In this document: piece by piece, positions 1 to 40,138 of the stretch
Position numbering within the stretch: the stretch's first letter is position 1
Layout of the letters: each line of letters begins with the position of its first letter
IMG/VR virus record: IMGVR_UViG_3300005577_000057
Coordinates: 1 to 40,138 of that record
Origin: a virus
Length of the DNA stretch: 40,138 nucleotides
Direction: 5' to 3' (one strand)
Notes under the pieces: model-generated
Seen by the model: the letters and a program-made list of their open reading frames with translations, nothing else
The model's database searches: none
What the model was told of the DNA's origin: nothing
Made by a program: the position numbers and the translations under genes

Positions 1-927
1 CGCTGCGCCGCCGAAGACGAGCCGGCTCTCCAGGCCGACCGAGAACGAGCCGCCGACGTCCGACGAGTCAGACCGCACGTCGTACATGAAGGCCACTGGC
101 GAGAAGCCAGCGTTCACCGCTCCGATGCCCGCCGCGCGCGCGCCGGAGAAGCGCCGGCCGCTGTACCAGGTGTTGCCGTCGGCGCCTTCGTTGAAGCCGA
201 TGAGCCCGCTGTTGTCCGCGAAGGAGAGCGCGCCGTTGCCCGCGTCAGTCGAGAAGCGCGCCCCGGGTTCGAGTCGGATGACCGATCCGGCCTTGCCGAA
301 CGTGCCCGGCGACATTTTGTAGGTGCCGGCGGGGAATGATGCCTGCTTGAGGGCGGCGACGGCCAGCGTCACGGCGGCGTTGTTGAGCGTGGCGTTGTTG
401 CCGACAGCGCCGGAGTCGCGCGCGTCGAGGAGGCGCATCGCCAGCGCGATGGCGTCGGTCGCCGTGGTCAGCGCCGGATTGCCCAGGGCGTCGAAGCCCA
501 GCCCGCGCAGCGCGCGCGCCGCGGCGGAGGGCAGGTTCGAGTCGATGACCTCGTCGGCAGGAAAGCGCAGGGCATTGCGACCGAGCACCTCGTTGTCCTG
601 CGAGGCCATCCAGAGGCGGTCGAAATCGCGGTTGACCGTCTTCGCCTGGAAGTCGCCGGCATACTGGTAGTCGGTGGCGCGCCGCAGCATGACCGAGCGG
701 CGCATCGAGACCTTGGCGCCGGCCACCGGTGGCGCGGTGAAGGTCACGGTGCCGCCGCCGACCTGGTCCAGGCCGGTGACGGTGTAGTCGGCGCCGTAGG
801 TCTTGAGCGCGCCGTCGACGCTGACGCGCAGGTCCTCGGTCGCGTAGAGCAGGAAGGCGAAGGTGAAGGCGGTGGTGGTGCCGTTGCCGATGGCGGTGGA
901 AATGGGGTCTTGGATCGGAACGGACAT
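1..927 (-). CDS. Tail fibre protein, N-terminal part (runs off left edge)
   Basis: The gene starts at the ATG at 927, which overlaps the terminase stop as TGATG, and 309 codons are read before the window edge with no stop. The N-terminus (MSVPIQDPISTAIGNGTTTA) and the following 130 residues have the character of the T7 gp17 N-terminal tail-attachment domain, including the region around LWMASQDNEVLGR. This domain anchors the fibre to the tail. The rest is Gly/Ala/Ser-rich, as expected of a trimeric fibre shaft. The gene lies after the terminase genes. The C-terminal half appears to be the open frame entering from the right edge (39351-40138). Counting the terminal CG once gives a fibre of about 570 residues. 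The family call is by eye and fairly secure; receptor specificity is unknown. Confidence 0.8.
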   Translation of the reverse strand, partial: MSVPIQDPISTAIGNGTTTAFTFAFLLYATEDLRVSVDGALKTYGADYTVTGLDQVGGGTVTFTAPPVAGAKVSMRRSVMLRRATDYQYAGDFQAKTVNRDFDRLWMASQDNEVLGRNALRFPADEVIDSNLPSAAARALRGLGFDALGNPALTTATDAIALAMRLLDARDSGAVGNNATLNNAAVTLAVAALKQASFPAGTYKMSPGTFGKAGSVIRLEPGARFSTDAGNGALSFADNSGLIGFNEGADGNTWYSGRRFSGARAAGIGAVNAGFSPVAFMYDVRSDSSDVGGSFSVGLESRLVFGGAA

Positions 928-2522
928 CAGCTCTCCAGCGTGACTTCATGGATGCCGGAATCCGGCCGCCACATTGCACCGCTGGGGAGTGTCTGAATCC
1001 CGTCTGCCTGCACCTGGCCGTTGCCGATGCGCACTGGCGTCGCTCGAATGGCGCGCGCGCCCGAGTCGAGGTAGTCGTCCGGCTGCTCCTTCACCGCCGG
1101 GTTCCAGTCCTTCATCTGGTCCCACATCGGGCCGTCGAGCACGTCCACGTGCGCCCACAGCAGGCCGATCGACATGGGCGCCTCGAAGGCGTCGAGGATG
1201 TCCTTGTTCTTGTTCGTCGAGGCGTGGTCCTCCACCACCCCGCAGACGATGCCGCGCAGGTGCTTGCGCAGGATCGGCGGCACGAACCCGCCCGGGCCGT
1301 TGGTCTCGACCGTGACGCTCGGGATGTGGTACTCGAGCACCAGCTTGCGCACGGCCTTGCACTGCTCGTCGATGTCACCGGTCACGCCGACGGCGAACTG
1401 CCAGTAGAGCCGGCCAGCGGCGTCCGTGAGCACCAGCGAGATGGCCGAGGCGTCGCTCGTGACCTTGCCGAGCGAGCAGTCCCACCGGCATTTCGCGCCG
1501 ACGATGCGCACATTGCCCAGCATCAGCACCGCCTCGCGGTTGGCCGTCGTGAGCACCGGCTTCATGTCGTAGGGGATGATCTTCTCGGGGTCGAGGCGGA
1601 CCTCGCCGATCGGCTTGCTGTGCAGCTGGTACTGACTCGACCACTCGTTGTGCGTGCGGGTCTCTCGGCGGCGCTTTTCCAGCTCCGCGCGATTGAAGCG
1701 CTCCGGCCAAGCACAGCCGGCGTAGCAGTCGATGAAGCCCTCGGGAATCCCGGCGAACGTCACGCGCCCGGCGGCGACCTGGTAGTCAACCTCCGGCACC
1801 AAGAGGCGGGCGCCTTTGCCGATGCCGATGAAGATGTACTCGGGATCGAAGCCCACCTCGACCATCCGGCCCGGCTTCTCGACGAAGTGCTCGCGCTCGA
1901 ACATGCGGATGGTCAGGCAGTCCGCGCCGAGGCGCTCCTGCTCGTCATACAGGCTGTCATGGGTGTGGGGGGTTCCCACATATAGCTTCCGGCCGCCGGG
2001 AACCAGAATGTGCGTCTGCTCACCCAGGCGGTAGCGCAGTTTCTCGCGGGCTTCGGGGTTGCCGATGTTGCGCGGCACCTCGACGTCATCGTTTTGGCAC
2101 TCGTCCGCGCGGGCCGACGTCACGTTGGACATGATGCCGCGCGCGTACATGCTGGCGTTTCGCGCGTCGTCGGCGCCATTCACCCACCACTGCTCCACCG
2201 GCCCAGGCTTGTCGGGCAACATGCCCTGTGTCAACGGGTGCTTGCGCAAGATGTTCTGCACGTTGCGACTCGACTTGTACGCCGTCGGGTCCGCCTCCGA
2301 CTGCAGCAGAATGCGGTACGTCGGATCGTCGTAGTAGCGCCAGGCGTTGTAGAGGTCGAGCAGCGAGGATTTGCCGAAACCTCGGAAGCACCGAAGCACG
2401 GCCAGCAATCCGCGATGCTGCAGCCAGTGAACGGCGCGCCAATGGACATCCGGCACGTCCCACTGACGCACCACCGCCCACATGGCAAAGAACGTGGGGA
2501 AGTCGACTTTAGCGGTTGCCAA
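927..2522 (-). CDS. Terminase large subunit (T7 gp19-like)
   Basis: This is the packaging motor ATPase and nuclease, 531 aa, that drives DNA into the prohead through the connector. The Walker A-like motif FRGFGKSS lies at residues 46-53, close to the FRGIGKS of T7 gp19. A Walker B-like DDVEVP lies at 145-150 but is preceded by ECQN rather than the usual hydrophobic residues, which is slightly odd. A KLYVGTPHTHDSLY segment matches the T7 region VIYLGTPQTEMTLY. The nuclease half carries WDCS, VETNGPGG and DDYLDS, in the order of the T7 RNase H-like motifs (VIDPS, VVYESN, DDRLDA). It overlaps the small terminase gene by 14 bp and touches the tail-fibre start. The 34-bp element copy A lies inside its 3' end. 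Confidence 0.93.
   Translation of the reverse strand: MATAKVDFPTFFAMWAVVRQWDVPDVHWRAVHWLQHRGLLAVLRCFRGFGKSSLLDLYNAWRYYDDPTYRILLQSEADPTAYKSSRNVQNILRKHPLTQGMLPDKPGPVEQWWVNGADDARNASMYARGIMSNVTSARADECQNDDVEVPRNIGNPEAREKLRYRLGEQTHILVPGGRKLYVGTPHTHDSLYDEQERLGADCLTIRMFEREHFVEKPGRMVEVGFDPEYIFIGIGKGARLLVPEVDYQVAAGRVTFAGIPEGFIDCYAGCAWPERFNRAELEKRRRETRTHNEWSSQYQLHSKPIGEVRLDPEKIIPYDMKPVLTTANREAVLMLGNVRIVGAKCRWDCSLGKVTSDASAISLVLTDAAGRLYWQFAVGVTGDIDEQCKAVRKLVLEYHIPSVTVETNGPGGFVPPILRKHLRGIVCGVVEDHASTNKNKDILDAFEAPMSIGLLWAHVDVLDGPMWDQMKDWNPAVKEQPDDYLDSGARAIRATPVRIGNGQVQADGIQTLPSGAMWRPDSGIHEVTLES
972..1005 (-). repeat. 34-bp late element, copy A (inside terL 3' end)
   Basis: On the minus strand this begins AGACGGGATTCAGACAC, followed by TCCCC and a diverged tail. 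It shares the first 17 bases exactly with copy C at 21201-21234, and all but one of them with copy B at 15061-15094. It ends 44 bp before the tail-fibre ATG. It is embedded in coding sequence (terminase residues about 506-517), so the conservation is not explained by the protein. It may be a late promoter-like or RNA-level control site. Confidence 0.6.
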
Positions 2523-2856
2523 CGGGTTTCCCCATGACCCGCTTCATGGCGTCAGCGGCCCGTTTTTGCGCCTCAAGGATCTGACGGTCCAAATCGCTTT
2601 CACGCTCGGCCTGGGTGTCCTCGTCCTTCGAGTCGTTCTTCTTTCCGCCCGACGTGATGTCGAGCACGTAGCGCAGCACGCCGCCGGTCGCCATAGCGTT
2701 GGCCTTGTCCCACTTCCTGTTGCCCCGCTCCTCGCGCTCCATGTCCACGGGAAGCTTTCCGGCGCCGCTCCAGTTGGAGGGGTCACCCTCCATCAGGAAC
2801 ACATCGGCCAGCTTCTCAGCGAGCTCGTTCAGCATCGTGATTTGATCGGGTCTCAT
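2509..2856 (-). CDS. Probable terminase small subunit
   Basis: A charged, mostly helical protein of 115 aa starting MRPDQITMLNELAEKLADVF. The start at 2856 overlaps the stop of the upstream gene as ATGA, and the gene ends 14 bp inside the terminase large subunit gene. Small size, high charge, and position immediately before the gp19-like gene match T7 gp18 (DNA maturase A), which recognises the DNA and hands it to the large subunit. I see no diagnostic helix-turn-helix, so the assignment rests on position and composition. Confidence 0.6.
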   Translation of the reverse strand: MRPDQITMLNELAEKLADVFLMEGDPSNWSGAGKLPVDMEREERGNRKWDKANAMATGGVLRYVLDITSGGKKNDSKDEDTQAERESDLDRQILEAQKRAADAMKRVMGKPVGNR

Positions 2857-5369
2857 TCGCCCACCGCCTTCGCCATGTCGGGGGCGCGATCGGGGCCGCC
2901 CGTTCCCGGCTTCCACCAGTAGTCCTGGCCGAAGTCTTTCTTCGCGCGCTGGCGCATCTTCGAGAGGTAGCCGGGCGACAGGTTTTCCTGCAGCGCGTGC
3001 AGGCCGGCATGGTCGATCGCGGCACGGCCGTACCAGATGCCGACCAGCGGCATGTGGCCCTTCGCGATCGTCAGCGACTGGGCGGCCATGTGCGTGTCCT
3101 TGCCCTGGGCGGCGCGGTAGGCGTTCTCGACGCCTGTGCCGACCACCTTGATCGCCGAGCCCACCGTCGGGCCCAGCAGCGTGCCGGCCGTGGCGCCCGC
3201 GAAACCGCCGGGCGTGTCACTCGGGTCGTTGAGCAGCATGTCTCCCACGATTGAGAGGCCGCCGCCCTGAGCGACCGATTTCCACCAGAACTTGTTCGCA
3301 TGGTCGCCGGTCATGTCGATCGGATCCTTGCCGGCGATCACCTGCTTGGCCTGCAGCGCGATCGCGCCGAGGATGGTGGTACTGGCCAGCATGGCGCCGG
3401 CGTACATCACGCGGTTGGCCAGGGCCGGCGCGCTGCCGTCGCCCACCTTGGGCGCGTCCATCATCCGGCGCCAGTGCCGCGACACCATGGCGACGGGGAA
3501 GCTCTTGAACTGCATCACCGAGCGCGCCAGCTCGCCGCGCACCGTGCCGCGCTGCAGAGCGCCGCCGGAGGCGATGGCCTTGGTCGCGAGGTCGGGGTTG
3601 AGCACGGCGAACTCGCTTTCGTCCTGGATGAGGCCGAGCACCTTGGCGACCACCTCGTTCGCGCGCGGGTCGCCGCCGGCGCGGATCGCCTCGGGCGTCA
3701 GGTGGGACTTGCCCGAGAACTCGGTGAGCTCGGCCTTCTGGATGACCTGCCAGTCCGCCTCGGTCAGGCCCTTGCGTTCCATGTGGGTGCGGTCCCATTC
3801 GCTGAGCGCGCTCCACTCGGTCTTCGACAGCCGGGCCATGCCCTGCATCATCGTGAGAGAGAAGGCGCGCCGCAGGGTGTCGGTCCAGGCGTTCATGAAC
3901 GACAGCTTCATGGTGCTGTTCGCCAGGCGGCCCGACCAGTTCTGCCGGAGGTTGTCGCCCGTCCACCGGTTCATGTCGCCCATCATCGATTCCGCGATGA
4001 TCCCGTGCGTCGTAAGGAAGTCGCGCGCGTCGGCGGACGTGGCGGTCTTGCCGATGTTCTTGACGGCGTCCCAGTACGGCAGCCGGTTGAAGCCGGTCGT
4101 CACCATGAAGGTGCCCATGTCGGTGATCGACGAGATGACCGCGCCGCCGAGCTTGCCGAACGTCTGAATGTTGCGCAGGTCCGTGCCGATCTGGGCGAGG
4201 CGCGCGGACTGCGGCGCGCCGGCGGTGCCGCTCATCTGGTCCCAGTAGGCCTCAGGCTTCAGGCCCATTGAGCGCCGGATGCCGCCGTCGGCGCGGTCGG
4301 CCAGGTCGTTCTGCAGGCGGAACTGCGCATTCGGGTTCGGGCCGTAGCGCTCGACCAGGCCGATGTCGCGCGCCATCTTGCCGACGTGGCCGAGCACCGC
4401 GTCGTACATGCTGCCCGTGCCGAACTCCTGCATGTATGCCATGTAGCTGTCGGCGTCCTTGAAGTGGATCTGACGGTGCTCACTGCCGCTGTTGGCCTTC
4501 GCGCCGCTGCTCATGAAAGTGCCGGGCTCGGTCTTGTTCTTCCCCTCGGTGGCGATGGTCTCCCAGACGCGGCCGAGCATCTGCTGCAGCTCGGCGTCCC
4601 CCATGCGCCGGCCATCCTCCAGCACGTACTGCGAGCGGTCGAGCAGCGGCGTGATCTTGGCGACCCAATCCGCGCGCCCGGCGACCGGGTCGCTGCCGCG
4701 CACCTTGGCGGCGTCGTGCGGCTGCGGCAGGTAGCCGTACTCGAGCCGGCCCACGTCACCGCCGGCGGAGTTGAAGCGCTGGCGCTGGCTCTCGATCACG
4801 TCGAGGTACGCGCGCGCGCCGGTGGTGGCCACCTTGTTGCCGGAGCTGCCGTCGGCGTTGCGGAAGATCTCGGTCGCGAGGTCGCGGGTCATGACCGGGT
4901 TGTCGGCGTCGAACAGGAACATCAGCGCGCGGCGGCCGGCGCCAGCGCCCTCCCCCGACTGCACGGCGTCGACCAAGTTGGCCAGGCGGCTGATGGCCTC
5001 CTGCTTGATGCCGCTGATGTAGTCGCCGGTGAGCTCGATGTCGTGCACGAGCGCCTCGCTGCGGCCGCTCTCGAACTGGGCCATCGCGTCCTGGATCCGC
5101 GCCTCGGTCGCGGCGGTCTTCAGGATCTGGCGCTGGGTGTTCTCGACCTTGCGCGCGGCCTCCGCCTGGATGTCGGCCATGGCCTGCTCGGACGCGGCGG
5201 TGATGCGCTGGTCGCGGCTGAGCGTCTGCCACTCTGGATCCGTGCGAGCGAGCTGGCGCAGCGTCGAGGTCATGCGGTCGTCGATCGTCTTGATCTGGCC
5301 GGCGGTGAGGGCCTTGCGGCCGAGGGCCTTGGCAGCGGCCTGGACGGCCTGAGCGCACTGGGGTTGCAT
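2853..5369 (-). CDS. Large internal virion (ejection) protein, 838 aa
   Basis: An 838-aa protein whose first 150 residues are strongly helical and rich in Gln, Ala and Glu. A middle region runs through GYLPQPHDAAKVRGSDPV, and a hydrophobic stretch near residues 670-690 (MYAGAMLASTTILGAIALQAK) could insert into a membrane. It starts at 5369 in a TGATG overlap with the lytic transglycosylase gene and is followed by the terminase genes. In T7 this position belongs to the C-terminal bulk of gp16, the largest ejection protein. I infer that it is ejected into the cell with the genome and lines the trans-envelope channel. No catalytic motif was recognised. Confidence 0.7.
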   Translation of the reverse strand: MQPQCAQAVQAAAKALGRKALTAGQIKTIDDRMTSTLRQLARTDPEWQTLSRDQRITAASEQAMADIQAEAARKVENTQRQILKTAATEARIQDAMAQFESGRSEALVHDIELTGDYISGIKQEAISRLANLVDAVQSGEGAGAGRRALMFLFDADNPVMTRDLATEIFRNADGSSGNKVATTGARAYLDVIESQRQRFNSAGGDVGRLEYGYLPQPHDAAKVRGSDPVAGRADWVAKITPLLDRSQYVLEDGRRMGDAELQQMLGRVWETIATEGKNKTEPGTFMSSGAKANSGSEHRQIHFKDADSYMAYMQEFGTGSMYDAVLGHVGKMARDIGLVERYGPNPNAQFRLQNDLADRADGGIRRSMGLKPEAYWDQMSGTAGAPQSARLAQIGTDLRNIQTFGKLGGAVISSITDMGTFMVTTGFNRLPYWDAVKNIGKTATSADARDFLTTHGIIAESMMGDMNRWTGDNLRQNWSGRLANSTMKLSFMNAWTDTLRRAFSLTMMQGMARLSKTEWSALSEWDRTHMERKGLTEADWQVIQKAELTEFSGKSHLTPEAIRAGGDPRANEVVAKVLGLIQDESEFAVLNPDLATKAIASGGALQRGTVRGELARSVMQFKSFPVAMVSRHWRRMMDAPKVGDGSAPALANRVMYAGAMLASTTILGAIALQAKQVIAGKDPIDMTGDHANKFWWKSVAQGGGLSIVGDMLLNDPSDTPGGFAGATAGTLLGPTVGSAIKVVGTGVENAYRAAQGKDTHMAAQSLTIAKGHMPLVGIWYGRAAIDHAGLHALQENLSPGYLSKMRQRAKKDFGQDYWWKPGTGGPDRAPDMAKAVGE

Positions 5370-7576
5370 CAGTTGTTCCTCAAGAAGCAGTTGGCGGCCA
5401 CCTGGACGAGCGATGCGTCCTGCACCTGTTCGTCGGCCTCGCGCTTGACCTGCTCCATCAGGTCGGCGACCGACATGGGCTTGTCCATGCCTTCGAGCTG
5501 CACCTGCATGGCGGGGTCGATCTCGGCCATCTGCGCATCCATCGCGGCGGCTTCGGGCGAGGCAGCGGCGGAGGTCTTGCCGGCCGGCGGCGCTAATATG
5601 GAATCGGTGCCGGCCGCTGCCGGCGGCGGGCGGCTCTCGCCGGCGGCGGCCAGCATCTCAGACCCGGTGGCGCGGCGCGGCTCGGCGGCGCGGGCCGGCG
5701 CAGCGAGCGGGCGCGGGCGCGGCGCGCGCGGCTGGAAGGCCTCGGCCAGCGCCATCGCCAGTCGGCGTGGGGAACTGGCCGGCGCGTCGAGGGTGCCGCG
5801 CTCGGCGCGCATGGTCTCGATCTGGCGGTCGAGCGCCGCCACCGCATCGCCGGCCTGCTGCGCGCGGGCGTTCTGCTCGACCTGGCTGGTCAGGCGCTTG
5901 ATCTGCGCGTCGTGCGCGGTGACCTGGGTGTTGATCTCCTTCTGCGCGGCGGCCGTGGCCTGCTTGTAGCTCAGACGGTCCGAGGCCTGCAGCTCCTTGG
6001 CGCGCGCCTTCACCGTGGCCGGCGAGTTGTCGGGGCGGGCGGACTCGAGCGCGGCCAGGTCGGCGCGCAGCTGGCGCACGGCGCCCGGGTCGGCGCGGTT
6101 GCCGGCGTCGCCCAGCAGCGCGGCGCGCGCGGTCTCGGCAGTGGCGATCTGGTCATCCAGCAGGCGGCCGGTGCGCACGTCGTCCAGGCGCAGGATGTCG
6201 GTGACGTTCACCGGCTCGCCGCGCGCCAGCTGCTCGTGCGCGGTCTCGAGCGCGTCCTGGTGCCGGGTCATGCCGGCGAGGTCGTTGTCGGGCGTGAGGC
6301 GCAGGCTGTCGAGGTGGTCGGCGGTCTGGCGCACGCGCGCCGCGGCGACGGCCTCCGGGTCGCGCGCGATGGTGGCGCGGGCCGCTTCGCCAGTGCGCCC
6401 CTCGCCGAGCCGCTTCATGCCCTTCGCGACATAGGCCTGCGTCTCGGCGGGCATGTTAGCCAGCCAGTCGCCGCCCTTCGCGAGCGCCTTGTCCAGCGCG
6501 CCCGGGCCGGCGTTGTAGGCGGCCATGGCCTTGTCCTCGCTGCCGTAGCGTTTCAGCATGGCGTCGAGGTAGTCACTGCCCACGCGCGCGCGCTCGGCGA
6601 GGCTGTTGTCGGCCGCCGGCCGGACGCCGAAGCCCGGGTCGAGGTTCGTGCCGTCCATGACCTGCATTTCGCCCTTGGCGCCCTTGGGCGATGTGAGCAC
6701 GCTGCCGTCCTTGGCGAAGCGCTGGCCGTTGCTCTCGATGCCGAGCACGACATCCTTGAGGGTGACCGGCGCCTTCGCGCGCGCCCGCAGCGCCACGCCA
6801 CCGAATGCCGCCGGCACGACTGTCGACAGGGCCAGGCCCACCGGGTCGAGCGGGTCGTACTGGCTGGCGATCTTGTCGTAGCCGGCTTGCTGCAGGATGG
6901 CGCGCTCGGCGACGTTCTGGCCGATGAACATGCCCGGCCCGCCGGCGGCGACCAGCGCGGCGGTGCTCTTGATCCCCGTGCCCACCACTGGCAGCGCGAT
7001 CGATGCACCGGCGGCGAGGCCAGCCACGGCGCCCGCTGCGGTGCGCGTGCCCTTGTCGACTCCCTCCTGCTTGAGCTTGTCGGCCTCGGCCATGCCCACG
7101 TCGGCGGCCAGCAGCGGCGCGGCGAGCGGGCCGGCAGCGGCCGCATAGGTGACGGCCTGCGTTGCGAACTCGGACACGCCCGCCACGATCTGTGCGGCCG
7201 CATGGGTCTGCGTCGGATCGGGCATCACGTCCTTGGCTCGCTGGCGCAGCTCGTCGCCCACCGGGTTGCTGAACTCGGGCCCGCCGTTGATCCACTTCGA
7301 GCGCGCCTGCTCCTGCTGCTTGCGCTCCTCCGGGGTGGCGGTGGCGAACATGCCGCCGGCGTTGAACCCGCCAGAGCCGGCCACGTCGCCGAACGCGCCG
7401 AGGATGTCGGCCGCGAAGGCGGCGGTCTTCGTCGAGCCGCTGGCCACGCCCTGGAAGGGAGCTTTCACCAGCTGGCCGACGCCAAACTTCACCTCGGGCG
7501 CCTTGAACGGCGCGGGCCGCTGCACCTGGTCGTCGAGGGCCTGGTCGGTGCCGGCCTGGAACAGGCTGTCGATCAT
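5369..7576 (-). CDS. Internal virion protein with lytic transglycosylase (SLT) domain
   Basis: 735 aa from the ATG at 7576, chosen because it overlaps the upstream stop as ATGA. Residues about 275-365 form a goose-type/SLT lysozyme domain: GIESNG with the likely catalytic Glu281, a GEMQVMDG segment, and the AYNAGPG motif at 353-359. The domain cuts peptidoglycan during DNA entry, like the N-terminal domain of T7 gp16. Upstream are hydrophobic Ala/Gly-rich segments (about 130-220); downstream is a long coiled-coil-rich region. T7 gp16 is one chain of about 1,300 residues, whereas here the SLT part and the following 838-aa protein are separate, overlapping genes. Confidence 0.88.
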   Translation of the reverse strand: MIDSLFQAGTDQALDDQVQRPAPFKAPEVKFGVGQLVKAPFQGVASGSTKTAAFAADILGAFGDVAGSGGFNAGGMFATATPEERKQQEQARSKWINGGPEFSNPVGDELRQRAKDVMPDPTQTHAAAQIVAGVSEFATQAVTYAAAAGPLAAPLLAADVGMAEADKLKQEGVDKGTRTAAGAVAGLAAGASIALPVVGTGIKSTAALVAAGGPGMFIGQNVAERAILQQAGYDKIASQYDPLDPVGLALSTVVPAAFGGVALRARAKAPVTLKDVVLGIESNGQRFAKDGSVLTSPKGAKGEMQVMDGTNLDPGFGVRPAADNSLAERARVGSDYLDAMLKRYGSEDKAMAAYNAGPGALDKALAKGGDWLANMPAETQAYVAKGMKRLGEGRTGEAARATIARDPEAVAAARVRQTADHLDSLRLTPDNDLAGMTRHQDALETAHEQLARGEPVNVTDILRLDDVRTGRLLDDQIATAETARAALLGDAGNRADPGAVRQLRADLAALESARPDNSPATVKARAKELQASDRLSYKQATAAAQKEINTQVTAHDAQIKRLTSQVEQNARAQQAGDAVAALDRQIETMRAERGTLDAPASSPRRLAMALAEAFQPRAPRPRPLAAPARAAEPRRATGSEMLAAAGESRPPPAAAGTDSILAPPAGKTSAAASPEAAAMDAQMAEIDPAMQVQLEGMDKPMSVADLMEQVKREADEQVQDASLVQVAANCFLRNN

Positions 7577-9582
7577 GGGCTGACCTTGATGGTGATGCGC
7601 TGGCCGCGCTCGTTGGTCACCAGCTGGTTGCCGGCGCGCACGTTGTAGAGGCCCTGGCCGGCGTGCACGAGGCGCGCATCCGGCAGGGACTTGGTGAAGT
7701 CGGCCACCGGCACGCGCGTCGGGCCCACCATGACCACGCCGCCGGGCGTCTGCGGCGCCAGCACGTCGGGGGTGATGGCTGCAATGCGCTTGTCGAAGTC
7801 GGCCTCCTTCATGCCGTAGGGCATGGGCACGCGTCCGCCGTTGCGCTCGACGATCCCGCCGCCGGTGGCCAGGCGCACCGCGCGCGCCACGTCGCCGTCG
7901 GTGGCCGCAGCGATCTTGAAGGCTGCGTCGACGATGGTGGTCTCGACTTCCGCGTTCGAGTAGGCACCGCGCACCTGCTTGGCGATCTCGGCTCGCCAGC
8001 CGGTCTCGACCATGCCGTCGGCCTTGACCACCTTGTCGCGCAGCTTCTGGTCGCCTTCGAGGACGAGCTCGGCGGTGTAGCGCCCCTGGGTGGTCTGCGA
8101 GCCGGCGAAGGCCATGGCGATGCCGAGCGTGCCGTCCTTGTCGCCGATCTGCTTGCCGAGCGCAGCGACCCGGTCGGCGTCGCCGAGCAGTGCGCCGGTC
8201 TGGCCCAGCAGGGAGGCGGCCTGGTCGGGCTTCAGCGAGCGCAGCATCTTGGTCAGCTGCTCGGCCTCGGGTGGCTGCAGCGGGCTGACCTTCTTGCCGG
8301 CCCACGTCTCGACATCGCCGATCTCGCCCATGCGCTGCTGGAAGACCTTGAGCGCCTCCTGCGGGTTCGCGATGTTCAGCAGCGGCGCGGTCTTGACGAT
8401 GCCCACGCTCTGCGCCGCGCTCCAGGCTTCGCCGGCGTCGACCTTGTTGCGCAGGCTGGCGTCGATCTGTTCGGCGCGCTCGAGCTGCTTCTGCCCGAGC
8501 GGGTCGATCCCCTGCTTCGGGTCCGCGCGCTGGCCGCGCAGTCCTTCAAGCATCGACGTGCGGACGTTGGGCGGCATCGACGCGAAGCCGGCCACCTGCT
8601 TCTGCGACTCCAGCAACTGCTTCACCTCGCCCTGCAGCTCGGGGATGCCGGCCGACTGCTCGACCATGGTGGCGATGTATTCGGGCGCCAGGAAGCCGCC
8701 GCCCAGGGCGATGTCCTTGCCCTTGTTGATCGTGTCGGTCGCAGTGTTGAAGCGCTTCGTCTGCTCGCGCTCGGCCTTGTCGGCGTCGCGCGCGGCGCGC
8801 GCCTCGATGCTCTGCTTCCAGCCGAAGATGGTCTGGTCGAGCTGGTTGCGCTTCGCCGGATCGAGCGTGTCGCCTTCCGGCCCGGCGAGCCGCGCCTGTA
8901 CCTGGTCGAGCGCCTCGGTGGTGCCGGTCTGCATCGCGCCCTGCGCCTGGCGGCGGAAGTCGTTGTAGTAGGCGGCCTCGACGAACTTCTGCTTGCGCGC
9001 GGCCTTCTGGTCGGGCGGCAGCGGCGAGCCGTCGATGAGCATCGACTGTTGCTTGATGGCGCCGGGCAGGTCGCGCGCGGCCAGGCGCTGCAGGCCCTCC
9101 TCGGTCGCGTTCACGCCAGCGATGGCGTCCTGGTTGTCGCGCACGCGGAAGACGTCGTTCAGGCCGTTGGTCAGCTTGCCCTCGATGCCCTTGGCCTGCG
9201 CGCTCAGCAGCGGCGCACGGTCGGCGGGGACGGCGGCGATGTTGTCGCCGACCACCTTGGCGCTGGAGGTCTGCCAACGCTTTGTCGCCTCCTCGCGGTT
9301 CATCTTGCCCGACAGCACGTCGGCCTTGATGGCGTCGTGCTCGTCGGCCAGGCCGTTCTGAATGTTCACGCTGGCGAGCGTGGTCTGCGCCTGCGCCGCG
9401 CGCTCGGCGGCGAGGCGGTTCTCGTGCTGCTGCTCGGCCAGCATGTTGCCGCCGATGGCCATGGCCTGGCCACCGACACGCGCGAGGGCATCGCCCACCT
9501 GCATGTCGGGCTGAGCGACGGGGGTGACGTCCTGCCCCTGGGGGGTGCGGAAGCCGAAGTTGCCGAGTGGGATCTTGGCCAT
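7573..9582 (-). CDS. Internal virion protein (T7 gp15-like position)
   Basis: 669 aa starting MAKIPLGNFGFRTPQGQDV at the ATG at 9582, one base after the stop of the previous gene. The ORF remains open further upstream, but that part reads in another frame of the gp14-like gene. Long helical, Gln/Ala/Glu-rich stretches dominate (for example residues 40-160), as in T7 gp15, which with gp14 and gp16 forms the core stack inside the head and is ejected with DNA. No enzyme motif is visible. It lies between the gp14-like protein and the transglycosylase, exactly the T7 order. The call rests mainly on order, size and composition. Confidence 0.75.
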   Translation of the reverse strand: MAKIPLGNFGFRTPQGQDVTPVAQPDMQVGDALARVGGQAMAIGGNMLAEQQHENRLAAERAAQAQTTLASVNIQNGLADEHDAIKADVLSGKMNREEATKRWQTSSAKVVGDNIAAVPADRAPLLSAQAKGIEGKLTNGLNDVFRVRDNQDAIAGVNATEEGLQRLAARDLPGAIKQQSMLIDGSPLPPDQKAARKQKFVEAAYYNDFRRQAQGAMQTGTTEALDQVQARLAGPEGDTLDPAKRNQLDQTIFGWKQSIEARAARDADKAEREQTKRFNTATDTINKGKDIALGGGFLAPEYIATMVEQSAGIPELQGEVKQLLESQKQVAGFASMPPNVRTSMLEGLRGQRADPKQGIDPLGQKQLERAEQIDASLRNKVDAGEAWSAAQSVGIVKTAPLLNIANPQEALKVFQQRMGEIGDVETWAGKKVSPLQPPEAEQLTKMLRSLKPDQAASLLGQTGALLGDADRVAALGKQIGDKDGTLGIAMAFAGSQTTQGRYTAELVLEGDQKLRDKVVKADGMVETGWRAEIAKQVRGAYSNAEVETTIVDAAFKIAAATDGDVARAVRLATGGGIVERNGGRVPMPYGMKEADFDKRIAAITPDVLAPQTPGGVVMVGPTRVPVADFTKSLPDARLVHAGQGLYNVRAGNQLVTNERGQRITIKVSP

Positions 9583-9583
9583 C

Positions 9584-10078
9584 TCAGCGCCCCTTCGCGC
9601 TGGTGTTCCAGCCCTTGGCGAGCATGGAGCCGCCCTGCAGCGCCGAGCCGAAGGCGCCGATGCCGGCCGCGCTGGCGGCGTTGCGGCTGCGCGAGGCGGC
9701 CAGGTTGCCGCTCTGCGTGATGGCGCGCGCCCGGTTGCTGCCGTCATAGATCGCCATCAGCGCGTCCTCCTCGGCGTTGGCCGAGATCGTGGTGTCGATC
9801 TGCTCGGCGGTGCCCTGCCCCACGACCACCCCGGAGCCGGCGAGCGAGGCGCGGGCCTCGGCGCGCTGCTTGTCGGCGGCCTTGCGGATGGTGCGGGCCT
9901 GCACCTGCGCCTCGCTGGCGGCGTAGGCGGCGTCGGCGGCGGCGGTCTGCTGCTGCGCGTTGGCGGCCTCCTTGGCCTGGTCCTTCTGCTCCATGGCGCC
10001 ATAGACCGAGACGGCGGTGCCGGCGACGGCGGCGGCCGTGCCGATGTAGCCGATGAGTGCGGCGGTTTCGATGCCCAT
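9584..10078 (-). CDS. Internal virion protein (T7 gp14-like position)
   Basis: 164 aa. An N-terminal Ala/Gly-rich hydrophobic segment (IGYIGTAAAVAGTAVSVYGA) is followed by a long Gln/Ala-rich helix (KDQAKEAANAQQQTAAADAA) and a Ser/Gly-rich tail. This is typical of the small ejection protein that makes the outer-membrane pore in T7-type phages. It follows the GNAT-like gene directly and precedes the gp15-like gene by one base, so the gp14-gp15-gp16 order is kept. The function is inferred from architecture and context. Confidence 0.75.
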   Translation of the reverse strand: MGIETAALIGYIGTAAAVAGTAVSVYGAMEQKDQAKEAANAQQQTAAADAAYAASEAQVQARTIRKAADKQRAEARASLAGSGVVVGQGTAEQIDTTISANAEEDALMAIYDGSNRARAITQSGNLAASRSRNAASAAGIGAFGSALQGGSMLAKGWNTSAKGR

Positions 10079-10525
10079 TCAGAGCTCCATGTTGAAAAGT
10101 GAGCCGGCGTCCTTGAATCCCGCGAGCCGGTACAGCTGCGCGGTCTTTTCGGGATGGATGCCGGTGGTGATGCCGATGCGCACCGACTTGGCGCCGCGGC
10201 GCTCGCACCAGATGCGGAAGGCGCTCAACAGCTTCATGGCCGTGAAGCCGTTGCGTGCGTCGGGGTGGATGAAGAACGAGTACTCGAAGCCGTGCAGCTG
10301 GTCGCTGAACCAGTGCGGCGCCACCGCGCCGGCGATGCCGCCCACGATGCGGTCGCCGCGGCGCACGATGAACACCGCCCCCGCGCCGCCGGCCAGCGTG
10401 CGCATCAGCTCCTCGACTTTCTCGCGGCTGTAGGGGATGGGCGCGTAGCTCGACGTGTCGTGCAGCAGCTCGCCCAGCTCGGCGATCTCCGGCGCGTCAT
10501 CGGGGGTGGCGACTTCGACTTTCAT
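10079..10525 (-). CDS. GNAT-fold acyltransferase-like protein (gp13-like position)
   Basis: 148 aa with a GNAT pattern: an N-terminal helix after MKVEVATPDDAPEIAELG, a central strand AVFIVRRGDRIVGGIAGAV, and an acetyl-CoA loop-like segment PDARNGFTAMKLLSAFRIWCERRGAKSV. The loop has RNGFTA rather than the canonical RGxGxG, so CoA binding may be weak or absent. It stands between tail tubular B and the gp14-like gene, where T7 has gp13, an internal virion protein. It may be a structural or assembly protein that has kept the GNAT fold, or an active N-acetyltransferase. Confidence 0.75.
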   Translation of the reverse strand: MKVEVATPDDAPEIAELGELLHDTSSYAPIPYSREKVEELMRTLAGGAGAVFIVRRGDRIVGGIAGAVAPHWFSDQLHGFEYSFFIHPDARNGFTAMKLLSAFRIWCERRGAKSVRIGITTGIHPEKTAQLYRLAGFKDAGSLFNMEL

Positions 10526-10534
10526 GGGGCACCT

Positions 10535-12958
10535 TCAGTCGTTGATGGTCACGCGGCGGATGACGTCCAGCAGGTGGAACGGCAGCGGATAGGGCTGGGT
10601 GATCTCCTGGCGCGTGCGGAAGATCTCGTCGGACAGCGTGGTGCTGCGGATGTCGCCGGTGAACTGCGGCGGCGGCTGGTCGAGCAGCGTGGCTCCGAAG
10701 CGACGCGTCTCCTTGGGGATGCCGTTGACGACGATCGCTGCGGTGTCGAGCACGCGCACGATGACCTCGTTGACCTGCACCTGCGTGCCCTGCGCCGTCG
10801 TGCCGTTGCCGCCGACCTCGATCTGCAGCAGCTCGACGCGGCAGGTAAAGCCCAGGCCGATCTGCACCGAGTTCGCCGGGCGCGTGAGCGTGACCTGACC
10901 ACCGGCCACCACGTAGTCGCCCAGGTAGGCGCCGTCGGCCCAGGCCTGCACGGTCATGCCCTCCAGGTGCGCGAGACCGCCCCACGTGGCCTGGCCGCCG
11001 ACGCTGGTGCCACTGATGCCGCAGTCGACCAGCATCTCGGGGTCGAACACCTCGACGTAGCGCGCCGTGGCCCCGCCGACCGTGCGCCGCACCACGGCAT
11101 AGGCGTCCTCGCCGGTGGTGGTGGGCAGCGTGGCGATGCTCTCGTATGCGCCCTGGGTGATCCAGCGGCCCCAGCCGGTGACCTCCTGGTCGACGTCGTA
11201 GGCGCACACGGCCATCTGGCCATCGGCGCGCACGCCGAACAGCGTCGAGTCGGGCTCCTTCTGGTGGGCCATCTGAACCAGGCCGGCGCCAGTGATGTGC
11301 GAGGCGAAGACCGTGCGGTCCGGCGAGGCGAAGCCGTCGATCTCGTAGCGGTAGGCACAGGCCGACAGCTTCTTGCCGGCGGCCTGAACGAACAGGATCT
11401 CGTTGCCGACCTTCACCGGGCGCACCGCGGCGGCGCCGGCGGTGGACTCGTCGGTCTTCTGGATGTTCGTCGGCGTGATGGGACGCTCCTGGCCGCCCTT
11501 GATGCTCATCTCGTCGGCCTCGGTCAGCACGATCAGTTGCCGGGTCTGCGCGAGGTGGCGAATGGGCGAGTTGCGCGGGCCGTCGAGCTCGAAGCGGAAG
11601 GCGTCGTCGTCGTTCGTGCCGAAGGCAAAGTTCAAGTATTCCTGAATGGCGCTGGCCCACAGGTGCTGCGGGTAGGCGGGCGAGCCAGCAAACATGAGGC
11701 GCTGGCCGTTGATCGTGACCGCGCGCGGGTAGCCGTTCTGCACGCTCCAGGCGGGGGACTCGAGCGTCCAGGCGTTGGCGCCTGCGGGCACGTCGGCGGT
11801 GAGCTCGCGGATGACCTTCGCGCTGACCACCGAGCTGCTGGTGTAGGCGATGATCTGCGCGAGGCCGGCGTTGACCCGCACGTACTTGCCCACGTCCTCC
11901 GGGCGCCACACCTGGCCGCCGGTCGACGTCTGCAGGCCCTGCGCCGTGCCGCCTGGCGAGGGCTGGCCGCTCCCCCCGATGGAGGACAGGATCGTGAAGT
12001 TGTTCGCGTCCGGCACGCTGCTGACCGTGAAGTCGCCGTCGTAGCCGGTGGTGCCGCTCAGGCGGATTGTCTTGCCCGCCGGGTAGCCGTGCGCCGAGAC
12101 CTTGACCGTGAACGAGCCTGCGGCCACGCCGATGGCCTCGACGGTCTTGGCGGTCTCGGTATAGGCGTAGTCGGAGGACAGGGTGATGATCTGGCCCACG
12201 GCGCCCTTGCTCGACGGCGTGATGGCCGCCTGCGGGCTGCCAGCCAGCACCCAGCCGCTCGGTACGATCACGTCCGGGAACGGCGTGAAGATCTGGCCCA
12301 TCACCTGGGTCGCGGAGATGTACTGCGTGATGAGGGCGTCGCCACCTTGGTAGGTGATGTGCCGGCCCACATCGCTCGGGAGGAAGGCGTTGGCGCTCGC
12401 ACCGATCGGGGTGATCGACCCGATGATGGGCGAGCCGATCGACAGGTCGACGCCGGGCGTGTTGCCCTGCTCCTCGAACGGCTGCGTGATGAAGGGCACC
12501 GGGCCCATGCCCCAGCGCTGGTCGCCGAATCGCTGCAGCCGGTAGGGAGTGACCGCCTCATGGGCAAAGAACGCCGTGTCGGCCTTCTGCACGTAGTTCA
12601 CCGACTGCAGCTGGTCGGTGGTGTACAGCGTCTGCACTTCCAGCTTGCCGCCGCCGATCGCGAGGATGGGCGTGCGGTTCTTGAAGAAGCGCACGTAGCC
12701 CGCGCCCATCTCCAGAAGATAGGCCTGGCCTCGGTTGTAGACGAAGTCGATCAGGCGCGAGGTCTGGCTCTGCGTCTTGGTGGCGGCGATGAAGCGCGAG
12801 CCCGGCCGGCGCTTGGCACCGCCCTGGATGGTGAGCACGCAGTTCTCGAGCGTGCGCAAGCCGTTGTTGTACTTGGCGATGTCGACGCGGCCCAGGGCCA
12901 GCGCCGGGGACAGTTCGCCGCCGGAAAAATTCGTCTGTATGAGGCTGGCGCGCGGCAT
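10535..12958 (-). CDS. Tail tubular protein B (T7 gp12-like nozzle)
   Basis: 807 aa from the ATG at 12958, overlapping the stop of tail tubular A as TGATG; a GTG one codon upstream is also possible. The N-terminus MPRASLIQTNFSGGELSPAL, followed by GRVDIAKYNNGLRTLENC and GGAKRRPGSRFI, is characteristic of the podovirus tail nozzle family. Internal Ig-like, beta-rich segments follow (residues about 230-330). The protein forms the hexameric tail tube tip below tail tubular A and holds the fibres. The length is close to T7 gp12 (794 aa). Confidence 0.9.
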   Translation of the reverse strand: MPRASLIQTNFSGGELSPALALGRVDIAKYNNGLRTLENCVLTIQGGAKRRPGSRFIAATKTQSQTSRLIDFVYNRGQAYLLEMGAGYVRFFKNRTPILAIGGGKLEVQTLYTTDQLQSVNYVQKADTAFFAHEAVTPYRLQRFGDQRWGMGPVPFITQPFEEQGNTPGVDLSIGSPIIGSITPIGASANAFLPSDVGRHITYQGGDALITQYISATQVMGQIFTPFPDVIVPSGWVLAGSPQAAITPSSKGAVGQIITLSSDYAYTETAKTVEAIGVAAGSFTVKVSAHGYPAGKTIRLSGTTGYDGDFTVSSVPDANNFTILSSIGGSGQPSPGGTAQGLQTSTGGQVWRPEDVGKYVRVNAGLAQIIAYTSSSVVSAKVIRELTADVPAGANAWTLESPAWSVQNGYPRAVTINGQRLMFAGSPAYPQHLWASAIQEYLNFAFGTNDDDAFRFELDGPRNSPIRHLAQTRQLIVLTEADEMSIKGGQERPITPTNIQKTDESTAGAAAVRPVKVGNEILFVQAAGKKLSACAYRYEIDGFASPDRTVFASHITGAGLVQMAHQKEPDSTLFGVRADGQMAVCAYDVDQEVTGWGRWITQGAYESIATLPTTTGEDAYAVVRRTVGGATARYVEVFDPEMLVDCGISGTSVGGQATWGGLAHLEGMTVQAWADGAYLGDYVVAGGQVTLTRPANSVQIGLGFTCRVELLQIEVGGNGTTAQGTQVQVNEVIVRVLDTAAIVVNGIPKETRRFGATLLDQPPPQFTGDIRSTTLSDEIFRTRQEITQPYPLPFHLLDVIRRVTIND

Positions 12959-13533
12959 CACATCCGCCCGTTGAGCAGGGTGAATTCGTCGCTCAGTTCC
13001 TCGCTCGGGTTCTCCTGCGAGTCGATCGAGCGGGCCATGCGCGCCATCTGTGCGTACTCGGCCTTGAGCTCGTCGCGCAGCGTGGTGGACTGGGTGACCG
13101 GATAGGCCAGCTTCCAGAGCATGCGGGCCGTCATCAGCTCAACCAGCTTCGCATCCCAGGTCGACTCGTCGGCACGGCAGACATAGACGATCGGCAGCAC
13201 CGTGCCGGCAGAGACGATGTTCCGGCCCTCGATGCGGAAGTCGCGACAGCGCGGCGACGAGATGGCGATCTGGTCGATGCTCACCAGCCGCAGGAAGTCG
13301 GCCGGCAGCGGGAACTGTGCGGCATAGCCGAAGGCCGGTCCCGACGACGACGGCGCCAGCAGCGCGCGCTTCACGGCACAGTTCCAGTCGTTCTCGCGCA
13401 GCAGGGAGTCGCGCTCCTGCGGGTAGAGGTTCGAGCACAGCCGCGCCAGGTCACCAGCCTCCTCGAAGGAGTTGATCGGGGTCTTCCCCAGTTGCAGCAG
13501 CGCGGCGCTGCAGATGCTGACGGCTGTGGTGAT
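12958..13533 (-). CDS. Tail tubular protein A (T7 gp11-like), apparent ATC start
   Basis: Read from the second of two in-frame ATC codons at 13533, the product is 191 aa and begins ITTAVSICSAALLQLGKTPI, the expected N-terminus of the gatekeeper family (T7 gp11 is 196 aa). Two ATCs in a row (13536 and 13533) sit 2 and 5 bases after a strong GGAGG ribosome site (13539-13543). No ATG, GTG or TTG lies between the site and the GTG at 13374, and starting there would remove 53 conserved N-terminal residues. The start is therefore either a rare ATC codon or a sequencing or mutational change of ATG. The protein forms the ring between connector and nozzle. It follows a terminator directly and overlaps the nozzle gene. 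Confidence 0.8.
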   Translation of the reverse strand: MTTAVSICSAALLQLGKTPINSFEEAGDLARLCSNLYPQERDSLLRENDWNCAVKRALLAPSSSGPAFGYAAQFPLPADFLRLVSIDQIAISSPRCRDFRIEGRNIVSAGTVLPIVYVCRADESTWDAKLVELMTARMLWKLAYPVTQSTTLRDELKAEYAQMARMARSIDSQENPSEELSDEFTLLNGRM

Positions 13534-13550
13534 GATGGCCTCCGATAACG

Positions 13551-13581
13551 AAAAAAGGGGACAGCGCGAAACGCCATCCCC
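13551..13581 (-). terminator. Intrinsic terminator after the head genes
   Basis: On the minus strand a 10-bp stem GGGGATGGCG / CGCTGTCCCC (eight Watson-Crick and two G-T pairs) with a five-base loop is followed by six T. It lies after the capsid block and immediately before the ribosome site of tail tubular A, the place held by T-phi between genes 10 and 11 in T7. Incomplete termination here would make capsid mRNA more abundant than tail mRNA. Confidence 0.85.
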
Positions 13582-13604
13582 TCGGGTTGCAGGGGACGGG
13601 CCCC

Positions 13605-14066
13605 TTACGGTGCGACGAACGAGACTTCGGCGCGAATCGCCTGATTGGCCGTGCCAGCAGCGCCGCCAAAGGTCAGGTACAGCTCGACGTCCTCGGGCAT
13701 CGTGTAGTACTGGCCGTTGACCAGCTTGGTGCCGGTGTTGAGCGGGCCATTGAACGCAGCGTTGATCGGGGCCGCGTTGAGCACGGCGGTGGGGTCGATG
13801 GCGACCTTGGTGCGCGCGGATCGGATGCCGATCGACAGAGTGCCCCCGGCCGCGCCGGCGGCGCAGGACAGCACGACGGGCAACTGGATGCGCGCGCCCT
13901 GCGGCACGTACAGCTCGGTGCCAGCGGTATCGTTCTGAGCCGGAGCCGTGTAGGCGGCCGGCGTGTCGATGATGGCGACGCGGCTGCGGTTGAAGGAGCC
14001 GCCGGAGGCCTTCGAGCCCGCGACCTGGGCGATCTTGGTGCGGGTGATGGTGTTGAGTTCAGCCAT
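13605..14066 (-). CDS. Small virion structural protein (head decoration candidate)
   Basis: 153 aa, MAELNTITRTKIAQVAGSKA at the start, beta-rich with many Gly, Ala and Thr residues (for example LPVVLSCAAGAAGGTLSIGI). It lies 18 bp after the capsid gene and before the terminator, so it shares the capsid transcript and is probably needed in high copy. Head decoration or fibre proteins commonly occupy this slot. I do not recognise a specific family; the assignment is by context. Confidence 0.6.
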   Translation of the reverse strand: MAELNTITRTKIAQVAGSKASGGSFNRSRVAIIDTPAAYTAPAQNDTAGTELYVPQGARIQLPVVLSCAAGAAGGTLSIGIRSARTKVAIDPTAVLNAAPINAAFNGPLNTGTKLVNGQYYTMPEDVELYLTFGGAAGTANQAIRAEVSFVAP

Positions 14067-14084
14067 GGTGATGTGCTCCGGGGT

Positions 14085-14942
14085 TTACTGGTACGAGACC
14101 TGGACGACCTTCTGCTCGTCCTGGCGGCCTGCGCCGTAGCTGGCAGCCTGCGAGACCTGCCAGGTGTTCTTCTTGTCGTAGCGCACCGCGACGTTGCCTT
14201 CCTCGAAGCCGCGACCGAAGTGCACGGAATCCTTGGTGTAGGCGACCGACTTGCGCACGCCACCGGTCTTGTCGATGCCCTCGTAGTGGATCCACGTGAA
14301 GCCGAGCCACTGGCCGGCGAGCGTGCCGCTCTGGAGCATCTTGCCGGCCATGAAGTCGGCGCTCGTGAGCGTGGTGTCCGAGAGGATCTGGGTCAGCGCC
14401 AGCGAGTCGTAGACGAAGAACGCTTCTTCCTCGTCCGCCTCGTTGCCGCACAGGATCGAGCGCGCCTGGATGATCTTGGCCTTGGTGAGGCCCGTGCCAC
14501 CGGCGGCGATGATCTGGCCGGCGGGCAGCGTGTACTGCGTCTGGCCGTCGACGGTGTTGATCGCGCCGAGGGCGGCGTTGTAGATGATCGAGTCGACCTT
14601 GCGGTTGCGAGCGGACACGAGCGTGCTCATGTACTGGCCACCGGTGACGGGGTTGACCTTCATTTTCGGGATGTCGGCGCGGTCCAGCGGCAGGGCCTTG
14701 TAGTAGTCGCGCATGGGCACGATACGGGCCGTGTGGTTGATGTCGGACCAGATCGTGTCGCCGTGGCGGGTCACGTTCTCGTCCATCTCGACGGTGCCGA
14801 GGTTGTTGATGGTGAAGGACGAGCCTTCGATCGTGCCGCGATCGACGACGGTGCGCATGAGGCGCGATTCCTTCTGCTGCAGCGCCAGGCGCAGCGAGCT
14901 GTCGAACTGCGTGACGAACTGGGTGGTAACGGTATCGGACAT
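14085..14942 (-). CDS. Major capsid protein
   Basis: 285 aa with a good ribosome site (AGGAG, 9 bases before the ATG at 14942). Features typical of podovirus capsid proteins are present: an N-terminal helical stretch VTQFDSSLRLALQQKESRLM, an RIVPMRDYYKALPLDRADI segment, and a late GFTWIHYEGI beta strand. It is preceded by a terminator, the 34-bp element copy B and a 223-bp leader, and followed by the small structural protein and a second terminator, so it forms its own short transcription block. The scaffold gene lies directly upstream, as gene 9 precedes gene 10 in T7. The protein is shorter than T7 gp10A (345 aa). Confidence 0.88.
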   Translation of the reverse strand: MSDTVTTQFVTQFDSSLRLALQQKESRLMRTVVDRGTIEGSSFTINNLGTVEMDENVTRHGDTIWSDINHTARIVPMRDYYKALPLDRADIPKMKVNPVTGGQYMSTLVSARNRKVDSIIYNAALGAINTVDGQTQYTLPAGQIIAAGGTGLTKAKIIQARSILCGNEADEEEAFFVYDSLALTQILSDTTLTSADFMAGKMLQSGTLAGQWLGFTWIHYEGIDKTGGVRKSVAYTKDSVHFGRGFEEGNVAVRYDKKNTWQVSQAASYGAGRQDEQKVVQVSYQ

Positions 14943-15060
14943 TGAGTCACTCCTGAAGTTTTGAACTGGTGTTCGCCGTTCAGGTGATCCCTCGCGGGGC
15001 CTGCGTCGCTGGCTAAGGCGGGCTTCTGGTGATCCCGCATGCCAGGCGGGGCCGTGGCAG

Positions 15061-15094
15061 CAATGTCCGTTTTGGGGGTGCCTGAATCCCGTCT
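15061..15094 (-). repeat. 34-bp late element, copy B (before capsid)
   Basis: On the minus strand this begins AGACGGGATTCAGGCACCCC and ends in GGACATTG. It matches copy C at the same spacing over 34 bases (21201-21234) with a few changes in the middle, and the left part of copy A. It starts 12 bases downstream of the scaffold terminator's T-run and lies 118 bp before the capsid ATG, which is where a new promoter would be needed. Confidence 0.7.
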
Positions 15095-15106
15095 TTCTGC
15101 AGGCGC

Positions 15107-15130
15107 AAAAAAGCCCGCGCGAAGCGGGCT
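15107..15130 (-). terminator. Intrinsic terminator after the scaffold gene
   Basis: On the minus strand a 7-bp GC-rich stem AGCCCGC / GCGGGCT with a five-base TTCGC loop is followed by six T (15107-15112). It lies 35 bp after the scaffold stop and just upstream of the 34-bp element, so capsid transcription is likely reset here. Confidence 0.85.
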
Positions 15131-15165
15131 AAGGTCGATCGCTCGACCAAGGAGACCCCACGAGA

Positions 15166-15999
15166 TCAGCGTGTCGGGGTGCCCTTCGCGGCCAGCTGGG
15201 CGGCGCGGGCGGAAACTGCGGCGTGCTTGGGGTCGCGCGGGTTGCTGTAGGCGGCCCAGTTCTCGGCGATGTACTCCTGGTGCGTCTGCACGCCAACGCC
15301 AGGCGAGCCGTTGGCAGCGGCCGGCGTGGCGTCCTCGCGCATCTCCGGCGCCAGCGCGGCGAACAGGCGGATCGCGACCGGGTTGTTGCCGATGGCCTTC
15401 TCGACCTCGTCGAACGGGATGCCAGCGGACTCGGCGACCTTGCTCACCACGCGGAAGCTCTCCCGGATGTTGGTGTCGTAGTCGTCCTTCCACGTGTCCT
15501 TCAGCGCGGCCACGGCGCCGTCGACGGTCTCGGCTTGGCCCGCTTGCACCAGCTGCGGCGCGAGCGTGGCGTACTCGCTCATGACGTTCTCGTACTGGGA
15601 CTGCGACAGGCCCCAGCTGTGCGCCTTGGCCTGGAATGCCTTGGCGGTGCTCGGGTCGATCGGCAGGGCCTTGAAGGCGTCGGACTCGGGCAGCTTGTAC
15701 TCGTCGGGCGTCTTCGGGCGGATGTCACCCACGCCGAGGCGCTTCTCCAGCGCGCTGCGGTGCTCGTCGACCTTGCGCATGGTGGCGGCCAGGTCGAGCG
15801 CGCCGTCGGCGCCGGCGACGCGGTACTTCTCGGGGATGCTCTGCGGCGTCCACTCCTGGCCGGCGGCGAGCGCCGAGGGGTTCTTCGCGTCGGCGGGCGC
15901 GAGCGTGCCAGGCGGCGTGGTCTTGTCACCCGGCAGCGGTGCGCCAGGGTCGGGCGTGCCGACGGGTGCTTCGGGGGCGGTGGTGGTCTCGTCGCTCAT
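15166..15999 (-). CDS. Capsid assembly scaffold protein
   Basis: 277 aa from the ATG at 15999, which overlaps the previous stop as ATGA. The N-terminal 50 residues are Pro/Thr/Ala-rich and disordered (MSDETTTAPEAPVGTPDPGA), followed by acidic and helical regions (PDEYKLPESDAFKALPIDPS). The protein is hydrophilic, has no enzyme motif and sits directly before the capsid gene, as T7 gp9 does. Scaffolds chaperone prohead assembly and then leave. The C-terminus (AAQLAAKGTPTR) is basic, as expected for capsid contact. Confidence 0.85.
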   Translation of the reverse strand: MSDETTTAPEAPVGTPDPGAPLPGDKTTPPGTLAPADAKNPSALAAGQEWTPQSIPEKYRVAGADGALDLAATMRKVDEHRSALEKRLGVGDIRPKTPDEYKLPESDAFKALPIDPSTAKAFQAKAHSWGLSQSQYENVMSEYATLAPQLVQAGQAETVDGAVAALKDTWKDDYDTNIRESFRVVSKVAESAGIPFDEVEKAIGNNPVAIRLFAALAPEMREDATPAAANGSPGVGVQTHQEYIAENWAAYSNPRDPKHAAVSARAAQLAAKGTPTR

Positions 16000-16244
16000 G
16001 GTTGCTCCTGGGGTTGGTCGTCGATGTTGTTGGCGCGGTTGATCTGCCGGATGATGTGCTGCACCACCTCGGCCTGGCCCATGCGGTGGTAGGTCTTCAG
16101 GACGGCGTCGATGCCGCCCTCGGTCACAGCGGCCTTCGAGAACATGCGCACGAGGTCCTCGAGGATGGCGGCGCCGCGCTGGTCGACTTCGAAGATCTGG
16201 CGGTAGAGCTCGGCGCGGTTCTCGGGGGTGAGGCGGATGGTCAT
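15996..16244 (-). CDS. Small head-region protein, 82 aa, unknown
   Basis: 82 aa, MTIRLTPENRAELYRQIFEV at the start, helical and charged, ending in a Gln/Pro-rich tail. The start at 16244 lies 3 bp after the tailspike stop, and its own stop overlaps the scaffold start. Position between connector and scaffold suggests a morphogenesis role, but no family is recognised. Confidence 0.65.
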   Translation of the reverse strand: MTIRLTPENRAELYRQIFEVDQRGAAILEDLVRMFSKAAVTEGGIDAVLKTYHRMGQAEVVQHIIRQINRANNIDDQPQEQP

Positions 16245-16247
16245 GGC

Positions 16248-18098
16248 TTACCAGGTGGCGAGGGCTGTGCGCTGCCATGTGTTGGTGGCAACACAAACGT
16301 AGATGAAGCCGGACACGACGCGAATCTCGCCAGCGACGCCGGCGGCCGTGGCGCTAGCAGGTGCCGTACCTGGCGTGAGCGTCAGCGCAGTGGTGAAAAC
16401 GCCCGACCATCTCAGGTTGGCTTGGCCGAGCGACTTGGTGTTGTCCGCCCCCGGCCGGAAAGAGCTGGCGATGAACGAATAAGAGAAGGTCGGCACGCCA
16501 CCCACCGCCAGGTCGATGTGCAAGCCTCCTGCCTCGGCGCCCACGCCATTCCCGTAGATCGCTGGGCGGACCTTGGCGTAGACCGTCTTGGTCGCGGCTG
16601 CGTTGTTCGCCGACAGATCGATGCCGCCAATGGAGGTGCCGCCGCCAGCCGAAGATGGCGCGTAGGTCTCGATGGAAGAATCGGTGTTCGCGGGCGAGTA
16701 GAACTGCGCCCGGGTCATTCGGATTCCGTCCGGGTGGTCTGCCTGGAATAGGCGTGTAGGCACACCATCCAGGATGCCCAGGAATCCTGTTTGCGTTCCG
16801 CCTTTTTCGATCAGACCATTTACCGTCGAACAGCCAGTTACTGCATGAACACTAGATGCACCGGTTGTCTGGTAATCATTGTGATCCAACTCAATGTTCG
16901 TGCCATTGGTGAATGCAATGCAAGGTGTATTCAAGTTGGCAATGATGAAATTCACCGACACTTTTACATTAAAGCATTGCCCGACGCCTGTGCCATCAGA
17001 GTATCTGACCCCTGTGAACCGAATTGATTCGGTCGTGGCGTATTCAATTTCATTTCCAACGAGGTTCACTGCTCTTGCGCCAGCAAGCCACATGGCTCTT
17101 TCGCCACCATTGAAGTTGTTGTGAATGAAATTGTGGCTCACACCGCCATCATCAATGATGTTGCATTTATTTGCGTTGAACTGAGTCCGAGAAACGGTGA
17201 TTTGATTTGTAAAGCCATTCGCTGCAAGTGGGGTGTACGTTGAGCCATTAACCAGCCAAATTCCGCCCTCTCGATTCTGAGCGTATTCGCCCCGATCAAT
17301 TGTGGCAATCTCGGTTTGATCGAAGATCGTGCCATATTTAAAGCCAGAAACCCTCACGTTCTCCAAGTCAACATACGTGCCGCCAACGTCAACGAAACCG
17401 CCATCGGTGTTAGCGGCATGGGCATTCAATACGGCACAATTCCTGAGGCCCGAGTAAGCGCCGGTGCTGGAATTGATTGGGTTGCTAGACTTGAAGCCAG
17501 CGCCAGAATTGGTGAACTTGAAAACCGTTGCGCGCTTTCCTTTCCCTCGAAGCCTAACTTTATTCTTCCAGGCGATTGTCCTGGTGCACAAGAACTCTCC
17601 TCTCGGCCCTTCTAGCTCGGTGCCATCTGGCAGCAGGCTACAGAAGGAAATAGCGCGTTCGATGTCATCAGACGCGTCGTATGTACTTGTTCGATTGAGA
17701 ATGGCCGATCGCTCTGCTTTCGGAATGAAGTCAAACAACCGGACCGTCTCGGAGAACACCTCCCTCACATCACGCGGGTAGGTGCCAGTCCCTGAGAGCT
17801 GATATCCAAAACCGGCCGACGCATCGGGCAAAGCCAGTTCTGCCCTGGACGCCAGCCCTGACACATCCGTGGTTGACGGCGTGAACTGCGCGGATGCCCC
17901 TACGCCCTGGAGCGTCAACGTGACACCATCATCCGATCGGATGACTTGAGTGCCAATCGGGAAATCGCCGGAGCCCAGGGCGATACGCACGTTGATGGCG
18001 TCGATCTGGGCGCTCGTCAGCCGTGGCAGATCCTTGCGCTCATCGACGACGTCGGGCTCGACGACCCAGCCCACGCCGGGAACAAGTACAGCGGTCAC
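16248..18098 (-). CDS. Tailspike / receptor-binding protein with beta-helix-like body
   Basis: 616 aa from the GTG at 18098, which overlaps the previous stop as GTGA; the longer open frame upstream reads through another gene. The N-terminal 70 residues (PGVGWVVEPDVVDERKDLPR, then SAQIDAINVRIALGSGDFPI) probably anchor it. Residues about 115-520 contain the Asn/Gly/Thr-rich repeating pattern of a right-handed beta-helix spike (LENVRVSGFKYGTIF, QITVSRTQFNANKCNIIDDG, IELDHNDYQTT). The C-terminus ends in GFIYVCVATNTWQRTALATW, a common spike terminal module. It probably binds or degrades a surface polysaccharide. The stretch 16800-17700 is clearly more A+T-rich than its neighbours, suggesting recent acquisition. 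A spike gene between connector and scaffold is out of place for a T7-type map. Confidence 0.82.
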   Translation of the reverse strand: MTAVLVPGVGWVVEPDVVDERKDLPRLTSAQIDAINVRIALGSGDFPIGTQVIRSDDGVTLTLQGVGASAQFTPSTTDVSGLASRAELALPDASAGFGYQLSGTGTYPRDVREVFSETVRLFDFIPKAERSAILNRTSTYDASDDIERAISFCSLLPDGTELEGPRGEFLCTRTIAWKNKVRLRGKGKRATVFKFTNSGAGFKSSNPINSSTGAYSGLRNCAVLNAHAANTDGGFVDVGGTYVDLENVRVSGFKYGTIFDQTEIATIDRGEYAQNREGGIWLVNGSTYTPLAANGFTNQITVSRTQFNANKCNIIDDGGVSHNFIHNNFNGGERAMWLAGARAVNLVGNEIEYATTESIRFTGVRYSDGTGVGQCFNVKVSVNFIIANLNTPCIAFTNGTNIELDHNDYQTTGASSVHAVTGCSTVNGLIEKGGTQTGFLGILDGVPTRLFQADHPDGIRMTRAQFYSPANTDSSIETYAPSSAGGGTSIGGIDLSANNAAATKTVYAKVRPAIYGNGVGAEAGGLHIDLAVGGVPTFSYSFIASSFRPGADNTKSLGQANLRWSGVFTTALTLTPGTAPASATAAGVAGEIRVVSGFIYVCVATNTWQRTALATW

Positions 18099-19000
18099 AG
18101 GGTCACTCCGGTCTTGCTGGCCATCCAGCGCTCGCACAACGACAGTTCGCTGGCAGAAAGAAGGCGGCCGATGACGATCAGTCCATACAGGCGGCCGGTG
18201 AATGGGTTGCTCGTGGCGTTGCGCCGAAAGACGTTCAGCGTGGCGCTGAGAAACTTGGCCGAACCGCTGGCGGTGGCCTGGCTGCTGGTCTGCACACCAT
18301 TGACGCGCAGCTTTGCGCTTGGATCGGCGGTGCCATCGAACACCCCCGTGACGACCCGAGAGGCTGGAGAGACCTGACCTGCGGCATTGACCGCCGATTT
18401 GATTGCGCCGGTGTTGATGGTGGCACCGAAGTTGTCGAAGCCCGGGCTCGTCGGTCCATTGAGCGCGAAGGTTCCCACGTTGCCGAAAGAGGCGCTGTGC
18501 TCGCAGATCACTGCCGTCGATGCGTCGCTCTCCTTGCGCACGCCAGCGATGACCGTGGCCTGAGACGTGGCGCTCAAGTCCAGCGGAGCGAGTGATTGCC
18601 AAAAGTCATCGACGCCATCGGCCTGCGCCCAGTGCAGCACACCGTCGGTGCGGTACATAGGCATGCTCGCCGCCACAGATGTGCCAAGCCCATTGCTTGA
18701 GCCGGCGCGGTCATTGATCCTGGCGAACGGCTGGCCGTCTGCAGTCACTGCCGTCGTACCGGCGAAGTTCTGGAATCGGGCCGCGGATAGGCTCAGGTCG
18801 GCCCAGAACTTCGCGTCGGACAAGGCTGAGATGAAGTTGGACAGCTGCACGTCCAACGTCTCGGGTTTAGGGATCGGATCTACGATGTAGCCGGAGCCCG
18901 TGAGCGTGGCCGTATAGCCAGGCGCCGGTAGCCCGCTCTTGGGGTTGATGATCGGGTCGACCAGCCACCCCGCGCCCGTGAGCGATGCGTTGTAGCTCAT
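18095..19000 (-). CDS. Lectin/LamG-like adhesin of the virion
   Basis: 301 aa overlapping the connector stop (ATGA) and the tailspike start (GTGA). The N-terminus has two related repeats, TGAGWLVDPIINPKSGLPAP and TGSGYIVDPIPKPE. Residues about 60-300 look like a concanavalin/LamG jelly roll: QADGVDDFWQSLAPLDLSAT, then beta strands such as ATVIAGVRKE and RVVTGVFDGTADPSAKLRVN, then FTGRLYGLIVIGRLLSASEL and the ERWMASKTGVTL ending typical of LamG-like phage proteins. It probably binds a glycan and works with the adjacent spike. Confidence 0.75.
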   Translation of the reverse strand: MSYNASLTGAGWLVDPIINPKSGLPAPGYTATLTGSGYIVDPIPKPETLDVQLSNFISALSDAKFWADLSLSAARFQNFAGTTAVTADGQPFARINDRAGSSNGLGTSVAASMPMYRTDGVLHWAQADGVDDFWQSLAPLDLSATSQATVIAGVRKESDASTAVICEHSASFGNVGTFALNGPTSPGFDNFGATINTGAIKSAVNAAGQVSPASRVVTGVFDGTADPSAKLRVNGVQTSSQATASGSAKFLSATLNVFRRNATSNPFTGRLYGLIVIGRLLSASELSLCERWMASKTGVTL

Positions 19001-20634
19001 CCTTGCTTCCCTGCGGCCTCGATGGCCACCTCGCCGGCCTTCTGCTGCATCTCCTGCTGCTGGGCTGCCTGCTGAGCCTGCTGGCGGTTGCGGTTGTCCA
19101 TCTCGCGTTTCTCCAGCAGCTGATCCGGGCCGCGCAGGAGCTTGGCGGGCACACCCAGGGCCAGGCCCTTGGCATACATCGCGGCGTCGAGGTTCATGCC
19201 GTCGAGCAGCGTCATGTCGCCCGTGCTGGCAGCGGCGGCGAACAGGCCGGCGGCGTACTGGTCGATCGCCGTGACCTCCTCGAGCTTCTGGCTGCGCGCG
19301 AGGGGCGAGATGTACTTGACCGTGTAGTCGCCATCGAGCAGGCCCTCGGGCACCTCACCCAGCGTGGCAGTCAGCGCGCCGCCGCGGAATGCGATGTTGA
19401 AGCAGCGCTCGACCAGCACCTGCAGGAACTCCGACTGCAGCCGGCCGAGAATGGGCGCCATCAGCTGGCGGATCTGGCTCATGTTCTGGCTGATCTCGGT
19501 GGCGCTGCGCACCGGGCCGCCCACGGGCGTGAGCATGTCGCTCATCAGCGTCTTGCGGATGGACTGGCGCAGCTGGTCGGCCTTGGAGAAGCTGACGTTG
19601 AAGTCCGCGCCGGTCTCTAGCGGGGCCATGCTGTCGAGCGTGGCCATCATGACGATCTTGCGCGGGCCGATACGCACGGTGCGCGGGTTGAGCACGCCGT
19701 CGTCGACCGCCTTCCACATGCCGCCGATCGAGATGTCCAGGCTCATCAGCTCCATGCGGAGGATGTCGTTGAGCGTCTTGACGTCGGGCAGCACGTTCGA
19801 GCCGATGCCGGTGGCATAGGGCGTGCCGGGGATCAGGCGCCAGCGCGGCACGGCGCAGGGGAACTCGTGATAGCCCGACTCGCGCAGGATGTGCTTCTTC
19901 GCGCGCTCCTCGTGCACCGACTGCCACGGCAGGTTCTTCGCGAGCTTGCCCGAGGCGCCGCGCCGTGGCTCGATGGTCCACAGCAGGTCGACCTTCTCCG
20001 TGAGCTTGCCGTCGTCGAACTTCTTGCGCGTCTCCTCGCTCACCTTGTCGTGGCCGTACTCAGCAACGAGCTGCTCGACGGTCATCGAGAAGTTGCGGTA
20101 GATGGTGTCGACCCGGCCGGCGGGCCGTGAGCTGGCGACGTAGCACTGAAACAGGGGCCACTGCTCGAAGTTGTAGCCGCCGATGGGCCGGCCCTGCTCA
20201 TCCTTGGCCTCGTCGATGTAGAGCACGAACCAGCCAGCGGGGATCAGGTCGCTGTAGCACTCGCCCGAGACCGCACCGAAGCCGGCGCTGTGGATGTGTT
20301 CAAAGAGGAACTGGGCGGCGCCGTCCATCCACTGGGTGGAGAGCTCATCCTCCTGGCCGGCATCCAGGCCGAACCAGCGGGAGTTCTCCGGCGTCATCCA
20401 CGAGGAAATGTTGCTCTTGAGCACCTCGGCCGAGTCGATCGCGGTCGAGTCGTACAGGCGTGCGCGCTGTGCGGCGGAGGTGCCGGCGTTGGAGTCGGTG
20501 GAGTCGTTGAACCAGCCGATCGCACGCTCGGGCGCCAGGTACTCGAACACCTCCCTCCAGATGTGGTCGGACTGCTCCCGCTGACTGCGCAGCTGCGTGA
20601 AGCGGCGCTCGATCTTGTCGGCCAGTTCGCTCAT
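18997..20634 (-). CDS. Head-tail connector (portal), T7 gp8-like
   Basis: 545 aa, close to T7 gp8 (536 aa). The pattern of the podovirus connector family is clear: an N-terminal helix with RSQREQSDHIWREVFEYLAP, the segment LYDSTAIDSAEVLKSNISSWMTP, then YATGIGSNVLPDVKTLNDI and a Gln-rich C-terminal helix (RNRQQAQQAAQQQEMQQKAG). Twelve copies form the portal vertex through which DNA enters and leaves. The ATG at 20634 directly abuts the upstream TAG stop. The stop overlaps the lectin-like gene. Confidence 0.92.
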   Translation of the reverse strand: MSELADKIERRFTQLRSQREQSDHIWREVFEYLAPERAIGWFNDSTDSNAGTSAAQRARLYDSTAIDSAEVLKSNISSWMTPENSRWFGLDAGQEDELSTQWMDGAAQFLFEHIHSAGFGAVSGECYSDLIPAGWFVLYIDEAKDEQGRPIGGYNFEQWPLFQCYVASSRPAGRVDTIYRNFSMTVEQLVAEYGHDKVSEETRKKFDDGKLTEKVDLLWTIEPRRGASGKLAKNLPWQSVHEERAKKHILRESGYHEFPCAVPRWRLIPGTPYATGIGSNVLPDVKTLNDILRMELMSLDISIGGMWKAVDDGVLNPRTVRIGPRKIVMMATLDSMAPLETGADFNVSFSKADQLRQSIRKTLMSDMLTPVGGPVRSATEISQNMSQIRQLMAPILGRLQSEFLQVLVERCFNIAFRGGALTATLGEVPEGLLDGDYTVKYISPLARSQKLEEVTAIDQYAAGLFAAAASTGDMTLLDGMNLDAAMYAKGLALGVPAKLLRGPDQLLEKREMDNRNRQQAQQAAQQQEMQQKAGEVAIEAAGKQG

Positions 20635-20838
20635 CTATTGCCCGAGGGTGGTCTTGCCGTAGCTCAGCGCGGACGAGGTGCCCGCGCCCGTGGAGAGCGC
20701 CGACTTGTTGCGGTTGGTGCGGCGCACGGCAGCGTCGGCGTTGGCCTTGGACGCAGCTTCAGCGGCTGCCTCGTCGGCGGCCACCTGGGGATCGACGCGC
20801 GCCGGTGCGACGGGCGTAGGCTTGGCGCCGCCGCACAT
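20635..20838 (-). CDS. Small MCGG-type head protein, 67 aa
   Basis: 67 aa beginning MCGGAKPTPVAPARVDPQVA and ending SALSYGKTTLGQ. A short Cys-containing, Pro-rich start and a Thr-Gly-Leu-rich end recur in small phage proteins located next to connector genes; their role in head-tail assembly is not known to me. The stop abuts the connector ATG, so translation is probably coupled. Confidence 0.65.
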   Translation of the reverse strand: MCGGAKPTPVAPARVDPQVAADEAAAEAASKANADAAVRRTNRNKSALSTGAGTSSALSYGKTTLGQ

Positions 20839-20840
20839 GA

Positions 20841-21176
20841 TCAGAGCTTCGCGGCGCGGTCGGTCGGGTGCACGGCCGGCACGAACCAGCCTTCATCGGT
20901 CAGCACCGGGATCGACGGGTTCTGCTTCTGCACCGCCTTCATGGTGGGCAGCTCGACAGCCTCGGCCATGCTCGCGGTCTGGTTCTTGCCCAGCTGGGCG
21001 ACGAGGGAGCGCAGCTCGGCCATCTCGCGATCTTGGCGGGCGACCTTGTCTTCGAGCGACTCGTCGGCGGAGGCGGCCTGGGGACGCAGTGCGGAAGCCA
21101 CGTCGTCGCGCAGGCTCGGCTCGTCGGTGTCGCGGGGATTGGTGCCGGGAACGGCGGGGGATGCGGTGCGGGACAT
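20841..21176 (-). CDS. First late gene, 111 aa, unknown head-region protein
   Basis: 111 aa from the ATG at 21176 with an AGGAG ribosome site; the open frame extends upstream but without another supported start. It has a disordered N-terminus (MSRTASPAVPGTNPRDTDEP), a short coiled-coil candidate (SLEDKVARQDREMAELRSLV) and a more ordered C-terminus with DEGWFVPAVHP. It is the first gene downstream of the 34-bp element copy C, so it opens the late region. No family recognised. Confidence 0.65.
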   Translation of the reverse strand: MSRTASPAVPGTNPRDTDEPSLRDDVASALRPQAASADESLEDKVARQDREMAELRSLVAQLGKNQTASMAEAVELPTMKAVQKQNPSIPVLTDEGWFVPAVHPTDRAAKL

Positions 21177-21200
21177 GGCAGCTCCTGGGAATGGACGCCG

Positions 21201-21234
21201 CAATGTCCCGCGTTGGGGTGTCTGAATCCCGTCT
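21201..21234 (-). repeat. 34-bp late element, copy C (head of late region)
   Basis: On the minus strand this begins AGACGGGATTCAGACACCCC and ends in GGGACATTG. It overlaps the last two bases of the stop codon of the winged-helix gene and ends 24 bp before the first late gene. It shares the first 13 bases exactly with copies A and B, and its 34-bp frame matches B at the same spacing. Confidence 0.7.
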
Positions 21235-21703
21235 ATTGCTTGGGCTGGAGCCCGTCGAGCTGGCGGATCAGGTCCGCCGCTTTTTGCGCCAACATGACTC
21301 GCGGGACGTGCTGGGCCAGAGTACGGCGCCGTGACTCCTTCCATGCAGCACGAAGACTCGACCGAATGGCCTGATGCCCCTCACCGCACCATGCATCAAA
21401 CGCTGCATCGTCTTCAGCATTCTCGGCCTGCAGCTTCAGCGCCCACGACTCTAGCCTCGTCAGTTTGTTTTTTTCCTCGGCCTGCCTCACCCTGAGTCGG
21501 CTACGTTTGGCCTGGTAGTCCTTGCCCCGCCGCGTAAGCTCGTAGCTTGCCGGGGTTCCCTCGATAAAGTGGTTCGCCCTCAGGCTTCGAATCGCGCCCT
21601 TCAGGTCCGCTGCAGGCAGTTCTAGTTGCTCCGCCATATCAGCCACCGACATGGCGGATCTGGCTGCGAGAAGGTTCAGCATGGCTTCCGACTTGTTCTT
21701 CAT
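21233..21703 (-). CDS. Winged-helix DNA-binding protein, candidate late regulator
   Basis: 156 aa with an AAGGAG ribosome site before the ATG at 21703. Residues 1-65 form a winged helix: MSVADMAEQLELPAADLKGA as the helix-turn-helix and ANHFIEGTPASYELTRRGKD as the wing. Residues 65-150 are basic and helical (RSRLRVRQAEEKNKLTRLES). It is the last gene of the early operon and lies immediately before the first late gene and element C, the position of a late activator or antiterminator in many temperate phages. A shorter protein of similar layout is encoded at 23726-24097. The regulatory role is inferred from position. Confidence 0.65.
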   Translation of the reverse strand: MKNKSEAMLNLLAARSAMSVADMAEQLELPAADLKGAIRSLRANHFIEGTPASYELTRRGKDYQAKRSRLRVRQAEEKNKLTRLESWALKLQAENAEDDAAFDAWCGEGHQAIRSSLRAAWKESRRRTLAQHVPRVMLAQKAADLIRQLDGLQPKQ

Positions 21704-21739
21704 GATGGGCTCCTTTGGTTCATGGGTCTTCTTTGGTCT

Positions 21740-22018
21740 TTATCGAAATTGTGCAGCCGACAGCGTGCGCCCCACTCGCATCGGCAGGTCGTCCCTCCGC
21801 TTTTGCTCCACCGAGCACCACAGGTCGATCAGGCTCTCCCCGATCTGGTGGCTCGGCTCCTGCCCCATGTTCTTCCAGTTGAGGATCGTGGTGCGCTTGC
21901 TGCCGATCGCTCCGGCAATGGCCGCGTGGGTGTAGCCGTGGCGCTCCAGCATAACGATCACGTGCCACCAGGAGACGGAGGGTCGCAAACGTGTGCGCGC
22001 GCGCGAGGGGATCAGCAT
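21740..22018 (-). CDS. Helix-turn-helix protein, 92 aa
   Basis: 92 aa from the ATG at 22018, overlapping the previous gene by 7 bp. The central part reads as a helix-turn-helix: WWHVIVMLERHGYTHAAIAG then AIGSKRTTILNWKNMGQEPS. This resembles small phage regulators that pair a recognition helix with a conserved WK. It is near the end of the early operon, so a regulatory or replication-linked role is likely. No specific family is assigned. Confidence 0.65.
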   Translation of the reverse strand: MLIPSRARTRLRPSVSWWHVIVMLERHGYTHAAIAGAIGSKRTTILNWKNMGQEPSHQIGESLIDLWCSVEQKRRDDLPMRVGRTLSAAQFR

Positions 22019-22230
22019 TGGCGCCTCACCTTCCTCTTCTTCCGTGGCTTCTCGTCCTTGAGTCCAGCCATCTCCTTGCGCAGCTCGGACGGCCACCACT
22101 CCTCGAACAGGCTCACGTCCTTGCCGTAGGGCACGTACCATTTGCCCAGGGCGGCATCCCATCGAGCCCCCAGTGCCTTCACGCGGTCCTTCTGGTGGAA
22201 GGGCACGAAGATGTACAGCTGCGCGTTCAT
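22012..22230 (-). CDS. DUF5710-domain protein, 72 aa
   Basis: 72 aa from the ATG at 22230, inside a longer open frame whose upstream part belongs to another gene. The pattern LYIFVPFHQKDRVKALGARW, then DAALGKWYVP, is the DUF5710 signature, a short module found in DNA primase/helicase and toprim-associated proteins. The C-terminus is very basic (KDEKPRKKRKVRRQC), consistent with nucleic-acid binding. The start overlaps the stop of the Ref-like gene by 4 bp (ATGA). Confidence 0.72.
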   Translation of the reverse strand: MNAQLYIFVPFHQKDRVKALGARWDAALGKWYVPYGKDVSLFEEWWPSELRKEMAGLKDEKPRKKRKVRRQC

Positions 22231-22493
22231 GCGGATAGCTCCCTGATGGTCTCGTTGATCGCGGACAGCTCGGACACCTTGCGCAGCTTCCAGCGCAGTC
22301 GGGTGCCGTGCCATCCCTCGGGTCCGCGGTGGCAGGCTGTGCACAGCGGCATGGATGCGAACCACAGGCCTTGCTCGGGCTCGTGGACTTCGCTGGGGCC
22401 CTCTGCCTTGCACACGATGCAGGGCATGGCGGCGATGCGCTCGATGTGGCGGCGCTCGGCGGCGGTGGGGGCGGGCTTGTTCTTGCTACGCAT
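22227..22493 (-). CDS. Ref/HNH-like zinc-binding nuclease candidate
   Basis: 88 aa starting MRSKNKPAPTAAERRHIERI. It has a CIVC pair (residues 25-28), a His in EVHEPEQGLWF and a second site CTACHRGPEGWHG, followed by a charged helix. This layout (CxxC, His, then CxxCH...H) is that of phage P1 Ref-type and related HNH-fold proteins that cut RecA-bound or branched DNA. It sits next to NinB and a VRR-NUC nuclease, supporting a recombination role. The exact family is tentative. Confidence 0.65.
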   Translation of the reverse strand: MRSKNKPAPTAAERRHIERIAAMPCIVCKAEGPSEVHEPEQGLWFASMPLCTACHRGPEGWHGTRLRWKLRKVSELSAINETIRELSA

Positions 22494-22881
22494 GGCCGCC
22501 CACCCCGTTCTGCGCCATGAAGGCGATCGTGTATTCGATGAGGCTCGAGCTGCGCTTCTTCGACATCAGGGCGGTGCTCTCGCGCAGGTTCACGAATTCG
22601 CCCTCGATGCCGGGCATCATGTCGGCGCCCTCCTTCGTGGCGACCGCATGGCCGGAGACCAGCAGCACCTTCCACTGCGCGAGGGTTCGCTCCTTCCCGC
22701 ACCACGGCAGCCCCGACTTGGCGATCTCACCGCACAGGGCGTGGAACATCGCGTTCTGGTCTGCGTTGCGGCTCGGCTCGGAGATGACCACCTGGGCGCC
22801 GTCTGGTGCACCCCAGATCGCGTCGATGGCGCGCTGGCGCACGTCGTTGCTCACCAGGCGCAGGACTCGCTTGTCCATCAT
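22486..22881 (-). CDS. ninB: NinB-like recombination protein
   Basis: 131 aa. The ATG at 22881 was chosen because it overlaps the VRR-NUC stop (ATGA); a second ATG follows directly at 22878. The pattern of the NinB family is clear: an N-terminal strand (DKRVLRLVSNDVRQRAIDAI), then RNADQNAMFHALCGEIAKSG, then a TLAQWKVLLVSGHA helix and a C-terminal SSSLIEYTIAFMAQNGV. NinB binds single-stranded DNA and acts in lambda-type recombination as a RecFOR substitute. It is flanked by two nuclease candidates. Confidence 0.85.
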   Translation of the reverse strand: MMDKRVLRLVSNDVRQRAIDAIWGAPDGAQVVISEPSRNADQNAMFHALCGEIAKSGLPWCGKERTLAQWKVLLVSGHAVATKEGADMMPGIEGEFVNLRESTALMSKKRSSSLIEYTIAFMAQNGVGGHA

Positions 22882-23168
22882 GAAAGCACCCCCACGGCTT
22901 GCAGGGCGCTGGGCGTGGAGTCGACCACGTAGAGGGGCATGCCCGCCCACTCCTTGTGGAACAGCTCCTGGTGCGGTGTCAGCTTGCGGGCGGATGGCAC
23001 CTTGGCGCCGTCCTTGACCTCCAGCAGCACGAGGCGGCCCTTCCAGCCGCACAGCAGGTCGGGGACACCGCTGCCCACCGGTGCGAGGCTCAGCACCAGC
23101 ACACCCATGGTGCGGAGGTCAGCGACGATCTGCGCCTGGTTTGCATCCAGCTTCGCTGCCCTCCTCAC
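22878..23168 (-). CDS. VRR-NUC / Holliday-junction-resolvase-fold nuclease
   Basis: 96 aa from the GTG at 23168, preferred over a GTG at 23183 because it overlaps the stop of the small lipoprotein-like gene (GTGA) and has a GGGGGAG ribosome site. The fold signature is GVPDLLCGWKGRLVLLEVKD, giving Asp and Glu-x-Lys of a PD-(D/E)xK active site, followed by LTPHQELFHKEWAG. Such phage VRR-NUC proteins cut branched or flap DNA. Clustered with ninB and the Ref-like gene. Confidence 0.82.
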   Translation of the reverse strand: MRRAAKLDANQAQIVADLRTMGVLVLSLAPVGSGVPDLLCGWKGRLVLLEVKDGAKVPSARKLTPHQELFHKEWAGMPLYVVDSTPSALQAVGVLS

Positions 23169-23284
23169 TTGCAACTCCCCCACGCGGTAGGGTTGCCGTT
23201 GAGGGCGACGTTGGCACCCAGGGCGCAGGAGCAGGCACCCAGAACCACCAGAGCAGCGCCGATGATCCAGAGGATGGCTTTCAC
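23165..23284 (-). CDS. 39-aa lipoprotein-like/membrane peptide
   Basis: A 39-codon frame from the GTG at 23284 to TGA at 23165. It reads a short hydrophobic segment (AILWIIGAALVVLGACSCA) and then a small polar tail. Both ends overlap neighbours in GTGA form, which strongly suggests a real coupled gene. GACSC resembles a lipobox, so it could be a tiny lipoprotein or a one-pass membrane peptide. Function unknown. Confidence 0.6.
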   Translation of the reverse strand: MKAILWIIGAALVVLGACSCALGANVALNGNPTAWGSCK

Positions 23285-23466
23285 AACGCGTCCCTCCAAA
23301 GCTGAGCCGCGCTATCAGGGCCTTGCGCGATCCACAAGAAGGTGCAGGCGAAGCACATGCTGATGACGAACGGGACAGCCCAGATGCCGCGCCACAGGAT
23401 CAGCCACCACGGGTTGAGGCCATTGCCCGGCTTCTTGGGCCACATGAGTACGTCTTGCAGCTTCAT
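23281..23466 (-). CDS. Small membrane protein, 61 aa
   Basis: 61 aa from the ATG at 23466 (GGAGG seven bases upstream), overlapping the previous stop as TGATG. A Trp-rich amphipathic part (NPWWLILWRGIW) leads into a transmembrane helix (AVPFVISMCFACTFLWIAQG). Function unknown. With the adjacent 39-aa peptide it makes a pair of small membrane genes inside the recombination and replication operon. Confidence 0.6.
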   Translation of the reverse strand: MKLQDVLMWPKKPGNGLNPWWLILWRGIWAVPFVISMCFACTFLWIAQGPDSAAQLWRDAL

Positions 23467-23729
23467 CACAGCACCTCCGCTTTTGCGTTACTGATCCGTT
23501 CCGCCACCGCCCGCACCTCGGCGTGCACGGTCGCCACGTCCTCGCCCGGAAACGTCGCCTTGAGCGACTTGGTGTAGCTCGGCACGAGCATCCCCAGGCG
23601 CATGGACGAGTGGTAGAGCGGGCTCATGGCCATGGCACGCAGGGAGCACGCGCGGCAGGTCGAGCGGTAGAACGGCGAGTCAGCGCCGAACGCCGTGTCG
23701 TAGGTGCAGGTCTGGGTGGTGAAGGTCAT
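23466..23729 (-). CDS. Hypothetical protein, 87 aa, Cys-containing
   Basis: 87 aa starting MTFTTQTCTYDTAFGADSPF with a CRAC pair at 24-27 and a helical C-terminus (VHAEVRAVAERISNAKAEVL). Its start overlaps the stop of the winged-helix gene and its stop overlaps the next start, so it is a firm operon member. Family not recognised. Confidence 0.6.
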   Translation of the reverse strand: MTFTTQTCTYDTAFGADSPFYRSTCRACSLRAMAMSPLYHSSMRLGMLVPSYTKSLKATFPGEDVATVHAEVRAVAERISNAKAEVL

Positions 23730-24097
23730 GCACGTGCCCCGAAGAACGAGTCGAGGGGGTGGCGGTTGATCAGGGCGCTGCGGACCTCACGCTCGGACGC
23801 CGCGCTGGGCTTCACCGCCTTCGGCAGGACCTGCTCCGGCGCCGGGACTTCGGCGGGCGCGACCTTCCTGGAAATCCGCTTCGCTCGCTCCCTTGTCGAT
23901 CTTCCATCGCGGCCTGCTTCGCCTTTCGGGGTCAAGCTGTACGACACGGGGAAGCTCTCGACGCGGTCGTAGGCAATCAGGGCATGCACTGCCGAGTGCA
24001 CCTCTGCCTTGGTCAAACCCGTGGCCTTGACGATCTCGTCGATGGTCATGGACTTCCCACCAACAAGCACTGCTCGAACCAACTTTGCTTTGCTCAC
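23726..24097 (-). CDS. Winged-helix protein, 123 aa
   Basis: 123 aa from a GTG at 24097 with an AAGGAG ribosome site six bases upstream; the longer open frame is in another gene's shadow. SMTIDEIVKATGLTKAEVHS is a helix-turn-helix, and the wing region SFPVSYSLTPKGEAGRDGRS follows. The C-terminal half is basic and Pro-rich (RISRKVAPAEVPAPEQ). The layout resembles the 156-aa winged-helix protein at 21233-21703, so the two may be distant paralogues. Probable DNA-binding regulator or replication accessory. Confidence 0.62.
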   Translation of the reverse strand: MSKAKLVRAVLVGGKSMTIDEIVKATGLTKAEVHSAVHALIAYDRVESFPVSYSLTPKGEAGRDGRSTRERAKRISRKVAPAEVPAPEQVLPKAVKPSAASEREVRSALINRHPLDSFFGARA

Positions 24098-24306
24098 GAT
24101 GCGCTCCTTGCTGCATAGGCCCACACGCTCGTGGGCGAGTTGATGAGGGCCCACTGCACGATCGGCAGGGTGGGCATGGCATTGGCTGCGGCGCGGCGAT
24201 CCTTGGCCTGCTGGCGGATGCGCGCGCCGTTCTTGGCCTGGTAGCGGGCCTTGGCGTCTGCTTGGGATGCGGTCAGCGGTGCGCCGGGGGCGCTGGTGCG
24301 GCTCAT
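24094..24306 (-). CDS. Hypothetical protein, 70 aa
   Basis: 70 aa from the ATG at 24306, overlapping the P-like gene's stop and, at its own stop, the winged-helix start. The first half is basic and disordered (SQADAKARYQAKNGARIRQQ), and the second half is hydrophobic (LPIVQWALINSPTSVWAYAA). A small nucleic-acid-binding protein is possible. No family recognised. Confidence 0.55.
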   Translation of the reverse strand: MSRTSAPGAPLTASQADAKARYQAKNGARIRQQAKDRRAAANAMPTLPIVQWALINSPTSVWAYAARSAS

Positions 24307-24911
24307 GCGGCACCAGCGATCGCGGGCAGAAAGCTCTCGGCGCGCAGCTGCGCCAGGCGTTCGCGGACATCGGCCGGCGGCGGCCCCACCTTCGCGTTGT
24401 GCTCGATGCGCACGGCAGGCGCTGGCACGTCGCCCCAGCCTGCCTCGATCTCGCGCTGCAGCGTGTAGCCCCAGCGCGAGCGGCAGGCCTTGTAGTCGCC
24501 GGCGCGGACCTCCATCGACATCGTGCAGGCGGCGCGCCACACCGCGGGGTGCGACCAGCTGCCCACCTGGCCGGCATCGCGCTGGCGCAGGCAGTCGCCG
24601 GCCTCGTGGAAGGCGACCTCGTGGTCGAGGCACGGCCGGCACAGCCGCAGGAACTCGCCCAGCGTCGGCGCGAACACACGGGTGCGGCAGGCGGCCAAGC
24701 CGCGCTCGATCTCTGCCGCTTGGAAGCCGGCCAAGCCCTCGCACCACTCGCCTTGCACGACGGCGGGCGGCACGCCGGCGTAGAGGTCAGCCATCTTGGC
24801 GCCGAGCTGGCCGCTCAGCCGCTCGAAGATCCGAGCGACCCAGCGCTGCGGAAGTGCCTCAGCCGACAACGTGGGCTTCGACGTCGATAGTGCGTTCATC
24901 GCGCTCTGCAT
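24303..24911 (-). CDS. Lambda P-like replicative helicase loader
   Basis: 202 aa from the ATG at 24911 (GGAG seven bases upstream), overlapping the 3' end of the initiator gene by 53 bp. The pattern RWVARIFERLSGQLGAKMAD, then VQGEWCEGLAGFQAAEIERG, then FAPTLGEFLRLCRP matches the replication protein P family, which recruits the host DnaB helicase to the initiator at the origin. It is directly downstream of an O-like gene, the classic O-P pair. Confidence 0.78.
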   Translation of the reverse strand: MQSAMNALSTSKPTLSAEALPQRWVARIFERLSGQLGAKMADLYAGVPPAVVQGEWCEGLAGFQAAEIERGLAACRTRVFAPTLGEFLRLCRPCLDHEVAFHEAGDCLRQRDAGQVGSWSHPAVWRAACTMSMEVRAGDYKACRSRWGYTLQREIEAGWGDVPAPAVRIEHNAKVGPPPADVRERLAQLRAESFLPAIAGAA

Positions 24912-25677
24912 GGTGGTCTCCGGTGTTGGTCAAGCCGGCCAAGGTGGCGGCACGGCGGTCGTGGGTGGTCGTGGATGCGGTGGGGCGGCGCTGTCCAGCA
25001 GCGCGCAGGCAGAGGGCCTTGAGGTACTCGGCGGCGTCGGCAGGCCTTGCGACGCACGTCGTCCGGACGGCTTCGATGACGATCTCGTCGCCGTAGTCCT
25101 TGCAGAGCTTTCCGACGAACGAGCCGCACTGGGCCTTCGGCATTCCCTGCTCAGCAAGAAGCGACTTCCCGGTCGACCAGAGCTCGGCCTTGGTCATCTC
25201 GGTGGGCGAAGCGACGGCCTCGCCGTCCGTACCGCTAGGTACGGAATTACTCTTCTCTTCTCTTTCTCTAGCTAACGCAGGACTAACGCTAGGTGCGTTA
25301 GGTGATTGCTCGTTCCTCTTGGACTGAGCGTTAGCGGCTGTGTGGTTTGCGACGCGTTTCGCTGTCTGGCAGCGTTTCTTGGCAGATGCGCCGTTGTGCT
25401 CGTCGAACTTGACGATCGTGATGCCGTCGGCGTGATCCTCGATCCAGCCGATGCTGACCAGAGCGGCGGCGAAGCCGGTGATGCCGGTCTTGCGGTCGAT
25501 CTGGCGCAGCGTGAGGCCGGGCATGGTGCCGTCCTCGCTGTGCTGGTCTGCAGTCGCCCACAGCCAGTACAGGCCGCCCACCACTGCGGCTTCGCTGGTG
25601 TCGGTGGCGTCGACGAGCGCGCCGATCCGTGGGTCGTCCCACAGATTGCCGCGCATCTTGATCCAGTCGCCGGCCAT
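24859..25677 (-). CDS. Lambda O-like replication initiator
   Basis: 272 aa from the ATG at 25677, which overlaps the upstream TAA stop. The first 110 residues look like a winged-helix origin-binding domain: DWIKMRGNLWDDPRIGALVD, VGGLYWLWATADQHSEDGTM, then ITIVKFDEHNG. A low-complexity middle (NAQSKRNEQSPNAPSVSPAL, residues about 115-160) encodes the iteron cluster at 25272-25334. The C-terminal domain (EMTKAELWSTGKSLLAEQGM, KLCKDYGDEIVIEAVRTT) would contact the P-like loader. As in lambda, the origin probably lies inside this gene. Confidence 0.8.
   Translation of the reverse strand: MAGDWIKMRGNLWDDPRIGALVDATDTSEAAVVGGLYWLWATADQHSEDGTMPGLTLRQIDRKTGITGFAAALVSIGWIEDHADGITIVKFDEHNGASAKKRCQTAKRVANHTAANAQSKRNEQSPNAPSVSPALAREREEKSNSVPSGTDGEAVASPTEMTKAELWSTGKSLLAEQGMPKAQCGSFVGKLCKDYGDEIVIEAVRTTCVARPADAAEYLKALCLRAAGQRRPTASTTTHDRRAATLAGLTNTGDHHAERDERTIDVEAHVVG
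25231..25334. other. Candidate replication origin (iterons inside the initiator gene)
   Basis: Four copies of CTAACGC or its complement lie at 25272-25278, 25283-25289, 25295-25301 and 25328-25334. Their centres are about 11, 12 and 33 bp apart, close to whole helical turns. The middle two form an inverted repeat CTAACGC-TAGGT-GCGTTAG. A T/C-only A+T-richer stretch (25248-25269) lies alongside and could be the unwinding region. The site falls in the linker-coding part of the O-like gene, as in lambda. Confidence 0.65.
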
Positions 25678-25916
25678 TACGCCGCCTTGAGGCCGCTGAT
25701 CACGGCGAGGACCGGTCCGTTCTTCCACCGGCCGGTGCGGGAAAGCCGGACATCGCCCAGCGAGTCACGGACCACGCGGATGGCCTGCTCGTGGTCGCCG
25801 GTGCCAGCAACGAACGAGGCGAGCCGGCCATCGATGCGCGTGTAGACGCGGGTCGTGAGGCCGAACGGATTGGTCACGTCGACCAAGTTGCCAAAGCAGT
25901 CATCTGCGAGATTCAT
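25677..25916 (-). CDS. Hypothetical protein, 79 aa
   Basis: 79 aa starting MNLADDCFGNLVDVTNPFGL at the ATG at 25916; the stop overlaps the initiator start. Two halves alternate short strands and loops (TTRVYTRIDGRLASFVAGTG; SLGDVRLSRTGRWKNGPVLA). It lies directly before the replication initiator in the early operon. No family recognised. Confidence 0.6.
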   Translation of the reverse strand: MNLADDCFGNLVDVTNPFGLTTRVYTRIDGRLASFVAGTGDHEQAIRVVRDSLGDVRLSRTGRWKNGPVLAVISGLKAA

Positions 25917-25952
25917 GACTTATTCCCAGTTGAGTAACGGGTTAGTTCGGTG

Positions 25953-26147
25953 TCACTTCCGACGAAAAAGCAGCACGACGCCGCCCTTCTCTTCGGTGCG
26001 CTGGAAGCCCTCGGCGTCGCCATCAGCGACAACCTTGGAGAGGGCCTGCTCGTATGTGAGCCCGCGCTTTTCCGCGTAGGCGCGGACGTATGGCATGTCG
26101 TCCTGGGTGAACTCCAGCGACAGTTCTTCAGGGGCGGTGATGGGCAT
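25953..26147 (-). CDS. Small early protein, 64 aa
   Basis: 64 aa from the ATG at 26147, chosen for its AGGAG ribosome site 6 bases upstream; a longer open frame exists. Acidic N-terminus (MPITAPEELSLEFTQDDMPY), a helical middle (VRAYAEKRGLTYEQALSKVV) and a basic end (VVLLFRRK). The helical middle could be part of a ribbon-helix-helix-type regulator. Function unknown. Confidence 0.58.
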   Translation of the reverse strand: MPITAPEELSLEFTQDDMPYVRAYAEKRGLTYEQALSKVVADGDAEGFQRTEEKGGVVLLFRRK

Positions 26148-26193
26148 TGCGTCTCCTCGTGTAACGAACAAATGACGGTCGCGTGTCTGGCAA

Positions 26194-26379
26194 TCAGAGA
26201 GGCGCAAACGAAGAATCGGAGCCGAAGTCCTCCTCCAGCTTTTCCATGACGTAGCTGTAGAGCCAGGCGGTCATCTGCTCGCCGTGCTTCTCGGCAATGC
26301 GGGAGATGCGCTCACGGGCTTCAGGGGTGGCCGACAAATTGATGCGCTCGGTGCGAGCGTCTTTGCGGTTGGCGTACAT
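26194..26379 (-). CDS. Ribbon-helix-helix-like regulator, 61 aa
   Basis: 61 aa from the ATG at 26379. RTERINLSATPEARERISRI followed by AEKHGEQMTAWLYSYVMEKL has the strand, helix, turn and helix pattern of small CopG/Arc-type DNA-binding proteins. It is an early gene close to the switch region. It may be an auxiliary regulator of the early operon. The family assignment is by pattern only. Confidence 0.6.
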   Translation of the reverse strand: MYANRKDARTERINLSATPEARERISRIAEKHGEQMTAWLYSYVMEKLEEDFGSDSSFAPL

Positions 26380-26431
26380 GGTCGAAAAGGAGAAGTTGAT
26401 GAATGGATGGATCGAGTGCTGGGAGGCAGCC

Positions 26432-26542
26432 TCAATCGAGGTGCTCAGACGTGTCCGGCACGAATGGCGTGAACAGGCAGAGCCAGCAGAGGACGGCCAG
26501 CAGCAGCAGGCAGTCGAGGGCATAGGCGATGTGTGTGCGCAT
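26432..26542 (-). CDS. 36-aa membrane peptide
   Basis: A 36-codon frame starting MRTHIAYALDCLLLLAVLCW and continuing LCLFTPFVPDTSEHLD. Nearly the whole middle is one hydrophobic helix with a charged end. It starts seven bases after the preceding 25-aa frame. Both fit the tight operon between cro and the ribbon-helix-helix gene, but neither has an independent family match. Could be a small membrane peptide. Confidence 0.4.
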   Translation of the reverse strand: MRTHIAYALDCLLLLAVLCWLCLFTPFVPDTSEHLD

Positions 26543-26548
26543 GGCAGT

Positions 26549-26626
26549 TCAGAGCCGGCAGGCGCTGCCAATGGCGGCGATGGCCACAGCGATGGCGATC
26601 TGGAGAAGCGTGGGGTCGAGCGTCAT
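26549..26626 (-). CDS. 25-aa hydrophobic peptide
   Basis: A 25-codon frame, MTLDPTLLQIAIAVAIAAIG then SACRL, starting three bases after the Cro-like stop, with a GGAG 9 bases upstream. Nearly all of it is one hydrophobic helix. The close coupling to cro argues for translation, but the small size makes it uncertain. Confidence 0.35.
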   Translation of the reverse strand: MTLDPTLLQIAIAVAIAAIGSACRL

Positions 26627-26629
26627 GAC

Positions 26630-26905
26630 TCAGGCTCCAGCTGCAGCCGCCCGGGCGATGGCGCGACGTTGCGTCTTGATCAGCTCAGGCCAGATGGCCT
26701 GCCAGTCATCGGGGCGCAGATCGCGGCGAGAGACGAGGCCCTTGGTGGCCTGCTCGATCGACACGCAGTTCTCTGGGCTGGGACGGCGCTGGCCGTAGCC
26801 GTGCTGCCATTGGCGAATCTGGGCGTCACTCTTGGCACCGATCCGCTCACGCAGTTCGGCAACGGACATAGCGCCAGGGAGGGAAAGGTACTCATGGAGG
26901 TTCAT
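26630..26905 (-). CDS. Cro/YdaS-like regulator
   Basis: 91 aa starting MNLHEYLSLPGAMSVAELRE at the ATG at 26905. The pattern SVAELRERIGAKSDAQIRQW, then GQRRPSPENCVSIEQATKG, matches the Cro/YdaS class of small helix-turn-helix phage regulators. It ends with RRDLRPDDWQAIWPELI. It is the first gene of the left operon and divergent from the repressor, the cro position. The ATG lies only eight bases after the proposed -10 box, so the mRNA may have little or no leader. Confidence 0.82.
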   Translation of the reverse strand: MNLHEYLSLPGAMSVAELRERIGAKSDAQIRQWQHGYGQRRPSPENCVSIEQATKGLVSRRDLRPDDWQAIWPELIKTQRRAIARAAAAGA

Positions 26906-26913
26906 GAGTACAG

Positions 26914-26942
26914 ATTCTGTAGCAAAAGCTACGTCACGTCAA
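26914..26942 (-). promoter_or_regulatory. Left early promoter (drives the Cro-like operon)
   Basis: On the minus strand TTGACG (26937-26942), a 17-bp spacer, and CAGAAT (26914-26919). The spacer contains operator O1. Sigma-70 type; five of six and four of six consensus matches. Confidence 0.72.
26920..26931. promoter_or_regulatory. Repressor operator O1
   Basis: Perfect palindrome TAGC-AAAA-GCTA apart from the central A-tract (read TAGCTTTTGCTA on the other strand), extended to GTAGCAAAAGCTAC. It fills most of the spacer of the left early promoter, so a bound repressor or Cro would block RNA polymerase. Confidence 0.75.
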
Positions 26943-26954
26943 TAGCTTTTGCTA
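26943..26954. promoter_or_regulatory. Repressor operator O2
   Basis: TAGCTTTTGCTA, the same palindrome as O1, centred 23 bp from it, directly beside the -35 box of the left promoter and over the -35 region of the repressor's own promoter. It suggests cooperative binding with O1 and control of the repressor gene. Confidence 0.75.
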
Positions 26955-26964
26955 GCGTAGCGCC

Positions 26965-26973
26965 TGCTAATGT
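26965..26973 (+). promoter_or_regulatory. Repressor promoter with extended -10, leaderless start
   Basis: TG-C-TAATGT is an extended -10 box, and the repressor ATG begins six bases later at 26980. No ribosome site is present, so the transcript probably starts at or next to the AUG, as with lambda cI from PRM. Confidence 0.55.
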
Positions 26974-26979
26974 TTCGCT

Positions 26980-27570
26980 ATGAAGAACGAAGCAGTAAAT
27001 GAGCAGCGGAGGCTGCTTCTGGAGAGCGCGGCTCGCAAGGTCGGCGGAAGAGCGGCGCTTGGTCGGCGCTTGGGCTACAAAGACGGCGCCTTCGTCGGCC
27101 AGATGATTTCAGGCCATCGGCCGATCACCGAGAAGACTATTGAAGCTGTACAGAGCCTGACGGAATTGCGCGGGTGGTTCGACAAGACGCCAGATCGTGA
27201 CGCAGTTCACAAGGCTCTAGGGGTAACTGTTAGCAACAGTGAATCCAAAGACGCTGATACTAAAAGCGTACTTTCGGAAATTCCAATTGCAATGCCCTAC
27301 TCCTCTGACAACCTTCGCTCCGCCATCCTGCTTCTGGGAAGCTTAATTGCAGCCCTCGACGATCGCAGTCGTAAAGTATTAGGTCTCTTGCTCGCAGATT
27401 TGACTGTTGCGCCTGACGATGCTCATGACGTAGCAAGCAAGGCTGCGGCACTGGCAAGCACACAGAGACCTGTAACAACAAATCGACGGCTAAATCAAGC
27501 CCTCACCCGACCAGACGCGCCTGAGACTGGCAACTCACCTTTGTTCGGCATATCAGGTTTGCCGCGATGA
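26980..27570 (+). CDS. CI-like repressor without peptidase domain
   Basis: 196 aa. Residues about 8-70 form a helix-turn-helix domain: LLLESAARKVGGRAALGRRL, GYKDGAFVGQMISGHRPITE, KTIEAVQSL. The remainder (RSAILLLGSLIAALDDRSRK, VLGLLLADL) is helical and may be a dimerisation part. No S24 peptidase Ser/Lys dyad or Ala-Gly cleavage site is visible, so RecA-triggered self-cleavage is unlikely and induction may use an antirepressor. It is divergent from the Cro-like gene, and the four TAGC-AAAA-GCTA palindromes nearby are its probable operators. The base composition is lower in GC than the structural genes. Confidence 0.75.
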   Translation: MKNEAVNEQRRLLLESAARKVGGRAALGRRLGYKDGAFVGQMISGHRPITEKTIEAVQSLTELRGWFDKTPDRDAVHKALGVTVSNSESKDADTKSVLSEIPIAMPYSSDNLRSAILLLGSLIAALDDRSRKVLGLLLADLTVAPDDAHDVASKAAALASTQRPVTTNRRLNQALTRPDAPETGNSPLFGISGLPR

Positions 27571-27995
27571 AAGCGTTTTTCCTAGCAGCCTTGATTATCG
27601 GTGCGGGGCCCGCGAGCTCAGCTGAATGGAAAATGATTACATCCTCTAGTTCTGAAGATGGTAATCGCACCTATATCGAGGCCGATGAGGACTCAGTGAG
27701 AGAAAGGCCTCCGTACCGACAAGCATGGATACGATACTCATACCTCAAACCAAAAAAGAATGAGACTGACGGTAAGCCCTACCGATCTACGGCAGCGCTT
27801 ACTTTGTTTGATTGCAAGAATGAAGAGCTGACGGATTTGGCGACGCTCGACTATTCGTCGATGTTTGGCGCTGGAGAAGCAAGGCACTCCACAACTACGC
27901 CACGAGCTCTAGCTGTTCGCAATCTACGGCCCGTTGTCCCCGATAGCGTTGGCGAAAACATCCTGCAGTGGGCGTGTACCCGCCAACCTAAGTAG
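27567..27995 (+). CDS. Exported protein in the repressor operon (lysogenic-conversion candidate)
   Basis: 142 aa. An N-terminal signal peptide (MKAFFLAALIIGAGPASSA, likely cut before EWK) is followed by a domain with EWKMITSSSSEDGNRTYIEA and two Cys (FDCKNEEL and WACTRQPK). The layout recalls the surface-adhesin E-like domain common in Betaproteobacterial exported proteins; this is a tentative resemblance. The start overlaps the repressor stop (ATGA), and a terminator follows, so it is expressed from the repressor promoter in lysogens. A role in superinfection exclusion or host surface change is plausible. Confidence 0.65.
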   Translation: MKAFFLAALIIGAGPASSAEWKMITSSSSEDGNRTYIEADEDSVRERPPYRQAWIRYSYLKPKKNETDGKPYRSTAALTLFDCKNEELTDLATLDYSSMFGAGEARHSTTTPRALAVRNLRPVVPDSVGENILQWACTRQPK

Positions 27996-28012
27996 GCTTC
28001 CGTGCCTTCGCA

Positions 28013-28036
28013 GACCGCCCTAGAGGCGGTTTTTTT
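28013..28036 (+). terminator. Intrinsic terminator of the repressor operon
   Basis: Stem ACCGCC / GGCGGT (28014-28019 with 28025-28030), five-base loop, then a run of T to 28036. It separates the lysogeny transcript from the right operon promoter. Confidence 0.85.
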
Positions 28037-28055
28037 ACGCGCGCTAAAAAATATG

Positions 28056-28067
28056 TAGCTTTTGCTA
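28056..28067. promoter_or_regulatory. Repressor operator O3
   Basis: TAGCTTTTGCTA, identical to O2, directly before the -35 box of the right operon promoter. Confidence 0.75.
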
Positions 28068-28096
28068 TTGCATCGTCATGTAGCTTTTGCTACAGT
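28068..28096 (+). promoter_or_regulatory. Right operon promoter
   Basis: TTGCAT (28068-28073), 17-bp spacer, TACAGT (28091-28096). Operator O4 covers the 3' end of the spacer and touches the -10 box. The arrangement mirrors the left promoter: operator, TTG, operator, CAG. Confidence 0.65.
28081..28092. promoter_or_regulatory. Repressor operator O4
   Basis: TAGCTTTTGCTA in the context GTAGCTTTTGCTACAG, which is the exact 16-base sequence also found at O1 on the minus strand. Centred 25 bp from O3. Confidence 0.75.
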
Positions 28097-28126
28097 AGCT
28101 CCATCCCAACACAACGGATGGACACC

Positions 28127-28276
28127 ATGAAGACCTACCTGATCACCTTCGCGGATGGCTTGACCACCACCGTGAGCGCCTTCGACCGTGACGGCGCACA
28201 AGAGACTGCGATCGACCACATGGAAGACGCAGGCATCGCCCACTCGGCCATCCGTTCCATTCGGGTGCTGGCATGA
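28127..28276 (+). CDS. Small early protein, 49 aa
   Basis: 49 aa, MKTYLITFADGLTTTVSAFD at the start, then DGAQETAIDHMEDAGIAHSA. Strand-turn-strand followed by a helix. It is the first gene of the right operon, about 30 bases after the -10 box, and overlaps the next start as ATGA. Function unknown. Confidence 0.6.
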   Translation: MKTYLITFADGLTTTVSAFDRDGAQETAIDHMEDAGIAHSAIRSIRVLA

Positions 28277-28431
28277 ACCGCCGTGTGGGCCACATGGCCG
28301 AGAACAGCCGGATCGACCGCCGCAGCGATGAGCTGGTGGAGCGCGAGGGCATGAAGCTGACCCTGGCGCTGTACCTCCTGTGCCTGCTCTGCGTGGCGTG
28401 CTTCGTCAAGTTCGTGCAGGTGACCGCATGA
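28273..28431 (+). CDS. Small membrane protein, 52 aa
   Basis: 52 aa with a charged N-terminal half (HMAENSRIDRRSDELVEREG) and one transmembrane helix (LTLALYLLCLLCVACFVKFV). Overlaps both neighbours in ATGA form, supporting translation. Function unknown. Confidence 0.58.
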   Translation: MNRRVGHMAENSRIDRRSDELVEREGMKLTLALYLLCLLCVACFVKFVQVTA

Positions 28432-29045
28432 GCACGCCGCTGTACCACTCCACGCCGCGCACGCCGGTGGCCGCCTCCCCGCAGGTAGCTCCGGCCGACG
28501 CTGTTGCGGAAGCCTTGGACGCCCTTGAGCGTCGGAATTGGGGCACTGCACAAGGGCTGGTCGCCGCAAAGCTGGTCGCCGAACTGCGCGCGACTCTCGC
28601 CATCGGCCCGGTAGTCCCGGCCCTAAAACCTGGAACTCCTGGCCCGTGGCGAGTTTCGGCCGATGGCCTCCGCATCTGCACCGACTATCGCGACGAAAAC
28701 GGCAACGACCGGCCGGATAGCTACACGCGCGGAGGACATCCGAAAGTCATCGCAACACTGTCAGATGCGTCGTGGAGATCGTTTGAAGATCGGGTGGCGG
28801 ACGCCAAGGCCATCGCGGCTCTGGGTGGCGCCCCAGCAGCTCCGACACCGGCACAGCCGAGCGAGGATGCACGAGACGCGGCGCGGTATCGTCGCCTGCG
28901 CGCTCAGAACTGGCATGACTCCGACTTGTTCGTCGTCTCCGGCGGCAAGGCAAGCGTGCGGCTGGGCATCGACTGCCCATCCGGCAGCCGGCTGGATGCG
29001 GCTGTCGATGCCCTGCTATCCAAGCCGGAAGGGAGCGCATCGTGA
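28428..29045 (+). CDS. Modular early protein with VAP linker, 205 aa
   Basis: 205 aa from the ATG at 28428. It begins with a linker (MSTPLYHSTPRTPVAASPQV) and has a helical module VAEALDALERRNWGTAQGLV and AAKLVAELRATLA. A close relative of that module occurs in the 550-aa protein at 31132 (DAFERQERGTVQAHVAAKLV). A second module begins at TPGPWRVSADGLRICTDYRD and a third at DARDAARYRRLRAQNWHDSD (the latter of a type frequent in phage small proteins). Probably a mosaic of interchangeable modules. Function unknown. Confidence 0.62.
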   Translation: MSTPLYHSTPRTPVAASPQVAPADAVAEALDALERRNWGTAQGLVAAKLVAELRATLAIGPVVPALKPGTPGPWRVSADGLRICTDYRDENGNDRPDSYTRGGHPKVIATLSDASWRSFEDRVADAKAIAALGGAPAAPTPAQPSEDARDAARYRRLRAQNWHDSDLFVVSGGKASVRLGIDCPSGSRLDAAVDALLSKPEGSAS

Positions 29046-29275
29046 GCGCCGTCTACGCCACCAAGCCAGCCACGGCCAACGACCTGGCCGAAGCGCTGAT
29101 GACGCTGATCGATCAGGAGCTCGGCGGCATGTCGGCCGCTTGCCGGGATCGCCTGGACACCGCCATCGACGCCCTGCAGACGTCGGCCTTCGGTGAGGGC
29201 ATCGATCACGAGCGCGATCGCATCGTGCGGTCCATTCGTGGCCTTGCAACCGGCATCAGCCTGGGGGTCGCATGA
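29042..29275 (+). CDS. Hypothetical protein, 77 aa
   Basis: 77 aa from a GTG overlapping the previous stop (GTGA). Mostly helical: ANDLAEALMTLIDQELGGMS and CRDRLDTAIDALQTSAFGEG. It overlaps the next gene by 4 bp. Function unknown. Confidence 0.55.
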   Translation: MSAVYATKPATANDLAEALMTLIDQELGGMSAACRDRLDTAIDALQTSAFGEGIDHERDRIVRSIRGLATGISLGVA

Positions 29276-29433
29276 GCCGCCCCCTCGACACCGACCTCGA
29301 CCAGCGCATAGCCGCTGCCATCAAGGCCCGTGGCCCCGTCGAGCGCGATGTGCTGCGCAGCGAGTTCGACCGCTGCTCCCTCTATGTCGTTGCCCTCGGG
29401 CTGATCGGCGCCCTCGTCATCTTTTTCCTGTGA
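29272..29433 (+). CDS. Small membrane protein, 53 aa
   Basis: 53 aa: a charged helix (LDQRIAAAIKARGPVERDVL) followed by a C-terminal transmembrane segment (SLYVVALGLIGALVIFFL). Starts in an ATGA overlap. Tail-anchored layout. Function unknown. Confidence 0.55.
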   Translation: MSRPLDTDLDQRIAAAIKARGPVERDVLRSEFDRCSLYVVALGLIGALVIFFL

Positions 29434-29440
29434 GGCCGAA

Positions 29441-29554
29441 ATGACCGCCTGGCAATACATCCGCCTGAATTACATGCTGGCCCGCCGGCAGCACAACCCG
29501 ATTGAGTCGCTGCGGATCGCCCTCAAGGCCAACGCACAACCTCTCCCCTTCTGA
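29441..29554 (+). CDS. Small basic peptide, 37 aa
   Basis: 37 aa, MTAWQYIRLNYMLARRQHNP then a short helix, basic and with no membrane segment. It follows the previous stop by seven bases. Translation is plausible but unproven, and no family is recognised. Confidence 0.45.
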   Translation: MTAWQYIRLNYMLARRQHNPIESLRIALKANAQPLPF

Positions 29555-29602
29555 ATAGGTAAGTCGGCACCTGTAACGCCGGCATTTTTCAAGGAAATCA
29601 TC

Positions 29603-30262
29603 ATGGGCTTCGTAGCATCTGACTCTGGCGGCGGCAACTTCAAGCGCGTCCCCGCAGGCGTCCATATCGGCCGCTGCTATTCGTTGATCGACCTGGGCAC
29701 ACAACTGACGACTGGTCAATTCGGCGAGAAGCTGCAGCACAAAATCCGCATCGGATGGGAGTTGTTTGGCGAAGACGAGAACGGCGCGCCGCTCACAGTT
29801 GACGTCGACGGCAAGGAAATGCCGATGGTCATCAGTAAGAGCTACACGGTCAGCTTGCATGAGAAAGCAAACCTCCGCAAAGAGCTTGCCCAGTGGCGGG
29901 GTCGCGACTTCACTGAGGAAGAAGCAAAAGCATTCGATATCTCGAAGCTGGTTGGCGCGTACTGCATGGTCAACGTCACTACCAGCGAGACGAACGGCAA
30001 GACCTATAGCAACGTCGCTGGCCTGACGCCGATCCCCTCGGCTCTCAAAAACGCAAAGCCAGAAGGCGTGCATGACATCGTGAAGTTCGATCTCGACGCG
30101 CCTGACATGGCTGTCTTCAACGCGTTCCACACGCAGCTCAAGGACACCATTCGCAAGAGTCCTGAGTGGGCCAAGCATGAGCGTGGTGGGCGCCATCAGG
30201 CTGAGCCTGATCAGGGGCACGACGAAGGCTACGCCGTCGCCGAAGACGAAATCCCGTTCTAG
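29603..30262 (+). CDS. Single-stranded DNA-binding-like protein ending DEIPF
   Basis: 219 aa with an AAGGAA ribosome site. The first 150 residues alternate short strands of an OB-fold type (HIGRCYSLIDLGTQLTTGQF, KIRIGWELFGEDENGAPLTV, YCMVNVTTSETNGKTYSNVA). The C-terminus becomes acidic and ends EDEIPF, the classic SSB tip that contacts host repair and replication proteins. It probably coats ssDNA for phage replication and recombination, and may load NinB or the nucleases encoded in the left operon. Confidence 0.72.
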   Translation: MGFVASDSGGGNFKRVPAGVHIGRCYSLIDLGTQLTTGQFGEKLQHKIRIGWELFGEDENGAPLTVDVDGKEMPMVISKSYTVSLHEKANLRKELAQWRGRDFTEEEAKAFDISKLVGAYCMVNVTTSETNGKTYSNVAGLTPIPSALKNAKPEGVHDIVKFDLDAPDMAVFNAFHTQLKDTIRKSPEWAKHERGGRHQAEPDQGHDEGYAVAEDEIPF

Positions 30263-30272
30263 GAGGCCTGAC

Positions 30273-30491
30273 ATGAACCGCTCTCGCTCCTTCAGCTGCG
30301 TGCCTTGCAGCGCCCACAGCACGTCGCAGTTCAATCCCAAGTGCCCAGGCTGCCGGATGCGTCAACAGGCCCTGGCCTGTGCACCGGTCCCGTTTCCATC
30401 GAAGGACGCCTGGCGGGCTGGCATGAAGCCCTACACGGCGCCGAAACAGGTCGCTCCTCTCGCCCCCGGAGAGCAAGGGAGGGCATCTTGA
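30273..30491 (+). CDS. Small zinc-ribbon-like protein, 72 aa
   Basis: 72 aa from the ATG at 30273 with an AGGAGG ribosome site. CVPC (residues 9-12) and CPGC (24-27) form a likely zinc site, followed by a basic tail (MKPYTAPKQVAPLAPGEQGR). The stop overlaps the following TTG start. Function unknown. Confidence 0.6.
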   Translation: MNRSRSFSCVPCSAHSTSQFNPKCPGCRMRQQALACAPVPFPSKDAWRAGMKPYTAPKQVAPLAPGEQGRAS

Positions 30492-30778
30492 GCACCTCAT
30501 ACACACCTGGGCCGTGGACCGTAGCGTATCGCGATACGAACGGACAAGCGGTGGTCAAGGCCGAGCACATCGAGGTCGCAACGTGCTGGCACCACTGCGT
30601 CGGGGCGATCGAGAAAGAGATGGAGGTCAATGCCCGCCTGATCGCCGCCGCGCCGGACCTACTAGCTGCGCTGGAGAGCGTCATCGAGGCCTGCGAAGGC
30701 TATGTGCCCAACACCAGCAAGCAGGTCTGGGCAGATGCATATCTCGCCATCGCCAAGGCCACCGGGAGCGCGTCGTGA
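30488..30778 (+). CDS. Small phage protein of the NARLIAAAPDLLAAL type, 96 aa
   Basis: 96 aa from a TTG that overlaps the previous stop (TTGA). It has a YTPGPWTVAYRDTNGQAVVK start, the common phage module with NARLIAAAPDLLAALESVIE, and a helical end. Similar modules are frequent in phage early regions; their function is unknown to me. TPGPW also occurs in the 205-aa protein at 28428 (TPGPWRVSADGLRICTDYRD). Confidence 0.65.
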   Translation: MSTSYTPGPWTVAYRDTNGQAVVKAEHIEVATCWHHCVGAIEKEMEVNARLIAAAPDLLAALESVIEACEGYVPNTSKQVWADAYLAIAKATGSAS

Positions 30779-30960
30779 CCGCCTACCTCCCAGTCTGCGA
30801 CTACTGCAGAGCCGACAGCCACACCCACTACCGCACCAGCTGCTCTGGCTGCACTGCCCGTCGTGCTCGCATATCTGCAGAGCACAACCAGGTATCCGAC
30901 GCACAAGTCGATGCCGCTGATTCTTTGTTTGGCGTTCTGCCGGAGACACATGATGACTAA
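30775..30960 (+). CDS. Small zinc-binding-like protein, 61 aa
   Basis: 61 aa from a GTG overlapping the previous stop. CDYC (8-11) and CSGC (23-26) give a likely zinc site, then a basic patch (TARRARISAEHNQ) and acidic end. Overlaps the next gene by 11 bp. Function unknown. Confidence 0.55.
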   Translation: MTAYLPVCDYCRADSHTHYRTSCSGCTARRARISAEHNQVSDAQVDAADSLFGVLPETHDD

Positions 30961-31132
30961 ATTGACCCGTGATGAATGGATGCGCCGCTATGCCGCACAC
31001 CTGGTGGAGGTCGGCGGTCTTGAGCAAGCGAGGGCGGACGAGTTTGCCGAAGCCGGTGCAGACCTTGGATGGGAAGACGACGACCTGCCTGAAGATGCAG
31101 CCGACGAAGAGATGAGCTACTGGGGCGATTGA
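30950..31132 (+). CDS. Acidic small protein, 60 aa
   Basis: 60 aa starting MMTKLTRDEWMRRYAAHLVE; a second ATG follows at 30953. The second half is strongly acidic (ADLGWEDDDLPEDAADEEMS). Overlaps the next start by one base (TGATG). Acidic small proteins may mimic DNA, but no test of that is possible here. Confidence 0.5.
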   Translation: MMTKLTRDEWMRRYAAHLVEVGGLEQARADEFAEAGADLGWEDDDLPEDAADEEMSYWGD

Positions 31133-32784
31133 TGACTGCCAATCTCACAAACACAGCCCCCACCTCCCCCGCCAGTGGAGCCCTGCCGGCCGACTCGCAT
31201 TTCCTGACGTGGCTGGCGGACCGGCTCGTGCATGTCTACGGCGAGAACCCCAACGTAGATTTCGTGCACGCCACGCGACGCATTGCCGCCGCTCTCGCAT
31301 CCCGGGAGGCCAGCAGCGCCACGATTTCCAGCGAACAGGCCCGAATGCTGGTGGACGCGCTTGGCCGATGCATAGCGGCATCGGGCATCGTTCGCGATGA
31401 CATTGACGGCTTCAGTGGGCCACAACTCCTGATGTTTGCCGACGATCTGTGCGAGATGCTCAAGCAACGCGCCGGCCATGAAGCCAGCCCCGCCCTGCTA
31501 CCTCGCGAACAAGACTTCCACGATTGGTTCGCCGCGAACTACAACGGCGAGGTGGTCTTCAGCGACCCCCGGTGGCATTCCGAAAGCATTCTTCGCTGGG
31601 CACGTCGTGCTCTTGCCTCCCCGCAGGTAGCTCCAGCCCTGACGGACGAGCAGATGCGCGAGGCGTTGTGGTTTGCGATGGATATGACCAACGTCATCGG
31701 CCGGACGCGCGCCAACTTGATCGAGTACTTTTTGCACAAGGTCAACAAAGACCGGCTCGCCACCCCTGTACAGGTAGCTCCGCAGGGCAAACGCAAACCG
31801 TGGGACACGCTCACGGCACTGGAGAAAGCCCCGAAGTTGATCGAGGAGCTGGAGTCCGAGTCCGAGCGCATCACCCGATGCAGCAACAGCCCGTTGGATG
31901 GCCTGCTTCAATCTGCGGCCGATGTGTTGCGCGAACTGACGGCCACGGGTCCCGCCCCGGTAGCTCCGCCAAACTTGAGTAGCCCGCTGGCTGGCGATTG
32001 CCGCACCGTAGGCGGCTTCCTGAGCGATGTCATGACAGCGGCCGGATTGGTCGAGCATGGACGTCAATGCAAGCCTCTGGCCGAGCGGATTTCGGTCGCT
32101 TGTTCTGACCTCAGGGCTCGGATTTTTCAAGGCTCCGCCCCGGTAGCTCCGACCGACGAGCGAGAAGTCCTGCGCGCCGAGCAAGCGGCTGCCGTGATGC
32201 CTCAGATCGGGCCGTTGTTGGATGCGTTTGAGGGCTTGAACAATGACACCCTCTGCCTTCTCCGCGACGAGGCGCCGGGCTTGCTAAACGCCTTGAGGGC
32301 AATCAATCGCTCGATGGAAGACTGCGCCCCGGTAGCTCCGACACCGGCCCCTGGCGCCGTGCTGGATGTCATCGATGCCTTTGAGCGGCAGGAGCGCGGC
32401 ACCGTGCAGGCACACGTCGCCGCCAAGCTGGTGGCCGAGCTGCGACGCGCTTTGTTGGTAGCTCCGACACCGGCACAGCCGAGCGAGTGGCAGCCGATCG
32501 AGACGGCGCCGCAGAGAGGCATCATCCTGCTCGGCTTGACCCCCAACGAGGAGCACGAGGACGGCTACGTGAGCCCGGGCTACTGGATGGAGTCTGACGA
32601 CGATGGCCCGGACAACATGGGGCACGACGCTGGCTTCGTCGACGTTCACTTCGACTTCTTCACTTGCGCTCGATCGATTGGCAATCCTGCGTATCAGCAC
32701 AAGGGCCTCCAGCCGACGCACTGGCAGCCCCTGCCGCCGCCTCCCCTGCCATCCGAGCCGGAAGGAGAGAGCGGCCATGACTGA
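31132..32784 (+). CDS. Mosaic DUF551 protein, 550 aa
   Basis: 550 aa from the ATG at 31132. It is built of short modules joined by VAP linkers (residues encoded at 31626, 31773, 31959, 32142, 32331 and 32457). One module (DAFERQERGTVQAHVAAKLV) is close to one in the protein at 28428. Others include LIEELESESERITRCSNSPL and DEREVLRAEQAAAVMPQIGP. The C-terminal 90 residues are DUF551: EWQPIETAPQRGIILLGLTP and then THWQPLPPPP. DUF551 proteins are common in phage early regions, and their function is unknown. The repeated linker DNA makes module exchange plausible. Confidence 0.7.
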   Translation: MTANLTNTAPTSPASGALPADSHFLTWLADRLVHVYGENPNVDFVHATRRIAAALASREASSATISSEQARMLVDALGRCIAASGIVRDDIDGFSGPQLLMFADDLCEMLKQRAGHEASPALLPREQDFHDWFAANYNGEVVFSDPRWHSESILRWARRALASPQVAPALTDEQMREALWFAMDMTNVIGRTRANLIEYFLHKVNKDRLATPVQVAPQGKRKPWDTLTALEKAPKLIEELESESERITRCSNSPLDGLLQSAADVLRELTATGPAPVAPPNLSSPLAGDCRTVGGFLSDVMTAAGLVEHGRQCKPLAERISVACSDLRARIFQGSAPVAPTDEREVLRAEQAAAVMPQIGPLLDAFEGLNNDTLCLLRDEAPGLLNALRAINRSMEDCAPVAPTPAPGAVLDVIDAFERQERGTVQAHVAAKLVAELRRALLVAPTPAQPSEWQPIETAPQRGIILLGLTPNEEHEDGYVSPGYWMESDDDGPDNMGHDAGFVDVHFDFFTCARSIGNPAYQHKGLQPTHWQPLPPPPLPSEPEGESGHD

Positions 32785-33046
32785 CCCAACACTCAAGCGC
32801 TCAAGCGTCCTCATCAAGTACACAGGCAGCGACGGCTACAGCTTCGAATGCTTGACGAACAGCCGCCACACCGAAGGCGGGCCGGAAATGCCTCTGATGG
32901 TTGCCTTCGAGGAACTGAGCCGAATCCTGCATCTGTTCGGCCACGGCGAACAGGCCATGAAGGCGGCTCAGGAAGCTGCGCAGCGAGTAGCCGATTGGCG
33001 TGCTGGACGCGCCCTCCCCACCCCATCCCAGGAAGGACAGCCATGA
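32777..33046 (+). CDS. Hypothetical protein, 89 aa
   Basis: 89 aa with a GGAGAG site before the ATG at 32777. A strand-rich start (SSVLIKYTGSDGYSFECLTN) and a helical end (GEQAMKAAQEAAQRVADWRA). Overlaps both neighbours. Function unknown. Confidence 0.6.
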   Translation: MTDPTLKRSSVLIKYTGSDGYSFECLTNSRHTEGGPEMPLMVAFEELSRILHLFGHGEQAMKAAQEAAQRVADWRAGRALPTPSQEGQP

Positions 33047-33636
33047 CCGATGCCGAAATCATTGATATCGTCGAGAACCATGTTGGCATGGGCCATGGGG
33101 GATGGGACATGGTCAGCAACGAGGAGTTGGTCGCCGGCTTCCGCATTGCGCTCCGTCGTGCCGCCCCCTCACAGCCGGAAGGAGCGGAGCCGGTGACGAT
33201 CGACCGCGAACTCTTGGCTGCCATTCAGGCCTATCGAGATCACAACTCGAAGTTGCTCATGGCGCAGGCCATCATATTGGGCGCGACGCCAGAAAAAGGC
33301 GTCACGATTCCAATTGACCCGCGCATGGCAGAGGCGTGGAATTCTGCGGTCGAGGCGCAGAAACGCCTTTACGACTTGACGGATGCAAGGCTGTCGGCTG
33401 GGGCGGCTGCGCCAGATGAGGGAGAGGCGTGGCAGCCGATTGCCACGGCGCCAAGGGATGGCTCCGAGGTGCTGGCCTGGGAGCCGGGCATTGGCCGCAT
33501 GGTGCTGTTCTTCAACGTCAGCAGGGAAGCGCCCGAGGGCGTCTGGATCGACGGTCTCTCAGGTGAGGATTTTCATCCCTCGCTGTGGTGGCCCGTCCTT
33601 CCTCCTGCTCCCAAGGGAGAGGAGGGAAAGCCATGA
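33043..33636 (+). CDS. DUF551-containing early protein, 197 aa
   Basis: 197 aa from the ATG at 33043 with GGAAGGA upstream. An N-terminal helical part (MTDAEIIDIVENHVGMGHGG) and a middle module with PVTIDRELLAAIQAYRDHNS precede a C-terminal DUF551: AWQPIATAPRDGSEVLAWEP, then DFHPSLWWPVLPPAP. It is a shorter relative of the C-terminus of the 550-aa protein. Ends in an ATGA overlap with the excisionase. Confidence 0.7.
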   Translation: MTDAEIIDIVENHVGMGHGGWDMVSNEELVAGFRIALRRAAPSQPEGAEPVTIDRELLAAIQAYRDHNSKLLMAQAIILGATPEKGVTIPIDPRMAEAWNSAVEAQKRLYDLTDARLSAGAAAPDEGEAWQPIATAPRDGSEVLAWEPGIGRMVLFFNVSREAPEGVWIDGLSGEDFHPSLWWPVLPPAPKGEEGKP

Positions 33637-33824
33637 ACAAACTGATCGGCATCGCAGAGATCAGCGCCGCGCTGAACGTATCCCATTCCTACACACGTGA
33701 CCGCCTAGTCAAGCGCCCCGACTTCCCCAGGCCCGCGCTGTCACTGAGCCAGAAGTGCAGACGCTGGAGCAAGGAGGCGTTCGAGGACTGGCTCAGCAGG
33801 GAAACGAAGAAGCAATCGAGGTGA
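33633..33824 (+). CDS. AlpA/MerR-type excisionase
   Basis: 63 aa from the ATG at 33633 (overlap ATGA, GGAGGG upstream). LIGIAEISAALNVSHSYTRD then RLVKRPDFPRPALSLSQKCR and WSKEAFEDWLSRE is the winged-helix AlpA/excisionase pattern: a helix-turn-helix, a PDFPxP wing and the W-x-x-x-x-x-x-W ending. It directs the integrase toward excision by bending DNA next to attP, which begins about 40 bp downstream. Last gene of the right operon before attP. Confidence 0.82.
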   Translation: MNKLIGIAEISAALNVSHSYTRDRLVKRPDFPRPALSLSQKCRRWSKEAFEDWLSRETKKQSR

Positions 33825-34005
33825 TTCCCCAGGAATTTCCCCATGGCGAGGTTTCTCGCTCTGGGTTCGATTCCTGTCGAGGGCACCATTGATATTTTCA
33901 GCGGTTGTTGCCCGATTCCCGTCATCCCCGTTTTCGCCTGGATCGACAGTGACTTACGGCGCGCGGTGATGTTTTCGATTCCCGTCATTCCCGCTGATTC
34001 CTGTT
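33823..34005 (+). repeat. Five GATTCC repeats around attP (arm-site candidates)
   Basis: GATTCC occurs in the same orientation at 33823, 33869, 33914, 33977 and 33996. Two copies extend to GATTCCCGTCATYCCCG (33914-33930 and 33977-33993), identical except for one base; two others read GATTCCTGT. One copy is part of the tRNA T-loop in attP. Arrays like this around a core fit integrase or excisionase arm binding. Confidence 0.55.
33864..33888 (+). other. Candidate attP core (3' end of a tRNA gene)
   Basis: The sequence reads as a tRNA end: GG, T-loop TTCGATT, 3' T-stem CCTGT, acceptor strand CGAGGGC, discriminator A and CCA. The bases before it do not complete a tRNA, so this is a fragment, not a gene. 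The CGAGGGC acceptor strand and the similarity to the end of E. coli argW suggest a tRNA-Arg (CCU) target, tentatively. It lies between xis and int, where attP is expected. Confidence 0.75.
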
Positions 34006-34053
34006 TATTTCGTGCCATGATCCCCCACGCATTTACGCACCGTGGGGAAGAGG

Positions 34054-35010
34054 ATGGCATCGATCACGAGGTATGGGGACAGGTGGCGCGCGCAAGTTGC
34101 CATCAAGGGGGTGAGGAAGTCGGCGGTCTGGGGCACTAAGCGAGAGGCCATCGCCTGGGCCAACCGCATCGAGAACGAGATCGAAGACGGCCTGAAGGGT
34201 GGCAAAACCTTCCTGCAGGCGGTCGACGAGTACAAGCTCCGCGTCAGCGTGAACAAGCGCAACCCGATATGGGAGGCCCGGCGGCTGGCCGCATTCACTG
34301 AGTACTTCGGGCCCGGCCGGCTGTTGGCCAAGATCACGAGCGACGACATCGGGAGGTGGAGGGACTTCCGGCTCAAGGGTGGGCAGCTCAACGGCAGGGA
34401 ACACAAGCCTGTCGTCGGCGCGACCGTCCAGCGTGAGTCGAACCTGCTGAGCAACCTCTTCACGGTGGCGCGCAAGGAGTGGAAGTGGATCCAGACTCAC
34501 CCGTTCGAGGGCGTGCGCATGCCCGAACAGGCCGATGCGCGGCACCAGGTGTGGCGCTGGCAGCAGATGAAGCGGGTGCTGCGCTCCGACCGCGCGGGGA
34601 AGACTGGGGAGGTGGTGAAGGCGTTTCACATCGCCCTGCACACGGCACTGAGGCTGTCCGAGATCATCTCGGGCCAGTACGACCCGAGGCTGAGGGTCAT
34701 CGTGCTCAACCGCAGCAAAGGCGACGGGAACAAGCGCGTGCTCGTGCCGGTGACTCGCCGCGCCGCCAAGCTGTTCCCCGTGGCCTTCACCGTAGGCGCC
34801 AACGAGGCGAGCACCCTGTTCAGCGATCTACGTCAGCAGTTGCTAATCGAGGACTTGACGTTCCACGACACGCGCGCCACGGCGCTGACGCTGCTGTCCA
34901 GGCGCATGGACGTCATGACCCTCGCGCGGATCAGCCGGCACAAGGACCTGAACATCCTGCTGAACACTTACTACAGAGAAAGACCCGAGGACATCTCGGC
35001 CCGGATATAA
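34054..35010 (+). CDS. int: Tyrosine integrase
   Basis: 318 aa from the ATG at 34054 (GGGGAAG seven bases upstream); a GTG four codons earlier (34042) is possible. An N-terminal arm-binding-like domain (SITRYGDRWRAQVAIKGVRK), a core-binding domain (about 50-160) and a catalytic domain follow. The catalytic set is visible: Arg200 in TALRLSE, Lys222 in SKGDG, His271 and Arg274 in HDTR, His296 in SRHKD, and a Tyr at 306 or 307 in NTYYRE. It recombines attP with a host tRNA attB. Here it follows attP on the same strand. In the prophage it would sit directly behind the host tRNA gene. Confidence 0.92.
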   Translation: MASITRYGDRWRAQVAIKGVRKSAVWGTKREAIAWANRIENEIEDGLKGGKTFLQAVDEYKLRVSVNKRNPIWEARRLAAFTEYFGPGRLLAKITSDDIGRWRDFRLKGGQLNGREHKPVVGATVQRESNLLSNLFTVARKEWKWIQTHPFEGVRMPEQADARHQVWRWQQMKRVLRSDRAGKTGEVVKAFHIALHTALRLSEIISGQYDPRLRVIVLNRSKGDGNKRVLVPVTRRAAKLFPVAFTVGANEASTLFSDLRQQLLIEDLTFHDTRATALTLLSRRMDVMTLARISRHKDLNILLNTYYRERPEDISARI

Positions 35011-35020
35011 AATCGCCCTG

Positions 35021-35158
35021 CCTGTACAGGGGATCGGGGGTCGCTGGTCGGCAGGCACATCACAGCTGCAGCTCGGAATATCCGACGCACCCGGTACACG
35101 GTAACGGGCGGGCTGCAGCTGTGATGGTGGAGCTCCGAAAAGATCCTGCGTCTTTTCG
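35021..35158. repeat. Cluster of inverted repeats between int and the holin gene
   Basis: This convergent gap contains the palindrome CCTGTACAGG (35021-35030), a perfect 15-bp inverted repeat CATCACAGCTGCAGC (35058-35072) with its complement at 35112-35126, and an 8-bp perfect hairpin CGAAAAGA / TCTTTTCG (35136-35158). Inside the 15-bp repeat is a smaller hairpin of eight pairs with one mismatch (35090-35108). It could end transcription from both sides or be a protein-binding site. No T-run follows. Confidence 0.6.
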
Positions 35159-35192
35159 CCGCGATCATGCCGGGTCGGCCGGCCACCATCAA

Positions 35193-35759
35193 CTACTTCG
35201 ACGCTTGCTCCGCGATCTTGCGCACCGCGTCCCCTGCCCGCTTCGAGCCGGCCGACGAGCCGAGCCAGTAGTTGCAGACCTGGACGAAGCCTGGGATCAG
35301 CGCGCCGAACAGCACGTTCAGCAGGTTCGCGGTGCGCTCGTCCCATTCTCGCGGGAAGAAGAACAGCATGGCGATGCAGGCGAAGAAGCCAGCGACGATG
35401 ACGGTGCTGATCACTGGCGCCGCCCAGGCGATCGAGGTGTTCTCGCGCGCCAGCTCGACGGTCTGCTGCCTGGCGTTCTGGGTGTCGGCGATGAACGCGC
35501 CCTCACGCGCCTGCTCGACCTTGGCCATCTCCACCTGCAGCGCCTGCTCGGCCGAGCGCAGGGCAACGATCTGCTCGACGCTGAGCGTGCCGGTCGACAG
35601 CGCGGTGATCACGTCGTCAGCCGAGGCGTCGGGCTGACCCAGGACCTTGTCGGCGATGACCTTGACGGCCACGCCGGCGAGCGGGCCACCCAGGGCCGCA
35701 GCCAGGCCGGGCGCGATGCCGCCGATCATGCCCTTCCAGTCGATGTCTTGGAGGTTCAT
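35193..35759 (-). CDS. Holin (GTA_holin_3TM-like)
   Basis: 188 aa from the ATG at 35759. An N-terminal hydrophobic part (GMIGGIAPGLAAALGGPLAG, then VAVKVIADKVLG) resembles the start of the GTA-type 3-TM holin family. Two clear transmembrane helices follow (SIAWAAPVISTVIVAGFFAC; LLNVLFGALIPGFVQVCNYW), then GSSAGSKRA. A charged middle (ALQVEMAKVEQAREGAFIAD) separates them. It is the last gene of the lysis cassette and overlaps the lysozyme gene in ATGA form. Holins release the lysozyme by making pores in the inner membrane at lysis. Confidence 0.75.
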   Translation of the reverse strand: MNLQDIDWKGMIGGIAPGLAAALGGPLAGVAVKVIADKVLGQPDASADDVITALSTGTLSVEQIVALRSAEQALQVEMAKVEQAREGAFIADTQNARQQTVELARENTSIAWAAPVISTVIVAGFFACIAMLFFFPREWDERTANLLNVLFGALIPGFVQVCNYWLGSSAGSKRAGDAVRKIAEQASK

Positions 35760-36301
35760 GTCCGGCTCCTGACCCATCCGTAGATGAAGTCCTCTTGCGT
35801 CTTGTTGGCCTCGGCGAGCTCGAGGTAGCGAGCGCCCTGGATGTGGTTGAGCGCCTTGAGCAGCACCGAGCCGCCTTCGAGCGCGCCGCGCCACACGAGG
35901 AACTTGCGCAGCGCGTCCAGGCTGATCGGCCCGAGCCGGCCGTCGACGAACATGTCGGGGTAGCGCGAGCCGCGGGCGTTGAATGCGTTGAGCCAGCGCT
36001 GCAGGAACTCCGCCGCCCTGCTCGGCCCCATGTTGACCCCCGTGTCGATCAGCTCGGTGCCGATGGCTTCGTGGATGGCCATGACTTGATCGAAGCGTGG
36101 CTCTGTGATGTAGCGGCGCTCGTAGATGGCACGCGCGAAGCCGATCGGCAGGTCGTGCATGTCGCCCTGATAACCGTTGGCGCGCGCGACCGCGACGGTG
36201 ATGCCCCAGCAAGTGGGACCGCCCCTGTCGTTCGGGTGGTCGACATAGCCGCCCTCCGCCTTGATGATGCCGTCGATGGTCTTGTCGACGAAGGCGTTCA
36301 T
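35756..36301 (-). CDS. GH108-type endolysin
   Basis: 181 aa. The signature EGGYVDHPNDRGGPTCWGIT of glycoside hydrolase family 108 is present, with Glu16 the likely catalytic residue. Later segments IGTELIDTGVNMGPSRAAEF and FVDGRLGPISLDALRKFL match the second, PG-binding-like half of the family. It cleaves the glycan of peptidoglycan at the end of infection. No signal peptide or signal anchor is visible, so it needs the holin for release. Overlaps the holin start and the upstream membrane protein stop. Confidence 0.9.
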   Translation of the reverse strand: MNAFVDKTIDGIIKAEGGYVDHPNDRGGPTCWGITVAVARANGYQGDMHDLPIGFARAIYERRYITEPRFDQVMAIHEAIGTELIDTGVNMGPSRAAEFLQRWLNAFNARGSRYPDMFVDGRLGPISLDALRKFLVWRGALEGGSVLLKALNHIQGARYLELAEANKTQEDFIYGWVRSRT

Positions 36302-36648
36302 CGCTTGCTCCCAGGTTCAGCGGCGCGGCCGCGCAGGATGGCGATACCTTCCTTGAGGTCGCCCAGGGTCTTGCCCTGCTCCTTCATCTCAGCGCGGATG
36401 TCAGCCAGGGTGGCCTTGGTCTGGGCGCTCTCGACCAGGGCCACGGCCTTGACCTGGTCGAGGTCGGCCTTGGTCTGCGCCTGGTCGGTCTTGAGCGCGG
36501 CGAACGTCACGAAGCCACCGATCACCAACACAGCGATCTGGATGACGTGACCGGTGTTTAGGGTCGGATCGAAGCGCACGTACTGGCTCCGTTTGGTGTC
36601 CAGCGGTGCCGGCGCGGTGTCCGGCGGCGCGGAGTTGCGGGAGGGCAT
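36298..36648 (-). CDS. TM plus coiled-coil protein of the lysis cassette (spanin-like)
   Basis: 116 aa from the ATG at 36648; the longer open frame is a shadow. A disordered N-terminus, one transmembrane helix (VIQIAVLVIGGFVTFAALKT), then a long coiled coil (ESAQTKATLADIRAEMKEQG, KTLGDLKEGIAILRGRA). Single TM plus coiled coil fits an inner-membrane spanin or a holin accessory. No clear lipoprotein partner (outer spanin) is seen embedded or next to it. Overlaps the endolysin start. Confidence 0.6.
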   Translation of the reverse strand: MPSRNSAPPDTAPAPLDTKRSQYVRFDPTLNTGHVIQIAVLVIGGFVTFAALKTDQAQTKADLDQVKAVALVESAQTKATLADIRAEMKEQGKTLGDLKEGIAILRGRAAEPGSKR

Positions 36649-36659
36649 TGCATGGCCTT

Positions 36660-39191
36660 TCAATTGATGTTCGCGACGCCCAGCGAGTGGACGCGGCCGG
36701 GCACATTGACCTTGCCGGCGTACTCGAGGTCGCCATCGGGCTTGCACGGGTTGGCCTGGGTGCAGGTGCCACTTCGGCCCCCGTCCGTCCACCAGACGAT
36801 CGGTGCGTACCAGAACGAGTGCAGCGCGCGGCCGGTGTAGTCGCCGACGGCCAGCAGATAGCTCTCGGCGCCGTGGTTGTCGACGTCCTCAATCGTGATC
36901 GGGTCGGTGACCGTCGGGCGCAGGCTGATCGACTTGAAGACCTTCGCGCTGCGCATGGCCGCGTCGAACTGCCAGAGTTTGGCCTCGCCGGTCTCACGCG
37001 ACAGGGTCCACCAGTAGCGGTCCTCCGGGCCCTCCGAGCCGTAGAGCAGGCTGTTGCGGTTGCCCTGAGGGCCGTTCATGCCCTTCTCCTTGAGGTAGGT
37101 GATCGCCGTGACGTTGCCGCCGACGTCGAGCTCGGCCACCTGGGCGATGTCGCTGGGCGCGCCGACGGCGACGGCCTTCTGGTCGAGGTAGCGGGAGCCG
37201 AGATCGAACACGCGGGCCTTGCCATCCAGGCCGCCAATCAGCGCGCGCGCCGCGCCGGTGCGGCTCAGCGCCAGGGACGTCACCTCGGACGGCAGGTCGA
37301 TCGTCTTGACCACCACCGGCTTCTGAGCAGGAGCCACGTCGAAGGTGTACGGCCACTGGGTCGCCGCCGGGCCGCGCGAGGCGATCAGGGCTTGGAAGCC
37401 GGCGTCGTTCTTCGTGAGGTACTGCTCGCGGTAGTACATGAACAGCGGGCGCAGGTCGATGACGGCGGCGCGCTTCTCGCTCTTGCTTCCCACCACCAGC
37501 ACGCCGGTGCGCGCGATGGCTGTCGTCCAGTTGCCGTCGTAGAAGCGCTTGCGGTTCGCCTCGGTCAGGATGTTCTGCGTCCAGAAGCTGTCGATGACCT
37601 GGTAGCCCTCGCGGTCCTTGGACACGCCGGTGGTGACGGCGATGCTGGTAGGCGCGGTCACACCGGCCGGGAGGTCGATCTCGCCGATCACCTTGCCGCC
37701 CGAGTAGTTGCCCAGGCCCGGCAGGCCGGGATATTCCTGGGTGTGGTTACCCCAGTTGCCATACCACTTCGAAAGCGGCTCGTTGGCGCACCACTGGCAG
37801 GCGTCGGACATGGCCACGACGATGACCTTGCCCTTCACGTTGACCGTGTCCCAGGCCGTCACGAAGACAAACTCGCCGCTGTTGCTGGCGGTCAGGCCGG
37901 TGACCTGCAGGCCGGCGCGCGCGACGTTGACCTTGAAGAAGTTGTGCGCGGTGTTGCTGCCCACGCCGAACATCCAGCCATCGGACATCAGCACCAGGCT
38001 GTTGGTGTTCCAACCGCCGCGGCCGTAGGCGCGCATGACCTGCACGACCTTGTCGTTCATCGGGATGGTGCCGATCGGCGAGCCGCCCTGGATGCCGGCT
38101 AGGCGCGCGGTGTTCTCGTCGGTGTCGCAGTTGTTGAGCGCCTTGTTGATGTAGGTCGTCCACGAGCACTCGGGCTTGATGGAGATCGTGCCGTGGCCGA
38201 CGTTGAGCACCTGGTAGCTGCCGACGCCCGGGTAGCGCTTCGCGGGGAAGCCGGCCGGGTTGGTGTCGGGCACGAAGCCGATGTTGGCGATGCTCGAGCT
38301 GTAGTCGCCAGGACGACCTTCGATCTTGCCGAGCTGGTACTCGCCACACCAGGACTGATCGCCCACGCCGCAGCCGCGACCGCCGGCGACGCCATCGGGG
38401 AAGATCTTGGGCGGGTTGTGCTGACCGGAGAGGTCGGCCATGCTGAAACTCGCGCGCGGGCCCGGGTAGCGCAGGGTCGGCGCAGCCAGCGAGGACGGCT
38501 TGCCGCGCAGGTACTCAACGCCGGCAGCCGTGCCCATGGTGGCGGCGACAGCGCGGTACTTCTCCGGCGTGTCGATCGCGCTGTTGACGGGCGTTGGATC
38601 GGGCTCGACCACCGGAGGCACCACCACCACGGGCGGCTCAACCGGCGGCGTGACGACGACCGGCGTGGTCACCGGCAGCGTGGTCGGGCCGTAGCAGGCC
38701 TTGAGGCTGCCGACGGCTGGGTCGATGTCCTGCCAGAGGTGCGAGCGGCACAGGTGCTTGCCGACGGGCAGCTCGGACACGCGGACCTTGCCGGGCACCC
38801 CGAAGGCCACACGCGTCGGCGTCGTCAAGACGAAGTCGATGTGCTCGGGCGCGAGCTTGGCGCCGAGGACCGGGTCGACCGGATCCACCATCGGCGGCAC
38901 GACGACCACCGGCACACCGCCGCCCTTGAGCGTGTACTTGCACTGCTTGCGCGGCGAGGCCATGACGCCGGGCAGGCCGAACGTCGACGGGTGGCAGACA
39001 TAGCTGCCGGCGTCGAGCGTGCGCTCGGTCCAGGCCGTGCCGGCGCCGTAGCTGACGACGGCCGGCGCGGCGAGCTTGAACTGCGTCGAGGCGGCGTTGG
39101 CCTCGTCGGCCAGCTTGGTGCCGGCGGGCGTAGCGGCATGGGCCAGGAGGGTAGCGGACAGCAGCGCGCCCGTGATGAAGATGCGTTTCAT
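36660..39191 (-). CDS. Large exported protein of unknown function, 843 aa
   Basis: 843 aa from the ATG at 39191, coupled to the small upstream gene by ATGA. A Sec signal peptide (MKRIFITGALLSATLLAHA) is clear, with cleavage after AHA. Residues about 50-90 and 130-170 look like two copies of a small domain with paired Cys (AGSYVCHPST...KQCKYTL and VGKHLCRSHL...LKACYGPT). A Pro/Val-rich linker (about 171-202) leads to a 640-residue beta-rich body with Trp- and Gly-rich segments (GRGGWNTNSLVLMSDGWMFG, AWDTVNVKGKVIVVAMSDAC, LALSRTGAARALIGGLDGKA), suggesting a propeller-like fold. It lies between tail fibre and lysis genes. Not a recognised family. It may be a surface or periplasmic effector or a virion-associated enzyme. 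Confidence 0.7.
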   Translation of the reverse strand: MKRIFITGALLSATLLAHAATPAGTKLADEANAASTQFKLAAPAVVSYGAGTAWTERTLDAGSYVCHPSTFGLPGVMASPRKQCKYTLKGGGVPVVVVPPMVDPVDPVLGAKLAPEHIDFVLTTPTRVAFGVPGKVRVSELPVGKHLCRSHLWQDIDPAVGSLKACYGPTTLPVTTPVVVTPPVEPPVVVVPPVVEPDPTPVNSAIDTPEKYRAVAATMGTAAGVEYLRGKPSSLAAPTLRYPGPRASFSMADLSGQHNPPKIFPDGVAGGRGCGVGDQSWCGEYQLGKIEGRPGDYSSSIANIGFVPDTNPAGFPAKRYPGVGSYQVLNVGHGTISIKPECSWTTYINKALNNCDTDENTARLAGIQGGSPIGTIPMNDKVVQVMRAYGRGGWNTNSLVLMSDGWMFGVGSNTAHNFFKVNVARAGLQVTGLTASNSGEFVFVTAWDTVNVKGKVIVVAMSDACQWCANEPLSKWYGNWGNHTQEYPGLPGLGNYSGGKVIGEIDLPAGVTAPTSIAVTTGVSKDREGYQVIDSFWTQNILTEANRKRFYDGNWTTAIARTGVLVVGSKSEKRAAVIDLRPLFMYYREQYLTKNDAGFQALIASRGPAATQWPYTFDVAPAQKPVVVKTIDLPSEVTSLALSRTGAARALIGGLDGKARVFDLGSRYLDQKAVAVGAPSDIAQVAELDVGGNVTAITYLKEKGMNGPQGNRNSLLYGSEGPEDRYWWTLSRETGEAKLWQFDAAMRSAKVFKSISLRPTVTDPITIEDVDNHGAESYLLAVGDYTGRALHSFWYAPIVWWTDGGRSGTCTQANPCKPDGDLEYAGKVNVPGRVHSLGVANIN

Positions 39192-39349
39192 GGGCGGGCC
39201 TCGGTGGGTTGCGGAGCAGACAGGGGCGCGGGCTGCAGCTGGCGCAGCGCCGCGACGGCGGGCTCGACCTCCCCCATCGGGCGGGAGAGCAGGTAGCTGA
39301 GCAGCGCGTCGCGCAGCGCGGCCGGGATCAGGTAGAGGGATTGGTCCAT
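39188..39349 (-). CDS. Small protein, 53 aa, between tail fibre and exported protein
   Basis: 53 aa, MDQSLYLIPAALRDALLSYL at the start, helical with a Pro-rich end. It starts one base after the tail-fibre stop and overlaps the exported protein start, so all three are probably cotranslated. Function unknown; a fibre chaperone or a lysis-associated peptide are possibilities. Confidence 0.6.
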   Translation of the reverse strand: MDQSLYLIPAALRDALLSYLLSRPMGEVEPAVAALRQLQPAPLSAPQPTEARP

Positions 39350-39350
39350 G

Positions 39351-40138
39351 TCAGGCAGTGGTGAGGAGTTTTCGGGGGACGCCGGCTGCGTCACAGACGG
39401 TGATGTAGCCGTTGGCCGCGGCGTCGCCGGAGGAGGTGAAGGCGCCGATTCCCACCAGGCCCGTGCCCCTGCCCTTGAGCAGCAGGTTGGCATTCACGGA
39501 TGGGCCGTTGGGCTCGATCGTTGCGAACCCGCCCACGTCGGCGAGGTAGAGGTGATCGTTGGTCAGCTTCATGTAGTCGCCCGACCGAAGCACCTCGTTC
39601 GTGATGTTGAAGCCGGCGAAGTCCAGGCCGCGCGCGATGGTCCGCTTCGCGCCGTCCATCCAGACGGTGTCCATCACCGAGCCGCCGGAGAAGATCGGGT
39701 CGGCGCCGTTCGCGTCTGTGAAGGTGAAGGCCGACGTCCAGCCGATGTGCCCGGTGTAGGTGCTGTCGAGCTCGCTCTGGCCGGCGATGCGAATGCCGCA
39801 GTCGATCTTCGTGCCGCGCGCCGCGTTCACCCCGATCACCGAGATACCCGAGCTGTACTTCAGGCCGACGGTGCCGGTGCCGATGAAGGTGTTGAACTCG
39901 GCGCCGGTGGCGTCGAACACGTACTGGGCCAAGGCGTTGACGTAGGTGGCGCCGGCCAGGCCGAAATACGCGCCCTTCTCGTTGCCTGCCGTGCCGCCGT
40001 CGCCGCCGGTGCTGCCGTAGCCTTGGGCGTAGGCACAGCCCTGCGTGCCGACATAGTTGCGGTTCAGGTTCAACAGGTTGGTCGCGCCGTCTTGGTGCTC
40101 GGCCGAGCCGTACATGCCGATGCGCCCGCCCTTGGCCG
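39351..40138 (-). CDS. Tail fibre protein, C-terminal part (enters from right edge)
   Basis: 261 codons up to the window edge, ending in TGA at 39351. The frame is open to the edge, with no upstream start needed. The body is Gly/Asn/Thr-rich with fibre-like repeats (NLLNLNRNYVGTQGCAYAQG, then FIGTGTVGLKYSSGISVIGV, then NANLLLKGRGTGLVGIGAFT) and ends in ITVCDAAGVPRKLLTTA, typical of a phage fibre tip. It is probably the continuation of the N-terminal part at 1-927. The two fragments join in frame if the final CG of the window and the first CG are the same bases. Confidence 0.78.
   Translation of the reverse strand, partial: AKGGRIGMYGSAEHQDGATNLLNLNRNYVGTQGCAYAQGYGSTGGDGGTAGNEKGAYFGLAGATYVNALAQYVFDATGAEFNTFIGTGTVGLKYSSGISVIGVNAARGTKIDCGIRIAGQSELDSTYTGHIGWTSAFTFTDANGADPIFSGGSVMDTVWMDGAKRTIARGLDFAGFNITNEVLRSGDYMKLTNDHLYLADVGGFATIEPNGPSVNANLLLKGRGTGLVGIGAFTSSGDAAANGYITVCDAAGVPRKLLTTA

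Follow-up and report, generated by a model that had tools for sequence, protein, structure and literature searches.

The window, a 40,138-base IMG/VR virus record, carries three copies of a repeated element that are probably late promoters. At these sites the host RNA polymerase would be recruited with the help of a phage activator bound to a dyad that takes the place of the -35 element, a reading drawn from comparative sequence analysis. The element had initially been described as a possible late promoter or activator site, and strand, position, spacing, the presence of a -10 hexamer, co-evolution and recurrence in other phages all argue for this description; an antitermination signal, the other function suggested for it, is not favoured.

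The window derives from a temperate podovirus, with an integrase gene at 34042-35010 and replication genes, and its late structural and packaging region is located on the minus strand. The features relevant to the analysis are the following.

927..2522, minus strand: terminase large subunit (phrog_38), the 3' end of which holds site A; the tail fibre starts at 925
973..978, minus strand: site A, predicted -10 hexamer TGCAAT, 12 nt after the box and identical in all close relatives
991..1004, minus strand: operator box of site A, GACGGGATTCAGAC, within the 3' end of the terminase gene; a box is conserved at this place in G001, G002, G004, G006, G007 and G024, in the variant of each genome
14085..14942, minus strand: major capsid protein (phrog_3437), behind putative promoter B
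14943..15055, minus strand: conserved capsid 5' leader downstream of putative promoter B, possibly a structured RNA
15062..15067, minus strand: site B, predicted -10 hexamer GACATT
15080..15093, minus strand: site B, operator box GACGGGATTCAGGC (putative capsid promoter)
15107..15130, minus strand: intrinsic-terminator-like hairpin and T-run closing the scaffold gene, read from the sequence, 13 bp upstream of box B
20841..21176, minus strand: first late gene, behind putative promoter C
21202..21207, minus strand: site C, predicted -10 hexamer GACATT
21220..21233, minus strand: site C, operator box GACGGGATTCAGAC (head of the late operon)
21740..22018, minus strand: 92-aa XRE-fold helix-turn-helix (HTH) protein encoded shortly before the late operon; candidate late activator

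On the minus strand, the tail-fibre frame is continued in frame from one end of the window to the other (1-925 and 39351-40138), pointing to a circular or circularly permuted record. Between the tail-fibre and lysis genes, the minus strand (36660-39191) encodes an 843-aa protein that has a signal-like N-terminus and no PHROG match, and is possibly the product of an accessory gene. A GC-rich motif (GCCTCCCCGCAGGTAGCTCCGGCC and similar sequences), unrelated to the late sites, is repeated at 28473-28496, 31615-31638 and 32131-32154 in the early plus-strand region.

Three copies of the element in the window

A pattern search of the window located AGACGGGATTCAGRCACYCC on the minus strand at 986-1005 (copy A), 15075-15094 (copy B) and 21215-21234 (copy C), in agreement with the three copies reported in the initial annotation. 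No fourth copy was found in the window at up to 3 mismatches, and a reversed-pattern control gave 0 matches. GGACATTG is common to B and C only, as had been claimed, and A features TGCAATGT at the same spacing. The placement described for the copies was also borne out. Copy A, which precedes the tail fibre, is contained in the 3' end of the terminase gene and lies 48-80 bp ahead of the tail-fibre start (925); copy B directly follows the scaffold-gene terminator and precedes the capsid start (14942); copy C, at the head of the late region, immediately precedes the first late gene (21176).

Within the window alone, the triple 13-mer repeat is only marginal: in dinucleotide shuffles of the window, a 13-mer occurring three times on one strand was found in 9/100 sequences, and a 17-mer occurring twice in 25/100. 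Scored with a matrix built exclusively from distant phages, C, A and B come 1st, 2nd and 4th among the ~80,000 window positions, with scores that fall within the range of shuffled-sequence maxima. Because the triple 13-mer is marginal when taken alone, the case rests on relatives, in which position, strand and spacing are conserved and all three sites of a genome share the box variant peculiar to that genome. A chance or mobile repeat devoid of a regulatory role would be compatible with the marginal figures obtained within the window, but is contradicted by these comparative data, including the concerted variation of the sites across many phages, and we regard it as exceedingly improbable. A host repeat was also considered and set aside.

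Bipartite organization of the sites

A, B and C are each composed, on the minus strand, of a 14-bp box, 12 nt and a -10-like hexamer. The box is an imperfect dyad, which reads GACGG-GATT-CAGRC in the window and GTCGG-GAWW-CCGAC in the commonest form of the family. The initial annotation had taken a 34-bp repeat as the unit; the functional element is more probably the 14-bp dyad together with the -10, and not the 34-bp repeat as such.

The hexamer follows a simple rule. NANNNT (A at position 2, T at position 6) is found 12-13 nt after the box in 41/46 distinct sites of the discovery set and, in an independent set that was not used to derive the rule, in 29/30 non-redundant sites, versus a mean of 1.4 at other offsets. 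These sites carry the A at -11 and the T at -7 of a sigma70 -10 element. The remaining 5/46 hexamers, all from terminase sites of the window's clade, read TGCAAT, in which the A at position 2 is broken. Hexamers observed include GACATT, GACAGT, GACGAT and CACACT; TAGAAT, TAAAGT or GATAAT are found in G011, and AACAAT in some relatives.

A TTGACA-like -35 is absent at ~17 bp, where the window reads GGGATT (2/6 matches). When the hexamer is placed at -12 to -7, the centre of the dyad falls at -31.5 or -32.5, over the usual -35. The earlier remark that the element shows no sigma-70 boxes thus holds for the -35 and not for the -10, as the hexamer located 12-13 nt after the box would act as a degenerate sigma70 -10. 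A sigma54 promoter was rejected by eye, GG-N10-GC not being present at -24/-12.

The two boxes are separated by a -35/-10-like spacing, and could in principle be read directly by a phage sigma factor or a single-subunit polymerase. This T7-like arrangement is very unlikely: the -10 fits the host-type NANNNT, and none of the long ORFs examined matches a polymerase or a sigma factor, any matches being to structural families. The sites resemble T7 late promoters in gene-order logic, being located before capsid and tail genes. In contrast to T7, however, the window features a host-type -10 and lacks the T7 consensus, and no gene for a single-subunit RNA polymerase was found among the 20 PHROGs-scanned proteins or the long ORFs. 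The T7-like reading was abandoned.

Concerted variation of the box

A search with the capsid protein identified 32 viral loci and four bacterial loci, one of which is a prophage in Variovorax paradoxus 110B. In the closest genomes, the bipartite site, with its spacing fixed, is found both before the capsid gene and at the head of the late operon. A third site, at the terminase 3' end of close relatives, corresponds to copy A. The box is present at the same three places in seven genomes (the window and six close relatives), and its letters are those of the genome in which it resides: GACGGGATTCAGRC in the window, GCGGGGATTCCAGC in G001 and G006, and GCCGGGATTCCGGC in G002, G004, G007 and G024. 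In L008, where a single site is visible, the box reads GCCAAGATTTTGGC. An exact 17-mer scan of viral contigs gave 0 matches because the letters of the box change from genome to genome.

Differences in the 14-bp box amount to 0.007/nt between sites of one genome, versus 0.122/nt at the same site between genomes. The spacer and the flanks show the opposite pattern. A box that varies in concert within a genome and diverges between genomes is the pattern left by sites that track a single trans-acting factor. At site A, the box varies inside a coding sequence, and the terminase peptide shifts along with it (DGIQT versus AGIPA).

The arms of the box covary (GCCGG/CCGGC, GCCAA/TTGGC, GTCAA/TTGCA), the central GA is fixed, and the orientation is constant relative to transcription. 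These properties would also suit a hairpin in the RNA (for example GCCGG-GATT-CCGGC) to which a phage protein binds, either in N/nut-type antitermination or in translational control. The same covariation, however, is expected of a dyad bound by a dimer, and in the window and in G001/G006 the arms are broken at identical pairs in all three copies. Moreover, a -10 is found at a fixed distance after the box, so that the box would not be part of its own transcript. Antitermination, in particular, is not favoured because the box at site B sits downstream of the terminator, an order visible also in L004 and other relatives, whereas a nut- or qut-like site should precede the terminator on which it acts. 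An RNA hairpin is, overall, an unlikely explanation.

Occurrence in distant phages and prophages

Promoter-like sites of the same organization are not restricted to close relatives. At equivalent places, phages that are more distant have GTCGGGAWWCCGAC or GTCAAGAATTTGCA. L012 features GTCGGGAAACCAGC and GTTGGGAAACCAGC at the expected places. G019, which at first appeared to lack the box, has three sites on the late strand (head, capsid and terminase/tail-fibre positions), where the box takes a new form, GTCAAGAA(T/A)TTGCA; the three places read GTCAAGAATTTGCA, GTCAAGAATTTGCA and GTCAAGAAATTGCA, and NANNNT is found 12-13 nt after each. In the prophage of E. coli B379, GTCGGGATTCCGAC occurs at the head and in the capsid leader, and again upstream of the terminase pair and at the 3' end of terL, always on the late strand.

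A profile of distant HTH proteins searched against viral contigs retrieved 208 relatives, of which 80 were kept. GTCGGGANNCCGAC was found at <=1 mismatch on the HTH strand in 64 of the 71 loci that had not been used previously, versus 0-1 sites in all in shuffles; minus-strand counts in the 71-locus test are largely the same dyads read backwards. Multiple co-oriented copies are found ahead of late blocks, and the arrangement recurs in dozens of related phages and prophages, among them prophages of E. coli.

In the 7.5-Mb V. paradoxus genome, a 32-mer pattern (<=3 mismatches) is found at four places in the prophage and at one elsewhere. In this prophage (L170, 1749-1780 and 2048-2079), ~300 nt are interposed between the HTH gene and the head site. 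A decayed copy of the site (GCCGAGATTCCGGC) is kept at the HTH stop, and the intact copy adjoins the late genes; L087 looks similar.

No recognisable box was found at the remote HTH relatives, which are found in Acinetobacter-type phages, Alcaligenes phage Piluca, BcepC6B and several Burkholderiales loci. An HTH-profile search of 399 Variovorax-order genomes revealed, besides V. paradoxus, only four remote homologs, none of which is associated with a box.

A candidate activator

Among the window genes that were searched against five close relatives, g21740, which encodes the HTH protein, was the sole early-region gene present in all five. The same gene is the only non-structural gene that the E. 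coli B379 prophage shares with all ten genomes tested (the window and nine others); the other non-structural genes of this prophage match only YeP5 or, weakly, G017. The HTH gene and the box co-occur in close and mid-distance relatives, and in most relatives the box is located at the HTH stop codon or at most a few hundred nt downstream.

The AlphaFold2 model of the HTH protein (mean pLDDT 82) features helices at residues 17-26, 31-38, 42-50 and 57-71, and the predicted fold is XRE/lambda-repressor-like, with a multi-helix HTH. Proteins of this fold frequently bind dyads. The top PDB matches obtained with Foldseek are P22 c2, C proteins and SinR, all at E > 0.03, and the list includes the restriction-modification C proteins C.EcoT38IS, C.BclI, C.Esp1396I and C.AhdI. 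Pfam analysis revealed a weak HTH_3 match, and Sigma70_r4 only at E = 0.21 in one HTH relative.

Residues in helix 3 vary with the operator group. They read TTIL in the window, RGTVE in G001/G006, and STILGW or SAVLGW in phages with GTCGG boxes; G004 has a divergent helix, yet carries the operator of G002. The link between recognition-helix residues and operator variants is only suggestive, because clade and operator coincide and the comparison is confounded with phylogeny.

The PHROG family matched by the HTH protein is labelled transcriptional repressor, and an operator over the -35 could block polymerase. The dyad might hence serve for repression, with the HTH protein or another phage repressor holding the late promoters off. 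This is improbable, since promoters without a -35 leave little to repress. Furthermore, the lytic early operon ends with the HTH gene, which is not found among the lysogeny genes, and the box is located after the HTH gene, not before it.

The capsid 5' leader

Conservation of the capsid 5' leader extends to distant phages, and the module GGCCCGG/CGGA(T/C)A(A/C)CC occurs in it twice. A hairpin pair in the leader shows changes on both sides in 7/17 sequences (alignment A5), and a search of Rfam with the leader gave no match. The region is possibly a new structured 5' UTR. A box-like sequence in the E. coli locus, GCCGGGAAACCGAC at 23044, falls within the second of the two leader modules and is unlikely to be a promoter.

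Proposed mechanism and comparison with known systems

In the activator-dependent mechanism that we propose, the HTH protein (21740-22018), the product of the last conserved gene before the late region and the likely dyad binder, would be synthesized early during lytic growth. Bound to the dyad, probably as a dimer, it would stand in for the missing -35 contact, the weak sigma70 -10 (NANNNT) being kept for the host polymerase. Three late units would be turned on in this way: the head and portal genes from C, the capsid gene onward from B, and the tail fibre and the genes behind it from A. We infer that transcripts start at the sites, that the HTH protein binds there and that binding results in activation rather than repression.

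In T4 middle promoters, a MotA box near -30 replaces the -35, and the sigma70 -10 is kept. The sites described here are similar in that an activator box would occupy the place of the -35 upstream of a retained -10. Unlike the T4 system, however, the box is a dyad of unrelated sequence, the candidate protein is XRE-like, and no AsiA-like partner was identified. Lambda CII and the C proteins of restriction-modification systems are small HTH proteins of XRE-like fold that act over the -35 region. Here, both the operator sequence and the role differ, as late genes would be controlled at several loci, and no significant fold or sequence match to these proteins was found (Foldseek E > 0.03). As with P2 Ogr and Mu C, a phage-encoded activator would serve several late promoters in a temperate phage; the operator form, the position and the protein fold of these two systems differ from those of the sites and protein in the window.

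No earlier description of the operator sequences or of matching late promoters was found in the open-access papers searched. We are inclined, if with some reserve, to view the sites and their cognate XRE-fold activators as an undescribed class of late promoters and regulators in temperate podoviruses of beta- and gamma-proteobacteria, a class marked by an activator that takes over the -35 contact and by operator arms that change in concert. The regulators of such phages are annotated as hypothetical proteins, and the mechanism would offer a late switch open to testing in a large group of temperate phages, among them the Yersinia phages YeP4-6 and prophages of E. coli. The signature formed by the operator and the -10 would make late transcription units predictable from sequence. 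The concerted arms (GCCGG, GCGGG, GACGG, GTCGG, GTCAA) would represent natural sets in which a regulator and several sites shift specificity together and, if the proposal is true, a natural series of promoter-regulator pairs with differing specificities.

Follow-up and report, generated by a model that had tools for sequence, protein, structure and literature searches.

The operator clusters OL and OR of phage lambda flank the cI-rexAB block, and transcription from PL is co-directional with cI; neighbouring operators lie about 23-25 bp apart, and the repressor mRNA made from PRM is leaderless. Both clusters are bound by CI, Cro uses the same sites, and the rex genes adjoin cI and are co-transcribed with it from PRM (PMC11077077). 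For the rac prophage of E. coli, the relevant passages of PMC5700373 describe divergent RacR and YdaS genes with three palindromic repeats between them, which RacR bound in EMSA.

The stretch of DNA analysed here (the window, a 40,138-base virus record that is not part of any longer genome) belongs to a temperate phage, as its gene content indicates: a replication operon on the left, an excisionase-like gene and an integrase on the right. We hold with high confidence that the region between them is a lambda-like immunity region, in which a 196-aa repressor acting on TAGC-N4-GCTA sites at both ends would silence both early operons. The genes concerned are as follows.

24303-26905, minus strand: leftward operon (cro-like, Arc-like small protein, replication initiation, P-like helicase loader), presumably a single transcription unit
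24303-24911, minus strand: P-like helicase loader, within the leftward operon
about 24859-25683, minus strand: replication initiation protein, within the leftward operon
26630-26905, minus strand: Cro-like YdaS-family regulator P0002, 91 aa, opening the leftward replication operon (Pfam YdaS_toxin, 2.9e-11; PHROG 35 transcriptional repressor, 2e-17)
26980-27570, plus strand: putative repressor P0001, 196 aa, with an N-terminal HTH (GYKDGAFVGQM) and a short helical C-terminus
27567-27995, plus strand: candidate lysogeny-side cargo gene, 142 aa, encoding a secreted Adhesin_E-like protein (Pfam PF16747, 7.2e-18), in the position of lambda rexAB
28014-28036, plus strand: likely intrinsic terminator, ACCGCC-CTAGA-GGCGGT then a T run, read by eye and missing from the consensus scan
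28118-35010, plus strand: rightward early operon, small ORFs through integrase, presumably a single transcription unit
29603-30262, plus strand: PHROG 862 protein, rightward early operon
33627-33824, plus strand: excisionase/AlpA-like protein, rightward early operon
34042-35010, plus strand: integrase, last gene of the rightward early operon

P0002 scores 43.4 bits against Pfam YdaS_toxin, above the gathering cut-off of 30; P0001, at 15.3 bits, falls under it. The terminator likely separates the repressor transcript from the rightward promoter.

A preliminary description of this DNA had placed four palindromes in two pairs, at 26920/26943 and 28056/28081. All four are exact; it had overlooked a fifth, 26958-26969, which brings the cro/repressor end to three sites, against two at the other early promoter. 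The sites (none with an assigned strand) and promoters are listed here.

26914-26942, minus strand: predicted leftward (cro) promoter; TTGACG 26942-26937, spacer 17, CAGAAT 26919-26914; a consensus match, which says nothing on activity
26920-26931: predicted operator L1, TAGCAAAAGCTA, an exact palindrome in the -35/-10 spacer of the cro promoter, abutting the -10 box
26943-26954: predicted operator L2, TAGCTTTTGCTA, a perfect palindrome next to the cro promoter's -35 box
26958-26969: predicted operator L3, TAGCGCCTGCTA, between the left pair and the repressor ATG, overlapping the likely -10 of the repressor promoter
26968-26973, plus strand: putative repressor promoter -10, TAATGT with extended TGC, suggested by conservation at L3
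28056-28067: predicted operator R1, TAGCTTTTGCTA, next to the -35 of the rightward early promoter
28068-28096, plus strand: predicted rightward early promoter; TTGCAT 28068-28073, spacer 17, TACAGT 28091-28096; read by eye
28081-28092: predicted operator R2, TAGCTTTTGCTA, between the -35 and -10 of the rightward early promoter; the site's final TA starts the -10 box

The four TAGCAAAAGCTA-class palindromes (TAGC-AAAA/TTTT-GCTA) have 0 mismatches each; dinucleotide shuffles gave 0.38 matches expected, allowing up to two mismatches, and none of 100 reached four. In the window there are two instances of the paired form, against an expectation of 0.00. The preliminary description would have been undermined had its palindromes been common elsewhere in the genome; outside the two ends we found no TAGC-W4-GCTA palindrome in the phage. 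The clusters are 1.1 kb apart. Both promoters do have GCTATTG on the -35 side and CTACAG on the -10 side, as had been claimed. The mirrored layout also proposed is approximate, not exact: the copy-to-copy distance is 23 bp in the left pair and 25 bp in the right, so that the register of CTACAG to the -35 differs slightly between the two (L2 and L3 are 15 bp apart).

What can be read directly is the sites and where they lie, and that at both ends they are conserved together and vary together; from this we infer binding, dimerization, blocking, autoregulation and competition by Cro, in the following scheme. The 196-aa repressor would bind TAGC-N4-GCTA as a dimer, at L1, L2 and L3 between its own gene and the cro-like gene, and at R1 and R2 in the promoter of the recombination/xis/int operon. 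Since L1 with L2, and R1 with R2, would each bracket the -35 and fill the spacer of a lytic promoter, we propose that a bound pair of dimers blocks RNA polymerase at both. L3, over the repressor's own -10, could provide autoregulation, and commitment to lysis probably comes about through the cro-like YdaS protein competing for these operators.

The left promoter is the region's only sigma-70-like match in a consensus scan, with TTGACG-15-TACAGA as an alternative register; that scan did not list the rightward promoter, whose TTG-type -35 and TAnnnT are conserved in 30 loci. The putative repressor -10 ends 6 nt before the ATG (26980), with no visible Shine-Dalgarno sequence; this short distance suggests that the repressor mRNA is probably leaderless.

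Relatives were gathered by the protein sequence of the repressor's DNA-binding domain, not by DNA motif: 12 viral loci, phage VarioGold, 22 genome loci (all in Burkholderiales genera) and further viral loci, giving 41 non-identical loci with the window included. Of 399 Burkholderiales genomes searched with a profile, 5 had matches. When half-sites were searched for blind to the motif, TAGC-N4-GCTA emerged as common to the upstream region and the downstream pair in most of the 41. Scanning relatives for paired sites, as the preliminary description had suggested, located the downstream (right) pair in 30 of 41 loci and at least two perfect upstream sites in 29; among 23 other permutations of the half-sites, used as a control, at most one locus had a downstream pair and none had two or more perfect upstream sites. 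The distance from repressor start to right pair ranges from 478 to 4670 bp, and the clusters are 0.5-4.7 kb apart, while spacing within the pair is constant at 25 (24 loci) or 26 bp (6 loci). On the left, the consensus across relatives is L1 and L2 23-25 bp apart, bracketing the cro -35, with L3 usually 15 bp further; most relatives have the counterpart of L1 at -60/-62 relative to the repressor start, and a site in the L3 position with at most one mismatch is found in 36 of 41. Conservation on this scale makes the layout very probably functional.

The right pair was absent from the stretches examined in 11 of the 41 relatives, several of which are incomplete or may carry the pair further out. 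A Paracidovorax/Acidovorax group (loci L100, L102-L104, L106 and L107) has left sites shifted, most to -70/-38/-23, and no right pair within 5 kb; it seems to be without one. L2, perfect in the window, has a decayed 3' half (GCTC, GCTT or GCAC) in most relatives; the perfect copy may alter autoregulation. In one relative (L005:5700-5711) the repressor stop codon TAG supplies the first three bases of R1, so that gene end and operator overlap.

The preliminary description also gave weight to a 16-base string, GTAGCTTTTGCTACAG, identical at 28080-28095 (plus) and 26932-26917 (minus). The identity is real, the weight misplaced: only TAGC and GCTA are conserved in relatives, the central four bases varying freely, which makes the 16-base identity incidental. 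What is conserved is TAGC-N4-GCTA, in pairs spaced 23-26 bp about a -35 box. As a diagnostic signature the 16-mer was rejected: it occurs in 68 other IMG/VR stretches, only one of them with any second site 23-27 bp away. The abundance of this 16-mer in viral contigs (68 loci) is what might be urged for seeing in the palindromes a chance or low-complexity repetition of an AT-rich 12-mer; with zero pairs expected in the window, and the pair present in 30 of 41 relatives against at most one for permuted half-sites, that explanation is already refuted and its probability negligible.

A more specific objection is that the palindromes are elements of sigma-70 promoter architecture (extended -10, TGCTAnnnT) rather than repressor operators. 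R2 and L3 do run into TAnnnT (R2 in 30 of 30 loci), the T at the sixth position is kept in 97-100% (97% of loci after an L3-type site), and TGC often precedes. Yet the two-fold symmetry is kept in full even where it serves no -10, at R1 and in the outer half of each site; the rest of the phage is free of the motif, whose flanks change with repressor class, as set out below. We regard this account as very improbable.

A scan of DNA for the pair only matched at least 120 stretches. Among the 80 loci listed, some have a different repressor helix adjacent (DASYLSQ or VKxASVxxW) and some are chance matches without a repressor; for these two groups the core TAGC-N4-GCTA was demanded by the scan, so that only flanks (and genes) are informative. 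Among the matches listed, operators are flanked by G..C in GYKDGAFV phages and by T..A in DASYLSQ phages, at both promoters alike. The G..C:T..A counts for GYKDGAFV and DASYLSQ phages respectively are 110:4 and 0:60 at the left sites, and 80:1 and 0:90 at the right, again among matches listed; the loci are related, not phylogenetically independent, and Fisher values on these counts therefore overstate the evidence. Two Pseudomonas phages found by protein, PG1 and LPPA56, agree with the DASYLSQ flank pattern. The joint change at both promoters is strong indirect evidence for one protein reading both, although flank changes also alter the -10 box, and part of the co-variation could reflect changes in the promoters. 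The VKxASVxxW class (L141, L154, L162, L184, L208) has pairs nearer TTAGCC-NN-GGCTAA inside, with 24-bp spacing.

Which protein reads the sites is a separate question. The palindromes might primarily be operators of the YdaS Cro-like protein, with the 196-aa HTH protein acting elsewhere or on the left cluster only. In lambda, Cro and CI share their operators (PMC11077077), and a Cro-like protein similar to P0002 is encoded in most relatives, nearly always beside the left sites. Against this, the operator flanks track the class of repressor helix, and the recognition helix DGAFVxQM is nearly invariant wherever group A (GYKDGAFV) sites occur; the Cro homologues too differ between GYKDGAFV and DASYLSQ groups, so that the flank pattern does not fully separate the two proteins. 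We consider it improbable that Cro is the primary ligand, if less so than the promoter-element account. Joint control of the leftward cro/replication and the rightward operons by one repressor is strongly supported by these comparisons.

P0001 has no Peptidase_S24 match in a Pfam scan. An S24 domain is present in four relatives (L085, L007, L088, L090), just under the cut-off in L005, and was not found in L016, L099, L101, L110 and L117; repressors of relatives that have the same operators and no S24 domain are 131-205 aa long. In the L097 and L114 repressors, the N-domain and the S24-like end appear, by eye, to be separated by an additional stretch like a second HTH. Searched against PDB sequences, the repressor N-domain profile gave nothing at E 1, and P0001 alone only chance matches. 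The AlphaFold model of P0001 is confident for the N-terminal HTH (pLDDT about 95) and poor for the C-terminus (pTM 0.40), and Foldseek with this model returned mainly generic HTH proteins, none with an E value under 0.001. An S24-less repressor might, for example, be inactivated by an antirepressor; none was identified among the window proteins scanned.

Between repressor stop and R1 lies a slot of anything between -3 bp and about 4.9 kb, with different genes in different phages. Relatives (L009, L094, L011, L163) have genes for Fic, DUF1828, DUF4145 and nuclease proteins in it; the Fic protein matches PADLOC SoFic (1e-91) and the DUF1828 protein the candidate defence model PDC-M24B (PADLOC). 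By analogy with rexAB, the Adhesin_E-like gene of the window may be lysogeny cargo.

A wider picture can be drawn, tentatively and with somewhat less than even confidence: the repressor-operator-promoter cassette, its operator half-site doubling as the start of the -10 (TGCTAnnnT), would stay constant while the C-terminal half of the repressor is swapped between self-cleaving S24 and short helical domains; one operator code would be common to SOS-inducible and non-SOS phages, possibly with cross-immunity, and the slot between clusters would be a site for lysogeny cargo. Two TAGC-N4-GCTA sites about a -35 form a signature of 35-38 bp by which immunity regions can be recognized in unannotated temperate phages, its reach for the GYKDGAFV class being Burkholderiales hosts among the species genomes scanned; it delimits the cargo slot for lysogeny-expressed genes and predicts which phages should share superinfection immunity. 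That repressors with and without S24 are found beside the same operators makes the induction of S24-less phages a concrete question.

A literature search returned no description of TAGC-N4-GCTA operators, and phage Fc02 (PMC9936078), considered as a parallel, was dropped as Mu-like and irrelevant. The switch is of a known kind; its TAGC-N4-GCTA member is itself undescribed. The rac prophage resembles the window in its divergent repressor/YdaS genes with three palindromes between; its repeat, GCCTAA/TTAGGC, is unlike that of the window, and the passages on rac in PMC5700373 report no second operator cluster at a distant promoter. PG1 and LPPA56 share a left TTAGC-N4-GCTAA site; PG1 has a right pair 25 bp apart around TTG, LPPA56 one perfect and one decayed right site, and both, being DASYLSQ-type, differ from the window in recognition helix and flank letters. 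Variovorax phage VarioGold (OP296522.1) has a homologous repressor N-domain, a YdaS-like Cro and the same three left and two right operators. Its CI has an S24 domain (PMC9658991), which the window's repressor lacks, and no cargo gene lies between CI and right pair (a 63 bp slot), where the window has one; the words operator and palindrome are absent from the VarioGold paper.

Compared with lambda, the window has three sites on the left and two at the far (right) promoter instead of three per cluster, an L2-L3 spacing of 15 bp and a 12 bp operator, TAGC-N4-GCTA; no solved structure matches its repressor N-domain profile in sequence, the S24 domain is missing, and Cro is YdaS-like. The preliminary description likened control of both operons by one repressor, which the comparative evidence strongly supports, to OL/OR, and saw a contrast in the whole lysogeny module lying between the operators; this was mistaken, because lambda too has cI-rexAB between its own. 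Operator spacing is otherwise similar, and the repressor mRNA is probably leaderless here too. Repressor and cro diverge across an operator cluster (L1-L3, between 26905 and 26980), and a second cluster of the same sites lies beyond repressor and cargo, at an early promoter co-directional with the repressor: the lambda topology, cro-OR-cI-cargo-OL-early operon.
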